From Chitinophaga vietnamensis (GTDB lineage Bacteria; Bacteroidota; Bacteroidia; Chitinophagales; Chitinophagaceae), in assembly GCF_902167635.1 (NCBI RefSeq), contig NZ_CABHMS010000007.1, positions 62,001 to 126,000 of the forward strand: 64,000 nt of DNA. The letters are read 5' to 3'. Shown here piece after piece: positions 1-64,000 of this stretch (position 1 is the stretch's first letter; each line of letters begins with the position of its first letter). The translations under genes were made by a program, and so were the position numbers. Below the pieces are notes generated by a model. The model searched no databases, was not told the origin of the DNA, and saw only the letters and a program-made list of their open reading frames with translations.

Positions 1-369
1 AAATTCGGTCTGCCTACGCTCGACATCGACTGTGAATTTAAAGAGAATGAAAAGGCGATGCGTAAAGACATGCAGGAAAGCGCCAAGGAAATGCTGGAAG
101 CTGCCGGTCTGAAAAACGTATATGGTTACGATGGCGCGCCGCCTCCGGGCCACTGTATCCACGAGATGGGCACCGCGCGTATGGGCAAAGATCCGAAAAC
201 CTCTGTGCTCAATGGTTTCAACCAGGTGCATGACGCGAAGAATGTATTCATCAGCGATGGGGCCTGCATGGCTTCTTCCTCCTGCGTAAATCCTTCTATC
301 ACTTATATGGCCCTCACCGCCAGGGCCTGTGATCATGCCCTGAGTGAACTGAAGAAAGGAAATCTTTGA
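1..369 (+). CDS. C-terminal fragment of GMC oxidoreductase (inverted copy)
   Basis: This is an open frame from the window edge to a TGA at 367-369. It encodes 122 residues identical to the C-terminal end of the GMC oxidoreductase at 448-2145, including the HEMGTARMG and CVNPS motifs. It is cut at its 5' end by the window start. It exists only because 1-408 is the exact reverse complement of 409-816. A real inverted duplication is possible, but identity through both coding and non-coding sequence makes an assembly fold-back at a contig end more likely. I would not count it as a separate gene without read support. Confidence 0.45.
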   Translation, partial: KFGLPTLDIDCEFKENEKAMRKDMQESAKEMLEAAGLKNVYGYDGAPPPGHCIHEMGTARMGKDPKTSVLNGFNQVHDAKNVFISDGACMASSSCVNPSITYMALTARACDHALSELKKGNL

Positions 370-390
370 TCATTTGATTTATTTTAATTG

Positions 391-426
391 CATAAAGGCC
401 CCCGCGGTACCGCGGGGGCCTTTATG
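391..426. terminator. Symmetric GC-rich hairpin after the GMC operon
   Basis: An AAAGGCCCCCGCGG arm is followed directly by its complement CCGCGGGGGCCTTT. This is a strong stem with almost no loop, flanked by AT-rich sequence. It lies about 20 bp after the stop of the GMC gene at 448-2145 and would end the minus-strand operon. Because it sits on the axis of the larger palindrome, its own symmetry may be exaggerated by the fold-back. Confidence 0.7.
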
Positions 427-447
427 CAATTAAAATAAATCAAATGA

Positions 448-2145
448 TCAAAGATTTCCTTTCTTCAGTTCACTCAGGGCATGATCACAGGCCCTGGCGG
501 TGAGGGCCATATAAGTGATAGAAGGATTTACGCAGGAGGAAGAAGCCATGCAGGCCCCATCGCTGATGAATACATTCTTCGCGTCATGCACCTGGTTGAA
601 ACCATTGAGCACAGAGGTTTTCGGATCTTTGCCCATACGCGCGGTGCCCATCTCGTGGATACAGTGGCCCGGAGGCGGCGCGCCATCGTAACCATATACG
701 TTTTTCAGACCGGCAGCTTCCAGCATTTCCTTGGCGCTTTCCTGCATGTCTTTACGCATCGCCTTTTCATTCTCTTTAAATTCACAGTCGATGTCGAGCG
801 TAGGCAGACCGAATTTATCTTTTTTGTTTTTGTTGAGAGATACTTTATTCTCGTAATAAGGGAGATGCTCGCCCCATGAGCCGATGCCCATGCTCCAGTG
901 CCCAGGCACTTCCTGCGCAGCTTTGAGTTGTGCGCCGATGCCCTCCCAGCTGGTGCCGCGACCTCTTCCTGCGCCGCCCTGGTAGCCGAAGCCGCGCACA
1001 TAATCTTTGCGCAGCGTTTGTGCGTTCACGTTACGGAAGCGCGGGATATAGATACCATTGGGCCTGCGGCCTGCATCATAGTACTGATCTTCAAAACCAT
1101 CGAAATCACCGCCGGCGCCCACACCGAAATGATGATCCATCAGGTTATGGCCCAACTGGCCGCTGTCGTTACCAAACCCGTTCGGGAAGCGGTCGGACAC
1201 AGAGTTGAGCATGACCCAGGTGGTGCCCAGTGTAGAGGCATTCAGGAAAACGATCTTGGCGTAGTAGTCTACAGTTTGCTGTGTATGCGCATCCATCACG
1301 CGTACGCCGGTAGCTTTGCCTTTATCTTTATCGTACAAAACTTCCAGCACGATAGAATCCGGGCGCAGCGTGAGATTGCCGGTGGCGGCAGCGGCAGGCA
1401 ACGTAACGCCATTGCTGCTGAAATAGCCGGTGAATGGGCATCCGCGGGCGCAGAGGTTACGGAACTGGCAAGGTCCACGGTCTTTCATGCCTTTGGTCAG
1501 GTGCGCTACACGCCCGATGGTGATGATGCGGTCATTGAATTTTTCCTTGACGCGTGCCGCCACATGTTTCTCGAGGCAGTTCATTTCCATCGGCGGCAGA
1601 AACTCGCCATCAGGCAGCTGTGCCAGCCCTTCGTGCTGTCCGCTCACGCCAACGAATTTCTCCACGTATGAATACCAGGGTGCAATATCTTTATAACGGA
1701 TCGGCCAATCTACGCCGTGCCCGTCTTTTGCGTTCGCTTCAAAATCGAGGTCGCTCCAGCGATATACCTGACGGCCCCACATGAGGGAACGTCCGCCCAC
1801 ATGGTAGCCACGCAACCAGTTGAAGGGCTTCACTTCGTTGTAAGGATTTTCCAGGTCGTTCACCCAGTATTGCTGTGTGGCTTCATCGAAGGCATAGCAG
1901 CGGCTCTGGATGGGATGTTTCTCACGCATCTCGTTGGTATGATGCAGACGGTGGGGAAACTCCCAGGGAGCCATCATAGCAGTCTTGTAGTCTTTTACGT
2001 GCTCCACATTGCGGCCACGTTCCAGCACCAATGTTTTCAGGCCTTTCTCACAAAGCTCTTTAGCAGCCCATCCACCACTGATCCCCGACCCTACCACAAT
2101 GGCGTCATAAGTATTTTCTTTCTCAGCTTTTATATTAAGATTCAT
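448..2145 (-). CDS. GMC family oxidoreductase, paralog 1
   Basis: A 565-residue FAD-dependent alcohol or sugar dehydrogenase of the glucose-methanol-choline family, close in layout to the flavoprotein subunit of gluconate 2-dehydrogenase. The dinucleotide-binding motif VGSGISGGWAAKE is at residues 18-30. C226, C232 and C236 form a C-x5-C-x3-C motif like the iron-sulfur ligands of FAD glucose and fructose dehydrogenases. The expected catalytic pair is H497 (HEMG) and N540 (CVNPS). It has no signal peptide, so export, if any, would depend on the TAT-bearing partner at 4021-4596. It is the last gene of a three-gene minus-strand operon and a clear paralog of the gene upstream of it. The substrate cannot be read from sequence. 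Confidence 0.93.
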   Translation of the reverse strand: MNLNIKAEKENTYDAIVVGSGISGGWAAKELCEKGLKTLVLERGRNVEHVKDYKTAMMAPWEFPHRLHHTNEMREKHPIQSRCYAFDEATQQYWVNDLENPYNEVKPFNWLRGYHVGGRSLMWGRQVYRWSDLDFEANAKDGHGVDWPIRYKDIAPWYSYVEKFVGVSGQHEGLAQLPDGEFLPPMEMNCLEKHVAARVKEKFNDRIITIGRVAHLTKGMKDRGPCQFRNLCARGCPFTGYFSSNGVTLPAAAATGNLTLRPDSIVLEVLYDKDKGKATGVRVMDAHTQQTVDYYAKIVFLNASTLGTTWVMLNSVSDRFPNGFGNDSGQLGHNLMDHHFGVGAGGDFDGFEDQYYDAGRRPNGIYIPRFRNVNAQTLRKDYVRGFGYQGGAGRGRGTSWEGIGAQLKAAQEVPGHWSMGIGSWGEHLPYYENKVSLNKNKKDKFGLPTLDIDCEFKENEKAMRKDMQESAKEMLEAAGLKNVYGYDGAPPPGHCIHEMGTARMGKDPKTSVLNGFNQVHDAKNVFISDGACMASSSCVNPSITYMALTARACDHALSELKKGNL

Positions 2146-2159
2146 AAAACCATTTTGGA

Positions 2160-2257
2160 ATTTTGTTATTCGGTTATTTGATTATTTGGTTATTTAAACT
2201 CCGATGATAGTCCGGAAGTTTAAATAACCAAATAATCAAATAACCAAATAACAAAAT
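2160..2257. repeat. Long hairpin between the two GMC genes
   Basis: Two 40-bp arms (2160-2199 and 2218-2257) are complementary with one mismatch and enclose an 18-nt loop. The arms are made of 8-bp periodic units of the type GGTTATTT. The element fills almost all of the gap between the stop of one GMC gene (2260) and the start of the next (2145), inside what should be one operon. It could act as a partial terminator or a processing and stability element that sets the ratio of the two flavoproteins; that role is inference. Confidence 0.85.
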
Positions 2258-2259
2258 AA

Positions 2260-3957
2260 TTAGATGTTCCCTTTTTTAAGTTCTTTCACGGCGTAGTCGG
2301 CAGCGCGTGCAGTCAATGCCATGTAGGTCAGTGAAGGATTCACGCAGGCGGCGGAGGTCATGCAGGCGCCGTCTGTTACGAACACGTTCGGAACGGCGTG
2401 CAGTTGGTTGTTGCCATTGAGGACAGATGTTTTAGGATCGCGGCCCATGCGTGCGGTGCCCATCTCGTGGATCGCCATGCCTGGCCAGGAGCCATTGTCA
2501 TAGGTCTTCACGTTCTTGAGCCCTGCTGCTTCGAGCATTTCGGCGGCGTCGTTCATCATATCCACGCGCATTTTCTTTTCATTCTCTTTGAACTCCACAT
2601 CGAATTTGAGAACAGGCTGGCCCCATGCATCTTTGGTGGATGTGTCGAGGGTTACCTTGTTATCTTCATAAGGCAGACATTCGCCGAAACCGCCGAGGCC
2701 CATAGACCATTGGCCTGGTTCGGTAAGCATTTCTTTAAAGTCTTTACCCACGCCCATTTCAGCGATACCGCGCGCCCATCCGCCGCGGCCTGCGCCGCCC
2801 TGGTAGCCGAAGCCACGGAGGTAATCGCGCTTGTCGCTGCCGATGTTACGATAACGCGGAATATAGATACCGTTTGCACGGCGGCCGAAATAATATTTAT
2901 CATCATAGCCTTCTGCCGTGCCGGAAGCGCCGGTGCGGAAGTGGTGATCCATCAGGTTTTTACCCAGCTGGCCACTGTCGTTGCCTAATCCATTAGGGAA
3001 ACGGGTGGAGATGGAGTTCATCAGTACGAAGGTTGAACCGAGGGTAGAGCCATTTACGAAGATGATCTTCGCGTAATATTCTACCATTTCCTTGGTATGC
3101 TTGTCGATCACTTGCACGCCGGTAGCTTTGCCTTTTTTCTCATCGTAGATAATGGAGTGAACGATGGAATCGGGGCGCAGCGTGAGGTTGCCGGTAGCCA
3201 TGGCTGCGGGCAGCGTGGATGATTGCGTGCTGAAATAAGCGCCGAAGGGGCATCCGCGGCTGCACAGGTTGCGGAACTGGCATTTTTCACGGCCGGGCAA
3301 TGGTTGTGTGATGTTAGCCACACGCCCCATGGTGATGATACGGCCTTTGAATTTGCTTTCTACACTTTTCTTCACATCTTTCTCTACGCAGTTCATTTCC
3401 ATGGCGGGCATGAACTGGCCGTCGGGCAGCTGTGGCAGGCCTTCGCGCTGTCCGCTGATGCCGGCGAATTTTTCTACATAGTCGTACCAGGGCGCAATGT
3501 CCTTGTAGCGGATTGGCCAATCCACGGCGATGCCATCTTTCAGGTTCGCTTCAAAATCGATATCGCTCCAGCGGTACGATTGGCGACCCCACATGATGGA
3601 TTTGCCACCTACGATATCCGGGCGGTACCAGTCGAAGCGTTTCACTTCGTTATATGGACTCTGGGAATCGTTGATCCAGTATTTTTCGTTGTGTTCACTA
3701 TAAGGATAGTCGCGGCTCAGCTTGGGATGCGTTTCGCGTTGATCAACGGTGATACGTCCGCGGTGGGGGAACTCCCAGGGATCTTTAGTGGCGGTGTCGT
3801 AGTCTTTCACATGCTCGAGCTTTTTACCACGGTCCAGCATCAGCACTTTCAGGCCTTTTTCGGTCAATTCTTTGGCGGCCCATCCACCACTCACACCCGA
3901 ACCGATAACGATGGCATCGTAGGTGTTTTGCTCTTGCGCTTTTATATTCAAATTCAT
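2260..3957 (-). CDS. GMC family oxidoreductase, paralog 2
   Basis: A 565-residue paralog of the preceding entry, with the same length and domain order. The FAD motif IGSGVSGGWAAKE is near residues 18-30. The C-x5-C-x3-C motif is kept (CQFRNLCSRGC, about residues 226-236), and so are the C-terminal HEMGTARMG and CVNPS catalytic motifs. It is the second gene of the operon, 63 bp after the TAT-bearing small subunit. The pair probably arose by tandem duplication. Keeping all cofactor and catalytic motifs in both suggests two active enzymes with different substrates rather than one decaying copy. No cytochrome c subunit is visible here, so the electron acceptor is unknown. Confidence 0.93.
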   Translation of the reverse strand: MNLNIKAQEQNTYDAIVIGSGVSGGWAAKELTEKGLKVLMLDRGKKLEHVKDYDTATKDPWEFPHRGRITVDQRETHPKLSRDYPYSEHNEKYWINDSQSPYNEVKRFDWYRPDIVGGKSIMWGRQSYRWSDIDFEANLKDGIAVDWPIRYKDIAPWYDYVEKFAGISGQREGLPQLPDGQFMPAMEMNCVEKDVKKSVESKFKGRIITMGRVANITQPLPGREKCQFRNLCSRGCPFGAYFSTQSSTLPAAMATGNLTLRPDSIVHSIIYDEKKGKATGVQVIDKHTKEMVEYYAKIIFVNGSTLGSTFVLMNSISTRFPNGLGNDSGQLGKNLMDHHFRTGASGTAEGYDDKYYFGRRANGIYIPRYRNIGSDKRDYLRGFGYQGGAGRGGWARGIAEMGVGKDFKEMLTEPGQWSMGLGGFGECLPYEDNKVTLDTSTKDAWGQPVLKFDVEFKENEKKMRVDMMNDAAEMLEAAGLKNVKTYDNGSWPGMAIHEMGTARMGRDPKTSVLNGNNQLHAVPNVFVTDGACMTSAACVNPSLTYMALTARAADYAVKELKKGNI

Positions 3958-4020
3958 GGAATGTCTTTTTAAGGAGATGTAATGTAATAACGTGGACGGC
4001 TATATGAAGATAACCGCGGA

Positions 4021-4596
4021 TCAGACCGCCCAGGCTTTATCACCTTTTTTATAAGGGATGCAACCTTCGAATTTGCCGGGCACCGGCACATAGCGCAATG
4101 CTTTGGTAGCCCCGGGTTCGGAGGTGAAATACCCCAGCAGGGTCAGCTCTTTCAGATACTGGAAGTAATGGGTAGGATCGCCCTCTTTTTTGTCCTTACG
4201 TTTGTTGTATTCAACGCGTTCCTTGTCGATATCTGTCAGGAGCTGCGTGCGTTGATCCGGTGTAAGGTCCATGAAAGTCTTCTTGAATTTCTTATCGCTG
4301 GCCTCGTCGATCTTTTTCAATCCCTGGAGGAATACCTCCTGGTCTGATTTTTTGTAGCAATCGTTCATCATGGTGATGATGAAATCGTCTACTTTCGCCG
4401 CTTTGGCGCCGGGCGTATCGGTGGTGGGTATGATCGTTTCCGCTATTTCTGCCAGCAACGCTTTGGTTTGTGGCTTATTGAGTTCATAGTTTTTCGGTGC
4501 GGAACCTGTGCAGCTCTCCAGAGCTGATAACGTGGAAGCGGAAATGGCTGTACCCAACAAAATCGCCACATTCCTGATTGCGTCTCTTCTGTGCAT
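4021..4596 (-). CDS. Gluconate 2-dehydrogenase subunit 3-like TAT lipoprotein
   Basis: A 191-residue small subunit that usually pairs with GMC flavoproteins and carries them out through the TAT pathway. The ATG at 4596 is preferred over an in-frame TTG 30 bp upstream because it places the twin-arginine motif at the very N terminus (MHRRDAIRNVAILL). A hydrophobic stretch follows, then LESC, a plausible lipobox. The body is charged and helical, as in the Gluconate_2-dh3 family. It is the first gene of the operon with the two GMC genes. The likely role is to help fold or export the flavoprotein and hold it at the membrane or in the periplasm. Confidence 0.88.
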   Translation of the reverse strand: MHRRDAIRNVAILLGTAISASTLSALESCTGSAPKNYELNKPQTKALLAEIAETIIPTTDTPGAKAAKVDDFIITMMNDCYKKSDQEVFLQGLKKIDEASDKKFKKTFMDLTPDQRTQLLTDIDKERVEYNKRKDKKEGDPTHYFQYLKELTLLGYFTSEPGATKALRYVPVPGKFEGCIPYKKGDKAWAV

Positions 4597-4684
4597 AAAT
4601 AGTAAATTGATTTGACCTTTGGACAAGTTTCAAAAAAATTCTCTAAAATCCAAATTAATATTAAATAAGAACGTATCTAAAAAC

Positions 4685-4719
4685 AAAGGGGTGGACTACT
4701 GACCGTTGTCCACCCCTTT
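4685..4719 (-). terminator. Terminator after the L,D-transpeptidase gene
   Basis: A 12-bp stem (AAAGGGGTGGAC with its complement) and an 11-nt loop lie 25 bp past the stop of the gene at 4744-5493. On the minus strand it is followed by a T-rich run. Confidence 0.8.
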
Positions 4720-4743
4720 GTTGATATATCTGAAAAACTCAGC

Positions 4744-5493
4744 TTACATAATATATTTGCCTTTGTCGTCGATGAGCACTACCGGCAGGCGGTGATGCTT
4801 TTCGAAATAATCGTAGGCAGTTTTCAATTCTACCCAGAATTGCTGGGAAGAATTATCATTGAGCGATACCGTACCAAGATAATCCATAGAACGAACATTA
4901 CCGAACTTCACGGGGAACACATGCACAGGAATGAAATCCTGGCCGGCATTCTTGGCATTCACCGCGAGGATGTACACCTCGTCGATAAATTCGTCTGTCA
5001 GCGGGATACAGCCAACGGTAATACAGTTACCATGGATATAAATTTCGCTGCCCGGTTTTTTCGGGTCACTCAGGATACGGTCGGAAAAGTTAGGATAATT
5101 GATGCCGAGCGACAGATGATAATTGCTGTTTGGATTGAAATCATTGATATAATAAAATCCTTCCGGCACCTGGCGGTCGCCTTCCTTACGTTTCGGCCCC
5201 ATTCTTCCGGAGAGCGTGCACACCCGGTAGGACTTGAAAAGACGGAAAGTGTCTGTTGCATTGTTTTTCACCCAGATCTCCATTTCGCTGTCGAGCTTGA
5301 AGGAACGGATGAAAATATATTTTGCGGGATAAGTCAGTCCTTTCTTCTCAAATTCTTTTTTCAGCAGTTCTTCCTTTTCGCGGTAAGCCTCTCCTACCTT
5401 GGGAAACATTTTTTGGTTATCGAGGAAGGATTGCTGGGCAAATAAACTGCCGCCTGTCAATATCATCATCAGGACGAGAACAAGTCGCTTCAT
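4744..5493 (-). CDS. Murein L,D-transpeptidase family protein (YkuD domain)
   Basis: A 249-residue secreted protein. An N-terminal signal peptide (MKRLVLVLMMILTGGSLFAQ) is followed by a helical segment and an L,D-transpeptidase catalytic domain. The signature HGNCITVGCIPL places the active-site cysteine at C162 and the conserved histidine at H154. Such enzymes form or edit 3-3 peptidoglycan cross-links or attach proteins to peptidoglycan. The domain arrangement resembles the YafK group. Its own terminator follows, so it is probably transcribed apart from the GMC operon. Its exact reaction is not determined by sequence. Confidence 0.9.
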   Translation of the reverse strand: MKRLVLVLMMILTGGSLFAQQSFLDNQKMFPKVGEAYREKEELLKKEFEKKGLTYPAKYIFIRSFKLDSEMEIWVKNNATDTFRLFKSYRVCTLSGRMGPKRKEGDRQVPEGFYYINDFNPNSNYHLSLGINYPNFSDRILSDPKKPGSEIYIHGNCITVGCIPLTDEFIDEVYILAVNAKNAGQDFIPVHVFPVKFGNVRSMDYLGTVSLNDNSSQQFWVELKTAYDYFEKHHRLPVVLIDDKGKYIM

Positions 5494-5516
5494 ATCAAAT
5501 ACAACAAATTTAAATT

Positions 5517-5705
5517 TTATACCAGGTTGATGTAGGCCAGGAAAAATAACAACAGTGCTAAGATAATATAAATCACTATACTTACTTTTTTACTGGCAAA
5601 TCTTAACAGGTAATGTTTGTGACCTTGATAGATAAGAATTGCCGTAAAAGCCTGAAAAACTCCACCCAACAGAAACAAAATTCCAAACAGCGTTTGATTG
5701 GTCAT
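5517..5705 (-). CDS. Small two-helix membrane protein
   Basis: A 62-residue protein with two hydrophobic helices (about residues 6-26 and 41-61) joined by a short basic loop, KHYLLRFASKK. It lies 23 bp upstream of the L,D-transpeptidase gene on the same strand, so the two are probably cotranscribed. I do not recognise a family. The loop charge suggests both ends lie outside the cytoplasm. Length and hydrophobicity favour a real gene, but no functional claim is possible. Confidence 0.6.
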   Translation of the reverse strand: MTNQTLFGILFLLGGVFQAFTAILIYQGHKHYLLRFASKKVSIVIYIILALLLFFLAYINLV

Positions 5706-5765
5706 AGAAAAAAACGAAACAATTACTGGTTATATTGCCTGTAAAGTTAAGTCATTCTTCTTTCA

Positions 5766-6575
5766 CTACAACTTTGCCCATTCCAGTTTTACGATTCCCT
5801 GATCTGCACCGGAGTTATAGGTAGCGCGAACAGGGTAGCGTCCGGCATACGTATATACGTAGGTGTTGGTGATCACGCGGGAGGAATGCGGCGTGCTTAA
5901 ATTCTCGGACAGGATGTTGTGCGCCGAGAGGTTGGCTGCATTGGCATCCAGCACAAAAGCGAGTGCAGGTTGCTGCAATTGCGGGTTCTGACGGTCGTCG
6001 TAAGTGTAGTTAATGCTGGAAGTGTTCACAAATTTGCTATAGCCGGGCTGTTTGCCGTAATTGTCCATGCGTTCCACATCGCCTTTGTCGTTCCAGGTAA
6101 ATTGCTGATAACCGCTGTTTTCCCAGGCGCCTTTGCCGGGCACTTTGCTGAACTGGTAACGGAAGGCCAGTCTGCCATTGGCATCATATGCCAGTGAATC
6201 GTAGGTGTACACGGCATTATCGCGATAGAAGCTCACTTTCGCGATCTTGTCGCTGCCTTGTACATAGTCATAAGCCGCGTAAAGGTCGCCAGAACTGGCG
6301 TTCTCATCATCTGCGAGCATTGTCTTTACAAGATGGCCATTTTCGTACACCGGCAATGTAACGTCGGTGTAGCTGGCATTCTCTGTTTTGTGATGCTGCA
6401 CGATCTTCCGGATGGTTTTGTCACTGTTGTATTCCAGCGTAGTCTGGCCGGAAGCGGAAGAGATCTTTTTCAGGTAAGTACCTGATGTGCCATCGTCATT
6501 TTTAAATGAAGACATAAAAGTTACGGAGGCCAGCAGCATGGCGCAGGCAACCCCGTGGGTAACTGTTTTGTGCAT
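5766..6575 (-). CDS. Secreted YD-repeat-like protein of unknown function
   Basis: A 269-residue exported protein starting MHKTVTHGVACAMLLASVTF, a probable signal peptide. The mature part has repeated short beta-hairpin motifs of the type YNSDKTIRKI, YDANGRLAFRYQF and TWNDKGDVERMDNYG. These resemble YD/RHS-like repeats and the DUF4595 proteins common in Bacteroidota. No catalytic motif is visible. A structural or binding role at the cell surface is possible. It sits 60 bp upstream of the small membrane protein gene on the same strand. Confidence 0.72.
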   Translation of the reverse strand: MHKTVTHGVACAMLLASVTFMSSFKNDDGTSGTYLKKISSASGQTTLEYNSDKTIRKIVQHHKTENASYTDVTLPVYENGHLVKTMLADDENASSGDLYAAYDYVQGSDKIAKVSFYRDNAVYTYDSLAYDANGRLAFRYQFSKVPGKGAWENSGYQQFTWNDKGDVERMDNYGKQPGYSKFVNTSSINYTYDDRQNPQLQQPALAFVLDANAANLSAHNILSENLSTPHSSRVITNTYVYTYAGRYPVRATYNSGADQGIVKLEWAKL

Positions 6576-6760
6576 AGGTTATGATTTTTTTTGAAATGCG
6601 TACTCTCGTTCACAAAATTATGCCAAAGCCTGCCTGTTGAACCCTGTAAACTCGTTATTAATATGTTAATCGGCCGCCATCTCATCCATATACCCCGTCT
6701 TATATTTATCTCTATTTATATATTAAAAGTAATAATAATTTATTTAAAATAATAAAAAAA

Positions 6761-6788
6761 ATCCGTTCCGGTCAGAGCCGGAACGGAT
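6761..6788 (-). terminator. Terminator after hppD
   Basis: A 10-bp stem (ATCCGTTCCG and its complement) with an 8-nt loop lies about 80 bp past the hppD stop. On the minus strand it is followed by a run of seven T, a standard intrinsic terminator. Confidence 0.85.
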
Positions 6789-6870
6789 TAGCAGGCTGAA
6801 ATTTGTTGTAACCTTTCAGCGGAATTTAAGGGTTATTCAACAGGTAGCGTAACAAACGAAAAACATTGCA

Positions 6871-8010
6871 TCAGAGGTTGCCACGCAGCGCCTGTTCCCT
6901 TTCAATGGATTCAAACAAAGCCTTGAAATTGCCTTTACCAAAAGACTGCGCCCCTTTACGCTGAATAATTTCAAAGAAAACAGTCGGCCTGTCCTGGATA
7001 GGCTTGGTAAAGATCTGCAGCAGGTATCCCTCATCATCCCGGTCTACCAGGATACCCAGCTCCTGCAACGGCGCTACCTGCTCATCGATCTTGCCCACCC
7101 TGTCGAGCAGCGTTTCATAATAAGAGGCCGGCACCTTCAGGAATTCCACGCCACGCTGCTGCAGTTCAGACACCGTGTGGATAATATCGTTGGTGGCGAT
7201 GGCCACGTGCTGTACGCCCGGACCGCCATAAAAATCAAGGTACTCCTCGATCTGCGATTTCTTCTTTCCTTCGGCAGGCTCGTTGATCGGGAATTTCACA
7301 CGGCCATTGCCATTGCTCATTACTTTGCTCATGAGCGCAGAATATTCCGTAGAGATATCTTTATCATCAAAGGAGATGAGATTGCGGAAGCCCATGGTGC
7401 GCTCGTAGAATTCTACCCAGGTATTCATTTCATTCCAACCCACATTGCCTACGCAGTGATCTACATATTGAAGACCGGTATCAGTGGGGTTGTAAGCTGT
7501 TTTCCATTCCTTGTAACCCGGCAGGAAAAGGCCTTTGTAATTTTTGCGTTCTACAAATATGTGCACGGTATCGCCATAGGTATGAATACCGCTGCGCACT
7601 ACTTCGCCGAATTCATCTTTCTCTACAACCGGCTCCAGGTATGGTTTGGCGCCGCGTTTCACGGTTTCTTCAAAAGCGGAACGGGCATCATCTACCCAAA
7701 GCGCCAGCACTTTTACGCCGTCGCCATGTTCGGCGATGTGGCGGGCCATCTCATTGTCCGGCTGCAAGGGCGTGGTGAGCACAAAGCGCAGTTTGTTCTG
7801 CACAAGCACATAGGAGGCGCGGTCTTTCACGCCGGTTTCGGGGCCTGCATAGGCTACCGACTGAAAACCGAAAGCGGTCTTATAATAATGTGCCGCCTGT
7901 TTGGCATTGCCTACATAGAATTCTACATAGTCGGTACCATTGAGCGGTAAAAAATCCTGCTGACCCGTAAGGCTGGAAGCATTTACTGTTGCTGTTTCCA
8001 TGACGTTCAA
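6871..8010 (-). CDS. hppD: 4-hydroxyphenylpyruvate dioxygenase
   Basis: A 379-residue non-haem iron enzyme that converts 4-hydroxyphenylpyruvate to homogentisate in tyrosine breakdown. It has two vicinal-oxygen-chelate folds. The three iron ligands are visible as H185 (VDHCVGN), H268 (VQHVAIAT) and E347 (FFEIIQRKG). The C-terminal motif GNFKALFESIEREQ is typical of the family. It lies 37 bp after hmgA on the same strand, so the two steps are cotranscribed. A second in-frame ATG sits three codons in, so the exact start is open by a few residues. Substrate assignment is firm. Confidence 0.97.
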   Translation of the reverse strand: MNVMETATVNASSLTGQQDFLPLNGTDYVEFYVGNAKQAAHYYKTAFGFQSVAYAGPETGVKDRASYVLVQNKLRFVLTTPLQPDNEMARHIAEHGDGVKVLALWVDDARSAFEETVKRGAKPYLEPVVEKDEFGEVVRSGIHTYGDTVHIFVERKNYKGLFLPGYKEWKTAYNPTDTGLQYVDHCVGNVGWNEMNTWVEFYERTMGFRNLISFDDKDISTEYSALMSKVMSNGNGRVKFPINEPAEGKKKSQIEEYLDFYGGPGVQHVAIATNDIIHTVSELQQRGVEFLKVPASYYETLLDRVGKIDEQVAPLQELGILVDRDDEGYLLQIFTKPIQDRPTVFFEIIQRKGAQSFGKGNFKALFESIEREQALRGNL

Positions 8011-8047
8011 ATTGTTTTGGTTTTAATAATGTTGGTTGGTATTTGAC

Positions 8048-9205
8048 CTATTCTGCCCAGCTCATGACGTAACCGGCATCTTCGATGCCGAGAGCGGCTT
8101 CCGTTATTTGCAGCGGATGGAAAGTATCCACCATCACTGCCAGTTCTTTTGTTTCTTTTGCGCCGATGCTCTTCTCCACTGCACCGGGATGCGGCCCGTG
8201 CGGGATGCCCGCCGGATGCAGGGTGATCATGCCTCTCGTTACATGTTTGCGGCTCATGAAATCGCCATCTACATAATACAGCACTTCATCGCTGTCGATA
8301 TTGCTGTGGTTATAGGGCGCAGGAATGGCCAGCGGATGGTAATCGAACAGACGGGGGCAGAAGGAGCATACCACGAAATTATTGCCTTCAAAAGTTTGAT
8401 GCACCGGAGGCGGCTGATGCACACGGCCGGTGATCGGCTCAAAATCGTGGATGGAAAAGGCAAAGGGGTATTCGCATCCATCCCAGCCAACAACATCGAA
8501 GGGATGGTGTTTGTAATGGATGGGATACATCACGCCTTTCTTTTTTACGTTGATGACAAAATCACCTTCCTGGTCGATGGTTTCCAGGTTTTGCGGCTGG
8601 CGGATATCGCGCTCGCAATAAGGTGAATTTTCCAGCAGTTGCCCGTATTTGCTGAGGTAACGTTTCGGATAACGGATAGGGCTAAACGATTCCACGATGA
8701 AAAGGCGATTGTTTTCATTGCTGAAGCTGATCTGGTAGATCGTGCCTCTTGGTATCACGAGGTAATCGCCATAGCCGAAAGTAAGCTGCCCGTATTGCGT
8801 TTTGAGGAGGCCGCTGCCTTCATGCACAAAGATCATTTCATCTGCATCGGCATTCTTATAGAAATAATCTTTCATGCTGTGCCTTGGCGCTGCCAGTACG
8901 ATGTGCAGGTCGCTGTTGGCCAGCACGGCCTTGCGGCTTTTCAGGAAATCATCTTCCGCCGCGATGTTGAACCCCTGGAAGCTGCGGTGTTTCAGCATTT
9001 TTTCTTCTGCCACGCGCGGCGCTACGGAATAAGGCTCTTCTACCTTTACGATCTCGGTGGGCGGATGACAATGATACAATAAAGAAGAGTGCGATGAAAA
9101 GCCTTCCGTAGAGAACAACTGCTCCGAATACAGCTTGCCGTCGGGCTTGCGGAACTGTGTATGGCGCTTATGTGGTATCTGTCCTAGCTTATGATAATGT
9201 GGCAT
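8048..9205 (-). CDS. hmgA: Homogentisate 1,2-dioxygenase
   Basis: A 385-residue cupin-fold iron dioxygenase that opens the ring of homogentisate to maleylacetoacetate, the step after HppD. The C-terminal HPAGIPHGPHPG motif carries conserved histidines of the metal site. The central region shows the cupin pattern (FVHEGSGLLKTQYG, GDYLVIPRGT). It is shorter than the roughly 440-residue human and Pseudomonas enzymes but matches the bacterial short form. It is the first gene of the hmgA-hppD operon. No fumarylacetoacetase gene is in this window. Confidence 0.95.
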   Translation of the reverse strand: MPHYHKLGQIPHKRHTQFRKPDGKLYSEQLFSTEGFSSHSSLLYHCHPPTEIVKVEEPYSVAPRVAEEKMLKHRSFQGFNIAAEDDFLKSRKAVLANSDLHIVLAAPRHSMKDYFYKNADADEMIFVHEGSGLLKTQYGQLTFGYGDYLVIPRGTIYQISFSNENNRLFIVESFSPIRYPKRYLSKYGQLLENSPYCERDIRQPQNLETIDQEGDFVINVKKKGVMYPIHYKHHPFDVVGWDGCEYPFAFSIHDFEPITGRVHQPPPVHQTFEGNNFVVCSFCPRLFDYHPLAIPAPYNHSNIDSDEVLYYVDGDFMSRKHVTRGMITLHPAGIPHGPHPGAVEKSIGAKETKELAVMVDTFHPLQITEAALGIEDAGYVMSWAE

Positions 9206-9777
9206 AACTGGTTTTTGAGAATTTTTTCAAAACGGGATTGTAATGGTGTATGATCTAATTGCTCTGGTGTATGATCAATGATGCACAACGTAATACGCTA
9301 TGTTGATCGTTAATAAAAAATTTACGAGTAGAGATATATACATGAACTGAAATAGCAGGTACGGAAAGACTACTACAAAGTTACGGTATAAAAACAGGAA
9401 GACCGGCCCGTACAGGCCGTTTCAGAGGGTTATGCCAAAGTCGAATCCATGGCGAGGGTGGCCATGAGAAAATAGTAGCGGAGCTGACTATTGGAAGTAT
9501 ATTTCAACGATTCCGACAAGGATATATAGTTTAGACGATTAAAGGTAAGGATATTTTGAAATAAACCAAACAAACAATAATTTGTCATCAAAATGTCATA
9601 AAAACGCATTTTTAAATCTATCCAACCATCAAACAAATCGAACCAAATCAGCACAAAATCATCTTATCATCTAAAATAAATCGAAAATTATAATCAAATA
9701 CTAATAGAACATCCATTTTTTAAAACATTTCAAAATATCGAACGGGTGCTTTTATTTACCAGTGAAAAGATAGACTT
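9206..9777. other. Gene-free region between hmgA and the thr leader
   Basis: I find no convincing gene in this roughly 570-bp divergent region. It holds a pair of direct repeats near hmgA (separate entry) and a weak 5-bp GC hairpin at 9404-9419. A very AT-rich stretch follows at about 9600-9760, where the thr operon promoter probably lies, though no clean TAnnTTTG box can be fixed. The only longer open frame (9430-9654, minus) looks random. Confidence 0.6.
9244..9276. promoter_or_regulatory. Direct repeats upstream of hmgA
   Basis: The 12-mer TGGTGTATGATC occurs at 9244-9255 and again at 9265-9276. The starts are 21 bp apart, about two helical turns, so both copies face the same side of the helix. 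They lie 39-71 bp upstream of the hmgA start and could bind a regulator of tyrosine catabolism. The regulator is not identified. Confidence 0.45.
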
Positions 9778-9915
9778 TTGTTACACAATCGTCATATTTC
9801 AATAGTGCAAGCAGTATCTACATATCTGATCTCCTCCGCTCCCGCCTCCTATCGGGAATGCACCCGCACTATTGCCATTACATCCACCATTATTACAACC
9901 CCACTGCGGGGTTAG
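9778..9915 (+). CDS. Threonine/isoleucine-rich leader peptide (thr attenuator)
   Basis: An open frame ending TAG at 9913-9915 encodes TRTIAITSTIITT near its C terminus. From 9862 to 9900, ten of thirteen codons are Thr (six) or Ile (four), the two products of the downstream pathway. No ATG is in frame; TTG at 9778 or GTG at 9805 could start it, and the shorter form fits a leader better. It ends 84 bp before thrA and overlaps a hairpin with a T-rich tail (separate entry). This matches classical ribosome-mediated attenuation as in E. coli thrL, although the peptide sequence is unrelated. The residue composition is observed; the regulatory role is inferred. Confidence 0.75.
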   Translation: MLHNRHISIVQAVSTYLISSAPASYRECTRTIAITSTIITTPLRG

Positions 9916-9920
9916 TTTTC
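9897..9920 (+). terminator. Candidate thr attenuator hairpin
   Basis: AACCCC at 9897-9902 pairs with GGGGTT at 9908-9913 around loop ACTGC and is followed by AGTTTTC. Alternative partners for GCGGG (9906-9910) are CCCGC at 9863-9867, inside the Thr codons, and at 9841-9845. A stalled ribosome could therefore shift the folding. The 6-bp stem is short for a terminator, so the call rests mainly on context. Confidence 0.5.
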
Positions 9921-9999
9921 ACATATCATCCAACGACCACACAGGTGGTACACAACCGGAAAGGACCCGGACCATTTCTACGTATAAACTTTATTTGAC

Positions 10000-12444
10000 A
10001 TGCAAGTACTAAAATTCGGCGGCACCTCCGTCGGCAGCGCCAAAGCGATAGAACAAGTTTGCCTCATACTGAAAAAATATAAACCGGCAGGAAAATATGC
10101 CATCGTAGTATCCGCCATGGGCGGCATAACAGACAAGCTTATACGTTGCGGACAGCTCGCCGGAGAAGGCCAGGAACAATACAAGGCCGTACTACAGGAA
10201 ATAGAAGCCCGCCACCTCGACGCTATCCGCGAATTGTTCCCTATCACCATGCAGAGCGGCCTTATCAGCCAGCTCAAGAAAAAACTGAATGCCCTCGAAA
10301 ACCTTTGTGATGGCATCTTCCAGGTAGGTGAACTCAGTCCCCGCTCATTAGACAAGATCATGAGCTTCGGCGAACTCATCTCCTGCACCATCGTAGCAGA
10401 GAAATTAAAACAGCAAGGTCTCTCCGCCACCTGCAAAGACAGCCGCGAGCTGATCGTGACCGATAACAACTTCGGCCATGCCACCGTTAACTTCGTCGCC
10501 ACCAACCATCATATCAGTCAGTATTTTGCACAGCAAACGGCCGACTACATTGTATTCCCCGGCTTCGTGGCCGCTACGCCCGAAGGCGAAACCACCACGC
10601 TGGGCCGCGGCGGCTCCGACTACACCGCCGCCATCCTCGCCGCCGCCGTACATGCCAGCGTACTCGATATCTGGACAGATGTAAGCGGCATGATGACCGC
10701 CGATCCGCGCCTCGTATCGCAAGCCATCCCCATCGCGCACATCTCCTATGCCGAAGCGATGGAGCTGTCGCACTTCGGCGCCAAAGTGATCTATCCACCT
10801 ACCATCCAACCGGTGATGGACAAACGCATCCCCGTATGGATCAAAAATACTTTTGCCCCGGAAGACCACGGCACGCTGATACATGACGGCGCGGACCGCA
10901 GCTTCCCGGTAACCGGCATCTCCGGCATACAGCACATCGCGCTGCTCACCCTCGAAGGCAGCGGCATGGTGGGCATCCCCGGCTTCTCAAAAAGATTGTT
11001 CGAATCGCTCCTACGGGAACGCATCAACGTAATCCTCATCACCCAGAGCTCTTCCGAACACTCTATCACTGTCGGCATTCATGACACCGATATGCTCAAG
11101 GCCAAAACCGCTGTGGACAGCGAGTTTGCGCAAGAGATACAGGAGAAACGTATCGAACCTTTACTGGTAGAAAAAGATCTCTGCATTGTAGCCGTAGTGG
11201 GCGACAAAATGAAAAACCATCACGGCACCAGCGGCAAACTGTTCGGCACCCTCGGTCGTAACGGCGTAAACGTAAGGGCCATCGCACAGGGATCTACCGA
11301 AAAAAATATCTCCGCAGTGATCAACAAAGCGGATGTAAAAAAAGCGCTCAACCTCATCCACGAAGCGTTCTTCGAAGCACCACTCAAACAGGTCAACCTT
11401 TTCATAGCAGGTGTTGGTAACGTAGGCGGCAAACTGCTGGAACAGCTACAGCAACAGCAGGATTACCTGCAACAGGAACTGGGCCTCCAGATCAGGGTTG
11501 CCGGCCTCGCCAACAGCAAAAACATGCTGCTCAGCGAATATGGCATCGGGCTGCACGACTGGCGTAACGCGCTCCCACAGGGCGATCCCATGGATATGAA
11601 CGCATTGGTACAGCAGATCAAATCATTCAACCTGCGCAACAGCGTATTTGTAGACAATACCGCCAGCGCAGAAGTAGCAGCTACCTATCACGAGTTCCTG
11701 CAACACGGCATCTCGGTAGTTACCTGCAACAAAATTGCCTGCTCCTCCGACTATGAATATTATAAGAAGCTGAAAGACCTGGCGCGTAAATACAATGCCT
11801 CCTTCCTCTTCGAAACCAATGTGGGCGCAGGCTTGCCGGTGATCAACACCCTCAACGATCTCGTAAGGAGTGGCGACAAAGTGCATAGCATACAAGCAGT
11901 ATTATCCGGCAGTCTCAATTTCGTATTCAATCATTTCGTAAATGGCGCCAGTTTCCGCGAAGTGGTGAAAGCCGCGCAGGACGAGGGTTACACCGAACCG
12001 GATCCGCGCATAGACCTCAGCGGGAAAGATGTGATGCGCAAGATACTCATCCTTGCCAGGGAGAGCGGCGCGGCGATAGAGATGGAAGATATCACCAATC
12101 ACTCCTTCCTGCCGGCAGCCTGCCTGGATGCGCCGTCTGTCGCCGGTTTCTACGAGGAACTGGACACCCATGCCGCCCATTTCCAACGGCTGCGCGAAGA
12201 AGCAGAATCCGCAGGGAAACGCCTCAAGTTCGTGGCCAGCTATGTGGATGGCCAGGCATCGGTAGGCCTGCAATGTGTATCGCCCGATCATCCTTTTTAC
12301 CAGCTGGAAGGAAAAGATAATATCGTGCTGTATACCACCAGCCGCTACAAAGAGCAGCCGCTGATCGTGAAGGGCGCCGGCGCCGGCGCGGACGTAACCG
12401 CCTCCGGCATCTTTGCCGACATCATCCGCAGTGCACGTTTATAA
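10000..12444 (+). CDS. thrA: Bifunctional aspartate kinase/homoserine dehydrogenase
   Basis: An 814-residue fusion that catalyses the first and third steps from aspartate to threonine, methionine and lysine precursors. The kinase domain starts with VLKFGGTSVGS (residues 3-13) and is followed by a regulatory ACT region at about 310-460. The homoserine dehydrogenase half opens with the NAD(P) motif GVGNVGG at residues 471-477 and carries FVDNTASAE and VVTCNK. The length is typical of the fused enzyme. It is the first gene of thrA-thrB-thrC and is preceded by the Thr/Ile leader, so both transcription attenuation and ACT-based feedback control are likely. Confidence 0.97.
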   Translation: MQVLKFGGTSVGSAKAIEQVCLILKKYKPAGKYAIVVSAMGGITDKLIRCGQLAGEGQEQYKAVLQEIEARHLDAIRELFPITMQSGLISQLKKKLNALENLCDGIFQVGELSPRSLDKIMSFGELISCTIVAEKLKQQGLSATCKDSRELIVTDNNFGHATVNFVATNHHISQYFAQQTADYIVFPGFVAATPEGETTTLGRGGSDYTAAILAAAVHASVLDIWTDVSGMMTADPRLVSQAIPIAHISYAEAMELSHFGAKVIYPPTIQPVMDKRIPVWIKNTFAPEDHGTLIHDGADRSFPVTGISGIQHIALLTLEGSGMVGIPGFSKRLFESLLRERINVILITQSSSEHSITVGIHDTDMLKAKTAVDSEFAQEIQEKRIEPLLVEKDLCIVAVVGDKMKNHHGTSGKLFGTLGRNGVNVRAIAQGSTEKNISAVINKADVKKALNLIHEAFFEAPLKQVNLFIAGVGNVGGKLLEQLQQQQDYLQQELGLQIRVAGLANSKNMLLSEYGIGLHDWRNALPQGDPMDMNALVQQIKSFNLRNSVFVDNTASAEVAATYHEFLQHGISVVTCNKIACSSDYEYYKKLKDLARKYNASFLFETNVGAGLPVINTLNDLVRSGDKVHSIQAVLSGSLNFVFNHFVNGASFREVVKAAQDEGYTEPDPRIDLSGKDVMRKILILARESGAAIEMEDITNHSFLPAACLDAPSVAGFYEELDTHAAHFQRLREEAESAGKRLKFVASYVDGQASVGLQCVSPDHPFYQLEGKDNIVLYTTSRYKEQPLIVKGAGAGADVTASGIFADIIRSARL

Positions 12445-12482
12445 AAAATGTGCTTGTAAACATAAAAATCAATTATTAATTT

Positions 12483-13409
12483 ATGGATTGTATAAAAGTA
12501 TTTGCGCCCGGCACCGTTGCCAACGTAGCATGCGGTTTTGATGTGATAGGACTGGCCATGGACGCCCCCGGCGACGAAATGATCTTACGCAGGAGCAGTG
12601 AACCCGGCATCCGTATTACCGCGATCCACGGCGCCGATCTTCCCCTGGAAACCTCACAGAATGTAGCTGGCGTAGCCGTTCAGGCGCTGTTACAGAAATA
12701 TGAAAAACCCGACACCGGCATAGAGATAGAGATATTCAAACATATACATCCCGGCAGCGGCATTGGCTCCAGCGCCGCCAGCAGCGCGGGCGCCGTGGTA
12801 GGCGTAAATAAATTGCTGGGCGAACCTTTTACGCCCAAACAACTGGTACGTTTTGCGATGGAAGGCGAAAGACTGGCCTGTGGCTCTGCGCATGCCGACA
12901 ACGTAGCACCGGCCATCCTCGGGGGTTTCACGCTGGTACGCAGCTATCGCCCGCTGGATATCACCAGCCTGCATACGCCATCGGAACTGTGGGTAACCGT
13001 GATACATCCACAGATAGAAGTAAAGACATCGGACGCACGCGAGATACTGAAACAAAAAGTATTGATGACCGACGCGATCCGCCAGTGGGGCAACGTAGGC
13101 GCATTGGTAGCCGCGCTGTACCAGGAAGATTATGACCTGATCAGCCGCTCCCTGGAAGATGTAATCGTAGAGCCGGTAAGGGCCATCCTCATCCCCGCAT
13201 TCTATGAACTGAAACTGAAATGCAAGGAGGCCGGCGCGCTCGGCGGCGGCATCTCCGGCTCAGGGCCATCGGTGTTCATGCTCAGCAAAGGAGAAGAGAA
13301 TGCCCGCAAAGTGGCCGCCACCATGGATAGCGTATACGCGCCCCTCGGCGTAGATTATAAAATTTATGTGTCCCGCATCAATACAGCAGGTGTAAAGGTG
13401 ATTGACTAA
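12483..13409 (+). CDS. thrB: Homoserine kinase
   Basis: A 308-residue GHMP-superfamily kinase that phosphorylates homoserine to O-phosphohomoserine. The N-terminal APGTVANVACGFDVIG segment and the ATP-binding motif PGSGIGSSAASSAGAV (about residue 90) are diagnostic. A Gly-rich C-terminal GGGISGSGPSVF matches the third GHMP motif. It lies 38 bp after thrA and 18 bp before thrC. No irregularity is seen. Confidence 0.97.
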   Translation: MDCIKVFAPGTVANVACGFDVIGLAMDAPGDEMILRRSSEPGIRITAIHGADLPLETSQNVAGVAVQALLQKYEKPDTGIEIEIFKHIHPGSGIGSSAASSAGAVVGVNKLLGEPFTPKQLVRFAMEGERLACGSAHADNVAPAILGGFTLVRSYRPLDITSLHTPSELWVTVIHPQIEVKTSDAREILKQKVLMTDAIRQWGNVGALVAALYQEDYDLISRSLEDVIVEPVRAILIPAFYELKLKCKEAGALGGGISGSGPSVFMLSKGEENARKVAATMDSVYAPLGVDYKIYVSRINTAGVKVID

Positions 13410-13427
13410 CAAAATAAAGAATGATTC

Positions 13428-14723
13428 ATGCAGTACTTCAGTCTTCAGAACGCACAGCACAAAGTATCTTTTGAAACCGCCGTTACACAAGGATTAGCGC
13501 CCGATAGAGGATTATACTTTCCGGAAGAGATACCGGCACTGGACCCGGACTTCCTCAAAAATATCCATCAGTATTCAGACCAGGAGATTGGTACCAACGT
13601 GATACGCCCGTTTGTGGGAGATGAAATACCGGAAGAACAATTGAAGAAGATTGTGGCAGACACCCTGCACTTCCCTTTCCCCGTGCAGAAAGTTTCGAAA
13701 TCGACCTACGCACTGGAACTCTTTCACGGCCCTACCCTTGCCTTCAAAGATGTAGGCGCACGTTTTATGGCGGGCTGTCTTGGCTACTTCCGCCGCAACA
13801 GCACCAAGCCCGTAACCGTGCTGGTGGCCACTTCCGGCGATACCGGCGGCGCCGTGGCCAGTGGCTTTTATAATGTGCCGGGCATACAGGTGGTGATACT
13901 TTATCCTTCCAAAAAAGTAAGCACCCTGCAAGAGAAACAGCTCACTACATTGGGCGGCAACGTTAGCGCGTTCGAGATCATTGGCACTTTTGACGATTGC
14001 CAGCAGCTGGTGAAAACCGCCTTCCTCGACCAGGAGCTGCAAAACAAGCGGCCGCTCACTTCCGCCAATTCCATCAATGTAGCGCGTTGGCTGCCGCAGA
14101 TGTTTTATTATTTCCTTGCCTGGAAACAGATGAAGGCCGCACATCCGCAGCTGGTGTTCTCTGTGCCCAGCGGCAATTTTGGAAATATCTGCGCGGGCAT
14201 GATGGCGGCCGCTATCGGCCTGCCGGTGGAGCATTTCGTGGCCGCTACCAATATCAACGATACGGTGCCTCGCTTTATGGCCAGCGGCGTATACCAGCCA
14301 GGGAAGGCCGCTCCCACCCTTTCCAATGCCATGGACGTAGCTGATCCCAGCAATTTCGTACGGGTGTTACAGTTATTCGGCAACAGCTTGCCGAAATTAC
14401 AGGAGCGCTTCAGCGCCTATAGCTTCAATGACAAGGACACCCTGCTCACCATGGAAAAAGTTTGGAAAGAGAATCACTATATGCTTGATCCGCATGGCGC
14501 AGTGGGCTACCTCGGCTTGCAGGAATATCTGTCTGCCCATCCCGATGTAACCGGCGTTTTCCTGGAAACGGCCCACCCCGTGAAGTTTGAAGACACGGCG
14601 CCGCCATCCTTGCGGGAAGAGATACATGCGCCGGCCCGCGTGATGCAGCTCTATGGCAAAGAGAAATCCGCTACCCTGCTGCCCGCAGATTATACTGCCT
14701 TTAAAAAAGCGTTGCTACAGTAA
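13428..14723 (+). CDS. thrC: Threonine synthase
   Basis: A 431-residue PLP enzyme of fold type II that converts O-phosphohomoserine to threonine. The PLP lysine is K107 in ELFHGPTLAFKDVGARF. The phosphate-binding loop ATSGDTGGAV follows near residue 130. The N terminus (MQYFSLQNAQHKVSFETAV) matches the bacterial form that uses phosphohomoserine. It completes the three-gene threonine operon. Confidence 0.97.
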   Translation: MQYFSLQNAQHKVSFETAVTQGLAPDRGLYFPEEIPALDPDFLKNIHQYSDQEIGTNVIRPFVGDEIPEEQLKKIVADTLHFPFPVQKVSKSTYALELFHGPTLAFKDVGARFMAGCLGYFRRNSTKPVTVLVATSGDTGGAVASGFYNVPGIQVVILYPSKKVSTLQEKQLTTLGGNVSAFEIIGTFDDCQQLVKTAFLDQELQNKRPLTSANSINVARWLPQMFYYFLAWKQMKAAHPQLVFSVPSGNFGNICAGMMAAAIGLPVEHFVAATNINDTVPRFMASGVYQPGKAAPTLSNAMDVADPSNFVRVLQLFGNSLPKLQERFSAYSFNDKDTLLTMEKVWKENHYMLDPHGAVGYLGLQEYLSAHPDVTGVFLETAHPVKFEDTAPPSLREEIHAPARVMQLYGKEKSATLLPADYTAFKKALLQ

Positions 14724-14765
14724 GATTTCGGAAATCAGATTTTAGCCATTAGCTTTGGCAGCTGT

Positions 14766-15776
14766 ATGAAGTACCTACCTATCCTTTTCGTATGCCTGGC
14801 CGCTGTTGCCTGTCATGAACAAAGCAACAGCGGCGGCGCAGCCGCCAGCACCGCCGATTCCGTCCTCTACAGCGATATCATCAGGCCGGTAACAGATTCC
14901 CTGCAACAGTTTCCGAACAACCACGAACTCTATTACCGCCGCGCCATGCTGCTGTTCAATACACACCCGGCGCTGGCGGAGCCAGACTTTGAAAAGGGCG
15001 CCTCGCTGATGCCCGCCAACACCGACTATTGGGCCGGCGCCGGCGAAGCCGCCCTCGTGAGCGAGCACTTCAAAAAAGCAGAGCAGATGTTTGCACAAGC
15101 GCTTGGCACCGCGCCAGGCAATGCTTACCTGCGATACCGCCTCGCTACTGCCATGATAGAAAATAAAGAGTACGCCACTGCCGACAGCGTAGCCAGCGTA
15201 TTGGCACAGACGGCCGATGCGCGCGACAAAGCCTTCTACCTGAAAGCACGCATCGCAGAAGATCATAAAGATACGGTGACGGCTATACAGCATCTTACTT
15301 CCGCCATCCACGCCGCAGGCGCTACGCCGGAATATGAAGCGCTGATGGAGCTGGGCGACCTGCTCCATAGCAGAAAGGCGCCACAGGCCATCTCATATTA
15401 CGTACAGGCATGGCAGTTAGACTCCACCAATGCGGAGCCGATGTTCAGCATCGGCGTGTTTCAACAGGAGCTGGGCAACAAACCCGCCGCCATCGCTGCT
15501 TTCAAGAAGGCCGTAGTGGCCGATCCCGGTTATGAGGCTGCCTACCTTGCGATGGGCCACCTCTATCTCGACGACCAGAACTGGAAAGAAGCGCTCACCT
15601 GGTATAACCTCGCCGCAAAATCAGCCCCCACCGATGCCTGGGCCTATTATTACCGCGCCCTCTGCCATGAAAAATCAGGCAACAAGATATCCGCCGTCGA
15701 AGACTACAGCAAAGCGTCTTCCTTCAAAAAAGATTTTACAGAAGCAAAGGAGGCGTTAAAACGTCTGAACAAGTAA
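14766..15776 (+). CDS. TPR-repeat lipoprotein
   Basis: A 336-residue lipoprotein with signal peptide MKYLPILFVCLAAVAC (lipobox AVAC, Cys16). At least five tetratricopeptide-like helical repeats follow (for example NAYLRYRLATAMIENKEYATA and AEPMFSIGVFQQELGNKPAA). TPR domains bind protein partners; none can be named. It follows thrC by 42 bp and precedes rpe by 34 bp on the same strand, so it may be carried on the thr transcript, but nothing in it suggests a role in threonine synthesis. Confidence 0.85.
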   Translation: MKYLPILFVCLAAVACHEQSNSGGAAASTADSVLYSDIIRPVTDSLQQFPNNHELYYRRAMLLFNTHPALAEPDFEKGASLMPANTDYWAGAGEAALVSEHFKKAEQMFAQALGTAPGNAYLRYRLATAMIENKEYATADSVASVLAQTADARDKAFYLKARIAEDHKDTVTAIQHLTSAIHAAGATPEYEALMELGDLLHSRKAPQAISYYVQAWQLDSTNAEPMFSIGVFQQELGNKPAAIAAFKKAVVADPGYEAAYLAMGHLYLDDQNWKEALTWYNLAAKSAPTDAWAYYYRALCHEKSGNKISAVEDYSKASSFKKDFTEAKEALKRLNK

Positions 15777-15810
15777 TTGTTTACATTTACACAGATCAAA
15801 AAAGAGCGTT

Positions 15811-16473
15811 TTGGAAAATACACCTGTTTTAATAGCGCCGTCCTTACTGGCAGCAGATTTCCTGGAACTGGGAAAAGATGTGGATATGGTCAACCGCAGC
15901 GAGGCCGACTGGTTTCACCTTGATGTGATGGATGGCCGCTTTGTGCCGAATATCAGCTATGGCCTGCCAGTGATCGCACAGATCAAGAAGCGCGCACGCA
16001 AACCCTGCGATGTGCACCTGATGATCGAAGCGCCCGAAAGATATGCCGCTGAATTTCAGAAAGCCGGCGCCGATATCCTCACTGTACATTATGAAGCCTG
16101 CCCTCACCTGCACCGCAATATCCAACAGATTAAGTCGCTGGGCATGAAAGCCGGTGTGGCGCTCAATCCGCACACCCCGGTACAGCTGCTGGAAAATGTG
16201 ATCCGGGATATCGACGTAGTGCTCATCATGAGTGTGAACCCTGGTTTCGGCGGACAAACCTTCATCGAACAAACCTATCATAAACTATCAGAGATACGCC
16301 AGCTGATACGCGATAGCAACGCGCATGCACTGGTGGAAGTAGACGGCGGCGTGAGCCCCGAGAATGCGGCACAGCTCATACAGGCAGGCGCCAACGTGCT
16401 GGTGGCTGGCAGTGCCATCTTCTCGTCTCCCGATCCCGAAAAAACAATTGCTGTTATGAAAGGTGGGCGATAA
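15811..16473 (+). CDS. rpe: Ribulose-phosphate 3-epimerase
   Basis: A 220-residue TIM-barrel enzyme of the pentose phosphate pathway that interconverts ribulose 5-phosphate and xylulose 5-phosphate. Conserved motifs are IAPSLLAADF, HLDVMDGRFVPN, SVNPGFGGQ and VDGGV. The start codon is TTG at 15811, chosen because it aligns with the family start and no ATG is in frame upstream. The last 20 bp overlap, tail to tail, the response regulator gene on the opposite strand. Confidence 0.96.
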   Translation: MENTPVLIAPSLLAADFLELGKDVDMVNRSEADWFHLDVMDGRFVPNISYGLPVIAQIKKRARKPCDVHLMIEAPERYAAEFQKAGADILTVHYEACPHLHRNIQQIKSLGMKAGVALNPHTPVQLLENVIRDIDVVLIMSVNPGFGGQTFIEQTYHKLSEIRQLIRDSNAHALVEVDGGVSPENAAQLIQAGANVLVAGSAIFSSPDPEKTIAVMKGGR

Positions 16474-16843
16474 TCTCTTTAGACAGCGGTTTTGTCAGAT
16501 AGCCATCTACAAACCGATAGCTGCGTACCCGCTCTTTGTCTTTTTCATCGATAGAGGAGGTTAACACAAAAATCCTGATCTGCTTGGGCAAGCCGGCCTG
16601 AAAGCCCGCAAATTCGTCGAGGAATTCCCAGCCATCCATCACCGGCATGTTAAGATCCAGCAGGATCAGGTCGGGCAGCGCATCGCTTGCACCCGTATTT
16701 TCCCTCAGGTAATCCAGCACGTCCTGTGCATCTGAAAACACCCGGACATTACTGCTGATACCTTGCCGCTCGATCATGATCTTCGCTATCTGCTGGTGGA
16801 TTGGGTCGTCGTCGACAATAAAAATCATATTGATCAGGTTCAT
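16454..16843 (-). CDS. Single-domain response regulator
   Basis: A 129-residue receiver domain with no output domain. The acidic cluster DDD is at residues 11-13, the phosphoacceptor is D63 (LLDLNMP), the signalling threonine/serine region is LTSS near residue 94, and the conserved lysine is K118 (LTKP). It lies 9 bp after the large histidine kinase gene and is almost certainly its partner. With no DNA-binding domain it would pass phosphate on or act by protein contact. Its 3' end overlaps the end of rpe by 20 bp. Confidence 0.92.
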   Translation of the reverse strand: MNLINMIFIVDDDPIHQQIAKIMIERQGISSNVRVFSDAQDVLDYLRENTGASDALPDLILLDLNMPVMDGWEFLDEFAGFQAGLPKQIRIFVLTSSIDEKDKERVRSYRFVDGYLTKPLSKEIIAHLS

Positions 16844-16852
16844 ATAAGCAGA

Positions 16853-19501
16853 TTATTCGGGCCTAAATGTAATAATAAATTTGGTTCCGTTGCCAGGGGT
16901 GCTCTCTGCACGTATGCTTCCTCCCATGGCTTCCACCTGCGTTTTCGTGATGAAAAGCCCGATCCCTTTTGCATCTTTGTTCTTATGAAAAGTTTTTCTG
17001 AAACCGAATAATTTATTGCCGAAACGTTCCATATCAATGCCTACGCCATTGTCTTCTACCGTAAGCACAATGGACTCCTGCCCTCTCGAGGTCTGCAAAT
17101 GCAGCGCCGGCGTGCGTTCCGGCGAACGGTAACGGATCGCATTGGTGATAAAATTCTGTAAGATACTATCCAGGTACACCCGTGGATATTCGATTACCGG
17201 CACCTCGTCAAAATTGTAGGTGATATGAATATGGCTCTTCTCAATATCCACCAGTAAAATATCTTTCACCTTCTGCAAACGTTCTGCGAATACTAATTTC
17301 TCCCGTTCTACATTCACATCTTTCCTGATCTGCACTACTTCTACCAGGTCGTTCAGTGTTTCATCTATTTTTTTGATCACCTCATGCACCATGCCCAGGT
17401 ACAACTCGCGCTCCTGCGGGGAAATAGCTTCATTGTGCATTTGCATGAGCGCCTTCAGATTGGCGATCGGCGCACGCAAGTTATGTGAGGTGATGTGCGC
17501 AAAATCTTCCAGCTGTTTATTTTGATTGAGGAGATTTTTATTGAGATTGGATAATTGATCATTGGCCTTGCGCAGGTCTTTCTGCATCTTGCGGCTTTCG
17601 GTGATATCCCGCATGAATACAGAGATACCGCCATCTTCCATGGCGGTGAGCAGGAAATCGTACCATTTATCCTGGATCGGGAAATAGATGCCGAACGATT
17701 GCGAGGCCCCTTGTTTCACGCATTCCCGCATCCTGGCGTAGAACACGGTGTCGCTGAGTTTCGGGAACACTTCAAAGATGTTACTGCCCATCTGCACTTT
17801 GCGGCCGATCATTTTTTCCGCTTTCTGGTTGAGGAAGTTCAGCTTGCCATCGGGTTCCATGGCAGCATATCCCATATCTACGGTATCGAAGAAAAGCCGC
17901 ATCAGCTCTGTGTTGCGGGTGAGTGCGTCCCTGATCTCGGATTGCTCGGTGATATCCTGCACTACGCCGTACATGCGTACCAGTTGGCCATTGTCGTACG
18001 CAGGCTGGCCGATGGCGCGCACTCTTTTAGGCTGCGGTTTGTCGGTGATGATCGACAGCTGCGCATCGAAGGGCCGGCCGCTGGTGGCGCATTGTTCCAG
18101 CAGCAGGTCGAGGTTGCGGCGGGATTCTTCTGTGTAAAAAGACCTGGCTGTTTCAAAGTTCATGGCGGTGCCTTCCGGGCAACCGTGGATGTTATATGTT
18201 TGCCTGGACCAGCGCACCTGGCGGGTGTTCATGTCCATTTCCCATCCGCCGATCTTGCCTATTTCGCCGGTTTGCAGCAGGAATTCCTGGTTCTTTATAT
18301 TCTCCAGTTCCTGCTCTTTTTTATCGGTGATGTCATTCACCAGTACGACCACTATTTTTTCTTTATCCACCGGGTCTACCACGGGGAATACGGTGAGATC
18401 GAGATATACTTCACGGCCTACTTTGGTCCATCGTTCATCACGGGAGAAGTCTACTTTCTTTTCCACGCGCAGGGTTTTGTTTTCCTGCAAGGCTTGCTGG
18501 AAGAGGTCATCCAGCTGGAACATGGTGGCGAAATCGTCGTTCATCACGTTGAACTGCCGGCGGGCAGCGGGATGCGGCGAGTTGAAGAAGAAACGTTGCG
18601 TTTGATTGATGCGGCGGATAAAGCCGAAGTTATCGAACTGGATATAGCCGATAGGCAGGTTTTCGATGATATTATCGAGCAGGCGTTCGCTTTTCTGGAG
18701 GCTGATCTCGGCGAGTTTTTTCTCGGTGATATCATCTAGGATGAGGAAGATATTGGTCATGTTGCTTTGGCGGTCCACCACCGGGAAGATGGTAGCGTCG
18801 AAGTACATGGGATGTATGCGGGTGATACCTTCGTAATGTTTTTCAGAGTAGTTGAGCAGTATTTCGCGTTTGAGTGTTTTGCGGCCGTCGCGTGCTTCTT
18901 CGAACAGGCGTGCGAGGCCATTGTGGCGGTAGAAGGGATCTTGCAGCCAGTTGTAGTGCGGGTTGGAGAAGAAGGCATGATCGCTGCCCCATATCTGCCG
19001 CTGGCGGCTGTTCATCTCGATGTTATCGCCTTCGAGAGAGAACTGTTGCAGACCGATGGGCAGATTTTCCAGTATCTGCCGGAAATATTGTTCATCTTCT
19101 TTGAGCCTGATCTCGGATAATTTCCTGGCCGTGATATCGAGGCCGAGGAGCAGGCATTGCTGGAGAGCGCCATGGGCGTCCATTTGCGGGCTGATGGCTG
19201 CTTCCAGCCACAGGGGCTGTTTTCCGGCGATCAGGAAACATAGCTGTTCCTGTATGTTCTCACCTTTACGGGCAGATTGCCAGATGTGCGCCCACTGGCC
19301 TTCGTTGGCCGGCAGGAGAAAATCGGTAAGCGGCCTGCCCTGAAGTACGGGGGCGGGCAGCTGTAAAGCCTGTGTTACCAGCGGATTGGCGGCCATCAGG
19401 TTCCCCGCTGCATCCATGGTGATTGACCATGCACATGCATTGATAGCGGCTTCGAGGTGTTGCAGGCGCTTGTAATGCTCTTCCAGCATAGCTTCATTCA
19501 T
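16853..19501 (-). CDS. Multi-PAS sensor histidine kinase
   Basis: An 882-residue cytosolic-type kinase without obvious membrane segments. About five PAS/PAC units fill residues 1-640, with repeated links such as LDDITEKKLAEISLQKSERLL and VQDITEQSEIRDAL. A coiled coil (LRKANDQLSNLNKNLLNQNK) leads into the HisKA box HITSHNLRAPIANLKAL, with the phosphorylated histidine near residue 671. The HATPase domain has an intact N box (NFITNAIRYRS) and G boxes (DNGVGID, KGIGLFITK). It is cotranscribed with the response regulator. The signals sensed are unknown; the string of PAS domains suggests several small ligands or redox cues. Confidence 0.93.
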   Translation of the reverse strand: MNEAMLEEHYKRLQHLEAAINACAWSITMDAAGNLMAANPLVTQALQLPAPVLQGRPLTDFLLPANEGQWAHIWQSARKGENIQEQLCFLIAGKQPLWLEAAISPQMDAHGALQQCLLLGLDITARKLSEIRLKEDEQYFRQILENLPIGLQQFSLEGDNIEMNSRQRQIWGSDHAFFSNPHYNWLQDPFYRHNGLARLFEEARDGRKTLKREILLNYSEKHYEGITRIHPMYFDATIFPVVDRQSNMTNIFLILDDITEKKLAEISLQKSERLLDNIIENLPIGYIQFDNFGFIRRINQTQRFFFNSPHPAARRQFNVMNDDFATMFQLDDLFQQALQENKTLRVEKKVDFSRDERWTKVGREVYLDLTVFPVVDPVDKEKIVVVLVNDITDKKEQELENIKNQEFLLQTGEIGKIGGWEMDMNTRQVRWSRQTYNIHGCPEGTAMNFETARSFYTEESRRNLDLLLEQCATSGRPFDAQLSIITDKPQPKRVRAIGQPAYDNGQLVRMYGVVQDITEQSEIRDALTRNTELMRLFFDTVDMGYAAMEPDGKLNFLNQKAEKMIGRKVQMGSNIFEVFPKLSDTVFYARMRECVKQGASQSFGIYFPIQDKWYDFLLTAMEDGGISVFMRDITESRKMQKDLRKANDQLSNLNKNLLNQNKQLEDFAHITSHNLRAPIANLKALMQMHNEAISPQERELYLGMVHEVIKKIDETLNDLVEVVQIRKDVNVEREKLVFAERLQKVKDILLVDIEKSHIHITYNFDEVPVIEYPRVYLDSILQNFITNAIRYRSPERTPALHLQTSRGQESIVLTVEDNGVGIDMERFGNKLFGFRKTFHKNKDAKGIGLFITKTQVEAMGGSIRAESTPGNGTKFIITFRPE

Positions 19502-19701
19502 ATGGTAGCGGAATCATTATCGTTGTGACTTGCGATCGGACAAAATAGGCAATATATGACAAAAAAACACCATTGCAGAAGTAAATGTAATAAAATGGTT
19601 CGATGTTGTTTATCCACGATTGTGGATTTTCTATTTTCTGAAATTGTTAAACGATCAATATCTTCGCAGCGAGATACATCCGTCAGCAAAAATTTTACAA
19701 G

Positions 19702-20157
19702 ATGAAAGTAATGATTATCATGGGTTCCGAGAGTGATAAACCCGTCATGGAAGAGTCGCAGAAACATCTGCAATATTTTGGTATTGAAAACGAGATGATC
19801 GTAGCATCCGCTCACCGTAATCCTGACAAGGTGCGCGAATTGTGTGTTACGGCGCAGGAAAAGGGCTTTGGCGTAATAATTGCCGCGGCTGGTATGGCGG
19901 CTGCCTTACCTGGCGTAGTATCTGCTTACACTTCATTACCCGTATTGGGCGTACCTTTGGATGGTGGACTGCCTGGTGGTGTTGATGCACTTTATTCCAT
20001 TGTACAGATGCCCGCCGGTTTGCCGGTAGGTACCCTGGCAGTAGGCAAGGCAGGCGCCCGCAATGCTGCCATACTGGCTGCACGCATCCTGGCGCTGGGC
20101 AACCCGGCCATCGCTGCTAAAGTAGAGTCGTTCAAGCAGAATGGCTACAGGATTTAG
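19702..20157 (+). CDS. purE: 5-(carboxyamino)imidazole ribonucleotide mutase
   Basis: A 151-residue purine biosynthesis enzyme, class I PurE by its MIIMGSESDKPVMEES opening, VASAHRNP and the VQMPAGLPVGT segment. The catalytic histidine in SAHRNP is kept. The second loop, GAGGAAHLPG in E. coli, reads AAAGMAAALPG, so the histidine there is replaced; from memory this is common in Bacteroidota PurE. No purK lies next to it. It is divergent from the histidine kinase gene. Confidence 0.94.
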   Translation: MKVMIIMGSESDKPVMEESQKHLQYFGIENEMIVASAHRNPDKVRELCVTAQEKGFGVIIAAAGMAAALPGVVSAYTSLPVLGVPLDGGLPGGVDALYSIVQMPAGLPVGTLAVGKAGARNAAILAARILALGNPAIAAKVESFKQNGYRI

Positions 20158-20255
20158 TGATAGCTTAACACGGCTGCCATCCAGGTTGTACAAGAATTAA
20201 ATATATTCGGATTGAAAAATCCGATCATTTCCTGGACAATTAAATCATAGAAAGA

Positions 20256-21212
20256 TTGACTGAATCCATTATTAACTTAGATAGTATTAATCCCATCGAG
20301 TTTTTCGGTGTTAATAACGGAAAACTGGATCTGCTGAAAAAGAAATTCCCGCTGTTGAAGATCCTGTCCAGGGGTACCCAGTTAAAATTGAGTGGGTCTC
20401 CGGAAGAAGTGGCCACTGCGGAGGAAAAGATCAGTCAGATCGTTAAATATCTGGAACGTAACGGAAACCTTACGGAAAACTATTTCGAACAGATCCTCGG
20501 TGACGAAGAAGGTGGCCGTATCGACAACTTCAGCGACCGCAATCCCAACGAAGTATTGGTGTTTGGCCCCAACGGACGCACGGTACGTGCCCGCACTGCC
20601 AATCAGAAAAAGATGGTGGCGCTGGCCGACAAGAACGATATCATTTTTGCTATCGGCCCGGCAGGTACCGGTAAAACCTATACTGCCGTAGCACTGGCCG
20701 TACGCGCGCTCAAGAACAAGGCTATCAAAAAGATCATCCTTACCCGTCCTGCGGTAGAAGCTGGCGAAAGCCTTGGTTTCCTGCCCGGCGACCTGAAAGA
20801 GAAGATCGATCCGTACCTGCGCCCGCTCTACGATGCGCTGGACGATATGATCCCGGCAGAGAAGCTGAGCTACTATATGACCAACCGCGTGATCGAGATC
20901 GCGCCACTGGCGTATATGCGTGGCCGTACCCTGGACAATTCGTTCATCATCCTCGACGAGGCCCAGAACGCCACGGACCTGCAGATCAAAATGTTCCTGA
21001 CCCGTATCGGCGCCTCCGCCAAAGCGATCATCACCGGCGACCTCACCCAGATCGACCTGCCCAAAAACCAGAAATCCGGTCTGGACAAAGCTACCCGCAT
21101 CCTCCGGAATATCGACGGCATCGGCTACCTGGAGCTCGACGAAGAAGACGTAGTAAGGCACCGCCTCGTGAAAGCCATCATCAGGGCGTACGACGCCAAT
21201 AAGGAACCATAA
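20256..21212 (+). CDS. PhoH-like ATPase
   Basis: A 318-residue PhoH family protein. It has an N-terminal KH-like region (residues 1-100), then a P-loop ATPase with Walker A GPAGTGKTYTA near residue 135, LTRPAVEAGESLGFLPG, and Walker B FIILDEAQN. PhoH-like proteins are linked to RNA metabolism, but their exact substrate is not settled. TTG at 20256 is the likely start; no ATG gives a full-length protein. It follows purE by about 100 bp. Confidence 0.93.
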   Translation: MTESIINLDSINPIEFFGVNNGKLDLLKKKFPLLKILSRGTQLKLSGSPEEVATAEEKISQIVKYLERNGNLTENYFEQILGDEEGGRIDNFSDRNPNEVLVFGPNGRTVRARTANQKKMVALADKNDIIFAIGPAGTGKTYTAVALAVRALKNKAIKKIILTRPAVEAGESLGFLPGDLKEKIDPYLRPLYDALDDMIPAEKLSYYMTNRVIEIAPLAYMRGRTLDNSFIILDEAQNATDLQIKMFLTRIGASAKAIITGDLTQIDLPKNQKSGLDKATRILRNIDGIGYLELDEEDVVRHRLVKAIIRAYDANKEP

Positions 21213-21232
21213 AATATTGTGGAATTTCTTGA

Positions 21233-21317
21233 TGTAAGAATTTGAGAATTTGAGAATTTGAGGATTTTGCCGGGATCATCTTCCCCCGATAAATCCTCAA
21301 ATTCCAAAATTCTTACA
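21233..21317. repeat. Periodic inverted repeat after phoH-like gene
   Basis: Arms at 21233-21267 and 21291-21317 are built from an 8-bp unit (AATTTGAG). The left arm has one more unit than the right, so the pairing leaves a bulge of one repeat. It lies between two genes on the same strand. Confidence 0.75.
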
Positions 21318-21396
21318 TTTAAAAATATTTATGACTTTGCAGATTTGAATGTTTACCCCTATTTTTGTTCGTGATATATAATAATTTATCGACCGC

Positions 21397-21888
21397 ATGA
21401 CCAATTTTTGTCGGATCCTCATACTGGCAGTATTCTCCACCCTGCTGTTCAGCAGCTGTAAAAAAAGGGCTACCCCACAGGAAGTAGCACTGTCGTTTAT
21501 GCATGCCATACAGGATTCGAACTTTGACCAGGCCAGGGATTATGCCACCAAAGAGTCCCAACAGGTGATACAATTGTATTCCTTCTTCGATGCCCGCCGC
21601 AGTGATGCTGAGAGAGAAAAGATCCGGAATGCAAAAATTGAAGTGGTAAACATGGAAGAGAACGGCGACAAGGCATCTGTCACCATCCTCAATTCCTCCG
21701 CCCACCAGAAAGAAGTACTGCAACTGGTGAAAGAAGGAGGCCAGTGGAAAATTTCCCTGACATTCGAAAGTATCATTCCTAACTATATTCCCCCGGCCAA
21801 CGGCGGAGCAGCTTTTGATACCACCACCGCTGTACTACCTCCAGATTCCGCCACCACAGGCGGTAACAGCGCACCCGCCGCCAAATAG
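21397..21888 (+). CDS. DUF4878-like lipoprotein
   Basis: A 163-residue lipoprotein with signal peptide ending FSSC (Cys21). A compact alpha+beta domain resembles the NTF2-like DUF4878 family (ATPQEVALSFMHAIQDSNFDQARDYAT, then EGGQWKISLTFE). The C-terminal tail is rich in Ala, Pro and Thr. NTF2-like folds of this type usually bind small ligands or partners; no catalytic residues are evident. The call rests on overall pattern. Confidence 0.78.
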   Translation: MTNFCRILILAVFSTLLFSSCKKRATPQEVALSFMHAIQDSNFDQARDYATKESQQVIQLYSFFDARRSDAEREKIRNAKIEVVNMEENGDKASVTILNSSAHQKEVLQLVKEGGQWKISLTFESIIPNYIPPANGGAAFDTTTAVLPPDSATTGGNSAPAAK

Positions 21889-21923
21889 CGATAATTTTTC
21901 TTAGCTATTAACGGCGAGTTCCT

Positions 21924-21931
21924 TAATTTTG
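21924..21931 (+). promoter_or_regulatory. Candidate promoter -7 box for ppa
   Basis: TAATTTTG matches the Bacteroidota TAnnTTTG consensus. It lies about 160 bp before the ppa start, in a gene-free gap. The upstream TTTG element is weak. The leader that would follow contains an 8-bp hairpin formed by AGTGAATA and TATTCACT. Confidence 0.4.
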
Positions 21932-22088
21932 CCACGCATTAAACGGACAGGAATGTGTGGCTGATTTCGTGTTGAATATTCACGGAAACCGAACCATATC
22001 TTCATGAATAGTGAAGTGAATAGATTATTCACTTTTCCGCAGTAAGCAAGTATTGAACAATAAACCTTAAAGTAAAGTAGATTAAATT

Positions 22089-22628
22089 ATGATGACAAAT
22101 CCCTGGCACAGCGTGACTCCCGGAGCAGAAGTGCCACACATCGTGAATGCAATCATTGAAATTCCAAAGGGATGCCGTGCCAAATATGAACTGGATAAAG
22201 AAAGCGGATTACTGAAACTGGACCGTGTATTATACTCATCTGTATACTACCCCGCCAACTACGGTTTTATTCCTCAATCATATTGCGATGACCATGATCC
22301 ACTGGATATCCTGGTACTGTCGCAGATCGAATGCGTACCTATGTGTATCATCGAAGCCAAAGTGATCGGCGTGATGCAAATGATCGATGGCGGCGAAGCC
22401 GACGACAAGATCATTGCCGTTGCTGCCAATGATATGAGCGTAAATCATATCAACGACATCTCCGAACTGCCGCCCCACTTCATCGAAGAAATGCGTCATT
22501 TCTTTGAAGAATACAAAACACTGGAAAAGAAAACCGTGATCGTGGAAGAATTCCAGAACAAAGCGAAAGCAGAAGAGATCATCAAACAGAGCTTTGAAGA
22601 CTACAGGAAGATCTTCAAACAAAGCTGA
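22089..22628 (+). CDS. ppa: Inorganic pyrophosphatase
   Basis: A 179-residue soluble family I pyrophosphatase that hydrolyses pyrophosphate and so drives biosynthetic reactions forward. The metal-binding signature is [11 protein letters not shown], and [15 protein letters not shown] carries other conserved active-site residues. Length fits the bacterial form. It is monocistronic by layout, with a roughly 200-bp upstream gap and a long palindrome downstream. Confidence 0.95.
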
Positions 22629-22677
22629 ATCATTTAGGAATTTATTGATTTACAGATTTACGGATTTTCTGATTTAT

Positions 22678-22732
22678 GGATTTATAAATTTAAATGGCGC
22701 CTGTTGCAGGCGCCATTTAAATTTATAAATCC
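22678..22732. terminator. Bidirectional hairpin between ppa and NlpC/P60 gene
   Basis: A perfect 26-bp stem (22678-22703 with 22707-22732) and a 3-nt loop TTG, with GGCGCC near the tip. It sits between convergent genes. The flanks add 8-bp periodic units such as GATTTACG on one side and their complements on the other, so the paired region may extend further with mismatches. Confidence 0.88.
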
Positions 22733-22745
22733 TCACATCCTTAAA

Positions 22746-23504
22746 TCAAAAAATCCTTTTAATGATGCGTAGTTTGTGAGAACGTATGCCGGTATCGGCG
22801 TTAGTGATGCCCTGGTTATCGATCGGGTCTACCCGTACTTTACCGGATGAATGTATGATCTCGTGATCGTTGAGCAGGATACCTACGTGCGTGATGCGTC
22901 CTTCCTCATTGTCGAAAAAAGCGAGATCACCAGGCTGCGCTTCCTGCAGGAAATCAACCACATGCCCCTGCGTGGCCTGCTGGTAGGCATCGCGCAGCAG
23001 GCGCAGGCCTGCCGTCTTGAAAACCCCTTGTGTGAAACCGGAGCAGTCGATCCCAAACACGCTGCGTCCGCCCCACAGGTAGGCAGTATTTAGATGCGTG
23101 AAAGCATTATCTTTGATAACGGAAGCCAGACGCGCAGACGTCAGTTCAGTGGGCACCGGTTGTGGTGTGACAACAGTGATGCTCCCCCATTGCAGGTTAC
23201 TTTTGACCAGGCAGCCGAAAGGCACTATCATCGGCTGGCCGTTCATTGTTACCTCGTTAATCCATGATGGCAGGTACCCGGATACCGGAGCCTGATATAG
23301 CGCTGAGTCTATCGTTTCGAGGTGCGAGGCTGTAGCCCAACCGATATAATCATCATATTGGTTTTTGATTTGCACCCAAGCACCGGGAGCGGTGTTGATG
23401 ATCTCCACACATTCACCCCATAACAGTTGCGAGATCATTTCACTTCTGTGTGCCGCCTCTGCTCGCAAAGGCGCAACTGGCACAATAACAATGGCATATG
23501 GCAT
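22746..23504 (-). CDS. NlpC/P60 peptidase with SH3-like domain
   Basis: A 252-residue cell-wall peptidase. A bacterial SH3-like region (about residues 1-65) and a linker precede the NlpC/P60 domain. The catalytic triad is visible as C154 (GIDCSGF), H206 (RITHVGI) and H218 (EIIHSS). The arrangement resembles YkfC-type endopeptidases that cut gamma-D-Glu-diamino acid bonds in peptidoglycan fragments. No signal peptide is obvious, which favours cytoplasmic muropeptide recycling, but export cannot be excluded. Confidence 0.9.
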   Translation of the reverse strand: MPYAIVIVPVAPLRAEAAHRSEMISQLLWGECVEIINTAPGAWVQIKNQYDDYIGWATASHLETIDSALYQAPVSGYLPSWINEVTMNGQPMIVPFGCLVKSNLQWGSITVVTPQPVPTELTSARLASVIKDNAFTHLNTAYLWGGRSVFGIDCSGFTQGVFKTAGLRLLRDAYQQATQGHVVDFLQEAQPGDLAFFDNEEGRITHVGILLNDHEIIHSSGKVRVDPIDNQGITNADTGIRSHKLRIIKRIF

Positions 23505-23594
23505 ATAAATTGTATAAATCCGTTTTACTATTCAAATTCTTGTTCCGGATTGAACTTTTTCCGCTTTAATACGTAAATATAAAGTAATAAGTTT

Positions 23595-24170
23595 ATGCAC
23601 CAGCAGTTAACCAATTTATCGGATAAGGAATTGATATCCCGGGCCCGGAAGCAGAAAGACCGGGAAGCAGAAGGTGTATTGATGGACAGGTATAGTCATT
23701 TGCTGGTGGCGATCACCCTGCCTCATTTACGCAGCAACCCCAGCCTCGACCCCAATATCGTATTCCCTGCATTGTTACAGCGCTTGAGTTCCAGCATCAA
23801 AACACAGTCTATTTACAAGGCCAACGAATGGATGCTGCATATACAAAAAGGTTATCTCGGCAAGCCAGAGAAAAACACGCCCTTCTATCCTTCGAGAGAT
23901 GGCAGGGACCTGCTGCATATCGAGAACAAGGTAGACAAAGCCGCTACCAATACGATCGACCGCCAGGAGCTGATCGTGCAGCTGGAGCAGGCTTTACAGC
24001 GCCTCAGCGCAGAAGAGCGCGACCTCATCACGCAATTTTACCTTGAAAATAAAACTTTCGGAGAACTGACCACCGCCAAAGGCTGGACACGTGAAAAGGT
24101 GCGTGCACAGCTGAAAGCGGCCAAAGGAAAACTTGCCAAGATATTCATGAATCAGAGTTATGCCAAATAA
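23595..24170 (+). CDS. Divergent ECF-type sigma factor
   Basis: A 191-residue protein whose ends match ECF sigma factors. It opens with LTNLSDKELISRARKQKDRE, and its C terminus has a region 4 helix-turn-helix (RLSAEERDLITQFYLENKTFGELTTAKGWTREKVRAQLK). The middle, where region 2 should carry the DARDSVQQIFL-type promoter-contact helix, reads LDPNIVFPALLQRL and is poorly conserved. It aligns end to end with the canonical sigma at 25350-25928. It overlaps the next gene by 11 bp, so sigma and zf-HC2 protein are translationally coupled. Whether it still binds core polymerase is uncertain. Confidence 0.75.
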   Translation: MHQQLTNLSDKELISRARKQKDREAEGVLMDRYSHLLVAITLPHLRSNPSLDPNIVFPALLQRLSSSIKTQSIYKANEWMLHIQKGYLGKPEKNTPFYPSRDGRDLLHIENKVDKAATNTIDRQELIVQLEQALQRLSAEERDLITQFYLENKTFGELTTAKGWTREKVRAQLKAAKGKLAKIFMNQSYAK

Positions 24171-25263
24171 TCAGCCCCATAACGAAAAAATATTAAAGAT
24201 CTTTTCCGGCATCCGTTGCCTCAACAAAGATCAGCTGCCCCGTTACATGGAAGGCCGCCTCACCGACGTGGAAAAACACCTGGTGGAGCAGCATCTCACG
24301 GACTGCGACCTTTGCTTTGAGGCATTGCAAGCGCTGGAAAAAGAAAACAATTTCGATCAGTACAACGACCTTACCGGTAAGCTGCAACGCTATATCCATC
24401 AAAGCATACAGCCTGTTTCCTATGTACAGAAAGTAGCAAAATACACCCGTAAGGAACGCAACAAAGAAAACCTGCTGGTATACTTCTGGCTGGTAGCCTT
24501 TGCAGCACTGGGCGTAAGCGGCATCTATGTATTACGCGGCCACCTGCGCAACCAGCCTGTTGCTACCAAGATCATGGCAGCGGCTACCCCGCCAAAAGAC
24601 AGCGCCGCCACCATCACACAGGATATTCCGCAGCAGCCCATCATTACAGAGAATCATACTGCAGGTACACCGGCTACACATACCACTGCGGCAACAACAC
24701 CAGCGCCGGCCACTACGCCCGCTACTGCTCCGGCGCCCACGCCAGCTGTGGATTCCGCCAAAATAAAAGCTGCCGCCGCTGCAAAAATTGCAGCGCGTAA
24801 AAAAGCAGCGGCCGATAGTCTTGCTAAAAAACAAGCCCTGGCCCGCGCAGCTGATTCCATCAAAAAAGTAAATGAGCAGCGCGACAAGGAAAAAGAAAAA
24901 GCAAAAGCAGACAGCGAGGCCAAAGTTACGGTGGCCAAGGAACAACCAGCGCCAGAACCTAAAAAAACAGAAGCGCCTAAAAAGGAAACGCCTGCCAGTC
25001 AGCCGCCGGTAAACAGCGATGAATACCTCTACCGCGCCGCGATGTTATATCAGCAACAAGGCAACCTCAGCGAAGCGATAGACCGCTACCGGCGTATTGA
25101 ATCTGTGAGCACCGGCAAATATGTGGAGATGGCCCGCTACCAGCTCGCCATCTGCTACCGCAGCAAAGGCCAGATGGGCAAGGCCCGCCGCATGTTCAGA
25201 GAAGTAATCCGAATGGATGGATCGATGAAGAATGCGGCCCAGCAAGCGCTTGATAGTATGTGA
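24160..25263 (+). CDS. zf-HC2 membrane protein with C-terminal TPR
   Basis: A 367-residue putative anti-sigma factor. The N terminus has a zinc-binding motif HLVEQHLTDCDLC (H-x3-C-x2-C). A membrane helix LLVYFWLVAFAALGVSGIYV follows at about residues 107-126. Then comes a roughly 120-residue Ala/Pro/Lys-rich linker that must lie in the periplasm, and a C-terminal TPR-like pair (EYLYRAAMLYQQQGNLSEAIDRY). The linker and TPR are additions not found in the minimal zf-HC2 protein of the second module. It could relay a periplasmic protein contact to the sigma factor. Confidence 0.82.
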   Translation: MPNNQPHNEKILKIFSGIRCLNKDQLPRYMEGRLTDVEKHLVEQHLTDCDLCFEALQALEKENNFDQYNDLTGKLQRYIHQSIQPVSYVQKVAKYTRKERNKENLLVYFWLVAFAALGVSGIYVLRGHLRNQPVATKIMAAATPPKDSAATITQDIPQQPIITENHTAGTPATHTTAATTPAPATTPATAPAPTPAVDSAKIKAAAAAKIAARKKAAADSLAKKQALARAADSIKKVNEQRDKEKEKAKADSEAKVTVAKEQPAPEPKKTEAPKKETPASQPPVNSDEYLYRAAMLYQQQGNLSEAIDRYRRIESVSTGKYVEMARYQLAICYRSKGQMGKARRMFREVIRMDGSMKNAAQQALDSM

Positions 25264-25309
25264 TATTAAACAAAAGGCTCACCGTGGTGAGCCTTTTGTT
25301 TAATATCAC
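25260..25309 (+). terminator. Perfect 24-bp stem after first sigma module
   Basis: Arms 25260-25283 and 25286-25309 are perfectly complementary around a 2-nt loop, with a T-run after the right arm. The left arm includes the stop codon of the upstream gene. It separates the two sigma/zf-HC2 modules into distinct transcription units. Confidence 0.9.
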
Positions 25310-25349
25310 TTTTTTTATGGAAATTTGTCGGCATTTCCATCTTTAACCT

Positions 25350-25928
25350 GTGAACAATCCAGCGATACAACAACTAACAGATCAGGAGCTACTCCAACGG
25401 TACAAAGCTGATGGCAACAGTGATTGGATCGGTGTGCTTTTCGACCGCTATGCCTTACTGTTGCTCGGTATGTGCATGAAATACCTGAAAAATGAAGAGG
25501 ATGCGCGCGACAGCGTACAGCAAATATTCCTGAAGGTATTATCCGATGTCCACAAACACGAAATCCAGTATTTTCGCGCCTGGATCTACCAGGTGGCGAA
25601 AAACTATTGCCTCATGCAGTTAAGGCAAAACCATATGAAATACAAGGAAGAGATATCCGACAAAAGTATGGAAACTATGGCCGCCGAAGAGGAAGACAAA
25701 CGCGTGTACCAGGAAAAAGACATCATGCTGGAACATATGGAACGCGCAATTGATCTGCTGAATCCTGAGCAGAAAGTTTGTGTACAGCTGTTCTATCTGC
25801 AAAAAAAATCTTACCAGCAAATCGCTGAACAAACAGGCTACAGCCTGTTACAGGTGAAAAGCTACATCCAGAACGGCAAACGGAACCTGAAACTTTTACT
25901 GGAAAAAATACAACGCGCAAAACAATAG
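25350..25928 (+). CDS. ECF RNA polymerase sigma factor
   Basis: A 192-residue sigma factor with canonical regions. Region 2 contains LFDRYALLLLGMCMKYLKNEEDARDSVQQIFLK. Region 4 contains LNPEQKVCVQLFYLQKKSYQQIAEQTGYSLLQVKSYIQNG. The start is GTG at 25350, just after the upstream terminator. The cognate zf-HC2 protein follows 20 bp later. Target promoters are unknown. Confidence 0.9.
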   Translation: MNNPAIQQLTDQELLQRYKADGNSDWIGVLFDRYALLLLGMCMKYLKNEEDARDSVQQIFLKVLSDVHKHEIQYFRAWIYQVAKNYCLMQLRQNHMKYKEEISDKSMETMAAEEEDKRVYQEKDIMLEHMERAIDLLNPEQKVCVQLFYLQKKSYQQIAEQTGYSLLQVKSYIQNGKRNLKLLLEKIQRAKQ

Positions 25929-25948
25929 TTAATTTGCATCAACGTGAT

Positions 25949-26305
25949 ATGAACGAGCATTTCAACGATATATTCATCACTACGGGCTGTCCTTCGCAAC
26001 AGCAGCTGCTGGACTATGTGCAGGGCAGGCTGTCGCCGGAAGAACAACACGAGGTGGAAATGCACCTGGCCGACTGTGATCTTTGCAGCGAAGCATTAGA
26101 GGGATTGGCCGCTATTAAAGACAAGGAAAAGATACCAGGATGGCTCCGCGAGATGAAATGGAGCTTGCTGAAGAAGCTGCGCTCACGCTACCGCCAGCGC
26201 AGGAAATCAGAAAATCATATATACCTTACCGTTATTATCCTGGCAATCCTCTTCCTGTTACTGGCTTTGTTCTGGGGTTTTCATTTTGCGACACACCATA
26301 AATGA
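25949..26305 (+). CDS. Minimal zf-HC2 membrane anti-sigma-like protein
   Basis: A 118-residue protein with the zinc motif HEVEMHLADCDLC (H-x3-C-x2-C). A basic helix (LLKKLRSRYRQRRKSE) and one membrane segment near the C terminus (IYLTVIILAILFLLLALFWGF) follow. ATG at 25949 is preferred to a TTG 15 bp upstream. Position and domain make it the likely regulator of the sigma factor at 25350. Only a few residues would project into the periplasm, so sensing must involve another protein. Confidence 0.82.
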   Translation: MNEHFNDIFITTGCPSQQQLLDYVQGRLSPEEQHEVEMHLADCDLCSEALEGLAAIKDKEKIPGWLREMKWSLLKKLRSRYRQRRKSENHIYLTVIILAILFLLLALFWGFHFATHHK

Positions 26306-26311
26306 TTTAGT

Positions 26312-26369
26312 GATTTTTTGATTGACGGATTTTTTGATTTAAATCAAGAAATCCGTCAATCAAAAAATC
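26312..26369. terminator. Loop-free palindrome between anti-sigma gene and guaD
   Basis: Two 29-bp arms (26312-26340 and 26341-26369) meet without a spacer and have one mismatch. The right arm ends at the base before the guaD stop codon. The units are GATTTTTTGATTGACGG-like and AT-rich. It lies between convergent genes and could end both transcripts. Confidence 0.85.
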
Positions 26370-26849
26370 TCAATATAATTTCTTGTCTCCTTTCTTCTCC
26401 CATTGCTTAAACACATGTAATGCTTCTTCACCGGGCAGGTGGATCAGCGGGATTTTCTTTTCATCATTGGGCACATCTATTTCGCGGTAGATAAATGAAT
26501 CATCGAAAGCGATGGCGGCCGCATCTTCTCTGGTATTGGCGTAATATACGCGCTGCGGCCTGGCCCAGTAGATAGCGCCCAGGCACATGGGGCAAGGCTC
26601 GCAGGAGGTAAATATTTCGCAATCGTGCAGCTGGAAAGTGCCTAGTTTCTGACAGGCATCGCGGATAGCTACTACCTCTGCGTGCGCGGTAGGATCATTA
26701 TGGCAGAGCACCTGGTTCCATCCCTCTCCCACTATCTCGTCTCCACGCACTACAACGGAACCAAAGGGGCCGCCATCGCCGGTTTCCATTCCTTTGCGCG
26801 ACAGTTCCACAGCGTATTGCATAAATTTCTTTTCTCTTTCTCCAATCAT
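26370..26849 (-). CDS. guaD: Guanine deaminase (cytidine deaminase-like fold)
   Basis: A 159-residue zinc deaminase. The zinc site is H56-A-E58 and C86-P-M-C89 (SCEPCPMCLGAIYWA). The C-terminal AFDDSFIYREI matches the small Bacillus-type guanine deaminase, which converts guanine to xanthine, better than tRNA adenosine deaminase. It is separated from clpB by a strong terminator. Other nucleoside deaminases of this fold remain possible. Confidence 0.85.
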   Translation of the reverse strand: MIGEREKKFMQYAVELSRKGMETGDGGPFGSVVVRGDEIVGEGWNQVLCHNDPTAHAEVVAIRDACQKLGTFQLHDCEIFTSCEPCPMCLGAIYWARPQRVYYANTREDAAAIAFDDSFIYREIDVPNDEKKIPLIHLPGEEALHVFKQWEKKGDKKLY

Positions 26850-26896
26850 GCTGCTAATATTTTGGTCTATTCAAATTTACTGAAAGATGCATAAAA

Positions 26897-26922
26897 AAAC
26901 CCCGCGAAGAATCGCGGGGTTT
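26897..26922 (-). terminator. clpB terminator
   Basis: An 11-bp stem (AAACCCCGCGA and complement) with loop AGAA, followed on the minus strand by a run of seven T. It lies about 30 bp past the clpB stop. Confidence 0.93.
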
Positions 26923-26952
26923 ATCGTTAACTATGTATCGTCGTATTTAGAA

Positions 26953-29553
26953 TTACTTGTTTCTGATTACTACCACACCGTCGAACACATCAACCAGTAC
27001 GGGTTTGGACTTATCAATATCGCCGGCCAGTATCTTCTTGCTCAGCAAATTGATGATCTCTTTCTGAATGAGCCTTTTAAGCGGCCTTGCGCCAAACTGC
27101 GGATCATAGCCCTGTACGGAGAGGTATTCAATCGCATAGTCTGAAAATTCCAATATCATGCCATTTTTTGCTACCATGTCTTTCAGTTGTTGTAACTGAA
27201 TGTTAATTATTCCTTTAATTTCATCGCGCATCAAAGGCTGGAACATGATCACTTCATCGACCCTGTTCAGGAATTCAGGACGGATCGTTTGTTTGAGCAG
27301 CGACATCACTTCTTCTTTCGTTTTATCCACTACTTCTTCCCTGTTCTTGTCGTTGATGCCCTCGAAATTTTCCTGGATGATATGGCTGCCCATGTTGCTG
27401 GTCATGATGATGATGGTGTTTTTGAAATTCACCACGCGGCCTTTGTTATCGGTAAGGCGGCCATCATCGAGCACTTGCAGGAGGATGTTAAAAGTATCCG
27501 GGTGCGCTTTTTCAATTTCGTCGAGCAGCACTACAGAGTAAGGTTTGCGGCGAACGGCTTCAGTGAGCTGACCGCCTTCATCATAACCTACATATCCCGG
27601 AGGCGCGCCTACCAGCCGGCTCACGGAATGTTTCTCCTGGTATTCGCTCATATCGATGCGGGTCATCATGCTTTCATCGTCGAAGAGATATTCGGCGAGG
27701 GCTTTTGCCAGTTCCGTTTTACCAACGCCGGTGGTACCGAGGAAGATAAAGGAACCGATCGGGCGGCGTGGGTCCTGCAAGCCTGCGCGGCTGCGGCGGA
27801 TGGCGTCGGATACTGCGATGATCGCTTCTTCCTGGCCTACTACACGCTGGTGCAGCTCATCTTCGAGGTGCAGCAATTTATCTTTTTCGCTCTGCATCAT
27901 CTTGGCCACCGGGATGCCTGTAGCTTTGGCCACGTTCTCCGCGATGTCTTCCGCATCTACTTCTTCTTTGAGCAGACGTTTATGATTGGCAGATATTTTA
28001 TTCAATTCTTCTGTGAGGTCTACCACACGTTTTTCTTCTTCTTTCACCTTACCGTAGCGGATCTCGGCTACGCGGCCGAAATCGCCGTTACGTTCCGCCT
28101 GTTCGGCTTCGAGGCGCAGATTTTCGATCGCTGATTTAGCGTTCTGTATCTGGTCTACGACTTCTTTCTCCGCTTGCCATTTGGCTTTGAACGTATTGCG
28201 TTCTTCACCGAGGCGGGCTATTTCTTCTGCGAGCTCGCGGAGTTTTTCTTCGTCGTTTTCGCGTTTGATAGCTTCTCTTTCAATTTCGAGCTGGCGTATC
28301 CTGCGTTCCAGTTCATCGAGTTCTTCCGGCATGGAGTTCATTTCCAGCCTGAGTTTGGCCGCGCTTTCATCGATCAGGTCAATGGCCTTATCGGGCAGGA
28401 AGCGATCGGTGATATAGCGGTGTGAGAGCTCCACGGCAGCAATGATTGCTTCATCTTTGATCAGCACATGGTGGTGGCTTTCATATCTTTCTTTCAGTCC
28501 GCGCAGGATGGAGATGGCATCTTCCACGCTGGGCTCATCCACCAACACTTTCTGGAAGCGGCGTTCCAGCGCTTTATCTTTTTCGAAATATTTCTGGTAT
28601 TCGTTGAGGGTGGTGGCGCCGATGGCACGGAGCTCACCGCGGGCCAGTGCCGGTTTGAGGATGTTGGCGGCATCCATCGCGCCTTCCATGGCGCCTGCGC
28701 CGATGAGCGTATGTATTTCATCAATGAAGAGGATGATCTCTCCATTGCTTTCGGCCACTTCTTTCACTACGCCTTTCAATCTTTCTTCAAACTCGCCGCG
28801 GTATTTGGCGCCCGCCATGAGTGCGCCCATATCGAGAGCGTAGATAATTTTTGATTTAAGGTTCTCGGGCACATCGCCATTGAGGATACGATGCGCGAGC
28901 CCTTCTACAATGGCGGTTTTACCGACACCGGGTTCGCCCACGAGGATCGGGTTGTTCTTTGATCTGCGGGAAAGGATGTGCAGGGTACGGCGTATTTCCT
29001 CATCGCGGCCTATCACCGGATCGAGCTTGCCATCGCGGGCGAGCTCATTGAGGTTTTTAGCGAACTTCTGCAAGGTATTGAATTGTGCGCCGCCGGTCTG
29101 CGAGTTAACGGTTTCGCCTTTACGCAGTTCACGGATAGCGGATTTGAGGCCTTTTTCTGTAAGGCCGGCATCTTTCAGCAGTTTAGCGGAATCATCGCTG
29201 CCGCCGAGGATACCTAGTAAGAGGTGTTCCACACTCACAAATTCATCCTTGAATTCTTTGATGGCCGCACCTGCGCGAAGCATGGCATTGTTGGCATCGC
29301 GACTCAGCATCTGGCCACCGTCGCCTCCCGCCATGCGGGGATATTTTTGCAACTGTTCGTTGAGCTTGGTGCTGAGGAAGTTCGTATTCACGTCGTTCTT
29401 TTTCAGTAAATACTCAACAGGACTGTCCTGATCATCGAGCAAGGCCTTCAGGATATGTCCTGTTTCTATGGCCTGGTTCTGATGATTGAACGCCAGTTGT
29501 TGCGCTTGTTGCAGTATTTCCTGCGATTTAATAGTGAAATTATTTAAATTCAT
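26953..29553 (-). CDS. clpB: ATP-dependent disaggregase ClpB
   Basis: An 866-residue Hsp100 chaperone that works with DnaK to dissolve aggregates. The N domain (residues 1-150) is followed by AAA module 1 with Walker A GEPGVGKT near residue 204, and by a long coiled-coil M domain (about 410-530) rich in Glu, Lys and Arg that marks ClpB rather than ClpA or ClpC. AAA module 2 has GTTGVGKT near residue 603. No ClpP-binding loop is evident. It is a single transcription unit with its own terminator. Confidence 0.97.
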
Positions 29554-29756
29554 ATCTTTCTGTTTTCTCTTTTTTTACGTTATCAACGCGTGTATTCCTA
29601 ACAACAAAGGCCGATCCAATGTTCGGTATGCAGTAATTTTGACAGATGATCATAAAAAGTACTGCATTTTTTGCAGAAAATCCGTTCAGTAACTGCTAAA
29701 TTTTCATTAACATGGGCGCTAAGGGCGACTTAAATTAGCTCTTATCAAACCAACAC

Positions 29757-32081
29757 ATGAAAAGACTGCTATCTATTCTCGTATATGCGACCACGTTAGT
29801 AACGGTAACGCCTGTACTCTATGCACAACAACATTACGATATAAAGGTAAGCACCGGCAACCGGGGCATAACCGCCAGTCGCCTGAAAGGCGAACTGGAA
29901 CGCCTGCACCAACAGCAACCCGATAAAGACATCCGCGTATTTTTTGAGCCAGGCACACATTACCTGGAAACGCCGCTGGAGATCAGCAGTACGCTTACTA
30001 ACGGTAAAGGACATATTATTTTCTACGGCGATGGCAAAGCTACGCTGAGTGGCGGACTGCCAGTAAAAGTGCAATGGGAACCGTGGAAGAACGGCATCTA
30101 TAAAGCAGCCCTGGACCTGCCTTTCCAGTTTGATCAGTTATATATCAATGACCGGCAGCAGGTACGCGCCCGTTATCCTAATTACGACAGTAGCGCACAG
30201 CATTATAATGGCACTGCTGCCGATGCCATCAGCCCGGCGCGTGTAAAAACATGGCAACACCCCGAGGGCGGCTACGTACATGCCTTGCATGCCGCTGAAT
30301 GGGGCGGTTATCATTACCGTATCACCGGGGTAAATGCTGATGGCGCCTTACAGCTCGAAGGCGGCTATCAGAATAACCGCCAGATGGGGATGCACCACCA
30401 ATACCGCTTTGTAGAGAATATATTTGAAGAACTAGATGCGCCTCATGAATGGTATTATGATGCCGCTCATAAAATACTTTACTACAAGCCTGCAGCTGGC
30501 CTTGACCTGAAAAAGGCCACTGTTACGGTTTCCAGGCACAAGGAGGTGATCGTACTTAAAGGCAGTGCAGCGGCGCCCGTAAAAAATGTAAGCATCGAAG
30601 GGCTTCGCTTTGCGCACACTGCACCAACGTTCATGGATACACGAGAACCTCTGTTGCGCAGCGACTGGGCCATCTACCGTGGCGGCGCTATACTGCTGGA
30701 TGGCGCGGCCTATTGCACCATCCATGATTGCGAATTTGATCACAACGGCGGCAATGCCATCTTCCTCAGTAATTATAACCGTCATCATCTTATCTCCGGC
30801 AATCATATTCATGATGCAGGCGCCAGCGGCATCTGCTTTGTCGGTAATCCTGACGCGGTGCGCTCTCCTTTGTTTGAATACAATCAATCGAGAAAATTTG
30901 AGGAGACAGATACCCTTGCCGGCCCTAAAACCAGCCACTATCCTGATTCCTGCACCGCTGTCGATAACCTCATCTATCGTACCGGGCGCATAGAAAAACA
31001 AAGTGCGGGCATCCAGATATCGATGTCGATGCGCCTGGTCATTTCCCATAATACCATTTATGATGTTCCGCGTGCAGGCATCAACGTTAGTGAAGGCACC
31101 TGGGGCGGGCACCTGATCGAATATAACGACGTATTCAACACGGTGTTGGAAACCGGCGACCATGGCGCTTTCAACTCCTGGGGCCGCGACCGCTGGTGGT
31201 ATCCCGACCGGAAAGAGATGGATAGTCTTGCCGCAATACATCCCTGGATGGTAAAGCAGGATGCCATGTACACCAATGTGCTTTATCACAATCGTTTCCG
31301 CTGCGATCATGGCTGGGATATAGACCTGGACGATGGTTCCTCCAACTACCATATCTATGAAAACGTTTGCCTGAACGGCGGCCTCAAACTGCGCGAAGGA
31401 TTTTACCGTACCGTAGAAAACAACATTATGCTTAACAACTCTTTTCATCCGCATGTGTGGTTTCAGGATAGCCACGATAACTTCCGGCATAATATTGTTA
31501 CCAGCGATTATAAGCCCATTGGCATCCGTTATTGGGGCGACGAGATCGATTATAACCTCTTCCCCGACAGTCGCGCTTTAGCAGCAGCGCAGTCCAGCGG
31601 CACCGATGCACATTCACATGCCGGCGATCCGCAGTTCGTGCAGCCTGCCACCGGCGACTACCGCGTGAGCCGCACCTCTCCTGCATTAGCCATTGGATTC
31701 AAAAATTTTTCCACCACTGATTTCGGCGTTACCTCTCCTGCCCTGAAAGCGATTGCCCAGCGCCCGCCCCTCCCCGTATTACGCCACAGCAGCGAAGCAC
31801 AAGGCAAGATCATCAACTGGAAAGGCGGCAAGATCAAGAACATAGAAACACTCGGCGAACGTTCCGCCACCGGCCTTCCTGACAATAACGGCGTATATAT
31901 TGTGGAAACGCCCAAGGCCTTCAATGCCAGACTGCAAGCCGGCGATGTAATCCTGAAAGTAGGCAATACGCCAGTGAACAACATCAAAGACCTGCTGCGC
32001 GCAGCGGAGAAGCATAGCGGGGAGAAAGTGGAAATATTTAGAAACCAGCGAAGGCTGTCTTTCTCAGGATTGAATGATTAG
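29757..32081 (+). CDS. Secreted right-handed beta-helix protein with PDZ domain
   Basis: A 774-residue exported protein with signal peptide ending VLYAQQ. The bulk is a right-handed parallel beta-helix (for example AAYCTIHDCEFDHNGGNAIF and GIQISMSMRLVISHNTIYD), the fold of pectate lyases and of some glycoside hydrolases. The N-terminal FFEPGTHYLETPLEI and the FDQLYINDRQQVRARYPNYD region recall GH141-type enzymes. Residues about 700-770 form a PDZ domain (LQAGDVILKVGNTPVNNIKDL). It likely acts on a polysaccharide; the substrate is unknown. Its last codons form part of the palindrome at 32063-32245. Confidence 0.82.
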   Translation: MKRLLSILVYATTLVTVTPVLYAQQHYDIKVSTGNRGITASRLKGELERLHQQQPDKDIRVFFEPGTHYLETPLEISSTLTNGKGHIIFYGDGKATLSGGLPVKVQWEPWKNGIYKAALDLPFQFDQLYINDRQQVRARYPNYDSSAQHYNGTAADAISPARVKTWQHPEGGYVHALHAAEWGGYHYRITGVNADGALQLEGGYQNNRQMGMHHQYRFVENIFEELDAPHEWYYDAAHKILYYKPAAGLDLKKATVTVSRHKEVIVLKGSAAAPVKNVSIEGLRFAHTAPTFMDTREPLLRSDWAIYRGGAILLDGAAYCTIHDCEFDHNGGNAIFLSNYNRHHLISGNHIHDAGASGICFVGNPDAVRSPLFEYNQSRKFEETDTLAGPKTSHYPDSCTAVDNLIYRTGRIEKQSAGIQISMSMRLVISHNTIYDVPRAGINVSEGTWGGHLIEYNDVFNTVLETGDHGAFNSWGRDRWWYPDRKEMDSLAAIHPWMVKQDAMYTNVLYHNRFRCDHGWDIDLDDGSSNYHIYENVCLNGGLKLREGFYRTVENNIMLNNSFHPHVWFQDSHDNFRHNIVTSDYKPIGIRYWGDEIDYNLFPDSRALAAAQSSGTDAHSHAGDPQFVQPATGDYRVSRTSPALAIGFKNFSTTDFGVTSPALKAIAQRPPLPVLRHSSEAQGKIINWKGGKIKNIETLGERSATGLPDNNGVYIVETPKAFNARLQAGDVILKVGNTPVNNIKDLLRAAEKHSGEKVEIFRNQRRLSFSGLND

Positions 32082-32245
32082 AAGGATTAGCAGGATTTTT
32101 TTACAGGATTAATAAAGATTTAAGGAGATTGATGAGAAGATTAACGAGGGGCTATCGTCGCGAAGATCTTCGAAATAATCTTCGTGAATCCTTTGTTAAT
32201 CCTGTAAAAAAATCCTGCTAATCCTTCTAATCATTTAATCCTGAG
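32063..32245. repeat. 50-bp-arm palindrome overlapping two convergent gene ends
   Basis: Arms 32063-32112 and 32196-32245 are complementary with one mismatch (G for A). The left arm includes the last 19 bp of the beta-helix gene, the right arm the last 11 bp of the betaine-binding protein gene. The sequence resembles the element at 34654-34857: both contain CAGGATTTTTTT, then CAGGATTAATAAAGATT. Confidence 0.9.
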
Positions 32246-33083
32246 CCATATTTTTTATCCATTCGGCGTTCTCCCAGGTCCATCTTTCGATGACGGCGTC
32301 TTCTTTGCCATCGGCATCGGCGAGGGAGCCCATGAGGGAGCCGAGTTGCTGGCTGTTGAGTTGGAATTTGCGGAAGAAGTTGACGGCGACGGTATCGCGT
32401 ACACTGAATTCGTTGTTGGCGATGGTGAGTATTTTTTCTTCGCTGCCGAAGGTGTTCAGAGGGTCCTCGAGGAAATGAAGTTTATAGCGTGCGAACATCC
32501 AGTGTGGCGCCCATCCGGTGATGACGATGGGTTGCATTTCGTCGATGCACTTTTTGAGAGTGGCCATCATGGCTGCTTCGCTGGAAGATTGCAGTTGGAG
32601 ATCGAGGTGGTATGTTTTGATAGCATCTTGTGTTTTGCTCATGATGCCAGCGCCGGCATCTATGCCGATTATTTTACCACCGAAGTGTTTTTTGGCAGCG
32701 TTGAGTTCTTCGATGCTGTTGATGTTGACATAGTCCGGTACTACGAGACCTGTTTTAGCGCCGTCGAAGTTGGTGTTGAGGATGGTGACCTTGCTGCCGA
32801 AATTGTCCATGTAATCTTTGTGGGTGGCGGGCATCCAGGTGTCCATAAAAACGTCGGCGTCGCCACCGGCTACCGCGGCGAATACCGGGGCTACGTCTGC
32901 ATTTTTAAGGGTCACGGTATAACCCTTTTTCTCCAGCAGGTTTTTGGCAAGTTGTGTCAAGGCTATGCCTTCGGCCCAGTTTACATAGGCAATAGTAATC
33001 TTCCTGTCGTTGCCGCCGCCGTGTTTACAGGCTGTGAAACCTGCTACCACAAAGGCGAGTGCGATGAGTAGTCCATTTCTCAT
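32235..33083 (-). CDS. Glycine betaine-type ABC transporter binding lipoprotein
   Basis: A 282-residue periplasmic binding lipoprotein (signal peptide ending FTAC, Cys19) of the OpuAC/ProX family. Diagnostic segments include KITIAYVNWAEGIALTQL, GGDADVFMDTWMPATHKDY and ITGWAPHWMFARYKLHFLEDP, whose Trp and Tyr residues form the aromatic box that binds quaternary amines. No ATPase or permease gene lies nearby, so it must dock to a transporter encoded elsewhere or work as an orphan. It is convergent with the beta-helix gene. Confidence 0.9.
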   Translation of the reverse strand: MRNGLLIALAFVVAGFTACKHGGGNDRKITIAYVNWAEGIALTQLAKNLLEKKGYTVTLKNADVAPVFAAVAGGDADVFMDTWMPATHKDYMDNFGSKVTILNTNFDGAKTGLVVPDYVNINSIEELNAAKKHFGGKIIGIDAGAGIMSKTQDAIKTYHLDLQLQSSSEAAMMATLKKCIDEMQPIVITGWAPHWMFARYKLHFLEDPLNTFGSEEKILTIANNEFSVRDTVAVNFFRKFQLNSQQLGSLMGSLADADGKEDAVIERWTWENAEWIKNMAQD

Positions 33084-33366
33084 GATCCGTCTTTCTTTAA
33101 AGTTATGCTTTAATCTTTTTGTTTTGGCCGTAACATCGTTGTGATTTTTATAATATGTTAGTTTGCTCTAAATCAAAAAACTTCTTCTTCAAAATTGATT
33201 ATCAAACAGATATCTCTGTAAACCAGTCATAGACCAATAATTGTAGCGATATTTCAAACAAGACGGGATGCTTTATTGTTATAGAAATCCGAAGCGATCG
33301 TCTGTGAATTTCGACCAGCGGCAAAGCCGTTCCCGATATTTTTCTTCATCATTAAACCCTACAATT

Positions 33367-34653
33367 ATGTCTTTTGACTTATTAGAAAGTGCAAAAAATC
33401 TTTTTAACAGTAATGTAATCAGTCAGGCATCCTCACAATTAGGAGAGAGTGAAGGGGGAATACAGAAGGCGTTGACAGGCGTAGTGCCTGTTGTATTATC
33501 AGGATTGTTCCATAAGGCCGATTCCACGGGAGATGCTGGCGGATTACTGAACCTCGTGAAGGGAGCGGCCGGCGACGCCAATCCTAACAGCGTTACCAGC
33601 GCCTTACAGGGAGGCGCCGGGGGCATACTCAGCAAGGGCGCCGATATGCTGAGAAATTTATTTGGCGACAAGGTAAGCTCTATCACCAGTATGCTGGCCA
33701 ACTATGCAGGCATTAAAGAATCATCGGCCAGCACCCTGCTGCAATCCGCTGCACCGGCCACTTTGGGCACAGTAGGCCAATATGCCGCACAGAACAACCT
33801 GAATGCCGGCGGCCTGATGTCGTTCCTCAATTCGCAGAAAGACAAGATACTGGGCGCGCTTCCCGGTGGCCTGAACCTCGCGGGCATATTAGGACTGGCC
33901 AGCTTGGGCGATCTTGGCAAAAAAGTAGGCAACCTTGCATCCAGCTTCGGTGCGGGCGCCAGCAATGCTGCCAATGCCACCATTAACACCGTTAAACAAG
34001 GTAGCAGCAATCGTTGGATATGGTCTTTATTACTCATACTGGTAGCCATCATCCTGTTATGGTACCTGATGCGCGGCTGTGGCGGCGGTCATAATACCGG
34101 CAGCGGCACCAGCGACAGTGTTACCACCGGCCAGCTCACCGACTCCACCGCCAGTTCACAGGTAGCTACACCCACTACCACCGAGACACGCGAAAGCATC
34201 AAAGTGACACTGCCCGACGGCACCACACTCGATGCTTATAAAGGCGGTATCGAAGACCAGCTGGTGACCTTCCTCAAAGATGATTCACGCAAACCAGGCA
34301 AAGATGTATGGTTTGATTTCGATAACCTCAACTTCAAAACCGGCAGCGCCGAACTGACCGAGGAAAGCATGAAACAGGTAGGCAACATCGCCGCCATCCT
34401 CAAGGCCTTCCCTAAAACAAAGATCAAGATCGGCGGCTACACCGATCGCACCGGCGATAGCACCATCAACCTCAAACTCTCCGGACAACGTGCCGAAGCC
34501 GTAGAGTCCTCACTGAAAAAACTCAACGCCGACGCCGCACAACTGCTGGGCGCCCAAGGCTATGGCTCACAATTCGCCAAAGCCGCAGCCACCGCACCAG
34601 ACGAAGAAAGGAAGAAAGACAGACATATTTCTATCAGCGTAAGAGAAAAATAA
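33367..34653 (+). CDS. DUF937-OmpA fusion protein
   Basis: A 428-residue protein. The start is set at ATG 33367, since upstream in-frame sequence has no family match. Residues 1-200 form a DUF937 (YidB-like) helical, Gly/Ala/Ser-rich domain. A membrane helix follows (WIWSLLLILVAIILLWYLM, about residues 219-237), then a Thr/Ser linker and a C-terminal OmpA domain (VWFDFDNLNFKTGSAELTEES, GGYTDRTGD, LSGQRAEAVESSL) that binds peptidoglycan. It likely links the inner membrane to the cell wall. No classical signal peptide is present. Confidence 0.88.
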   Translation: MSFDLLESAKNLFNSNVISQASSQLGESEGGIQKALTGVVPVVLSGLFHKADSTGDAGGLLNLVKGAAGDANPNSVTSALQGGAGGILSKGADMLRNLFGDKVSSITSMLANYAGIKESSASTLLQSAAPATLGTVGQYAAQNNLNAGGLMSFLNSQKDKILGALPGGLNLAGILGLASLGDLGKKVGNLASSFGAGASNAANATINTVKQGSSNRWIWSLLLILVAIILLWYLMRGCGGGHNTGSGTSDSVTTGQLTDSTASSQVATPTTTETRESIKVTLPDGTTLDAYKGGIEDQLVTFLKDDSRKPGKDVWFDFDNLNFKTGSAELTEESMKQVGNIAAILKAFPKTKIKIGGYTDRTGDSTINLKLSGQRAEAVESSLKKLNADAAQLLGAQGYGSQFAKAAATAPDEERKKDRHISISVREK

Positions 34654-34857
34654 GCGAAGGTTGTCTGGCTCAGGATTATACTGATTGAAAGGATTACCAG
34701 GATTTTTTTTATCAGGATTAATAAAGATTAAAAAAGGATTTGTGAAGATCATTTCAATTTGATCTTCGCGAATCCTTTTTTAATCTTTATTAATCCTGAT
34801 AAAAAAAATCCTGGTAATCCTTTCAATCAGTATAATCCTGAGCCAGACAACCTTCGC
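34654..34857. repeat. 204-bp palindrome filling a convergent gap
   Basis: Arms 34654-34751 and 34760-34857 are 98 bp each around an 8-nt loop. Only two positions differ, and both would be G-U pairs in RNA, so the transcript could form an unbroken 98-bp duplex. It starts on the base after the DUF937-OmpA stop codon and ends one base before the stop triplet of the DUF3857 gene on the other strand. The units are of the type AGGATTA and CAGGATTTTTTT. Confidence 0.95.
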
Positions 34858-34858
34858 G

Positions 34859-36769
34859 TTACTCCTCCTTTACCAGCACTACCCTGCTCCGGTCGGCTTT
34901 GTAGATGGTGTTGCGGAATTTGAGCAGTTCAGGGTAATCGGAGGGCGGGAAGGAGCCTGCGTAGTGTTCCAGTTTTCGTATATACGTGATCGTGTTATCT
35001 TTTACGGAGAGCATGGAGGTGTAGGCGCCGAATTTGTTCTTCATCATGACAGGCGCGGGAAGTGTTTCCAGCTTGTAGCCTTCCGGTATTTTGATCACGA
35101 CAGTATCGACGATGCGGGTGGAGGTGATGAAACGGATGGGCGATTGTCGCGCAGTATCTTTGTCGAGTTTGATGGAGGTGCGGCTCAGGATATCAGGCAC
35201 GAGGAACATTCGTTTACCCGTTACCGTAGCGTAGCTGTGACCGGCTATCTTCAGTTGCTCTTCGATGGAGGGCAGCGCTGTTTCCAGTTCCTTGCAATTA
35301 TAATCTACAATATCGTAGCTGGAAAGATCGAGGGAGCTTTTGAGCCGCTCCAGGCGCTTTTCGCGGCTGAGGTAATGTAACTCTGCACGCTGATCATCCT
35401 GTAACTCGCCGGTACGCAGCGTGACAGCCGTAATGTCGATATCGCCGGATGCCGCTACCACGGCATCGATACGGCGCAACTGCTGGTTTTGTTCGATGCC
35501 GTAAGCCGGCGTATGTACCAGCTGGCTGCTTTGCGCATCGAGGAGCAAGGCCGGCCTGTTGGCCGTAAAGGAACCCAGGTATCCCGGCTGCAGGATACCG
35601 CTGGTGCATTCCAGCCAGGTAGTATCTTTACCAGGTACACAAAGGATCACGTGGTTGAACCAGTCGAGCGGGAAATCTTCCGGGAAGGAACGTTCCGTTT
35701 CTCCCGCCCTTATCCATACGCAGTTAGAACGGATGCCCGCTTCCTTGAGCATGGCCATCATATAGTTGGAGAGCGCCTTACAATCGCCATATCCCGTTTT
35801 GTTGACAGTAACAGCGTCGAAGGTTTGCAAGCCGCCGATGCCGAGCTGTATGCTGATGTAACGGTAGTTCTGCTGAAGATATTTATACAGTACGCTGATC
35901 TTTTCTTTTTCTGTAGAGAGGCCATCGGTAAGTTGATGCACTTTCTGTTTCATGTTATCGGGCAGCACATCGCGGCCTTCGTTGAGTTGGTAACCGAAAG
36001 CGCCGAAGTCTTTCCAGGAGTTGAGGCTGCCCTGGTAGCGATCCATCTGGAACTGGCCGGCGGCCAACAATACACAGGTGGTACGTTTGTAAATCTCTGC
36101 GGCATAGTTCTCCTCTTTCAGCGCCGGTACTTGTTTTACGGTCCACTTGTAGGTTTTGAGGTCCTTATCTGTCGCAGTTTCCGGCTGACCGTTATACAGG
36201 TAGTTACGGTACATCAGTTTGAAATCCGCCGGGGTGGTTATTGTCAGCTGCGCCTGTTCAATGGTCCAGTCGTCGTGCACCTGTGGTATCCAGCGTTGCA
36301 TGTAGAACGCAGATTTCACTTTCATCTCCACTTCGTATTCTACCGTATACGGATATACGTTGTAATTGAACTCGTGTACCTTGTAGCGGGTGTCGGTCAT
36401 CAGACTGGCTTCGCCGGGCGAGCCGAAATCCTTGATATCACTCTGTTTCAGGCGTTTCACCAGTTTGCCTTCTGCATCATAAAGCGCGCCACTGATAGAG
36501 CGGATATCGAAATTCTTGCTATAGTCTTCACTGAATTTTACATCATCCGCACCGCCTTCATCGAGCACGGTGAGCACATAGTGATGTGTGTACCGCATGT
36601 TGCCGGGATCGCTGATCTCGTAGGCTGTTTCATCTGTGCGCACCACTACATGCGCGTCTTTCTTCAGGGCGGCTGGGATGGCGCTGGCGGGGTATAGGGG
36701 CTCACCGGCAAATGCGCTGCCAGCGAGCATTGTCAACAAACAGATGATGGATATGCAATGTTTCGGCAT
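34859..36769 (-). CDS. DUF3857/transglutaminase-like protein, intact triad
   Basis: A 636-residue exported protein (signal peptide ending AGSAFAG). An N-terminal DUF3857 beta domain (about residues 50-240) is followed by a transglutaminase-like core. The nucleophile is C330 in GYGDCKALSNYM, with the partner histidine in WFNHVILCV. A C-terminal beta-rich domain follows. Such proteins are common in Bacteroidota and their substrates are unknown. It lies 3 bp after the paralog at 36773-38794, so the two are cotranscribed. Confidence 0.87.
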   Translation of the reverse strand: MPKHCISIICLLTMLAGSAFAGEPLYPASAIPAALKKDAHVVVRTDETAYEISDPGNMRYTHHYVLTVLDEGGADDVKFSEDYSKNFDIRSISGALYDAEGKLVKRLKQSDIKDFGSPGEASLMTDTRYKVHEFNYNVYPYTVEYEVEMKVKSAFYMQRWIPQVHDDWTIEQAQLTITTPADFKLMYRNYLYNGQPETATDKDLKTYKWTVKQVPALKEENYAAEIYKRTTCVLLAAGQFQMDRYQGSLNSWKDFGAFGYQLNEGRDVLPDNMKQKVHQLTDGLSTEKEKISVLYKYLQQNYRYISIQLGIGGLQTFDAVTVNKTGYGDCKALSNYMMAMLKEAGIRSNCVWIRAGETERSFPEDFPLDWFNHVILCVPGKDTTWLECTSGILQPGYLGSFTANRPALLLDAQSSQLVHTPAYGIEQNQQLRRIDAVVAASGDIDITAVTLRTGELQDDQRAELHYLSREKRLERLKSSLDLSSYDIVDYNCKELETALPSIEEQLKIAGHSYATVTGKRMFLVPDILSRTSIKLDKDTARQSPIRFITSTRIVDTVVIKIPEGYKLETLPAPVMMKNKFGAYTSMLSVKDNTITYIRKLEHYAGSFPPSDYPELLKFRNTIYKADRSRVVLVKEE

Positions 36770-36772
36770 AAA

Positions 36773-38794
36773 TTATTTTTTCTTTTTTAAGACGATCTGT
36801 TCTGCCTGTTTTTTCACTACCAGGTCGAAGAACTGGCGCAGGGTGGGATATTCCTCCGGCGGGAAAACAGCTTTGGCAAGTTTCACACGGCAACGCAGCT
36901 GGATGCGGTCATCTGATTGCTGGATCAGGTACTGGAAGAAGCCTTCATCTTCGTTATACTTGGCCACAGCGGGTTTGGGCAGTTCGTCCACCACATATCC
37001 CGGAGGCACCTGCATGTTGAAAGAATATACTTCGTCGTAAACGGCATTCATCTCTACAGGGAATTTTCTTTCCATCGACTTGAAGATATTATGCTTGTAA
37101 GCCTCTCCGAACAAGGGGTTGAGGTATAGTACATCGTCCTCCCCTATTTTGTATTTGAAGTTGTATCTCACGAGCACCGGGGATTCCAGGTCGTCCAACC
37201 CTTCGATCTCTGTATCTGATAACTCTACATCTCCATTGTAATTCTTCTCTACCGTTTTAAAATATTCTTCTTTCTTTTTCTCCTTCACGGTATTACGGAT
37301 GCCGTAAGAGTTAAGATAGGTGGGCCTTTGCTGGAATTCGCCGTACAGTTCACCGTTCTCGATCTTGTGGAACACGACGCTGGTAAAGGCCTGTTCGCGC
37401 AGGGAGTCGGGTGAATAGACCATAGGCGTAGCATCGGTATTAACGATACGGGCATCGCCGTTGTAGGCGCTACCGAGCAGCTTACCGAAGCCCAGCAAGG
37501 GATGCGAGGCATCCATGCTGATAAACTCATCTCCGGTGTTCACGCCGGCGATCACATAGTTAAAGCGCGACAGCAGCGGGTAGTACGGATATACGTAACC
37601 GTGATCGCGGGTACTGAGGATGATAGGGCTTGCATCCAGTTTCGCACGTTTGAGCATGGCGGTAAGCAGCAGGTTGATCTCGGCTTCGTTGCCGGATTTA
37701 TCGTGGAGCAAGGATTTCAGCGATTTCTTCATCCATAGCGAAGAGTGATCAGTACAAGTGAAATTGCTGCGTACCCAGTTATAGATCTTGTTTGCTTTTT
37801 CTTTATCGGTTTTGGCATCTTTGATGGCTTCATCTACTGCATCGGCGAGGAAGCCGTTATTTTTATCCAGTGCACTGCCGAAGTCCTCGTCTTTGAGCAG
37901 GTCTTCCATGAGCTTGGGCCAGGTGCTCATAAAAGGCTTGGGCGCTTGTTCGGGCCAGTTGACAGATGCCAGCTGGAACTCTATTTTATTGACATAGTTA
38001 TCGATGGTGGTGATATAATTTTCATCCCTGATAGGCGCTACGTTGCGCAGTGCCCAGCGGTAGGTGGTGACGTTTGGCGTAACGGTAAACGTTTGCGAGG
38101 GGCCGGTGGCGCCGCGCGAATCGTCGCGGAAGGAAAAGGTGGTGCGGGAGGAAGTCTTCGTTTTCACGGCGAAGTCTTCAAAGCCTTGTCCTATCTGCAC
38201 ATAATCGAAATACTCGGGCAGGCTTACGCTGTATTCGCTCCACAGGGTGGGCACATCATTCTGGAAGGTCCAGGGGCGCAGGTGCTGGAAGTAGGGCGAG
38301 GTGATCGTATAGGAATATTCGATGATCGACCCTTCTTTCACGGCCGGTATAGCGAATTTCTTCACGTTATAGTTCTTGCTTACTGCATCGGAGAAAACGT
38401 TTTTATTCTCCATTCTCGTTTCTACGATTTCGCCATTTTCGAGATTATAGGCAGCTGCTTTGAGGTTGCTCAGTTTTTCTTCTTCCCTGCCATCGCTTTT
38501 ATACAGGCCAATGCGGATGGTGGCGTAGTCATAGCCGTTCTTGTCTACGATCTTGAGGCGGCGATGAACTTTGAAGACCAGCTGGAGGCTGCCTCCCGTT
38601 GTTTCGAATGCGGAGGAGCCGATTTCGGAGATCACGATAGCGTGGGCTCCTGTGTCTTTTTCGACACGTTGGACGTTAAACTCTTCTTTTGATACTTTTC
38701 CAAATTTCAGTTTGCTGCTATCTTGTGAGAAGACATTCAGGGCTGTCAAACACAAGAAGGTACAGGCGACAAACACAACAGATATAAGGCGCAT
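36773..38794 (-). CDS. DUF3857/transglutaminase-like protein, triad lost
   Basis: A 673-residue paralog of the next gene, with signal peptide, DUF3857 domain and transglutaminase-like fold. At the active site the pattern GDCKALSNYM is replaced by GNEAEINLLL, so the cysteine is missing, and the FNHV histidine is replaced by tyrosine in FNYVIAG. The fold is otherwise kept. This looks like a non-catalytic partner of the active paralog, perhaps a binding or scaffold subunit. It is the first gene of the two-gene operon and diverges from queG. Confidence 0.87.
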   Translation of the reverse strand: MRLISVVFVACTFLCLTALNVFSQDSSKLKFGKVSKEEFNVQRVEKDTGAHAIVISEIGSSAFETTGGSLQLVFKVHRRLKIVDKNGYDYATIRIGLYKSDGREEEKLSNLKAAAYNLENGEIVETRMENKNVFSDAVSKNYNVKKFAIPAVKEGSIIEYSYTITSPYFQHLRPWTFQNDVPTLWSEYSVSLPEYFDYVQIGQGFEDFAVKTKTSSRTTFSFRDDSRGATGPSQTFTVTPNVTTYRWALRNVAPIRDENYITTIDNYVNKIEFQLASVNWPEQAPKPFMSTWPKLMEDLLKDEDFGSALDKNNGFLADAVDEAIKDAKTDKEKANKIYNWVRSNFTCTDHSSLWMKKSLKSLLHDKSGNEAEINLLLTAMLKRAKLDASPIILSTRDHGYVYPYYPLLSRFNYVIAGVNTGDEFISMDASHPLLGFGKLLGSAYNGDARIVNTDATPMVYSPDSLREQAFTSVVFHKIENGELYGEFQQRPTYLNSYGIRNTVKEKKKEEYFKTVEKNYNGDVELSDTEIEGLDDLESPVLVRYNFKYKIGEDDVLYLNPLFGEAYKHNIFKSMERKFPVEMNAVYDEVYSFNMQVPPGYVVDELPKPAVAKYNEDEGFFQYLIQQSDDRIQLRCRVKLAKAVFPPEEYPTLRQFFDLVVKKQAEQIVLKKKK

Positions 38795-38843
38795 ACAGTT
38801 TAGGGGCAGGGATAAAATGCCGGGGCGAAGATAAAATAATTTG

Positions 38844-38914
38844 AATTACGAATTACGAATTAAGAATTACGACCCGTAGCGTGGTCCGTAATTCTTAATT
38901 CGTAATTCGTAATT
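38844..38914. repeat. Inverted repeat in the divergent queG promoter region
   Basis: Perfect 28-bp arms (38844-38871 and 38887-38914) of 7-bp units GAATTAC lie around a 15-nt loop. Unlike its relatives it lies between divergent starts, and its right arm ends 7 bp before the queG start codon, so it would be in the queG leader RNA. Confidence 0.85.
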
Positions 38915-38921
38915 TTGCTTT

Positions 38922-39836
38922 GTGACACATACTACTTTCATAAAGGCGCTGGCGCGGGAGCTGGGTTTTGACCATTGCGGGATTGCGCGGGCGGTGCAGC
39001 TGGATGAGGATGCCCGCAGGCTGGAATCCTGGCTGGGCAAAGGTATGCATGGTTCTATGCAGTATATGGAGAACCATTTCGACAAGCGCATAGATCCGCG
39101 GAAACTGGTAGAAGGGGCGCAGTCGGTGATCACTTTACTGTTCAATTATTTTCCTTCGGAGCAGCAGCGGGCAGATGTTCCTAAAATTTCCAAGTACGCT
39201 TACGGCAAAGATTACCATGAGGTGATACGTGCCCGGCTCAAAACCATGCTGCTGCGCATGCAGGAGCATATAGGGCCGGTGCAGGGCCGCGGCTTCGTGG
39301 ATTCCGCGCCGGTGCTGGAACGCAGCTGGGCGCAGCGCAGCGGCCTGGGCTGGATCGGCAAGAACGGAAACCTGATCCACAAGCAAGCGGGGTCCTTCTT
39401 TTTTATCGCCACCCTCATCACGGATATACCACTGGAATACGACAGCCCGGTGGGCGATTATTGCGGCAGCTGCACCCGTTGCCTGGATGCCTGCCCTACC
39501 GGCGCACTGGTGGCCCCTGGCGTGGTAGACGGCAGTCGTTGTATCTCTTATTTTACAATAGAGCTGAAAGATCAGCTGATCCCTGAGAAGATGAAGGGAC
39601 AGTTCGACAACTGGATGTTTGGCTGCGATACCTGCCAGGATGTATGCCCCTGGAACCGTTTCGCCAAAGCGCACCAGGAGGCCGAGTTTACGCCTATCCC
39701 TGAAATATTGAACTTCACTACCAAAGATTGGGAAGAGTTGAGCGAAGAAGCGTTCAAACATATCTTCCGCCACTCTCCCTTGAAACGCAGCAAATACGCG
39801 GGTATCCGCAGGAACCTTGATTTTTTACAACAATAG
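38922..39836 (+). CDS. queG: Epoxyqueuosine reductase
   Basis: A 304-residue enzyme that reduces epoxyqueuosine to queuosine in tRNA, using cobalamin and two [4Fe-4S] clusters. The cluster ligands are [12 protein letters not shown] (from about residue 181) and [13 protein letters not shown] (from about residue 234). The conserved [17 protein letters not shown] is also present. The start is GTG at 38922. Length is at the short end of the family, with no C-terminal HEAT extension. Confidence 0.95.
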
Positions 39837-39842
39837 TTTTTA

Positions 39843-40649
39843 TTATTTCCTGGCCTGCCTGATGAGCCATGCGCTGAGATCAACAGCGGCTTCATAGTTC
39901 TGGTAGTCGGCGGGCAAACGTTTGCCATCCGTGTATTCGTTATAGAACCAGGGGTCGCCAACGGCGAATACGGCGCCTTTGCCTACTTTGGCAACGGCCA
40001 TGATCACATGGTCGCCATCCTTGTACACCGCGCGGGCAGGCGCTTGTATGCGGAGGGAGGATAATTCCTTGATATACACTTTCTGCACATGCGGGAAAAT
40101 TTCATGATGCGGCGGGATCAGGAAGGCGCCTTGCTCCCATTGACGGCCCTGTACACGATTGCGGCTGTCGCCATTGAAGTGAATGCCGAAACGTTCTGCG
40201 AGAATATTGAAATGCGTGAACTCCGCGTTGAGGGAATCGTTTTCCAGCAAAACCAATACGCCGCCGGCTTTCACCCAGTTGTAGATGGCTGCTGCATCTT
40301 TTTCATTCATGTAATTCGGTGAAGGGGATTCCTGTTCTGTATCCGGATCGGTGATCATATAAATATCGGAATGCTGCAAATTGGCCGCTGTAGGCGCTGC
40401 GGCGAGGGTATCCCGCTTTACGCCGAGCGAGTCGAAGATATGGCCCCATATGGAATAACCGCTGCTGGCCTGGTCTTCCCAGGTATAGTGCCAGCGTTGG
40501 GTATTGCCTGATTTATCTTTTTTAAATTCATGATTATAATAATAATCGAGTGTAACCGTTAAGGTTCGTGGAGACGATTGTGCGGCCGCAGTATTCAGCC
40601 AGGCGCCACCCATCACGATGATGAGGCAGGAAAAAAATGAACGTGGCAT
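39843..40649 (-). CDS. DUF4350-domain secreted protein
   Basis: A 268-residue exported protein with an N-terminal signal peptide (ending AAAQS). The central region, AAAIYNWVKAGGVLVLLEND followed by FNILAERFGIHFN, matches the DUF4350 / glutamine amidotransferase-like fold used as a binding domain in many Bacteroidota proteins. No catalytic cysteine is apparent. It is convergent with queG, with only 6 bp between stops. Function unknown. Confidence 0.75.
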   Translation of the reverse strand: MPRSFFSCLIIVMGGAWLNTAAAQSSPRTLTVTLDYYYNHEFKKDKSGNTQRWHYTWEDQASSGYSIWGHIFDSLGVKRDTLAAAPTAANLQHSDIYMITDPDTEQESPSPNYMNEKDAAAIYNWVKAGGVLVLLENDSLNAEFTHFNILAERFGIHFNGDSRNRVQGRQWEQGAFLIPPHHEIFPHVQKVYIKELSSLRIQAPARAVYKDGDHVIMAVAKVGKGAVFAVGDPWFYNEYTDGKRLPADYQNYEAAVDLSAWLIRQARK

Positions 40650-40787
40650 ATTGTATCAGATTCTCCCAAAAAAGTAATCAATAATTTCAGAATTTTATAA
40701 CAGGGGAGACAGTATAATTATCTTGACAGCCTAAGATAGGCCACCACGGCTATTTTCCGGCTTTTATAAAAATATCTCTGCTAATAC

Positions 40788-40818
40788 TTGACAATGGTTT
40801 TAGCATCACATACATTTG
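40788..40818 (+). promoter_or_regulatory. Promoter for a short transcript
   Basis: TTGACA at 40788-40793 and TACATTTG at 40811-40818 give a TTG-N20-TAnnTTTG arrangement, an exact match to the Bacteroidota housekeeping promoter. Transcription would start near 40824. Confidence 0.65.
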
Positions 40819-40823
40819 TATAC

Positions 40824-40957
40824 AAATACTATTCTCTCAAAAAGCCAACAATACCGACAATATCAATTATCTATAACTGATGAACTTTTTATGGACCTGA
40901 GTGCCATAACGTGGAATTTAGCAATAAAGGTCGAATTCTTTCGACCTTTTTATTTTT
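40824..40957 (+). ncRNA. Candidate small RNA or cis-regulatory leader
   Basis: A roughly 130-nt unit runs from the promoter at 40788-40818 to an intrinsic terminator. Inside it TTATGG (40889-40894) pairs with CCATAA (40904-40909) around loop ACCTGAGTG. GACCT, which overlaps that hairpin, could also pair with AGGTC of the terminator stem. The terminator lies about 40 nt before the hydrolase start at 40996, which fits an attenuator or riboswitch controlling that gene, but an independent small RNA is equally possible. A 29-codon open frame starting at 40891 overlaps it and looks incidental. Confidence 0.45.
40926..40957 (+). terminator. Intrinsic terminator upstream of the hydrolase gene
   Basis: A perfect 10-bp stem (AAAGGTCGAA and complement) with loop TTCT is followed by TTTTATTTTT. 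No coding gene on this strand ends before it, which points to a short non-coding transcript. Confidence 0.8.
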
Positions 40958-40995
40958 ATCTTATTATCTTTCACTACTAACCACGCCTTTATCTT

Positions 40996-41541
40996 ATGGA
41001 GATAAGTGTTCTTACAGCGCCGGGCCTTGACGGTTCTGGTCCTTCGCATTGGCAAAGCCTCTGGGAGCAAGCGATTCCCGGCACAAAGCGTATTGAGCAG
41101 CGTTCCTGGAGCGCGCCGGTATGTGCCGACTGGGTGGCGCAGATAGAAGAAGATGTAAAGGCGGCCGGGCCGCAGGTGGTGATTGCTGCGCATAGCCTCG
41201 CTTGTATGGCGGTGGCGCATTGGGCGCGGCAAACAAGGCTTCATATCACCGGCGCCTTGCTGGTAGCCCCGGCGGATGCGGAGCGGGCCGACTTTCCCAA
41301 AGTGGCTACAGGCTTCAGCCCTGTGCCGATGATCAAATTACCTTTCCGTAATATTGTGGTGGCCAGCACCAATGATCCTTATTGCAGTATTGCCCGGAGC
41401 AAGCAGTTTGCCCAAAGTTGGGGCAGCCGCTTTGTGAACCTGGGCGCCAAAGGACATATTAATGCAGATTCCGGGCTGGGCGAATGGCCCGAGGGGCAAA
41501 AACTGTTACATGAACTCGTACGCAACTGGCCAACATTATAA
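40996..41541 (+). CDS. RBBP9/YdeN-like alpha/beta hydrolase
   Basis: A 181-residue serine hydrolase-fold protein. The nucleophile elbow reads AHSLAC, with serine in the usual place but small residues altered from GxSxG, as in the RBBP9 family. The catalytic histidine lies in GAKGHINADSGLGEWPEG, and ASTNDPYC holds the acid. The substrate is unknown. It sits just after the candidate leader RNA and terminator, so its expression may depend on read-through. Confidence 0.87.
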   Translation: MEISVLTAPGLDGSGPSHWQSLWEQAIPGTKRIEQRSWSAPVCADWVAQIEEDVKAAGPQVVIAAHSLACMAVAHWARQTRLHITGALLVAPADAERADFPKVATGFSPVPMIKLPFRNIVVASTNDPYCSIARSKQFAQSWGSRFVNLGAKGHINADSGLGEWPEGQKLLHELVRNWPTL

Positions 41542-41688
41542 TTCTTTTTTTCTTGCTTTCGTTTATTGAAACATATATCTTTATTCTTGTAAAAACCAAG
41601 TCTAAATCGATTTACCACGTTCATGAAGCAGGGGCAACAATTAACATAAACATAAAATCGCGAGGGGATAGTATAGCAGCTTTGACCC

Positions 41689-41696
41689 TACCTTTG
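41689..41696 (+). promoter_or_regulatory. Candidate -7 box for the Sus-locus sigma gene
   Basis: TACCTTTG fits TAnnTTTG and would place the transcript start about 30 bp before the ATG at 41732. The matching -33 TTTG is not clear. Confidence 0.4.
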
Positions 41697-41731
41697 ACGT
41701 GCTTATCTGTTTTACGTGTAAAGGGGAATTT

Positions 41732-42283
41732 ATGTCTGACAGCAAATTATGGGAAGATTTCCGAAGTGGCGATGCTGCCGCTTTTGAGCGCATTTTCAAC
41801 ACCCATTGGGATAAGCTGATGCACTACACTTGCAGCATTATCGACGATGAGGCAATGGCGAAAGATGTGTTACAGAATTTTTTTATTGAATTATGGGAGA
41901 AACGCAGCACCATACCGGCGCCCCGGCAACCGGAGGCCTTCCTGGTGTTCCTGCTGAAACTCCGTATCCTCAATGCTTTGCGCCGGGAAGACATCCGCGC
42001 CCGGCATGAGCATCAGTTTGCCGCACTCTTACACGAAAATACCGTCAACGCCACCGACCAGTTACATACCAAAGAAATATATACGCAGCTGCAACAGCAT
42101 GTAGGCATGCTGCCTCCCCGCATACGCCAGGTATTTCATATGAGCCGCTTCGAACATAAGTCTGTAGCGGAAATCGCCGGCATCACCGGCTCTTCAGAGC
42201 AAACTGTCCGCAACCAGCTCAATACCGCTAACCAGCGGCTGAAACTACAATTGAGATCTTCTTTCCTTTCTTTCTTTCTCTGA
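41732..42283 (+). CDS. ECF sigma factor of a Sus-type locus
   Basis: A 183-residue sigma-70 family protein. Region 2 is AFERIFNTHWDKLMHYTCSIIDDEAMAKDVLQNFFIELWE. Region 4 is LPPRIRQVFHMSRFEHKSVAEIAGITGSSEQTVRNQLNTA. ATG at 41732 (after AAGGGG) is preferred to an upstream GTG. It is followed by FecR and SusC/SusD genes, the standard order for sigma/anti-sigma control of an outer-membrane uptake system. It probably activates the operon at 43391. Confidence 0.92.
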   Translation: MSDSKLWEDFRSGDAAAFERIFNTHWDKLMHYTCSIIDDEAMAKDVLQNFFIELWEKRSTIPAPRQPEAFLVFLLKLRILNALRREDIRARHEHQFAALLHENTVNATDQLHTKEIYTQLQQHVGMLPPRIRQVFHMSRFEHKSVAEIAGITGSSEQTVRNQLNTANQRLKLQLRSSFLSFFL

Positions 42284-42391
42284 TCCAATGTTACCTAATT
42301 GTTAAGTGCAATAAGGGAATAGTTATCTGTTTTCTGACGTGTGACTTTACTACAGATGAACAACATGATCATCTGCTAAATCGATCAGATA

Positions 42392-43336
42392 GTGGATCAG
42401 GAAGAGATATACCGTTTACTGAAAAAATACCGGGAAGGCAAATGCAGCACAGATGAAGTGGTGATGCTCTTCACCTGGTTGGATAAGATGGCCGCCGATG
42501 AAACACCGGCGTCTTTGCCACAGGAAACACAGGACGCCGTGAAATCAGCGGTGTTCCAGCATATCGGCGCGGCGCCGAAACGCCGTATTACCTGGTTGCG
42601 CCGCTCACTGGCTGCTGCTGCGGTATTACTGCCTTTATGTATCGCAGGCGCCTGGTGGTGGCATCAACATCCTTCGCAAAGCAAAGCCCCTGCCCTCGCC
42701 TGGCTGCAATACCGCACCGGCATTGGCGAAAGCAAGGATATCATCTTGCCTGACGGTACGCATGCATGGCTCAGCGCCGCATCCGTACTGGAATATCCAA
42801 AGCAGTTCAGTGCTCATGACCGTACCGTAAAAGTGCAGGGACAGGTATTTTTTGATGTACATCAGGATCAGCAAAAGCCTTTCACCGTAGCATCAGGGCC
42901 CTTGCAGGTACATGTATTAGGCACCTCGTTCCTGGTACGCAATATCAAGGGGCAACCGTCCAGGATCGCCGTTGCCAGCGGAAAGGTACAGGTGACCACC
43001 GAACGCCAGGTATTGGGCACATTGCAGGCCGCGCAGCAATTGTTCTATTATCATGAAACTGCCCTCATCTGTCACACAGATACCGCGGTGCTCAATGCCT
43101 CCACCAAAGGGGACCTTATACTATATAACAGCACGCTTCAACAAGCGCTGTGGGAGCTGGAAAGCTTCTATGGCGTGCAGTTCAGCAGCCATCTCAACCT
43201 CGGACAGGGAAGGCTGAACCTCAGTCTTACCAGCAACATGACGCTGGAACAGAAACTGGATGTGATCTCCACTGTCAGTGTAGCGCCAAAAGTACATTTC
43301 AAAAAAACGGGGGATCACCAGTACGAAGTTTATTAA
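42392..43336 (+). CDS. FecR-family anti-sigma factor
   Basis: A 314-residue membrane regulator. A short cytoplasmic N-terminal domain precedes a membrane helix (AAAAVLLPLCIAGAWWW, about residues 73-89). The periplasmic FecR domain (ILPDGTHAWLSAASVLEYPKQF) and a C-terminal DUF4974 domain (LWELESFYGVQFSSHLNLG) follow. The DUF4974 part contacts the SusC signalling domain. The start is GTG at 42392. It should hold the sigma factor until SusC is loaded with ligand. Confidence 0.92.
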   Translation: MDQEEIYRLLKKYREGKCSTDEVVMLFTWLDKMAADETPASLPQETQDAVKSAVFQHIGAAPKRRITWLRRSLAAAAVLLPLCIAGAWWWHQHPSQSKAPALAWLQYRTGIGESKDIILPDGTHAWLSAASVLEYPKQFSAHDRTVKVQGQVFFDVHQDQQKPFTVASGPLQVHVLGTSFLVRNIKGQPSRIAVASGKVQVTTERQVLGTLQAAQQLFYYHETALICHTDTAVLNASTKGDLILYNSTLQQALWELESFYGVQFSSHLNLGQGRLNLSLTSNMTLEQKLDVISTVSVAPKVHFKKTGDHQYEVY

Positions 43337-43390
43337 TTATCTCTATACAACAGTCACCACAACAGCATTCAATCTTTAATACCAATCACT

Positions 43391-46300
43391 ATGCAATCAA
43401 CACTGCGTCATCATCTCAGGCATCCGCGGAAAGGGATCAAGCCGTTGCTTTTGCTATTGCTGGCAACCGCTCCTTTTGCTGAAAGCTATTCTGCCTACAG
43501 CCAGGCACTCAAAAATGTAGTTCCCGGCATGCAAGTAAAAACGGGTAGTCTTACGAATGCCATTTCCACGCTGGAAAAGAAGGGAGGCGTAAAGATCTCT
43601 TTCGACCAGCGCGCATTGGCCAACGTGCAGGTAGCACAGCATTCCTGGAAAAATGAAACCGTATCGCATATCCTGTCTGACCTGTTGAGCAATACAGGCT
43701 TGCAGTTTGAAGAACGCCAGAACACCATCCTCATCTATCCCGGGAGTAGCGCTACACCAGGCGAAACACGCCAGGAGCGCAAGATCACGGGAAAGGTATC
43801 GGATGCCAACGGCCCGCTCATCGGCGCAGTAGTAGTGATCAAAGGCACTACCAAAGGCGCCATCACCGATGTAAACGGTAACTTCTCCATCAGCACGGCC
43901 AATACCGGCGATGTGATCCTCAGCATCTCTATGGTAGGTTATAAAACAGTAGAGGCTACCTTCAATGGCGCGCCAATCAATGTAACCATGGAAGTGAGCA
44001 GCAAAGAGCTGAGCCAGGTGCTGGTAGTAGGTTATGGCTCACAGAGCAAAACCAAGATCACCGGCGCTATCACAGATGTGAAGCTCGACAAGCTCTCCTC
44101 CCGTTCTGTAAACAGCGTGGAAGAAGCATTGCAGGGCAAGGCTCCCGGCGTGGTAGTACAAAACCAGGGCGGCGACCCTACCTCCGCTCCTAAAGTATAT
44201 ATCCGCGGTACAGGCGGTATCAACGGTGAAAACCCTTTGTATGTAGTAGATGGTACTATCTATGATGGTTTGATCAACCCGGCTGATATCGAATCGATGA
44301 CTGTGCTGAAAGACGGTGCTGCGGCCATTTACGGCGCACGCGCCTCCGGCGGTGTAATCCTCATCACCACCAAAAAAGGCAAACAGGGTAAGATGAGCAT
44401 CAACCTGGATGCTAAAATGGGCGTGCAGCATACCTATAAAATGTTGAAAGTGCTGAATGCAGCTGAATTCAACAATGTCATGAACCAGGCTTATGACAAC
44501 GCCGGCGTAGCCAGGAACCCGGCCTATGATCCTGCTAAAAACCCGGATGGCAACATCACCCGCACCAACTGGCTCGACGCTATCACGCAAAGCGCCATGG
44601 TACAGGAATACAACGCAGACCTCAGCGGCGGTAATGATAAATCCAAATACTTCATGGGCTTCGGTTACCGCAAGCAAGACGGTATCCTGATCAATACCTT
44701 TAACGAACGTTATAATTTCCGCCTCAATTCCGAGCACCAGTTCAATCCCTGGCTGAAGATCGGTGAGAATCTCTCCTATGCTTTCTCCAACGGTAACGGC
44801 GCTAACACTACCAACGCTTATACCGGCGCGCTCCTCACCGCCATGTACTATACGCCCAGCGTAACGCCTTACAAAGCTGACGGCTCCTACAACGGCTTGC
44901 CTGATGCGTGGGCCAATGCTTATGGCGATGTGATCAATCCCGTTGCTTACCTGAAAAGACTGGATAGCAAAAAACCTAAAAACTTTTTGCTGATCAATCC
45001 TTATATCGAGGTTAAACTGCCATTAGACCTGACTTTCCGCTCCAACCTTGCAATAAACAAAGTTTTTGAAACAGATAAAACTTTCACTTCACGCGTACTC
45101 GAAACAGGAAAGAAATTCGACTTCAACAATCTCGAACAATACAATAGCAATTCCAACGATCTGCTCGCAGAGCAAACACTGACTTACGACAAACATTTTG
45201 GTGGCCATAGCGTAAATGTAGTGGCAGGTTACAGCTATCAACAGTCTAAACGTGAATATTTCGATCTGTTGGTAACTGGCTTCAACGACGAACGGCCCGA
45301 ATTTCGTTACCCACAAAATGCTGACGGCGTAGATCCGAATGGCTTCTGGGGTGGGATCGAAAAATCCGCGTTGGAATCTTACTTCGCACGTGCGAACTAT
45401 GATTACAAGGGCAGGTATCTGTTATCACTCATCGGCCGCCGTGATGGTTCTTCATTGGTAGCGCCGCAGAACCGCTACGCCAGCTACTACTCTGCTTCTG
45501 CCGGCTGGGTGATCACCAACGAAGACTTCATAAAGAATCTCTACATCGATCATGCGCTCAGCTTCCTAAAGATCCGCGGTAACGTTGGTAAACTCGGTAA
45601 CCTCGCCAGTCTTCCATCAGGTGCTGTAAATCCGCTGCTGTTAAAAACCAACACTTACTTTGGTACAGGATCTACCATCTCCCGTGGTTATGCTGAAAGC
45701 GCCATTGCTAACCTCAATATCAAATGGGCCAGCTCCCGTCAAACCAATATCGGCCTGGATGCAGGTTTCCTCGACAACAGGTTAACATTGAACGCTGACT
45801 ACTATATTAAAACAACACAAGACATGCTGCGTCAGCGCGCACCACTGAGCACAGACGGCGTGCCTAAAGGTACCTGGTCTAACGTAGGCGAAGTAAGAGA
45901 TAATGGTATCGAGCTGGGGCTGACCTACAACAGCAAAGCGGGCAGCGACTTCCAATACAGCATCAGCGGTAATCTTTCCACTATTAACAACAAAGTATTG
46001 TCGCTCGGATTTGATGATAAAGTATTACCTACTTCCGATATCAATATCCGCAGTTCCATCACCCCGGTTAGAATAGAAGTAGGTCATCCGCTCTATTCCT
46101 ACTATGTAGTGAAAACAGCCGGTATCTTCCAGAACCAGGCAGAGATTGATGCTTATGTAGATAAGAACGGTAATAAAATACAACCCAAAGCACGTCCGGG
46201 TGATCTGAAATTTGTAGATGCCAACGGCGATGGCAAGATCGACAACCTCGACAGACAATTCGTTGGCTCTCCTTATCCTAAATTCACTTATGGCCTGAGC

Positions 46301-46774
46301 TTCAACGGCAGCTACAAAGGTTTTGACATCAACATTTTCTTACAGGGCGTACATGGCAACAAAATCTTCAATGCCCTCAAATACACCGGTCTTGCGCCAC
46401 TCGTAACAGGCCAGGGTTACAACCTGCTCGCCGATGTGAAGAACGCCTGGACGCCAACCAATACCGGCTCCAACATTCCACGTGTATCCATCACCGATCC
46501 TAACGGTAACTTCGGTACTACTTCCGACTGGTACATCGAAGATGGTTCTTATATGCGCGTGAAAAACGTGACACTCGGTTATACATTGCCCGATGCCTTG
46601 ATCAAACGTGCAGGCATCAACAAACTGCGTGTATACGTTACCGCTAACAACCTGTTCACCTTCACCAAATACAGCGGCATGGATCCTGAAGTAGGTACCG
46701 ATACTTACGGTATTGACCTGGGCCGTTATCCGCAGGCAAGAGGTTTCCTTGTAGGTCTGAACCTGAATTTCTAA
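43391..46774 (+). CDS. SusC/RagA-type TonB-dependent transporter with STN domain
   Basis: An 1127-residue outer-membrane transporter. After the signal peptide comes an STN signalling domain (about residues 45-120, VKTGSLTNAISTLEKKGGVK), the domain that talks to FecR. A carboxypeptidase-regulatory-like domain (ITGKVSDANGPLIGAVVVIK) and the plug (VLVVGYGSQSKTKITGAITD, VYIRGTGGINGENPLYVVDG) come next. A 22-strand-type barrel runs to the end. It pairs with SusD at 46796. The ligand is probably an organophosphate, judged from the phosphatase gene downstream. Confidence 0.95.
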   Translation: MQSTLRHHLRHPRKGIKPLLLLLLATAPFAESYSAYSQALKNVVPGMQVKTGSLTNAISTLEKKGGVKISFDQRALANVQVAQHSWKNETVSHILSDLLSNTGLQFEERQNTILIYPGSSATPGETRQERKITGKVSDANGPLIGAVVVIKGTTKGAITDVNGNFSISTANTGDVILSISMVGYKTVEATFNGAPINVTMEVSSKELSQVLVVGYGSQSKTKITGAITDVKLDKLSSRSVNSVEEALQGKAPGVVVQNQGGDPTSAPKVYIRGTGGINGENPLYVVDGTIYDGLINPADIESMTVLKDGAAAIYGARASGGVILITTKKGKQGKMSINLDAKMGVQHTYKMLKVLNAAEFNNVMNQAYDNAGVARNPAYDPAKNPDGNITRTNWLDAITQSAMVQEYNADLSGGNDKSKYFMGFGYRKQDGILINTFNERYNFRLNSEHQFNPWLKIGENLSYAFSNGNGANTTNAYTGALLTAMYYTPSVTPYKADGSYNGLPDAWANAYGDVINPVAYLKRLDSKKPKNFLLINPYIEVKLPLDLTFRSNLAINKVFETDKTFTSRVLETGKKFDFNNLEQYNSNSNDLLAEQTLTYDKHFGGHSVNVVAGYSYQQSKREYFDLLVTGFNDERPEFRYPQNADGVDPNGFWGGIEKSALESYFARANYDYKGRYLLSLIGRRDGSSLVAPQNRYASYYSASAGWVITNEDFIKNLYIDHALSFLKIRGNVGKLGNLASLPSGAVNPLLLKTNTYFGTGSTISRGYAESAIANLNIKWASSRQTNIGLDAGFLDNRLTLNADYYIKTTQDMLRQRAPLSTDGVPKGTWSNVGEVRDNGIELGLTYNSKAGSDFQYSISGNLSTINNKVLSLGFDDKVLPTSDINIRSSITPVRIEVGHPLYSYYVVKTAGIFQNQAEIDAYVDKNGNKIQPKARPGDLKFVDANGDGKIDNLDRQFVGSPYPKFTYGLSFNGSYKGFDINIFLQGVHGNKIFNALKYTGLAPLVTGQGYNLLADVKNAWTPTNTGSNIPRVSITDPNGNFGTTSDWYIEDGSYMRVKNVTLGYTLPDALIKRAGINKLRVYVTANNLFTFTKYSGMDPEVGTDTYGIDLGRYPQARGFLVGLNLNF

Positions 46775-46795
46775 ACTATCAAGCAACACAAGAAA

Positions 46796-48313
46796 ATGAA
46801 AAAGCTCATTTATACCCTTTCTGCACTTGCTGGTATTGCCCTTACAAGTGCTTGTAATAAAAAGCTGGACGTTGTGCCGGAAGGCTCTCCTTCGCTGGCT
46901 AATTTCTGGAAAACATCGCAGGATGCTACCAGCGGCATGAATGCTGCATACGATCAATTTGATGATGAGAACTTCTACGGACGTGGATGTTTCTGGTTCA
47001 TCGATGCCAGTGATGACATGGTAGTAGGCCGTGGTAAACCGGAAGCCGAGAATATCAAAAACTTCAATCCTTCGTTTATTGGTGGCAGTTATACTGAGGG
47101 CCAATGGTCATTGCGCTATATCGTGATCAAACGCGCCAACGATGTGCTGCGCTATGTACCCGGCATCAATATGGATGCACAGCTGAAACAACGCTATCTT
47201 GGCGAAGCTTACTTCCTTAGCGGCCTGATGTACTTCCAGCTGGCCTATAACTATGGCGACAGCCGCGCAGGGGTTCCTATCGTAAGCAAATACAATCCTA
47301 CTCCAGGCGTTGTAGTACCGAGAGCAGCTAACGTAAACGTGAACTACGACTCCATTATCACTGACCTGAAGCACGCAGCAGAGCTGTTGCCTTACTTCGA
47401 TACTTACAAGCCGGAAGACTACGGCCACGCACATAAAACGGCGGCCTTTGCCTATCTCGCTAAAACATATCTGTATAAGAAAGATTATGCGAACGCAGAA
47501 AGATATGCCGACTCTGTGATCCTCAGCGGCAAACACCGCCTGTTGGATAATTTCTCTGATGTGTTCACCATCGCTAACAACTGGACATCTGAATACATCT
47601 GGTCCGCTTACAGCACCGCAGCTGGTAACAGCGGCTGGGGCAGCATCCTGCCGGGTGTAATGCTCGAACTCACCGGCTGGGGCAAATACAATGGCTGGGG
47701 CTATTACATGCCTACCCGTGAACTGGTACAGGAATATGAGCCGGGCGATAAACGCCTCGCTGCCACCATCCTGCAACCGGGCGACAAATTCAAATACTTC
47801 GGCGACTCAATGGTATATCAATCCAGCAACAGCCGTTCCGGTTATCAGTTCCGTAAGTATATGGAGCCATTTGGTTATAAAGATCCAATCGGCACTTATC
47901 TCAGCCGCAATGGCGACCACCCCACCACAGCGCTGAATCCGCCGCTGCTCCGCTACGCAGAAGTGCTGCTCATCAAAGCAGAAGCAGAGCTGATGCAAGG
48001 CAAGAATGCAGATAACGAGATCAACATGATCCGTAAACGTGCTGGTCTTGCACCCATCACCGGCGCCACCATGGCCAACCTCAAACACGAAAGAAGATGC
48101 GAGCTGGCCGGCGAATGGGCCGACCGCCACCGCGATCTCGTAAGATGGGGCGATGCACAGGCAGCCTACGCAAAACCACTCCATGGTTACGATCCCGTGA
48201 AAGTAATATGGCCCGCCCGTACCTTCGATCCAGTGGTAAACGCCGTATGGCCTGTTCCACAACGTGAAATTGACGCCAGCGGCGGCAAGATCGCGCAGAA
48301 CCAGGGCTGGTAA
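46796..48313 (+). CDS. SusD/RagB-type substrate-binding lipoprotein
   Basis: A 505-residue surface lipoprotein (lipobox LTSAC, Cys20) with the helical TPR-like scaffold of the SusD family. Typical segments are LGEAYFLSGLMYFQLAYNYGD and the C-terminal LLRYAEVLLIKAEAELMQGK, MIRKRAGLAPI and ERRCELAGEWADRHRDLVRWG. It forms the lid over the SusC channel. It lies 21 bp after SusC. Confidence 0.95.
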   Translation: MKKLIYTLSALAGIALTSACNKKLDVVPEGSPSLANFWKTSQDATSGMNAAYDQFDDENFYGRGCFWFIDASDDMVVGRGKPEAENIKNFNPSFIGGSYTEGQWSLRYIVIKRANDVLRYVPGINMDAQLKQRYLGEAYFLSGLMYFQLAYNYGDSRAGVPIVSKYNPTPGVVVPRAANVNVNYDSIITDLKHAAELLPYFDTYKPEDYGHAHKTAAFAYLAKTYLYKKDYANAERYADSVILSGKHRLLDNFSDVFTIANNWTSEYIWSAYSTAAGNSGWGSILPGVMLELTGWGKYNGWGYYMPTRELVQEYEPGDKRLAATILQPGDKFKYFGDSMVYQSSNSRSGYQFRKYMEPFGYKDPIGTYLSRNGDHPTTALNPPLLRYAEVLLIKAEAELMQGKNADNEINMIRKRAGLAPITGATMANLKHERRCELAGEWADRHRDLVRWGDAQAAYAKPLHGYDPVKVIWPARTFDPVVNAVWPVPQREIDASGGKIAQNQGW

Positions 48314-48324
48314 AAAATATGTGA

Positions 48325-48407
48325 GAATTTTCGGATTTTCGGATTTTGGGATTTTATTTTACTGTATCTCAGATCAGGAAATCCGAAAATTCGAAAATCC
48401 GAAAATC
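48325..48407. repeat. Periodic inverted repeat before the phosphatase fusion gene
   Basis: Arms of 8-bp units (ATTTTCGG) at about 48325-48354 and 48379-48407 pair with one indel and two mismatches. It separates susD from the downstream phosphatase gene on the same strand. Confidence 0.75.
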
Positions 48408-48415
48408 TACAAATT

Positions 48416-50260
48416 TTGAAAAAGCTGTTTCTTCTCCCGGCGCTGATACTCGCTATTAACGTGCACGCACAAACGAAAACATACAGTATCGCGCAGGCCC
48501 ACTCCCACAATGATTATGAGCGGAGTACTCCCTTCTACGAGGCCGCTTCTCTCCGCTTCGGTTCTATTGAAGCTGATATACATTTGAAAGATGGTGTGCT
48601 GTATGTAGCACATGACCATAAAGATATCCAGGCCTTCCGCACTTTCAAGGAAATGTACCTGCTGCCTGTAGTGCGTCAGTTTGCCGTTAATAACGGTAAA
48701 GCCTACCCGGATGGCAGCCCGATGCAATTGCTGGTAGATATAAAAACTGAAGGCCGCTCTACGCTCAAAGCCCTGCAGGAGCTGCTAATACCGTACCGCC
48801 AGTACTTCGACCGTAGCGTAAACCCGGAAGCAGTGAAGATCGTGCTCTCCGGTAATGTGCCACCGGCTGCTGAATGGAACCAGTACGATCCACTCTTTTT
48901 CTTTGATGGACGGCCAGACAGCACCTACCCTGCCAGCCTGAAACCCCGCATCGCTATGGTCAGTGTGAGTTTCACCAATTACTCAAAATGGAACGGCAAA
49001 GGCACCCTTACCCCCGCCGATCTCGAAAAAGTAAAACAGGTGATCGACAAAGCGCATGCACAAGGCTATCCTTTCCGCTTCTGGGGCGCCCCTTCTTCCA
49101 AAAGCTGCTACTATAAATTAATGGACCTCGGTGTAGACATCATCGGCACCGATAAGCCCACAGAACTCTACGACGTGATCAGCAATACCGCCAAAACCAC
49201 TGTGGCCGGGCTTCCTGTACACGAAATATATACGCCTACCTACGCCTCCGATGCTACACAGGTACGTTCCAAAAACGTGATCCTGATGATCGGCGATGGT
49301 ACTGGCCTTGCGCAGATGTTTGCCGGTTACACGGCCAACAAAGGCGCCCTCAGCCTCTTTAAAATGAAGCAGCTGGGGCTTTCCAAAACACAATCCATAG
49401 ACAACTACCACACCGATTCCGCCGCCGGCGGCTCCGCCATGGGCACCGGCGTCAAAACCAATAACCGCGAGATCGGTATGGACAAAACATACGTATCTAT
49501 CCCTGTGCTCTCTGAAACCCTTGCGCCGAAAGGCATCCAGAGCGGCGTGGTAGTGACCGAAGAAATCACCGGGGCTACACCGGCGTCTTTCTACGGTCAT
49601 ACCACCGACCGCGACAGCACCCGTCTCCTGGCGCAGGCGCTCACCACCAGCCCGCTCCAACTCGCGGTAGGTGGCGGCAAGGAAGATTTTGACCAGGACC
49701 TCGGCCCGCAATGGCAGCAACAGCTCGCCGCCAAAGGCGTTTATGTAGTGGATAACCTGGATAACTGGAACGCACAAACGAAAAACAGGACCCTGGTGAT
49801 CCTCAGCAATAAAGCGGTAGGCTCCATGCAACAAGGGCGCGGCGACTACCTCAAACGCGCTGTGAAAAAGGCTTTGCAGCAACTGAACGCCTCCGGCAAA
49901 GGTTTCTTCCTGATGGTGGAAGGCTCCCGCATCGATCATGGCGGCCACTTCAACGACCTGGACTACCTCGTACGTGAAATGCTCGACTTCGACGAAGCCA
50001 TCGGAGAAGCGCTGCGCTTTGCCGACCAGGATAAACAAACCACGGTGATCGTAACAGCAGACCATGAAACCAGCGGCCTTGCCCTCATGGATGGCGATAT
50101 CGCTACCGGCCAGCTGCGCGGGCACTTCGCCACCAACGACCATACCGGTATCCCCGTGATGGTATTTGCCTACGGTCCTAACTCCCAACTGTTCAGAGGC
50201 GTATACGAAAACAATGAGATCTATGCCAAGATGCTCCAGTGCTTTGGCATCCGGAAATAG
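48416..50260 (+). CDS. Phosphodiesterase-alkaline phosphatase fusion
   Basis: A 614-residue exported fusion. Residues about 20-265 form a PI-PLC/GDPD-like phosphodiesterase domain (AQAHSHNDYERSTPFYEAAS, FGSIEADIHLKDGVLYVAHD). Residues about 285-614 form an alkaline phosphatase with metal site MIGDGTG, serine nucleophile region DSAAGGSAMGTG, and TADHETSG. One chain could thus cut a phosphodiester and then remove the phosphate. The start is TTG at 48416. As the gene after susCD it suggests a locus for organic phosphate use. Confidence 0.9.
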   Translation: MKKLFLLPALILAINVHAQTKTYSIAQAHSHNDYERSTPFYEAASLRFGSIEADIHLKDGVLYVAHDHKDIQAFRTFKEMYLLPVVRQFAVNNGKAYPDGSPMQLLVDIKTEGRSTLKALQELLIPYRQYFDRSVNPEAVKIVLSGNVPPAAEWNQYDPLFFFDGRPDSTYPASLKPRIAMVSVSFTNYSKWNGKGTLTPADLEKVKQVIDKAHAQGYPFRFWGAPSSKSCYYKLMDLGVDIIGTDKPTELYDVISNTAKTTVAGLPVHEIYTPTYASDATQVRSKNVILMIGDGTGLAQMFAGYTANKGALSLFKMKQLGLSKTQSIDNYHTDSAAGGSAMGTGVKTNNREIGMDKTYVSIPVLSETLAPKGIQSGVVVTEEITGATPASFYGHTTDRDSTRLLAQALTTSPLQLAVGGGKEDFDQDLGPQWQQQLAAKGVYVVDNLDNWNAQTKNRTLVILSNKAVGSMQQGRGDYLKRAVKKALQQLNASGKGFFLMVEGSRIDHGGHFNDLDYLVREMLDFDEAIGEALRFADQDKQTTVIVTADHETSGLALMDGDIATGQLRGHFATNDHTGIPVMVFAYGPNSQLFRGVYENNEIYAKMLQCFGIRK

Positions 50261-50285
50261 AATTTTTGAATTTATGGATTTACGG

Positions 50286-50352
50286 ATTTATGGATTTAAT
50301 TGGAGCGGAGATGACTACATTGTTCATCTCCGCTCCAATTAAATCCATAAAT
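50286..50352. terminator. Hairpin between phosphatase and HAD genes
   Basis: A perfect 29-bp stem (50286-50314 with 50324-50352) and a 9-nt loop, flanked by further partly paired GGATTTAC-type units. It fills most of the gap between two convergent stop codons. Confidence 0.88.
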
Positions 50353-50371
50353 TCCAAAATCCCAAAATCCC

Positions 50372-51016
50372 TTATAATAATTGTTGCAATACCGGATCAG
50401 TGTAGTCATTCACGAATGCGATGATATTATTGTATGCGGCAAATTCGTCGCGTGTATGCATAGTTGTTAGTACCACTGCTTTCATACCGGCGTTGGCGGC
50501 GGCTTCCACGCCTTTAGGCGCATCTTCAAATACGATACAGCGGCCAGGTTCAACACCAATGGCAGCAGCGGCTTTCAGGAAAACCTCGGGATCAGGTTTG
50601 CTGTGCGTAACATCCGCCGCGCTGATCACCGCTTTGAAATAGTGGCGGATATCCAGGTTATCCAGCACATAGTTGATATTGAAAGTATCAGCGGCCGTAC
50701 CAATTGCCATGGGAATATGTTTCGCCACCGCCTGGTCGAGAAACGCAGGCAGACCTTCGATCAGCGCGAGATGCGGCCGGAACGCTTGCTGGTACAGTAC
50801 TTCCTTCTCATGCGCAATTTCCCGCATCTCTTCCAATGTAAAATGATCTTTTCCGAAAACACGGGTCAACAATTCCTCGTTCTTGCCATACATGTGCCCA
50901 CGTACCGCTTCTTTATCAAGGTTAGCACCCAGCCGCTGTAACATGTTATACCATCCTTCCAGGTGATAGGTCATGTCATTGATCATTGTGCCGTTCATGT
51001 CAAAAATAAAAGCCAT
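50372..51016 (-). CDS. HAD hydrolase, beta-phosphoglucomutase-like, DxN variant
   Basis: A 214-residue HAD-superfamily protein. Motif I reads FDMNGT, so the nucleophile D6 is present but the usual second Asp is N8. Motif III (HSKPDPEVF) and motif IV (CIVFEDAPKG) are normal, and the cap domain resembles beta-phosphoglucomutase. The ATG at 51016 is chosen because upstream in-frame sequence is the translated palindrome at 51036-51104. The DxN change removes the usual acid/base residue and may alter or abolish phosphatase activity. Confidence 0.88.
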   Translation of the reverse strand: MAFIFDMNGTMINDMTYHLEGWYNMLQRLGANLDKEAVRGHMYGKNEELLTRVFGKDHFTLEEMREIAHEKEVLYQQAFRPHLALIEGLPAFLDQAVAKHIPMAIGTAADTFNINYVLDNLDIRHYFKAVISAADVTHSKPDPEVFLKAAAAIGVEPGRCIVFEDAPKGVEAAANAGMKAVVLTTMHTRDEFAAYNNIIAFVNDYTDPVLQQLL

Positions 51017-51035
51017 AAATATTTTGGTATTTATT

Positions 51036-51104
51036 GATTTACGAATTTTCGGATTTGATGGACGAAAATAAGGCCCCATTCTCAAATTCGAAAATCCGTA
51101 AATC
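51036..51104. repeat. Periodic inverted repeat between HAD and efflux adaptor genes
   Basis: Arms 51036-51058 and 51082-51104 pair with two mismatches. The units are GATTTACG and ATTTTCGG. It lies between two minus-strand genes and separates the metal efflux operon from the HAD gene. Confidence 0.78.
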
Positions 51105-51133
51105 CCAAAATCCGTAAATCCGTAAATTTTCAA

Positions 51134-52267
51134 TTACTCTTCTTCTACTTTATTTTTCATCTTCATCAATAGCGTGTAGGCGTTAGCCGTTACTATTTTC
51201 TCCTGCGGGAGCGCTTTTCCGCCTGGGCTGGTGATAGCGGTATAACCGTTGCTGGAAGCGCCTTTCTCCACCGGCCACAGTTCAAAGGTGTGCGCATCGC
51301 GGGCGATGAACACATAGTTCTTGTTCTCCCAGCGCAGTACGGCATCATCCGGAACGGCCTGCACTTCTTCGCCGCTCACTGCTACATCTGCATTCATGAA
51401 CATGCCAGGCACCAGTTTCGTATCATATTTTTCAAAATGACAATGCACTTCGCCGGCCCGCTCTGCATCGAGGTTGCGGGTAACGAGGATGATCTTCGCT
51501 TCATGAATATCTTCCGGATGCTCATTGGTAAAGGCTTTTACGGTTTGCCCCACTTGCAGCGCGTTGATATCTTTTTCAAAAACGTTCAGGTTGAGATGAA
51601 TATCGGAGGGATCGATGAGCTCACAGATCACCTCAGTAGGACTTATATATTTCCCGGTATTCACTTTCACCGTAGCCACGTAACCATTGATCGGCGCGGT
51701 GACGGGTATGCTGCGCGAAATATTCTGTTCGCTGAGACGATCCGCGCGGATGCCGATCAGCGCCAGCTTTTCAGAGAGCGCGCGCACCGTTACCTGCTGC
51801 GCCGTATATTCTCCCTGCACCTGCTGAAACAGTTTATCACTGCTCACTTTGTTGAGGTTCAATTCTTTTTGCCGGTGGTATTCCTGTTCGAGGAACTGTA
51901 ATTTGGCGTTGGCAGCGAGGTAGTCCTGCTGTAGCTGGATGAACTGTATATCTTCCAGTACGGCCAATACTTCGCCTCTCGTGACGTGCATGCCAGGCAA
52001 TAGTTTCAGCTGTTTCACATAACCGCCCAGCGGCGCGCTGATGCTCACCAGGTTTTGCGGCGGCACGTCGATCAGGCCATTCAGATGAATGGTGCGGCTG
52101 ATCTTCAATTGCTGTGGTGCAGCGATGGTCAGGTGTGCATTCTTCAGCTGATCATCGTTGAGGGTAACGGTGTTACTATTATTGTTCGTTTGTTCTGCCG
52201 CCTTTGGCTGGCGGGCGTCGCCGCAGGCGGCGAGCAATATCATCAAACCTGCCAGGTATTTTTCCAT
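51134..52267 (-). CDS. RND efflux periplasmic adaptor (CzcB/CusB-like)
   Basis: A 377-residue lipoprotein (lipobox LLAAC, Cys15) of the membrane fusion family. It contains a biotinyl-lipoyl-like domain (PLGGYVKQLKLLPGMHVTRGEVLAVLED), a coiled-coil hairpin (AANAKLQFLEQEYHRQKELN) and a beta-barrel (INGYVATVKVNTGKYISPTEVICEL). It bridges the inner-membrane pump and the outer-membrane channel. It lies 14 bp after the CzcA-TolC gene in the same operon. Confidence 0.93.
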   Translation of the reverse strand: MEKYLAGLMILLAACGDARQPKAAEQTNNNSNTVTLNDDQLKNAHLTIAAPQQLKISRTIHLNGLIDVPPQNLVSISAPLGGYVKQLKLLPGMHVTRGEVLAVLEDIQFIQLQQDYLAANAKLQFLEQEYHRQKELNLNKVSSDKLFQQVQGEYTAQQVTVRALSEKLALIGIRADRLSEQNISRSIPVTAPINGYVATVKVNTGKYISPTEVICELIDPSDIHLNLNVFEKDINALQVGQTVKAFTNEHPEDIHEAKIILVTRNLDAERAGEVHCHFEKYDTKLVPGMFMNADVAVSGEEVQAVPDDAVLRWENKNYVFIARDAHTFELWPVEKGASSNGYTAITSPGGKALPQEKIVTANAYTLLMKMKNKVEEE

Positions 52268-52281
52268 GATACTAATTTTTT

Positions 52282-55200
52282 TTAATTCGTGCCTGTGATC
52301 TTTTCCAGCTGGAAGGCAGCCTGGTTGTAATTATCTTCTGCATTGAGGTAATCGTTCTGTACGCCGATGCCCTGGTTTACCAGCAGCACCCATTCCAGGA
52401 AACCGATGTTGCCATTCGCGATCTGCTGCGCGGCGGCATCGAGTAATTGCTGTGACTGGGCGAGGGCGGTATCGCGGTAATAGCGCAGGTTATCGGCCTG
52501 TTTGCGGTAATTGGCCAATGCGCTGGCATAGCTGTTTTGCAGCTGCACGCGGGTAGCCTCCTCGGCTATCTTCAGTTGCTGGTAATTGAGCGCGCTGGCT
52601 TTGATGAGCGCACGGTTGCCGCTGTTGAACAGCGGGATGCCCACCCCCGCCTGCACCGCAGAGAAACGCTTGCCGCCGCCATAGTAGGTTTCGGCGCCAT
52701 TCTCGCGCTGGTAACCGATAATCGATTGATTACTGTATCCCAACATCAGATCAGGAAGCTGTTTTCTTTTTTCTTTTTGATAGAGATGAGCGCCCGCTTG
52801 GGTAAGATGCTGTTGCCGCTGTAACAGCGGATGTTGCGCGATCCAGCTGGTATCGGCGCTGAGGACCGGCGTATATTGCAGCGGCGCAGGTTCCGGGGCA
52901 TATTGCACGGTGACTTCGCCCAGCAGAAAGTTGAACTGTTGCAAGGCGATCTGGATATCGGGTTGCAACTGTTGCAGCTGATGTTTCACCTGGCTGCTCT
53001 GTTGCCGTGCTGCCGTGGTTTCCACGATATTGTTCTCTCCCAGCTTCAAGCCCAGTTCTACTTTATTGACATACAAAGCATAGATGCTGTCTGCATAATG
53101 CAGCAGTCTTTCTTTTTCGTATAGCCATAACAGTTGGTAGTAGCTTTGTTTCACTGCGATCTGTATCTCTCGTTCCGACCATTGGCGGTCGGCCATGGCG
53201 GCGCGGTAATTTTCCTGCAAAGCTTTGCGTTGGCTGGTATATACAGAAGGAAAGCTGATAGTCTGCGTGATACCAATACGCGTATCATTGGCGATACTGT
53301 TCATCTGCCCATACTCTGCACCCAGCATGGCTTTGGAAGGATCGAATCCCGATCGCTGCAAGGCCTGCTGTTGCTGCGTTTGCAGGGATTTGCCCTGTAA
53401 GGCATAATTGTGTTTCGCGGCCATGTCCAGTGCAGCCGGCAGCGGAATGCGCTGTTGTGCAAAGGCAGGCGTGCCAGATACTAACAACAATATGACAACT
53501 GCCGCTACGCCGCCACCTTTGCTGCTGCGGCCTTTTCCGAACATCAGGTAAAGGGAGGGCAGCACAAGCAAAGTGAGGATCGTAGAGGTCACCAGCCCGC
53601 CGATCACCACAGTGGCGAGCGGGCGTTGCACTTCTGCGCCGGCGCCGGTGCTCAGCGCCATCGGCAGGAAGCCAAGAGAGGCCACCATGGCCGTCATCAG
53701 CACGGGACGCAAACGATCTTTCGTGCCTTGTGAAATAATCTCCATCATATCTTCCATACCATCTTTTCTCAAACGGTTAAAATGACTGATCAATACAATG
53801 CTGTTGAGCACTGCCACGCCAAACAAGGCAATAAAGCCGATGCCTGCGGAGATGCTGAAAGGCATGCCCCGCACCCACAGCGCCAGCACCCCGCCGATGG
53901 CCGAGAGCGGGATGGCGGAATATACCAGCAGCCCTTGCCGGATAGAACCGAATGCAAAATATAACAAGAGGAATATCAGCAGCAGGGCAACGGGAACGGC
54001 TATACCCAAACGCGCTTTTGCGGCAGCGAGGTTCTCAAAGGCGCCGCCATAAGTTATAAAGTAACCCGGCGGCAAATGCAGCTGGCGGCCTGCTTTGGCC
54101 TGCAGCTCTTCCACCACGCTCTGCACATCGCGGCCACGTACATTGAAACCAACGATGATGCGGCGTTTGGCATCTTCGCGCTGTATCTGGTTAGGACCAT
54201 CCACCACCTCGATATCCGCCAGCAGGCCCAGTGGCAGCTGCTGCCCATTGGGTGCGGGGATAAGCAACTGGCGCACATCTTCGGCCTGTGTACGCAAACT
54301 GCTGTCCATGCGCACCACGAGGTCGTAACGCTGCTCGCCTTCGAATACATAACCGGTGCTTTGTCCTGCGAAAGCAGTATTCAGCACCTGGTTCACCGTA
54401 GCGATATTGAGGCCGTATTGCGCGATGAGCGGGCGTTTATATTTCACTACGATCTGCGGCATGCCCGTTACTTTTTCTACGTATAAACTTTTTGCGCCGC
54501 GTATGGTGCTGGACAGCGCGCCCAGCTTTTCCGCGTAGATGGCCAGCGAATCGAGGTTTTCACCGAATATCTTGCACACCACATCCTGACGGGCGCCAGT
54601 CATCAGTTCATTGAAACGCATCTGCACAGGATATTGAAAACCGGTGGTAATGCCGGGCACAGTAGCCATCTGCTCTCCCATCTTCTCTGCCAGTTCATCA
54701 AAACTTTTGGCAGAAGTCCATTCTTTCTTGTCTTTCAGGATCACCATCATATCGCTCGCTTCGATCGGCATCGGGTCGGTAGGTATTTCTCCGCTGCCGA
54801 TCTTCGTTACTACCTGCTGCACTTCGGGGAAGTGCTTCAGCAGTACGCTGGCGGCCTGTTGCGTGCTGTTGATGGTGGTATGTAAACTGCTGCCGGTAAG
54901 CACGCGGGTATCCACGGCAAAGTCGCCTTCTTCCAGCTGCGGGATAAATTCGCCGCCCATCGTTGATAATAACCACACGGCGCAGGCGAGTAATACCAGG
55001 CAGGTGAGGATCATCGTTTTCCTGAAATGTATCACACGCTGTAACATGCGCCCGTAGGCCTTTTCCAGCCATGCCATCATACGGTCGGCCAGCGTTTGCT
55101 TGTGGGATATTTTTTTATTGATGCACAAAGCGCTCATCATGGGCACATAGGTGAGCGAGAGGAAGAAAGCGCCGAGCACCGCAAAGGACACGGTTTGCGC

Positions 55201-56640
55201 CATCGGGCGGAACATCTTTCCTTCGATGCCGCGCAGTGTAAGGATCGGCAGGTATACTACCAGGATGATGACCTGCCCGAATACAGCGGCATTCATCATC
55301 CGCGAGGCGGCTGTGCTCACCTCGTTATCCATATGTTGCTGGTCTACCCGCTGCACCCCTGCATAGTCGCGCCCCTGCGTGAGCTTGTGCAGCACGGCTT
55401 CCACGATGATGACGGCGCCGTCTACGATCAGGCCGAAGTCGAGCGCACCGAGGCTCATGAGGTTACCGCTTACGCCGAAAGCGTTCATCAATATCACGGC
55501 GAAGAGCATGGACAGCGGTATTACCGATGCCACGATCAGCCCTGCGCGGAAATTGCCCAGGAAGAACACCAGCACCAACACCACGATCAGCGCGCCTTCC
55601 ATCAGGTTCTTCTTCACGGTGCTGATGGCGTGATTCACCATTTTAGAACGGTCGAGGAAGGGTTTTATCTCCACGCCTTCCGGTAATGTTTTACTGATAG
55701 CGGCTACTTTCTTTTTCACTTCTTTGATGACGGCAGATGAGTTGCCGCCTTTGAGCATCATCACAACTGCGCCGGCTACTTCGCCCTGATCGTTGTAACA
55801 CATGGCGCCATAGCGGTTGGCGCCGCCGATCTTCACGGTGGCCACGTCGCGCACCAGCACGGGCAGGCCTTTTTCAGAAGTTTTCACAACGATGTTGGCG
55901 ATATCTTCTATGGACCCTGCGAGGCCTTCGCTGCGGATGAAAAGTGCCGTAGGGCCTTTCTCGATGTAAGCGCCGCCGGTATTCTGATTGTTTTGCTGCA
56001 GCGCATCGAAGAGCGCCGGCAGCGTTACATTGAAGGCTTTGAGTTTGGCGGGGTTTACGGCCACTTCATATTGTTTGAGCACACCGCCGAAGCTGGATAC
56101 GTCGGCCACGCCGGGCGTGCCAAGCAGCTGGCGGCGGATGATCCAGTCCTGTATGCTGCGCAGCATGCGGGTATCATACCGGTTTTCGTAGCCGGGCTTT
56201 GGTTTCACCACATATTGATAGATCTCTCCGAGGCCGGTGGTTACCGGCGCCAGTTCAGGCGTGCCTACATCTTTTGGTAAGGAGGCCTGCACTTGTTGCA
56301 GGCGTTCGGACACCTGTTGCCGCGCCCAGTACACATCGGTATTATCGGAGAAAACGATGGTGACGAGCGAGAGGCCGAAACGGGAGAAGCTGCGTATCTC
56401 CTTCAGGCCGGGAATGTTGCTGTTGGCCTGTTCTATCGGGAAGGTGATGAGGCGTTCCACATCGGGGGCTCCCAGTGCAGGCGTTACCGTTATAACCTGT
56501 ACCTGGTTATCGGTAATGTCCGGGACGGCATCGATCGGCAACAATGTAAACTGGTAGCTGCCCCAGGCCACCAGCGCTAGAATAAATAGTCCTATAATCA
56601 GCTTGTTCCGTATGGAAAACTGAATAATGCGGTTGAGCAT
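52282..56640 (-). CDS. CzcA-type RND pump fused to a TolC-like channel
   Basis: A 1452-residue fusion; ATG at 56640 (MLNRIIQFSIRNK) is chosen over an upstream in-frame start. Residues 1-1040 form a heavy-metal efflux RND pump (VQVITVTPALGAPDVERLITFP, LGALDFGLIVDGAVIIVE, GIGFIALFGVAVLNSIV). The segment VAAVVILLLVSGTPAFAQQ near residue 1058 looks like an internal signal peptide. After it comes an outer-membrane factor domain of the TolC family (about 1060-1452). Such fusions are known in Bacteroidota. The metal is not identified. Confidence 0.92.
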   Translation of the reverse strand: MLNRIIQFSIRNKLIIGLFILALVAWGSYQFTLLPIDAVPDITDNQVQVITVTPALGAPDVERLITFPIEQANSNIPGLKEIRSFSRFGLSLVTIVFSDNTDVYWARQQVSERLQQVQASLPKDVGTPELAPVTTGLGEIYQYVVKPKPGYENRYDTRMLRSIQDWIIRRQLLGTPGVADVSSFGGVLKQYEVAVNPAKLKAFNVTLPALFDALQQNNQNTGGAYIEKGPTALFIRSEGLAGSIEDIANIVVKTSEKGLPVLVRDVATVKIGGANRYGAMCYNDQGEVAGAVVMMLKGGNSSAVIKEVKKKVAAISKTLPEGVEIKPFLDRSKMVNHAISTVKKNLMEGALIVVLVLVFFLGNFRAGLIVASVIPLSMLFAVILMNAFGVSGNLMSLGALDFGLIVDGAVIIVEAVLHKLTQGRDYAGVQRVDQQHMDNEVSTAASRMMNAAVFGQVIILVVYLPILTLRGIEGKMFRPMAQTVSFAVLGAFFLSLTYVPMMSALCINKKISHKQTLADRMMAWLEKAYGRMLQRVIHFRKTMILTCLVLLACAVWLLSTMGGEFIPQLEEGDFAVDTRVLTGSSLHTTINSTQQAASVLLKHFPEVQQVVTKIGSGEIPTDPMPIEASDMMVILKDKKEWTSAKSFDELAEKMGEQMATVPGITTGFQYPVQMRFNELMTGARQDVVCKIFGENLDSLAIYAEKLGALSSTIRGAKSLYVEKVTGMPQIVVKYKRPLIAQYGLNIATVNQVLNTAFAGQSTGYVFEGEQRYDLVVRMDSSLRTQAEDVRQLLIPAPNGQQLPLGLLADIEVVDGPNQIQREDAKRRIIVGFNVRGRDVQSVVEELQAKAGRQLHLPPGYFITYGGAFENLAAAKARLGIAVPVALLLIFLLLYFAFGSIRQGLLVYSAIPLSAIGGVLALWVRGMPFSISAGIGFIALFGVAVLNSIVLISHFNRLRKDGMEDMMEIISQGTKDRLRPVLMTAMVASLGFLPMALSTGAGAEVQRPLATVVIGGLVTSTILTLLVLPSLYLMFGKGRSSKGGGVAAVVILLLVSGTPAFAQQRIPLPAALDMAAKHNYALQGKSLQTQQQQALQRSGFDPSKAMLGAEYGQMNSIANDTRIGITQTISFPSVYTSQRKALQENYRAAMADRQWSEREIQIAVKQSYYQLLWLYEKERLLHYADSIYALYVNKVELGLKLGENNIVETTAARQQSSQVKHQLQQLQPDIQIALQQFNFLLGEVTVQYAPEPAPLQYTPVLSADTSWIAQHPLLQRQQHLTQAGAHLYQKEKRKQLPDLMLGYSNQSIIGYQRENGAETYYGGGKRFSAVQAGVGIPLFNSGNRALIKASALNYQQLKIAEEATRVQLQNSYASALANYRKQADNLRYYRDTALAQSQQLLDAAAQQIANGNIGFLEWVLLVNQGIGVQNDYLNAEDNYNQAAFQLEKITGTN

Positions 56641-56755
56641 ATCCCATGGATTATATGCCTGTGCAGGAGCGCTGCGCAGGGCACATGTCAATAAATGTAC
56701 CTGTTCACGTCAAGTAACGTGTTGAAAAGGTAATAAATGTTTATGGTAAAGACGA

Positions 56756-57151
56756 TTAAGCGGCAGTGAAGGTCCGGGGAGGTTGCCAGATATCGGCGCC
56801 GGGGATCACCGGGCGCATCTTGTTAAGATAAGAAGGATAGTTGATGCGGATATCGCCGCTATACGGCACGGTAACGGTATAGCTCACCGGTGGCGCGATG
56901 GCGGGCATCACAGCATAACCGATATAGTCATGCGTTTTGAATGGCAATTCCATATCGCGGTCATAATCCTTGTCGTGAATATTACCACTGAAATAATGCA
57001 GTTTGATAAATGTGATGATGGAGATGTGCGGGTCTTCCATCCGGTGCTCATGCAGGTGGGCAAAGAACACGGGTATCTTCAACAGCTGGTTGCATTCTGT
57101 GAAGTTCAGCAGATAGATGCTTAACAATAGTATGGCTCTTATCTTCAGCAC
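56756..57151 (-). CDS. Small protein upstream of the metal efflux genes
   Basis: A 131-residue protein, first gene of the efflux operon. The N terminus is hydrophobic (MLKIRAILLLSIYLLNFTEC) and may be a signal. The mature part has FFAHLHEHRMEDPHISIITF, a histidine-rich segment that could bind metal, and a C-terminal proline-rich beta region. I do not recognise a family. Its position suggests a periplasmic metal-binding or accessory role. Confidence 0.65.
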   Translation of the reverse strand: MLKIRAILLLSIYLLNFTECNQLLKIPVFFAHLHEHRMEDPHISIITFIKLHYFSGNIHDKDYDRDMELPFKTHDYIGYAVMPAIAPPVSYTVTVPYSGDIRINYPSYLNKMRPVIPGADIWQPPRTFTAA

Positions 57152-57275
57152 AGGACAAAAGTAATAAAATTTTATTGCGGGTTAAATTAAAATGAAGAAT
57201 ATACGGAAAGATGCCAGACTACAGATTACATACAGAATCGCCTTCGAGATTTGTAACCTTAACGTATATGTTCAT

Positions 57276-58265
57276 ATGAAAGCACTTTTCCTGTCGGCCG
57301 CACTGCTGGCCGCCTGTGCCACACAGGCTCAGTCCTGGCATGTAGCCAGTACCTTCCATATCAAAAGCGATGGCAAATGGGATTACATAGCCCTGAACCC
57401 TGTTACGCAGCAGCTGTACGCCTCTCACGGCACGCAGGTCAATATCCTGGACAAGAACAGCGGCGATTCCGTTGGCGTGATCCCTAACACCACCGGCGTG
57501 CATGGTATCGGTTTTGCGCCTGCCTTCCATAAAGGTTATACTACTAACGGCAAGCTGAATACCGCTACTGTATTCGATATCCACAGCAACAAAGTGCTGG
57601 GTGAAGTGAAAACAGGCGAGAACCCCGATGCCATCTTGTATGATGCTTTCTCCAAAAAGATCATCGTTTGCAATGGTAAAAGTAAAGACCTGAGCGTGAT
57701 CGATCCGGCTACCGACCAGGTAGTGCATACCATCCCGGTTGGCGGTCGCCCGGAAACAGCCGTGAGCGATGATGCCGGCAAGATCTATGTGAACCTGGAA
57801 GATAAAAGCGAGATCGTAGTGGTAGATGCGACCACCTTCACTGCCGGCGCGCACTGGCCGCTCGGCAAGGGCGAAGCGCCTACCGGCCTCGCTATCGACA
57901 CCAAAACCAAACGCCTCTTTGCCGGTTGCGATAACAAACTGCTCGTAGTGATGAACGCCACCAACGGTAAAGTAGTGACCACCCTGCCAATCGGCGACGG
58001 CTGCGATGGCGTAGCGTTCGACGAAGCAGAACACAATATCTTCGCCGCCAACGGCGAAGGCACCCTCACCGTGATCAAAGAGCAATCAGCCGATAAATAC
58101 AGCGCACCTGTAAACGTGCCTACCAAAAAAGGCGCACGCACACTGGTGGTAGATCCGGCTACACATGCCGTATACCTGCCCACCGCCGATCTGCTGGCTG
58201 CCGCCGCCGGCGCCAAGCCTCAAGCGGCTCCTGGCAGCTTCCAGGTACTGAAAGTGACCAAATAG
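57276..58265 (+). CDS. YncE-like beta-propeller protein
   Basis: A 329-residue exported protein (signal peptide MKALFLSAALLAACATQAQ) made of about six repeats of the YVTN/YncE type (for example KDLSVIDPATDQVVHTIPVG and KLLVVMNATNGKVVTTLPIG). ATG at 57276 is chosen over an in-frame ATG 84 bp upstream because it starts the signal peptide. Such propellers bind DNA, proteins or cofactors; the target is unknown. Confidence 0.87.
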   Translation: MKALFLSAALLAACATQAQSWHVASTFHIKSDGKWDYIALNPVTQQLYASHGTQVNILDKNSGDSVGVIPNTTGVHGIGFAPAFHKGYTTNGKLNTATVFDIHSNKVLGEVKTGENPDAILYDAFSKKIIVCNGKSKDLSVIDPATDQVVHTIPVGGRPETAVSDDAGKIYVNLEDKSEIVVVDATTFTAGAHWPLGKGEAPTGLAIDTKTKRLFAGCDNKLLVVMNATNGKVVTTLPIGDGCDGVAFDEAEHNIFAANGEGTLTVIKEQSADKYSAPVNVPTKKGARTLVVDPATHAVYLPTADLLAAAAGAKPQAAPGSFQVLKVTK

Positions 58266-58282
58266 CAAGGAAAATAATGATG

Positions 58283-58335
58283 AATGGCGAATGAAAGGCC
58301 CGTAAAAAGGGCTTTTCATTCGCCATTATTTTTTA
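58283..58335 (+). terminator. Terminator after the YncE-like gene
   Basis: A 19-bp stem with one mismatch (58283-58301 with 58309-58327) is followed by ATTTTTTAT. Confidence 0.85.
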
Positions 58336-58387
58336 TATTTATGATGGTCAAGATAACCCTCGTTTTTATCCCTCATAAATCATTCAC

Positions 58388-59206
58388 GTGGACTCCTGGG
58401 AACGCAAAGCATTGCATTTTATTAATCAAACCGCCCATTGGGACAAGGACAAACAACCATCCCCTCTTCCGGCCTTCAGCCTCGATCTGTTGAAACAATT
58501 GATGGATGCCGATGTAGTACTGCAACTGGAGCTGACAGACGAACCCCTTACCATCAACGGCAAGGTGATTCAAGCCGGCCCCGTCAGGAAACTGTTGCAT
58601 CAGAATGGTTTCAAAACCATCTGGTGGAAAGACGTACCACAGGAAAGTACCGCCATACAAGCGCTGCTGCAACATTGCGCCTCTGCCGTGCTCATACCTG
58701 TTAGCAGCACCACGCCTGATATCAGCGTGATACTCCTTGGCTGGCATGCCATGCAAACGTTCGATGATGCTTTCACCGCCTGCGTGGAAACAATACGCCT
58801 GCGCATGAAAGAGCTGCGGCTGCAATCACAGCAGCAATCCTATCTGCGGAAGCTATCACAACGTTTTGCCGCTATCATGCATACTATCCCGCATGCGCTG
58901 GTATTCATCGACAACGACGGCTTTTCCGGATGGGTGAACCAGCAAGGCGCACAGCTGCTGAAGCTGCCCGGCCCCGGCGAACAACTGCCCGTGATCCTCT
59001 CCGATGCGCTCACACAATTGCGCAACCGCACCACCAATACCCAGGATATTTACAAAGAAGCCATCCGCCTCTTTGCATCTCCCGATAATGAGATACGTAA
59101 CTGGATATGGCAGTTCGATGATCCGGAAAATAAAACCTGTAAAGTATCCTGCCTGCCCGTAAACACACAGCAGATAAGCGGCAGACTATGGATATTTGAA
59201 GAGTGA
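58388..59206 (+). CDS. PAS/GAF-like signalling protein without output domain
   Basis: A 272-residue cytosolic protein. An N-terminal GAF-like region (about residues 20-135) precedes a helix rich in Gln and Leu (MKELRLQSQQQSYLRKLSQR). A PAS-like domain (IMHTIPHALVFIDNDGFSGWVNQQGAQLLKL) follows. No kinase, cyclase or DNA-binding domain follows it. The start is GTG at 58388. It faces the histidine kinase gene at 59209 with 2 bp between the stops, and the two may form a signalling pair. Confidence 0.65.
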   Translation: MDSWERKALHFINQTAHWDKDKQPSPLPAFSLDLLKQLMDADVVLQLELTDEPLTINGKVIQAGPVRKLLHQNGFKTIWWKDVPQESTAIQALLQHCASAVLIPVSSTTPDISVILLGWHAMQTFDDAFTACVETIRLRMKELRLQSQQQSYLRKLSQRFAAIMHTIPHALVFIDNDGFSGWVNQQGAQLLKLPGPGEQLPVILSDALTQLRNRTTNTQDIYKEAIRLFASPDNEIRNWIWQFDDPENKTCKVSCLPVNTQQISGRLWIFEE

Positions 59207-59208
59207 GA

Positions 59209-60159
59209 TCAATACCTGCGCCAGAGGAAATGAAAGGTGCTGCCTTCGCCGGGTCGCGTATCCACCCACACTTTGCCGCCTTGTTCTTCTACCAACAGTT
59301 TGAAAAGATTCAAACGGGTACTTGTTTTACCATCTTTCTCTACCCGCTCAAATAATTTGAAGACAAGATCTGTATCAATACGGGTGAGGCCAGGCCCGTT
59401 GTCTCTTACAAAAAACGCATAGTAATCGTCCTGCGCTGCTCCCCCGATCATAATCTCCCCCCGGGGCTTATCCATGTGCAGCACAGCATGCGATACCAGC
59501 TGCTGAAACACTTGCTGCAGGCGATCGCGGTAGGTATACAATACCGGCAGCTGCGACGCGATGCTCATGCGTATGTGTGCCGGCACAGACAAGCCTTGTA
59601 GCAATTCCGCTACGGATACATGCTCTTTTTGCAATGGTGCAGCGGTTTGCCGGGTATAATCGAGGATAGATGCAACCATATCTGTAAGATGGTGCGTAGC
59701 CCCCATCACGATCTGCATATACTCTTTCAGGTCTGGTGCGCCTTGTACCTGTTCATCCTCATTCACCAATCCTAATAAGGCTACAATACTGGCCAGTGGC
59801 GACTTCAGATCATGCACGGCCATGTACATGAACTGCTCCTGCTGCCGGATGCGCGTTTCTTTTTCCTGTTGCTCATGGTACATGCGTTCAAACATATCCA
59901 CTTGCAGTTGAGCCAAACGCGTATCCAGCGGCGCATGCAGCAGCAGCAGCGGGATGTGCTGCAACTGCGGCGCCATATCGATGCCTTTTGATGCATCCAT
60001 AATGATGAGATGAACAGGCAGATGAGAGGCCACATCCGCCAGGGTAGCAACTTTGATGATTACGCGATGATCCGCTTCCAGCACAGGTTCCAGTGAGAAG
60101 AGCTGGCCAGGGCCATCATCTGCCAACAGGATCGTGAAAGTTTGTTGTTGCTTCATCAT
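59209..60159 (-). CDS. Histidine kinase-like protein with degenerate ATP site
   Basis: A 316-residue protein. The N terminus is a degenerate receiver (LIIMDASKG near residue 55). The HisKA box MAVHDLKSPLASIVALLG (H116) is intact. In the HATPase region, the N-box asparagine is replaced by histidine (QQLVSHAV, H224). The G1 box DNGPGL is kept, but the G2 box reads KTSTRLNLF in place of GxGLGL. These losses suggest weak or no kinase activity. It could act as a phosphotransfer or docking partner. Confidence 0.8.
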   Translation of the reverse strand: MMKQQQTFTILLADDGPGQLFSLEPVLEADHRVIIKVATLADVASHLPVHLIIMDASKGIDMAPQLQHIPLLLLHAPLDTRLAQLQVDMFERMYHEQQEKETRIRQQEQFMYMAVHDLKSPLASIVALLGLVNEDEQVQGAPDLKEYMQIVMGATHHLTDMVASILDYTRQTAAPLQKEHVSVAELLQGLSVPAHIRMSIASQLPVLYTYRDRLQQVFQQLVSHAVLHMDKPRGEIMIGGAAQDDYYAFFVRDNGPGLTRIDTDLVFKLFERVEKDGKTSTRLNLFKLLVEEQGGKVWVDTRPGEGSTFHFLWRRY

Positions 60160-60257
60160 TTCTGCATAATTTCGTCGTAAATGTATTCAAACATACTCAT
60201 ATTCAACGTGATTTGAAACTGGCCGGATTATTGAAACACCTTTCGGCCATTACCGCA

Positions 60258-62495
60258 ATGTTAGTGAAGATGAATAGTTTATTATTAGCCTCGATGCTGG
60301 TGGTGCACAGTTGTACGCCGCCCGAAAACGAGATCAGCCTGGTATCCGGCGGCAAGAGCGCTTATGTGATTGTTACGCCGGCGACGCCTACCAAGGCGGA
60401 AAGCAAGGCTGCCACCGTGTTTCAGGATATGGTGAACAAGATATCCGGCGCCCGGCTACCCATCGTGCCGGAAGGTAGCTATCAGCAAGAGCCCGCAGTA
60501 TTTATTGGTCAAACCAATCATAGCAGCGGCCCCGACAAAATAAAGGCGGATGGCTTCTTCGCCGGCATGCATAACAAAAACCTGTACATCCGCGGTGGCG
60601 GCGGCCAGGGCGTGTTGCATGGCGTGTATTATGTATTGGAAACGTATATGCATTGCCGTAAGGACGCCGATGTACCCGCCTATGTGCCCAAGGAAAAAAA
60701 TATACAATTGCCCGGATCATTGAACGATCTCCGGGAACCCGCTTTTATTTACCGCGAAACCTACTACCCTGCTTCCACCGATCCCGAATACCTCGACTGG
60801 CACGGTCTGCATCGCTTTGAGGACTTGTGGGGCGTTTGGGGACATTCCTTTTTCAAGATAGTGCCGCCTAAAACATATTTCGCGGAACATCCGGAATATT
60901 TTTCGCTGGTAGATGGAAAACGCCAGCCCATGCAGCTTTGTTTGAGCAACCCGCAAGTATTTGAACTGGCTGTGGCTTATTTCAAAAAGGCGATCAGGGA
61001 AAATCCCGATGCGATGTATTGGTCCATCGCCGCAGAAGATGGCCCTGGCGCCTGCACCTGCGATCAATGCCGTGCAGCCGATGCCGCGGAAGGCAGTGCT
61101 GCCGGCTCTTTGATCCGTTTCGTGAACCGCATTGCACAACAATTCCCGGAGCAGCGCTTCACCACACTGGCCTATGGCTATACGGCGAAACCGCCGAAAA
61201 CAAAGCCTGCGCCCAATGTTTATATCATGTTGAGCACCATTGATGCATATCGTCAGGAGCCGCTGGCCACGGCGCCTTCCGCTGCGGCGTTCCGCAACCA
61301 CCTGCAAGGATGGGAAGCGCTCACCGATCATCTGTTCATCTGGGACTATACCACGCAGTTCACCAATTACCTCGCTCCTTTTCCGGACTATACGCATTTG
61401 CAGGCCAACCTGCAATACTTTGCCGCGCATCATGTGCAGGGCGTATTTTCACAAGGCAGCGGCGACACTTACGGCGATATGGCCGAATACAACAGCTACG
61501 TACAGGCGTCACTGTTATGGCAGCCCAATGCTGATATGGCGGCCCTCAACAAGGCTTTCTTCAAGAGCTATTATGGCGCTGCCGGCCCTTATATACAACA
61601 ATACCAGGAAGCGCTCAGCGCTGCCGTAAAATCGACGCATGCCGTACTGGATATCTACGGCAGCCCGGTGTATAGTGCGAAGGATTATTTGTCGCCCGAA
61701 AAGATCGATCAATATTCCGTATTGCTCGACAAAGCCGAAGCTGCTGCCGGCAGTGATTCCGTATTGCTCAAACGTGTGCTGAAGGTCCGGCTGCCACTGG
61801 AGTACACGGTATTGCAACAATCGCGCTCCTATGGCACCGATAAATTTGGCTACCTGCTGCCCGATGGCAACAGCTTTAAGGTTAATCCGAAATGGCCCGC
61901 CAGGGTACAACATTTTGTGGCCGCCTGCAAAACGGCCATGGTAAAGGAACTATCAGAAGGCGGCGCTTCACCGGATACCTATGCGCAGGAATGGCAGGCG
62001 CTCTTCAACCGTGCCTGGGTACAAGGCCTGGCCTTTGGCGCCCCAGTGAAACTGGCCAATGCCTATACGCCGGAATACACGCCCAAAGGGGAACGCACGC
62101 TTACCGACGGACTTCCCGGCGGCAAAGATTTCAGCTATAATTGGCTGTACACTTATGATAAAGATATGATCGCTACCGTGGACCTCGGCAGCAGCAAAAA
62201 GATACAGCAGGTAAGCATGAATTTCCTGTTCGATCCCCGGCATTATATTTTCCATCCGGCGCATGTGTTGGTGGAAACCTCCGCGGATGGCCAGCATTAC
62301 ACGGTAGCGGGCCAGCAGGATATTCCTGTGCCCGCGGAAGATTACGAAGTGCAGATCAAACATTTTAATTTCCCGGTGAGTGCAAATGCCCGTTATATCA
62401 GGGTGAGCGCGCAATGCCCCGCGGCCTTGCCGGCGTGGAGGCATGTGGCGGGTAAACGCCCCGCGATTTGTTGCGATGAGATTTTTGTGGAGTAG
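60258..62495 (+). CDS. DUF4838 lipoprotein with F5/8-type C-terminal domain
   Basis: A roughly 745-residue surface lipoprotein (signal peptide MLVKMNSLLLASMLVVHSC). An in-frame TTG lies 45 bp earlier, so the start is uncertain. Residues about 30-140 form an alpha-glucuronidase-like N-terminal domain, then the DUF4838 region (YWSIAAEDGPGACTCDQCRA, DHLFIWDYTTQFTNYLAPFP). The C-terminal part (DLGSSKKIQQVSMNFLFDP, YIRVSAQCP) is an F5/8-type carbohydrate-binding domain. A role in glycan breakdown is likely; the linkage cut is unknown. Confidence 0.85.
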   Translation: MLVKMNSLLLASMLVVHSCTPPENEISLVSGGKSAYVIVTPATPTKAESKAATVFQDMVNKISGARLPIVPEGSYQQEPAVFIGQTNHSSGPDKIKADGFFAGMHNKNLYIRGGGGQGVLHGVYYVLETYMHCRKDADVPAYVPKEKNIQLPGSLNDLREPAFIYRETYYPASTDPEYLDWHGLHRFEDLWGVWGHSFFKIVPPKTYFAEHPEYFSLVDGKRQPMQLCLSNPQVFELAVAYFKKAIRENPDAMYWSIAAEDGPGACTCDQCRAADAAEGSAAGSLIRFVNRIAQQFPEQRFTTLAYGYTAKPPKTKPAPNVYIMLSTIDAYRQEPLATAPSAAAFRNHLQGWEALTDHLFIWDYTTQFTNYLAPFPDYTHLQANLQYFAAHHVQGVFSQGSGDTYGDMAEYNSYVQASLLWQPNADMAALNKAFFKSYYGAAGPYIQQYQEALSAAVKSTHAVLDIYGSPVYSAKDYLSPEKIDQYSVLLDKAEAAAGSDSVLLKRVLKVRLPLEYTVLQQSRSYGTDKFGYLLPDGNSFKVNPKWPARVQHFVAACKTAMVKELSEGGASPDTYAQEWQALFNRAWVQGLAFGAPVKLANAYTPEYTPKGERTLTDGLPGGKDFSYNWLYTYDKDMIATVDLGSSKKIQQVSMNFLFDPRHYIFHPAHVLVETSADGQHYTVAGQQDIPVPAEDYEVQIKHFNFPVSANARYIRVSAQCPAALPAWRHVAGKRPAICCDEIFVE

Positions 62496-62512
62496 ATGAT
62501 AGGCCCACCAAT

Positions 62513-63011
62513 ATGGCGCCCCGATGGGGCGCTGGCGCGGAGATGCACCAATGCTACCAATATTTCGCCCCTACGGGGCGGAACGTATATGCCCGTAGGG
62601 GCGGCATAGCGGTAAAACACAAAGAACAAACATCAATATGCCCCGTAGGGGCAACATATTGGTAGAAACACGAATAACAAACACCATACGCCCCGTAGGG
62701 GCAACATATTGGTAGAAACACAAAGAACAAATATCAATATGCCCCGTAGGGGCAACATATTGGTAGAAACACAAAGAACAAATATCAATATGCCCCGTAG
62801 GGGCAACATATTGGTAGAAACACAAAGAACAAATATCAATATGCCCCGTAGGGGCAACATATTGGTAGAAACACAAAGAACAAATATCAATATGCCCCGT
62901 AGGGCAACATATTGGTAGAAACACAAAGAGCAAATATCAATATGCCCCGTAGGGGCAACATATTGGTAGAAACACGAAGAACAAACACCATACGCCCCGT
63001 AGGGGCGGCAT
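62513..63011. repeat. Tandem array of 50-51-bp hairpin units
   Basis: The hairpin core GCCCCGTAGGGGC occurs at 62640, 62690, 62741, 62792, 62843, 62894 (one G deleted), 62944 and 62994. More divergent relatives (GCGCCCCGATGGGGCGC and others) precede it from 62513. The units are nearly identical. Each also has CATATTG and CAATATG at its two ends, so neighbouring cores can pair in more than one way. The array fills the gap between the DUF4838 and TetR genes, which contains no supported gene. Confidence 0.95.
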
Positions 63012-63089
63012 ATAACATTCTCCAAACCCGCGCCCCGCGCGATGTTCCGGCCCTGCCCGGGCCTTATTCTTCTCTTTCCCAAAAAAATA

Positions 63090-63122
63090 TTTGGAAATAA
63101 TAAACACCGTTCAGTATATTTG
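63090..63122 (+). promoter_or_regulatory. Promoter of the TetR gene
   Basis: TTTG at 63090-63093 and TATATTTG at 63115-63122 are separated by 21 bp, matching the TTTG-N19/21-TAnnTTTG Bacteroidota promoter. It ends 18 bp before the GTG start at 63141 and overlaps the operator-like site. Confidence 0.7.
63101..63120 (+). promoter_or_regulatory. TetR operator-like site, copy 1
   Basis: TAAACACCGTTCAGTATATT lies between the two promoter elements, where a bound repressor would block polymerase. Two further copies lie before the efflux gene. Confidence 0.6.
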
Positions 63123-63140
63123 CACTGTAAACATTTCAAC

Positions 63141-63764
63141 GTGGGAATATCAGAAAGAAAAGAACGTGAGAAAGCAGAAATGCGGAGGCGTATCGTAGAT
63201 GCTGCCATCAAAATGTTTGTGGAAGAAGGATATGAAAAAGTATCTATCCGCAAGATAGCCGATGAGATTGAATACAGTCCGGCTACGCTGTATCTCTACT
63301 ATAAGGACAAAGACGAGCTGCTGTACGATGTGCAGCGCGAAGCCTTCGATTACCTGGCGGCATCTTTCCGCGAAAAAGTAACCGCCAAAGATCCTTTTAA
63401 ACGCCTGGAGCAATTGGGGATGGCCTATACACAGTTCTCCTACGATCATCCCGAGATGTATGATCTCATGTTCATCATCAAAGCGCCGATGAATACCGTA
63501 GAAGAAGAAGAGAGCTGGAAGAACGGAGAAGATGCCTTCTCCTTCCTGGAACAAACCGTTGCAGCGTGTATCAAGCAAAAACTTATCCGCTTCAAAGACC
63601 CGATGATGGCCTCTTTGTCGATATGGAGCTTCGTACACGGCCTGGTGAGCCTGAACCTCCGCTGCCGTATCAAAGTATCGCAGCTGGCGGAAGATCAGGT
63701 GCGGCCTTTCACAGAAGCCGCTGTTAAAGAATACCTCCGGATGATCAAAGCACCATCAGCATAA
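63141..63764 (+). CDS. TetR/AcrR family transcriptional regulator
   Basis: A 207-residue repressor. The N-terminal helix-turn-helix (IVDAAIKMFVEEGYEKVSIRKIADEIEYSPATLYLYYKDKDELL region) is typical of the TetR family, and the C-terminal ligand domain is unassigned. GTG at 63141 is chosen because it lies just downstream of the promoter; the longer frame would include the promoter itself. It is followed by its own terminator and then an outer-membrane efflux gene. Shared 20-bp sites suggest it represses itself and that gene. Confidence 0.9.
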   Translation: MGISERKEREKAEMRRRIVDAAIKMFVEEGYEKVSIRKIADEIEYSPATLYLYYKDKDELLYDVQREAFDYLAASFREKVTAKDPFKRLEQLGMAYTQFSYDHPEMYDLMFIIKAPMNTVEEEESWKNGEDAFSFLEQTVAACIKQKLIRFKDPMMASLSIWSFVHGLVSLNLRCRIKVSQLAEDQVRPFTEAAVKEYLRMIKAPSA

Positions 63765-63787
63765 AAAGCCCGCGGGCTTTTTTTTAG
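63765..63787 (+). terminator. TetR gene terminator
   Basis: The palindrome AAAGCCCGCGGGCTTT is followed by a T-run directly after the stop codon. Confidence 0.85.
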
Positions 63788-63796
63788 CGAGAGAAT

Positions 63797-63816
63797 TAAA
63801 CACCGTTCAGTATATC
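63797..63816 (+). promoter_or_regulatory. TetR operator-like site, copy 2
   Basis: TAAACACCGTTCAGTATATC is identical to copy 1 in 19 of 20 positions. It lies about 66 bp before the efflux gene start. Confidence 0.6.
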
Positions 63817-63866
63817 AACAACGATTACGCCAAAGCCGCTACAGGCTTTATTTTTTTCGATATCAA

Positions 63867-63886
63867 TAAACACTGTTCATTATGTC
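63867..63886 (+). promoter_or_regulatory. TetR operator-like site, copy 3
   Basis: TAAACACTGTTCATTATGTC matches the other two copies apart from a few changes and overlaps the ATG of the efflux gene at 63882. Binding there would block transcription just after its start. Confidence 0.5.
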
Positions 63887-64000
63887 AACATTAATTACAA
63901 AAGGAGCATTGTTAACAGGCCTGCTCATAGCCAGTTTCAGCACCTTTGCCCAGAACACTGTGTTGGACCAATACATACAGGAAGCCTTCAACAACAATAA
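63882..64000 (+). CDS. TolC-family outer-membrane efflux protein (N-terminal part)
   Basis: An open frame runs to the window end. It starts with a signal peptide (MSTLITKGALLTGLLIASFS, cleaved after FAQ), then NTVLDQYIQEAFNNN, the usual opening helix of TolC-type channels. It is cut by the window edge. It lies downstream of the TetR gene and the shared operator-like sites, the standard arrangement for a TetR-controlled efflux operon. Confidence 0.7.
   Translation, partial: MSTLITKGALLTGLLIASFSTFAQNTVLDQYIQEAFNNN

Follow-up and report, generated by a model that had tools for sequence, protein, structure and literature searches.

The question raised by this locus is what a very long hairpin is doing in the gap between two convergent genes of Chitinophaga vietnamensis, and where it came from. 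It lies in a stretch of 64,000 nt of contig C7 (hereafter the window, in whose numbering positions are given unless a contig or locus is named). As the initial annotation described, the hairpin fills the space between two stop codons: the TAA of the plus-strand gene occupies 34651-34653 and that of the minus-strand gene reads TTA at 34859-34861, leaving 0 and 1 nt, respectively, to the hairpin (Table 1). The 98-nt arms, differing at two positions (98% complementary) and enclosing an 8-nt loop, were likewise confirmed. Both differences are T.G on the plus strand and A.C mismatches on the minus strand (apex, -29.7 vs. -21.9 kcal/mol), so their reported wobble compatibility is true of the plus-strand transcript only. 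RNA folding of the whole element gave -170.2 kcal/mol; shuffled sequences averaged -42.7 (sd 4.3), and none of 200 shuffles was as good. Scanning for a stem-loop followed by a T-tract, the signature used for intrinsic terminators, returned one site, on the plus strand only, with 0.3 expected in shuffles.

Table 1. Features at and around the hairpin, with the RAYT-like locus of the same genome (window positions unless a locus is named).
Feature	Position	Strand	Basis or remark
DUF937 + OmpA domain protein gene	33268..34653	+	ends at the left edge of the hairpin
Left arm, F1 hairpin	34654..34751	+	homologous to at least 39 genome copies
Outer F1 motif TTGTCTNNCYCAGGATTA, left copy	34661..34678	+	motif type seen at the ends of GxxExxY flanks
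Apical terminator-like stem-loop, then T-rich tail	34732..34779	+	terminator scan, reported on the + strand only
Loop, 8 nt	34752..34759	.	arm alignment and RNA fold
Right arm, F1 hairpin	34760..34857	-	
Outer F1 motif TTGTCTNNCYCAGGATTA, right copy	34833..34850	-	motif type seen at the ends of GxxExxY flanks
DUF3857/transglutaminase-like protein gene	34859..36769	-	ends at the right edge of the hairpin
Second, diverged F1 hairpin	32047..32248	.	convergent gap; stop codons of both genes inside the arms
Y1_Tnp gene locus	L165 around 10212-10556 (C4:222211-222555)		

An Rfam search with the hairpin gave nothing above gathering scores; the best matches, all below them, were plant and animal microRNA-precursor models, the top ones alike on both strands, and this identity was rejected as generic matching of long hairpins. 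The plasmid and phage collections searched with the hairpin yielded no match.

Within its own genome (G000) the hairpin belongs to a dispersed repeat family, here called F1 (F1 to F6 are families named by eye from their repeat units). A similarity search found at least 39 similar copies: its 80 rows fell at 40 distinct places, of which one is inside an assembly fold-back; 39 is a lower bound, scoring having covered 40 of the 145 first-look candidates. The elements listed number 40 with the diverged copy in the window, and 51 when diverged copies from contigs C1 and C2 are added. From its outer GCGAAGGTTGTCT..CTCAGGATTA, the F1 consensus extends to GGATTCGCGAAGATC at the apex and is mirrored in the other arm, with TTTTTT following the closing AATCC; AATCYTTTTT, a strict form of the apex motif, occurs on the plus strand in 26 of the 51 copies, on the minus strand in 25, on both in 21 and on at least one in 30. 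As the hairpin is a copy of a dispersed family, the recent formation first proposed for it is not supported as stated.

Two observations concern the assembly. In contig C7, the initial 62,408 bases and the 62,408 that follow them are perfect reverse complements of each other (window 1-62816; G000:C7:1-124816), in a fold-back that is centred on window 408/409 at a GC-rich hairpin, ends at the contig start and doubles one F1 copy; it is almost surely an assembly artefact, and the copy at C7:27947, which belongs to it, was discarded. Contig C13 stops within an F1 hairpin (G000:C13:24919-25113), so such hairpins probably break assemblies.

The exceptional length originally claimed for the hairpin did not hold within its genome: approximately 1.22 Mb (C1, the window and 60 kb of C2) contain 98 hairpins with arms of at least 25 nt, several of them longer-armed, against none in 400 kb of block-shuffled C1. 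By unit, they were grouped by eye into F1, F2 (ATTTACGG-like), F3 (AATTACG), F4 (TTATTTGG), F5 (CGCAAAG) and F6 (CCCCTACGGGGC). With a simple in-house gene caller, 97 of the 98 could be placed, 41 in convergent, 51 in tandem and five in divergent gaps, the available gaps of at least 30 nt numbering 101, 449 and 145, respectively. Both edges lay within 20 nt of stop codons in 27 of the 41 convergent cases, and tandem hairpins lay within 20 nt of the upstream stop in 44 of 51 cases and of the downstream start in eight. The window holds further short-unit hairpins of F2, F3, F4 or similar type (2160-2257, 21224-21326, 22655-22756, 26300-26381, 38844-38914, 48314-48417 and 50270-50368), that at 38844-38914 being the only one of the window in a divergent gap.

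A candidate partner gene for F1 lies outside the window. The sole GxxExxY gene of the genome (PF13366; C8:160830-161171) stands between inverted F1 arms; agreement with the F1 consensus is 61 of 65 positions for the arm at L166:9739-9808 and 63 of 71 for that at 10287-10359. The encoded protein scores 131 bits against TIGR04256 (cut-off 35) and 128.3 bits against PF13366 (PDDEXK_3; cut-off 22). D69, E79 and K81 are invariant in the 12 aligned proteins, with D, E-x-K and Q present in 12/12; we take D ... E-x-K to be the active site of a PD-(D/E)XK nuclease. The eponymous G-x-x-E-x-x-Y is incomplete in this protein, which keeps E and Y and has S for the first G. A structure predicted from a two-sequence alignment reached a mean pLDDT of 38.8, and the PDB searched with the GxxExxY profile gave no sequence match at E 10. 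In the portions of the open-licence literature searched, neither a repeat partner of GxxExxY proteins nor the F1 family was found described. The CBM9-like neighbour protein (L166:8705-9814) takes its hydrophobic N-terminus, signal-peptide-like by eye, from the F1 arm next to GxxExxY.

The association recurs in the genus. Of the 59 genomes searched, 30 contain PF13366. Among the 36 that belong to this genus there are 13, each having one main match; G011 additionally carries a broken gene fragment, and G022 a second, weak match. With 300-nt flanks, an inverted-repeat score of at least 24 was reached at 8 of 12 genus GxxExxY loci vs. 3 of 827 genes of C1 (p = 1e-14). The own locus (L063) scored 60 with both 700-nt and 400-nt flanks; it had no frame in the 300-nt test because its motif has S for G. 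The top flank score among C1 genes was 80, at a gene between two F3 hairpins (1095099-1095506); by eye, this gene was taken for an ordinary one.

The genus proteins form clade A (G000, G002, G042, G049, G045 and the divergent G001) and clade B (G011, G016, G017, G018, G022, G023 and G044), which are 25-30% identical across the border, as measured for the first aligned sequence. Clade A flanks are of F1 type, as a variant in G042 and G045 and ambiguously in G001, and clade B flanks are of F5 type, in four of seven by score and in the other three by eye. The family of dispersed repeats largely follows the nuclease clade. The F5 pattern occurs in 7/7 clade B genomes (6-56 matches each) vs. 2 of 29 other genus genomes (p = 4e-6), namely G042 with two matches and G000 with 14, yet G000 has no clade B gene. 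Matches to the F1 pattern numbered 81 in G000 (the artefact copy counted), 117 in G002, 76 in G042, 131 in G049, 50 in G004, one in G041 and none in the other genomes of the genus, the reversed pattern giving none; at least two matches were found in four of six clade A genomes vs. 1 of 30 others (p = 0.001). For G045, where the arms of the GxxExxY gene carry CTGACCAGGATTA, dispersed copies of this sequence were expected beforehand in G045 only, and the search of 59 genomes found 16 there (two beside the gene) and at most one in each of the other 58.

Both clades occupy fixed loci. The clade A gene lies between M13-peptidase and CBM9-like genes in G000, G042, G049 and G002 (4/6) and beside the M13 gene in G045, G001 being different; the clade B gene lies beside one and the same gene in 7/7, presumably nuoG. 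Given these fixed loci, similar flanks within a clade may go back to a single event. In a 20-genome tree, clade B and F5 were concordant in 2.8, on average, of the three independent pairs differing in clade B, and clade A and F1 in one of two, numbers of contrasts that put significance out of reach. Among sisters, G018 (gene, nine F5 matches) and G019 (no gene, none) agree with the association; for G002 (gene, 117 F1 matches) and G004 (no PF13366 match, 50) it would require loss of the gene with remnants of the repeat. At the level of arm sequence, the results tell against a simple pairing: the GxxExxY arms of G000 score approximately 40 against its own F1 copies and 28 against other sets; those of G049 and G002 average higher against the F1 copies of G042 than against their own (the G002 set coming from four loci), and those of G042 match no F1 set well. 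We consider it likely that GxxExxY genes and F1 or F5 repeats are cognate pairs.

Beyond the genus, the own protein was matched in 161 of 395 sampled genomes of the phylum at E 1e-15 or better. Thirty phylum loci (L277-L306) were taken, the own locus and four cut ones being left out of the motif test (25 loci), whereas flank scoring used 26. Flank scores of at least 24 were obtained at 15 of the 26 uncut loci (own included), some of them near shuffled controls. An inward TGTCTGAAC- or F1-type motif stood on both flanks at eight of the 25 loci, on one at five and on none at 12, across 12 family codes; the C1 genes had it on both flanks in 0/827 and on one in 23 (p = 2e-13 for both flanks), and on the wrong strand the phylum loci had it on both flanks at none and on one at two. 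TTGTCTGAACYNNGATT was found in 43 of the 395 genomes, 22 of the 68 with a protein match at E 1e-30 or better vs. 21 of the 327 others (p = 4e-8); with 14/21 of genus code g81 and some matches beside the gene itself, this association is supportive, not independent. One of two GxxExxY genes from a viral collection (L342; 40% identity) is bracketed by AAATGAAACG-type repeats, around 1955-2000 and 2380-2420, possibly another cognate repeat.

Turning to the function of the element at its present site, the same gap was compared in relatives. Fifty-four orthologue loci were named and 22 kept, 32 being excluded (no convergent neighbour, gap outside 20-250 nt, or cut). Of these 22 relatives with the convergent DUF937/OmpA and DUF3857 pair, 16 have a short hairpin of terminator type in the gap (classed by eye and fold) and six a long hairpin. 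A half-palindrome of 53-89 nt lies in the gap at five loci (L172, L173, L181, L184 and L185); the sixth, L186, has an imperfect long hairpin (fold -76 kcal/mol), to which the strict half-palindrome criterion gave 9. By eye, the six are F4-like, F3-like, GCAGAAAG-type (two), F1-like and GTCCATAG-type. As relatives hold short terminators or long hairpins of differing families, the slot is kept and its occupant changes: what persists across the pair is a terminator-type slot, filled mostly by a short hairpin or by another family. In our reading, the window hairpin is a terminator for both directions that took the place of an earlier one. Termination of both genes, which the initial annotation suggested, is fairly probable; it agrees with the terminator-type hairpins of the relatives and with the terminator-like apex, though the scan reported the latter on the plus strand only.

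Turnover was also seen from the opposite side, at six F1 sites of G042 or G049 with orthologous sites in the part of the own genome that was compared. One has F1 in both species, with species-specific sequence (L239/L055); the own genome has F3 at another (L243), short terminator-type palindromes at two (L104 and L232, that of L232 running stop to stop) and almost no gap at two (L240 and L241). No target-site duplication was seen at these six sites, the relatives being diverged.

The account that we lean towards, if only slightly as a whole, is that the window hairpin represents a non-autonomous member of F1, whose long palindromes form a dispersed family, and that F1 and the GxxExxY nuclease gene, at a fixed locus with F1 arms on both flanks, would be a cognate pair similar to REP/REPIN and RAYT. 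GxxExxY, or an ancestral GxxExxY element, may have copied the hairpins or may maintain them by cutting hairpin or cruciform DNA; that it is the enzyme doing either is somewhat easier for us to believe than to doubt. Copying from arm to arm would keep the arms matched. The apical stem and T-tract would end transcription from both sides, and copies would persist at gene 3' ends for this reason.

The most serious competitor, which we nevertheless think rather unlikely, is that the terminators grew in place, the short-unit repeats spread by recombination and slippage, and GxxExxY merely neighbours common intergenic repeats. It would fit the L232 site of the own genome, where the terminator is already a perfect palindrome across the gap, as well as the presence at 3' ends of several long-hairpin families, most without a known gene partner, and the independent contrasts are few. 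It does not sit well with the rarity of comparable inverted flanks among C1 genes (3/827, and the motif on both flanks in 0/827), with a repeat family that follows the nuclease clade, or with the G045 expectation that was borne out.

Ordinary MITEs of an insertion sequence, with GxxExxY as a passenger captured between two arms, would produce the same layout, a gene between inverted arms being what composite or autonomous elements have. One locus resembles such a case: on a viral-collection contig (L341), a GxxExxY gene of 61% identity, flanked on either side by TGTC(T)TGAAC arms (flank score 23), lies between genes for HsdM-type and specificity-subunit (hsdS-type) proteins, and the unit looks like an insertion. 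We judge this origin improbable, however, given that arms flank GxxExxY in several families across the phylum and, in the genus, at two distinct fixed loci, and that no target-site duplication was seen at the six sites compared between diverged relatives. F1 is indeed similar to MITEs in being short, non-coding and inverted-repeat, with a gene-bearing relative (the GxxExxY unit) sharing its ends; MITEs differ in having two short ends, whereas F1 is a near-complete palindrome with no target-site duplication seen and no classical transposase identified.

Arm matching was assessed in an alignment of 33 of the 40 listed F1 elements (A1), in cells that tally copies, not events. Two-sided changes affected 35 of 98 pairs (shuffled mean 14.1) and 136 cells (shuffled mean 37.2). 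One-sided changes gave a standard pair in 31 cells and an unpaired position in 93 of 2865, and are thus not rare but of comparable number; they were mostly mismatches, seldom G.U. Mean arm identity was 93% within an element and 83% between elements, the element's own other arm being the closest of all in 18 of 33. The active gene conversion initially suggested is compatible with these identities and with the many changes matched in both arms. Selection on RNA, sought as an excess of G.U over A.C in the sense RNA, appeared weak in tandem gaps (74 to 51, p = 0.049) and absent in convergent ones (44 to 42), and was set aside; we infer that the arms are matched by DNA-level copying from arm to arm with, at most, weak RNA selection. 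Retention of the hairpin chiefly for its RNA structure, as an RNase III target or mRNA stabiliser, is very improbable. The very stable fold and slight tandem-gap excess speak for it; the lack of excess in convergent gaps speaks against it, as does the predominance of matched two-sided cells over one-sided standard pairs, though 93 more are unpaired.

Returning to F1 and GxxExxY as a cognate pair, the closest known parallel is that of REP/REPIN repeats and RAYTs, which also comprise dispersed palindromes mostly downstream of genes and an associated nuclease-type gene. RAYT is described as a single-copy, vertically inherited nuclease-type gene (PMC8049555), RAYT enzymes and cognate repeats as co-evolving groups (PMC8266576), and REPs as preferring convergent and unidirectional gaps and carrying a GTAG or CGTC tag at the palindrome foot (PMC3733652). 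F1 has the same organisation: the dispersed repeat flanks one nuclease-type gene, which keeps a fixed locus. The differences are of size (20-40 bp for REP/REPIN vs. approximately 200 nt, with 98-nt arms, for F1), of the tag, which is absent from F1, where the consensus outer end is GCGAAGGTTGTCT, and of the enzyme, RAYT being an HuH enzyme and the F1 partner a PD-(D/E)XK-superfamily protein. The one Y1_Tnp gene of the own genome is flanked by F6, not by F1. Intrinsic bidirectional terminators occupy the same convergent-gene slot as the window hairpin and share its hairpin apex followed by a T-tract, but their arms are several times shorter than those of F1, which belong to a repeat family.

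To our knowledge, the HuH-type RAYTs are the one enzyme class by which REP-like repeats have been explained to date. The comparison raises the prospect of a second, RAYT-independent REP-like system across Bacteroidota, made up of GxxExxY nucleases and long hairpin repeats of short units, in which hairpins would be copied or maintained by a domesticated PD-(D/E)XK nuclease, each nuclease acting on its own repeat family, and hosts would reuse them as bidirectional terminators, families being swapped over time; for this generalisation we hold belief and doubt in equal measure. If true, the existence of another, unrelated nuclease with repeats of its own would make the combination of domesticated nuclease and palindromic repeat a recurrent one, give GxxExxY proteins a first role, account for the long, species-specific hairpins at Chitinophaga gene 3' ends, and render the upkeep of palindrome arm matching and the turnover of terminators testable.

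Two minor observations concern neighbouring repeats. The sole Y1_Tnp (RAYT-like) gene of the own genome has F6 arrays on both sides, with CGCCCC..GGGGCG cores, in the manner of a REP/RAYT pair. In the central part of L240 (G049), an F1 hairpin is symmetrically nested in the arms of another repeat, built of AGCTTTTAGC units.
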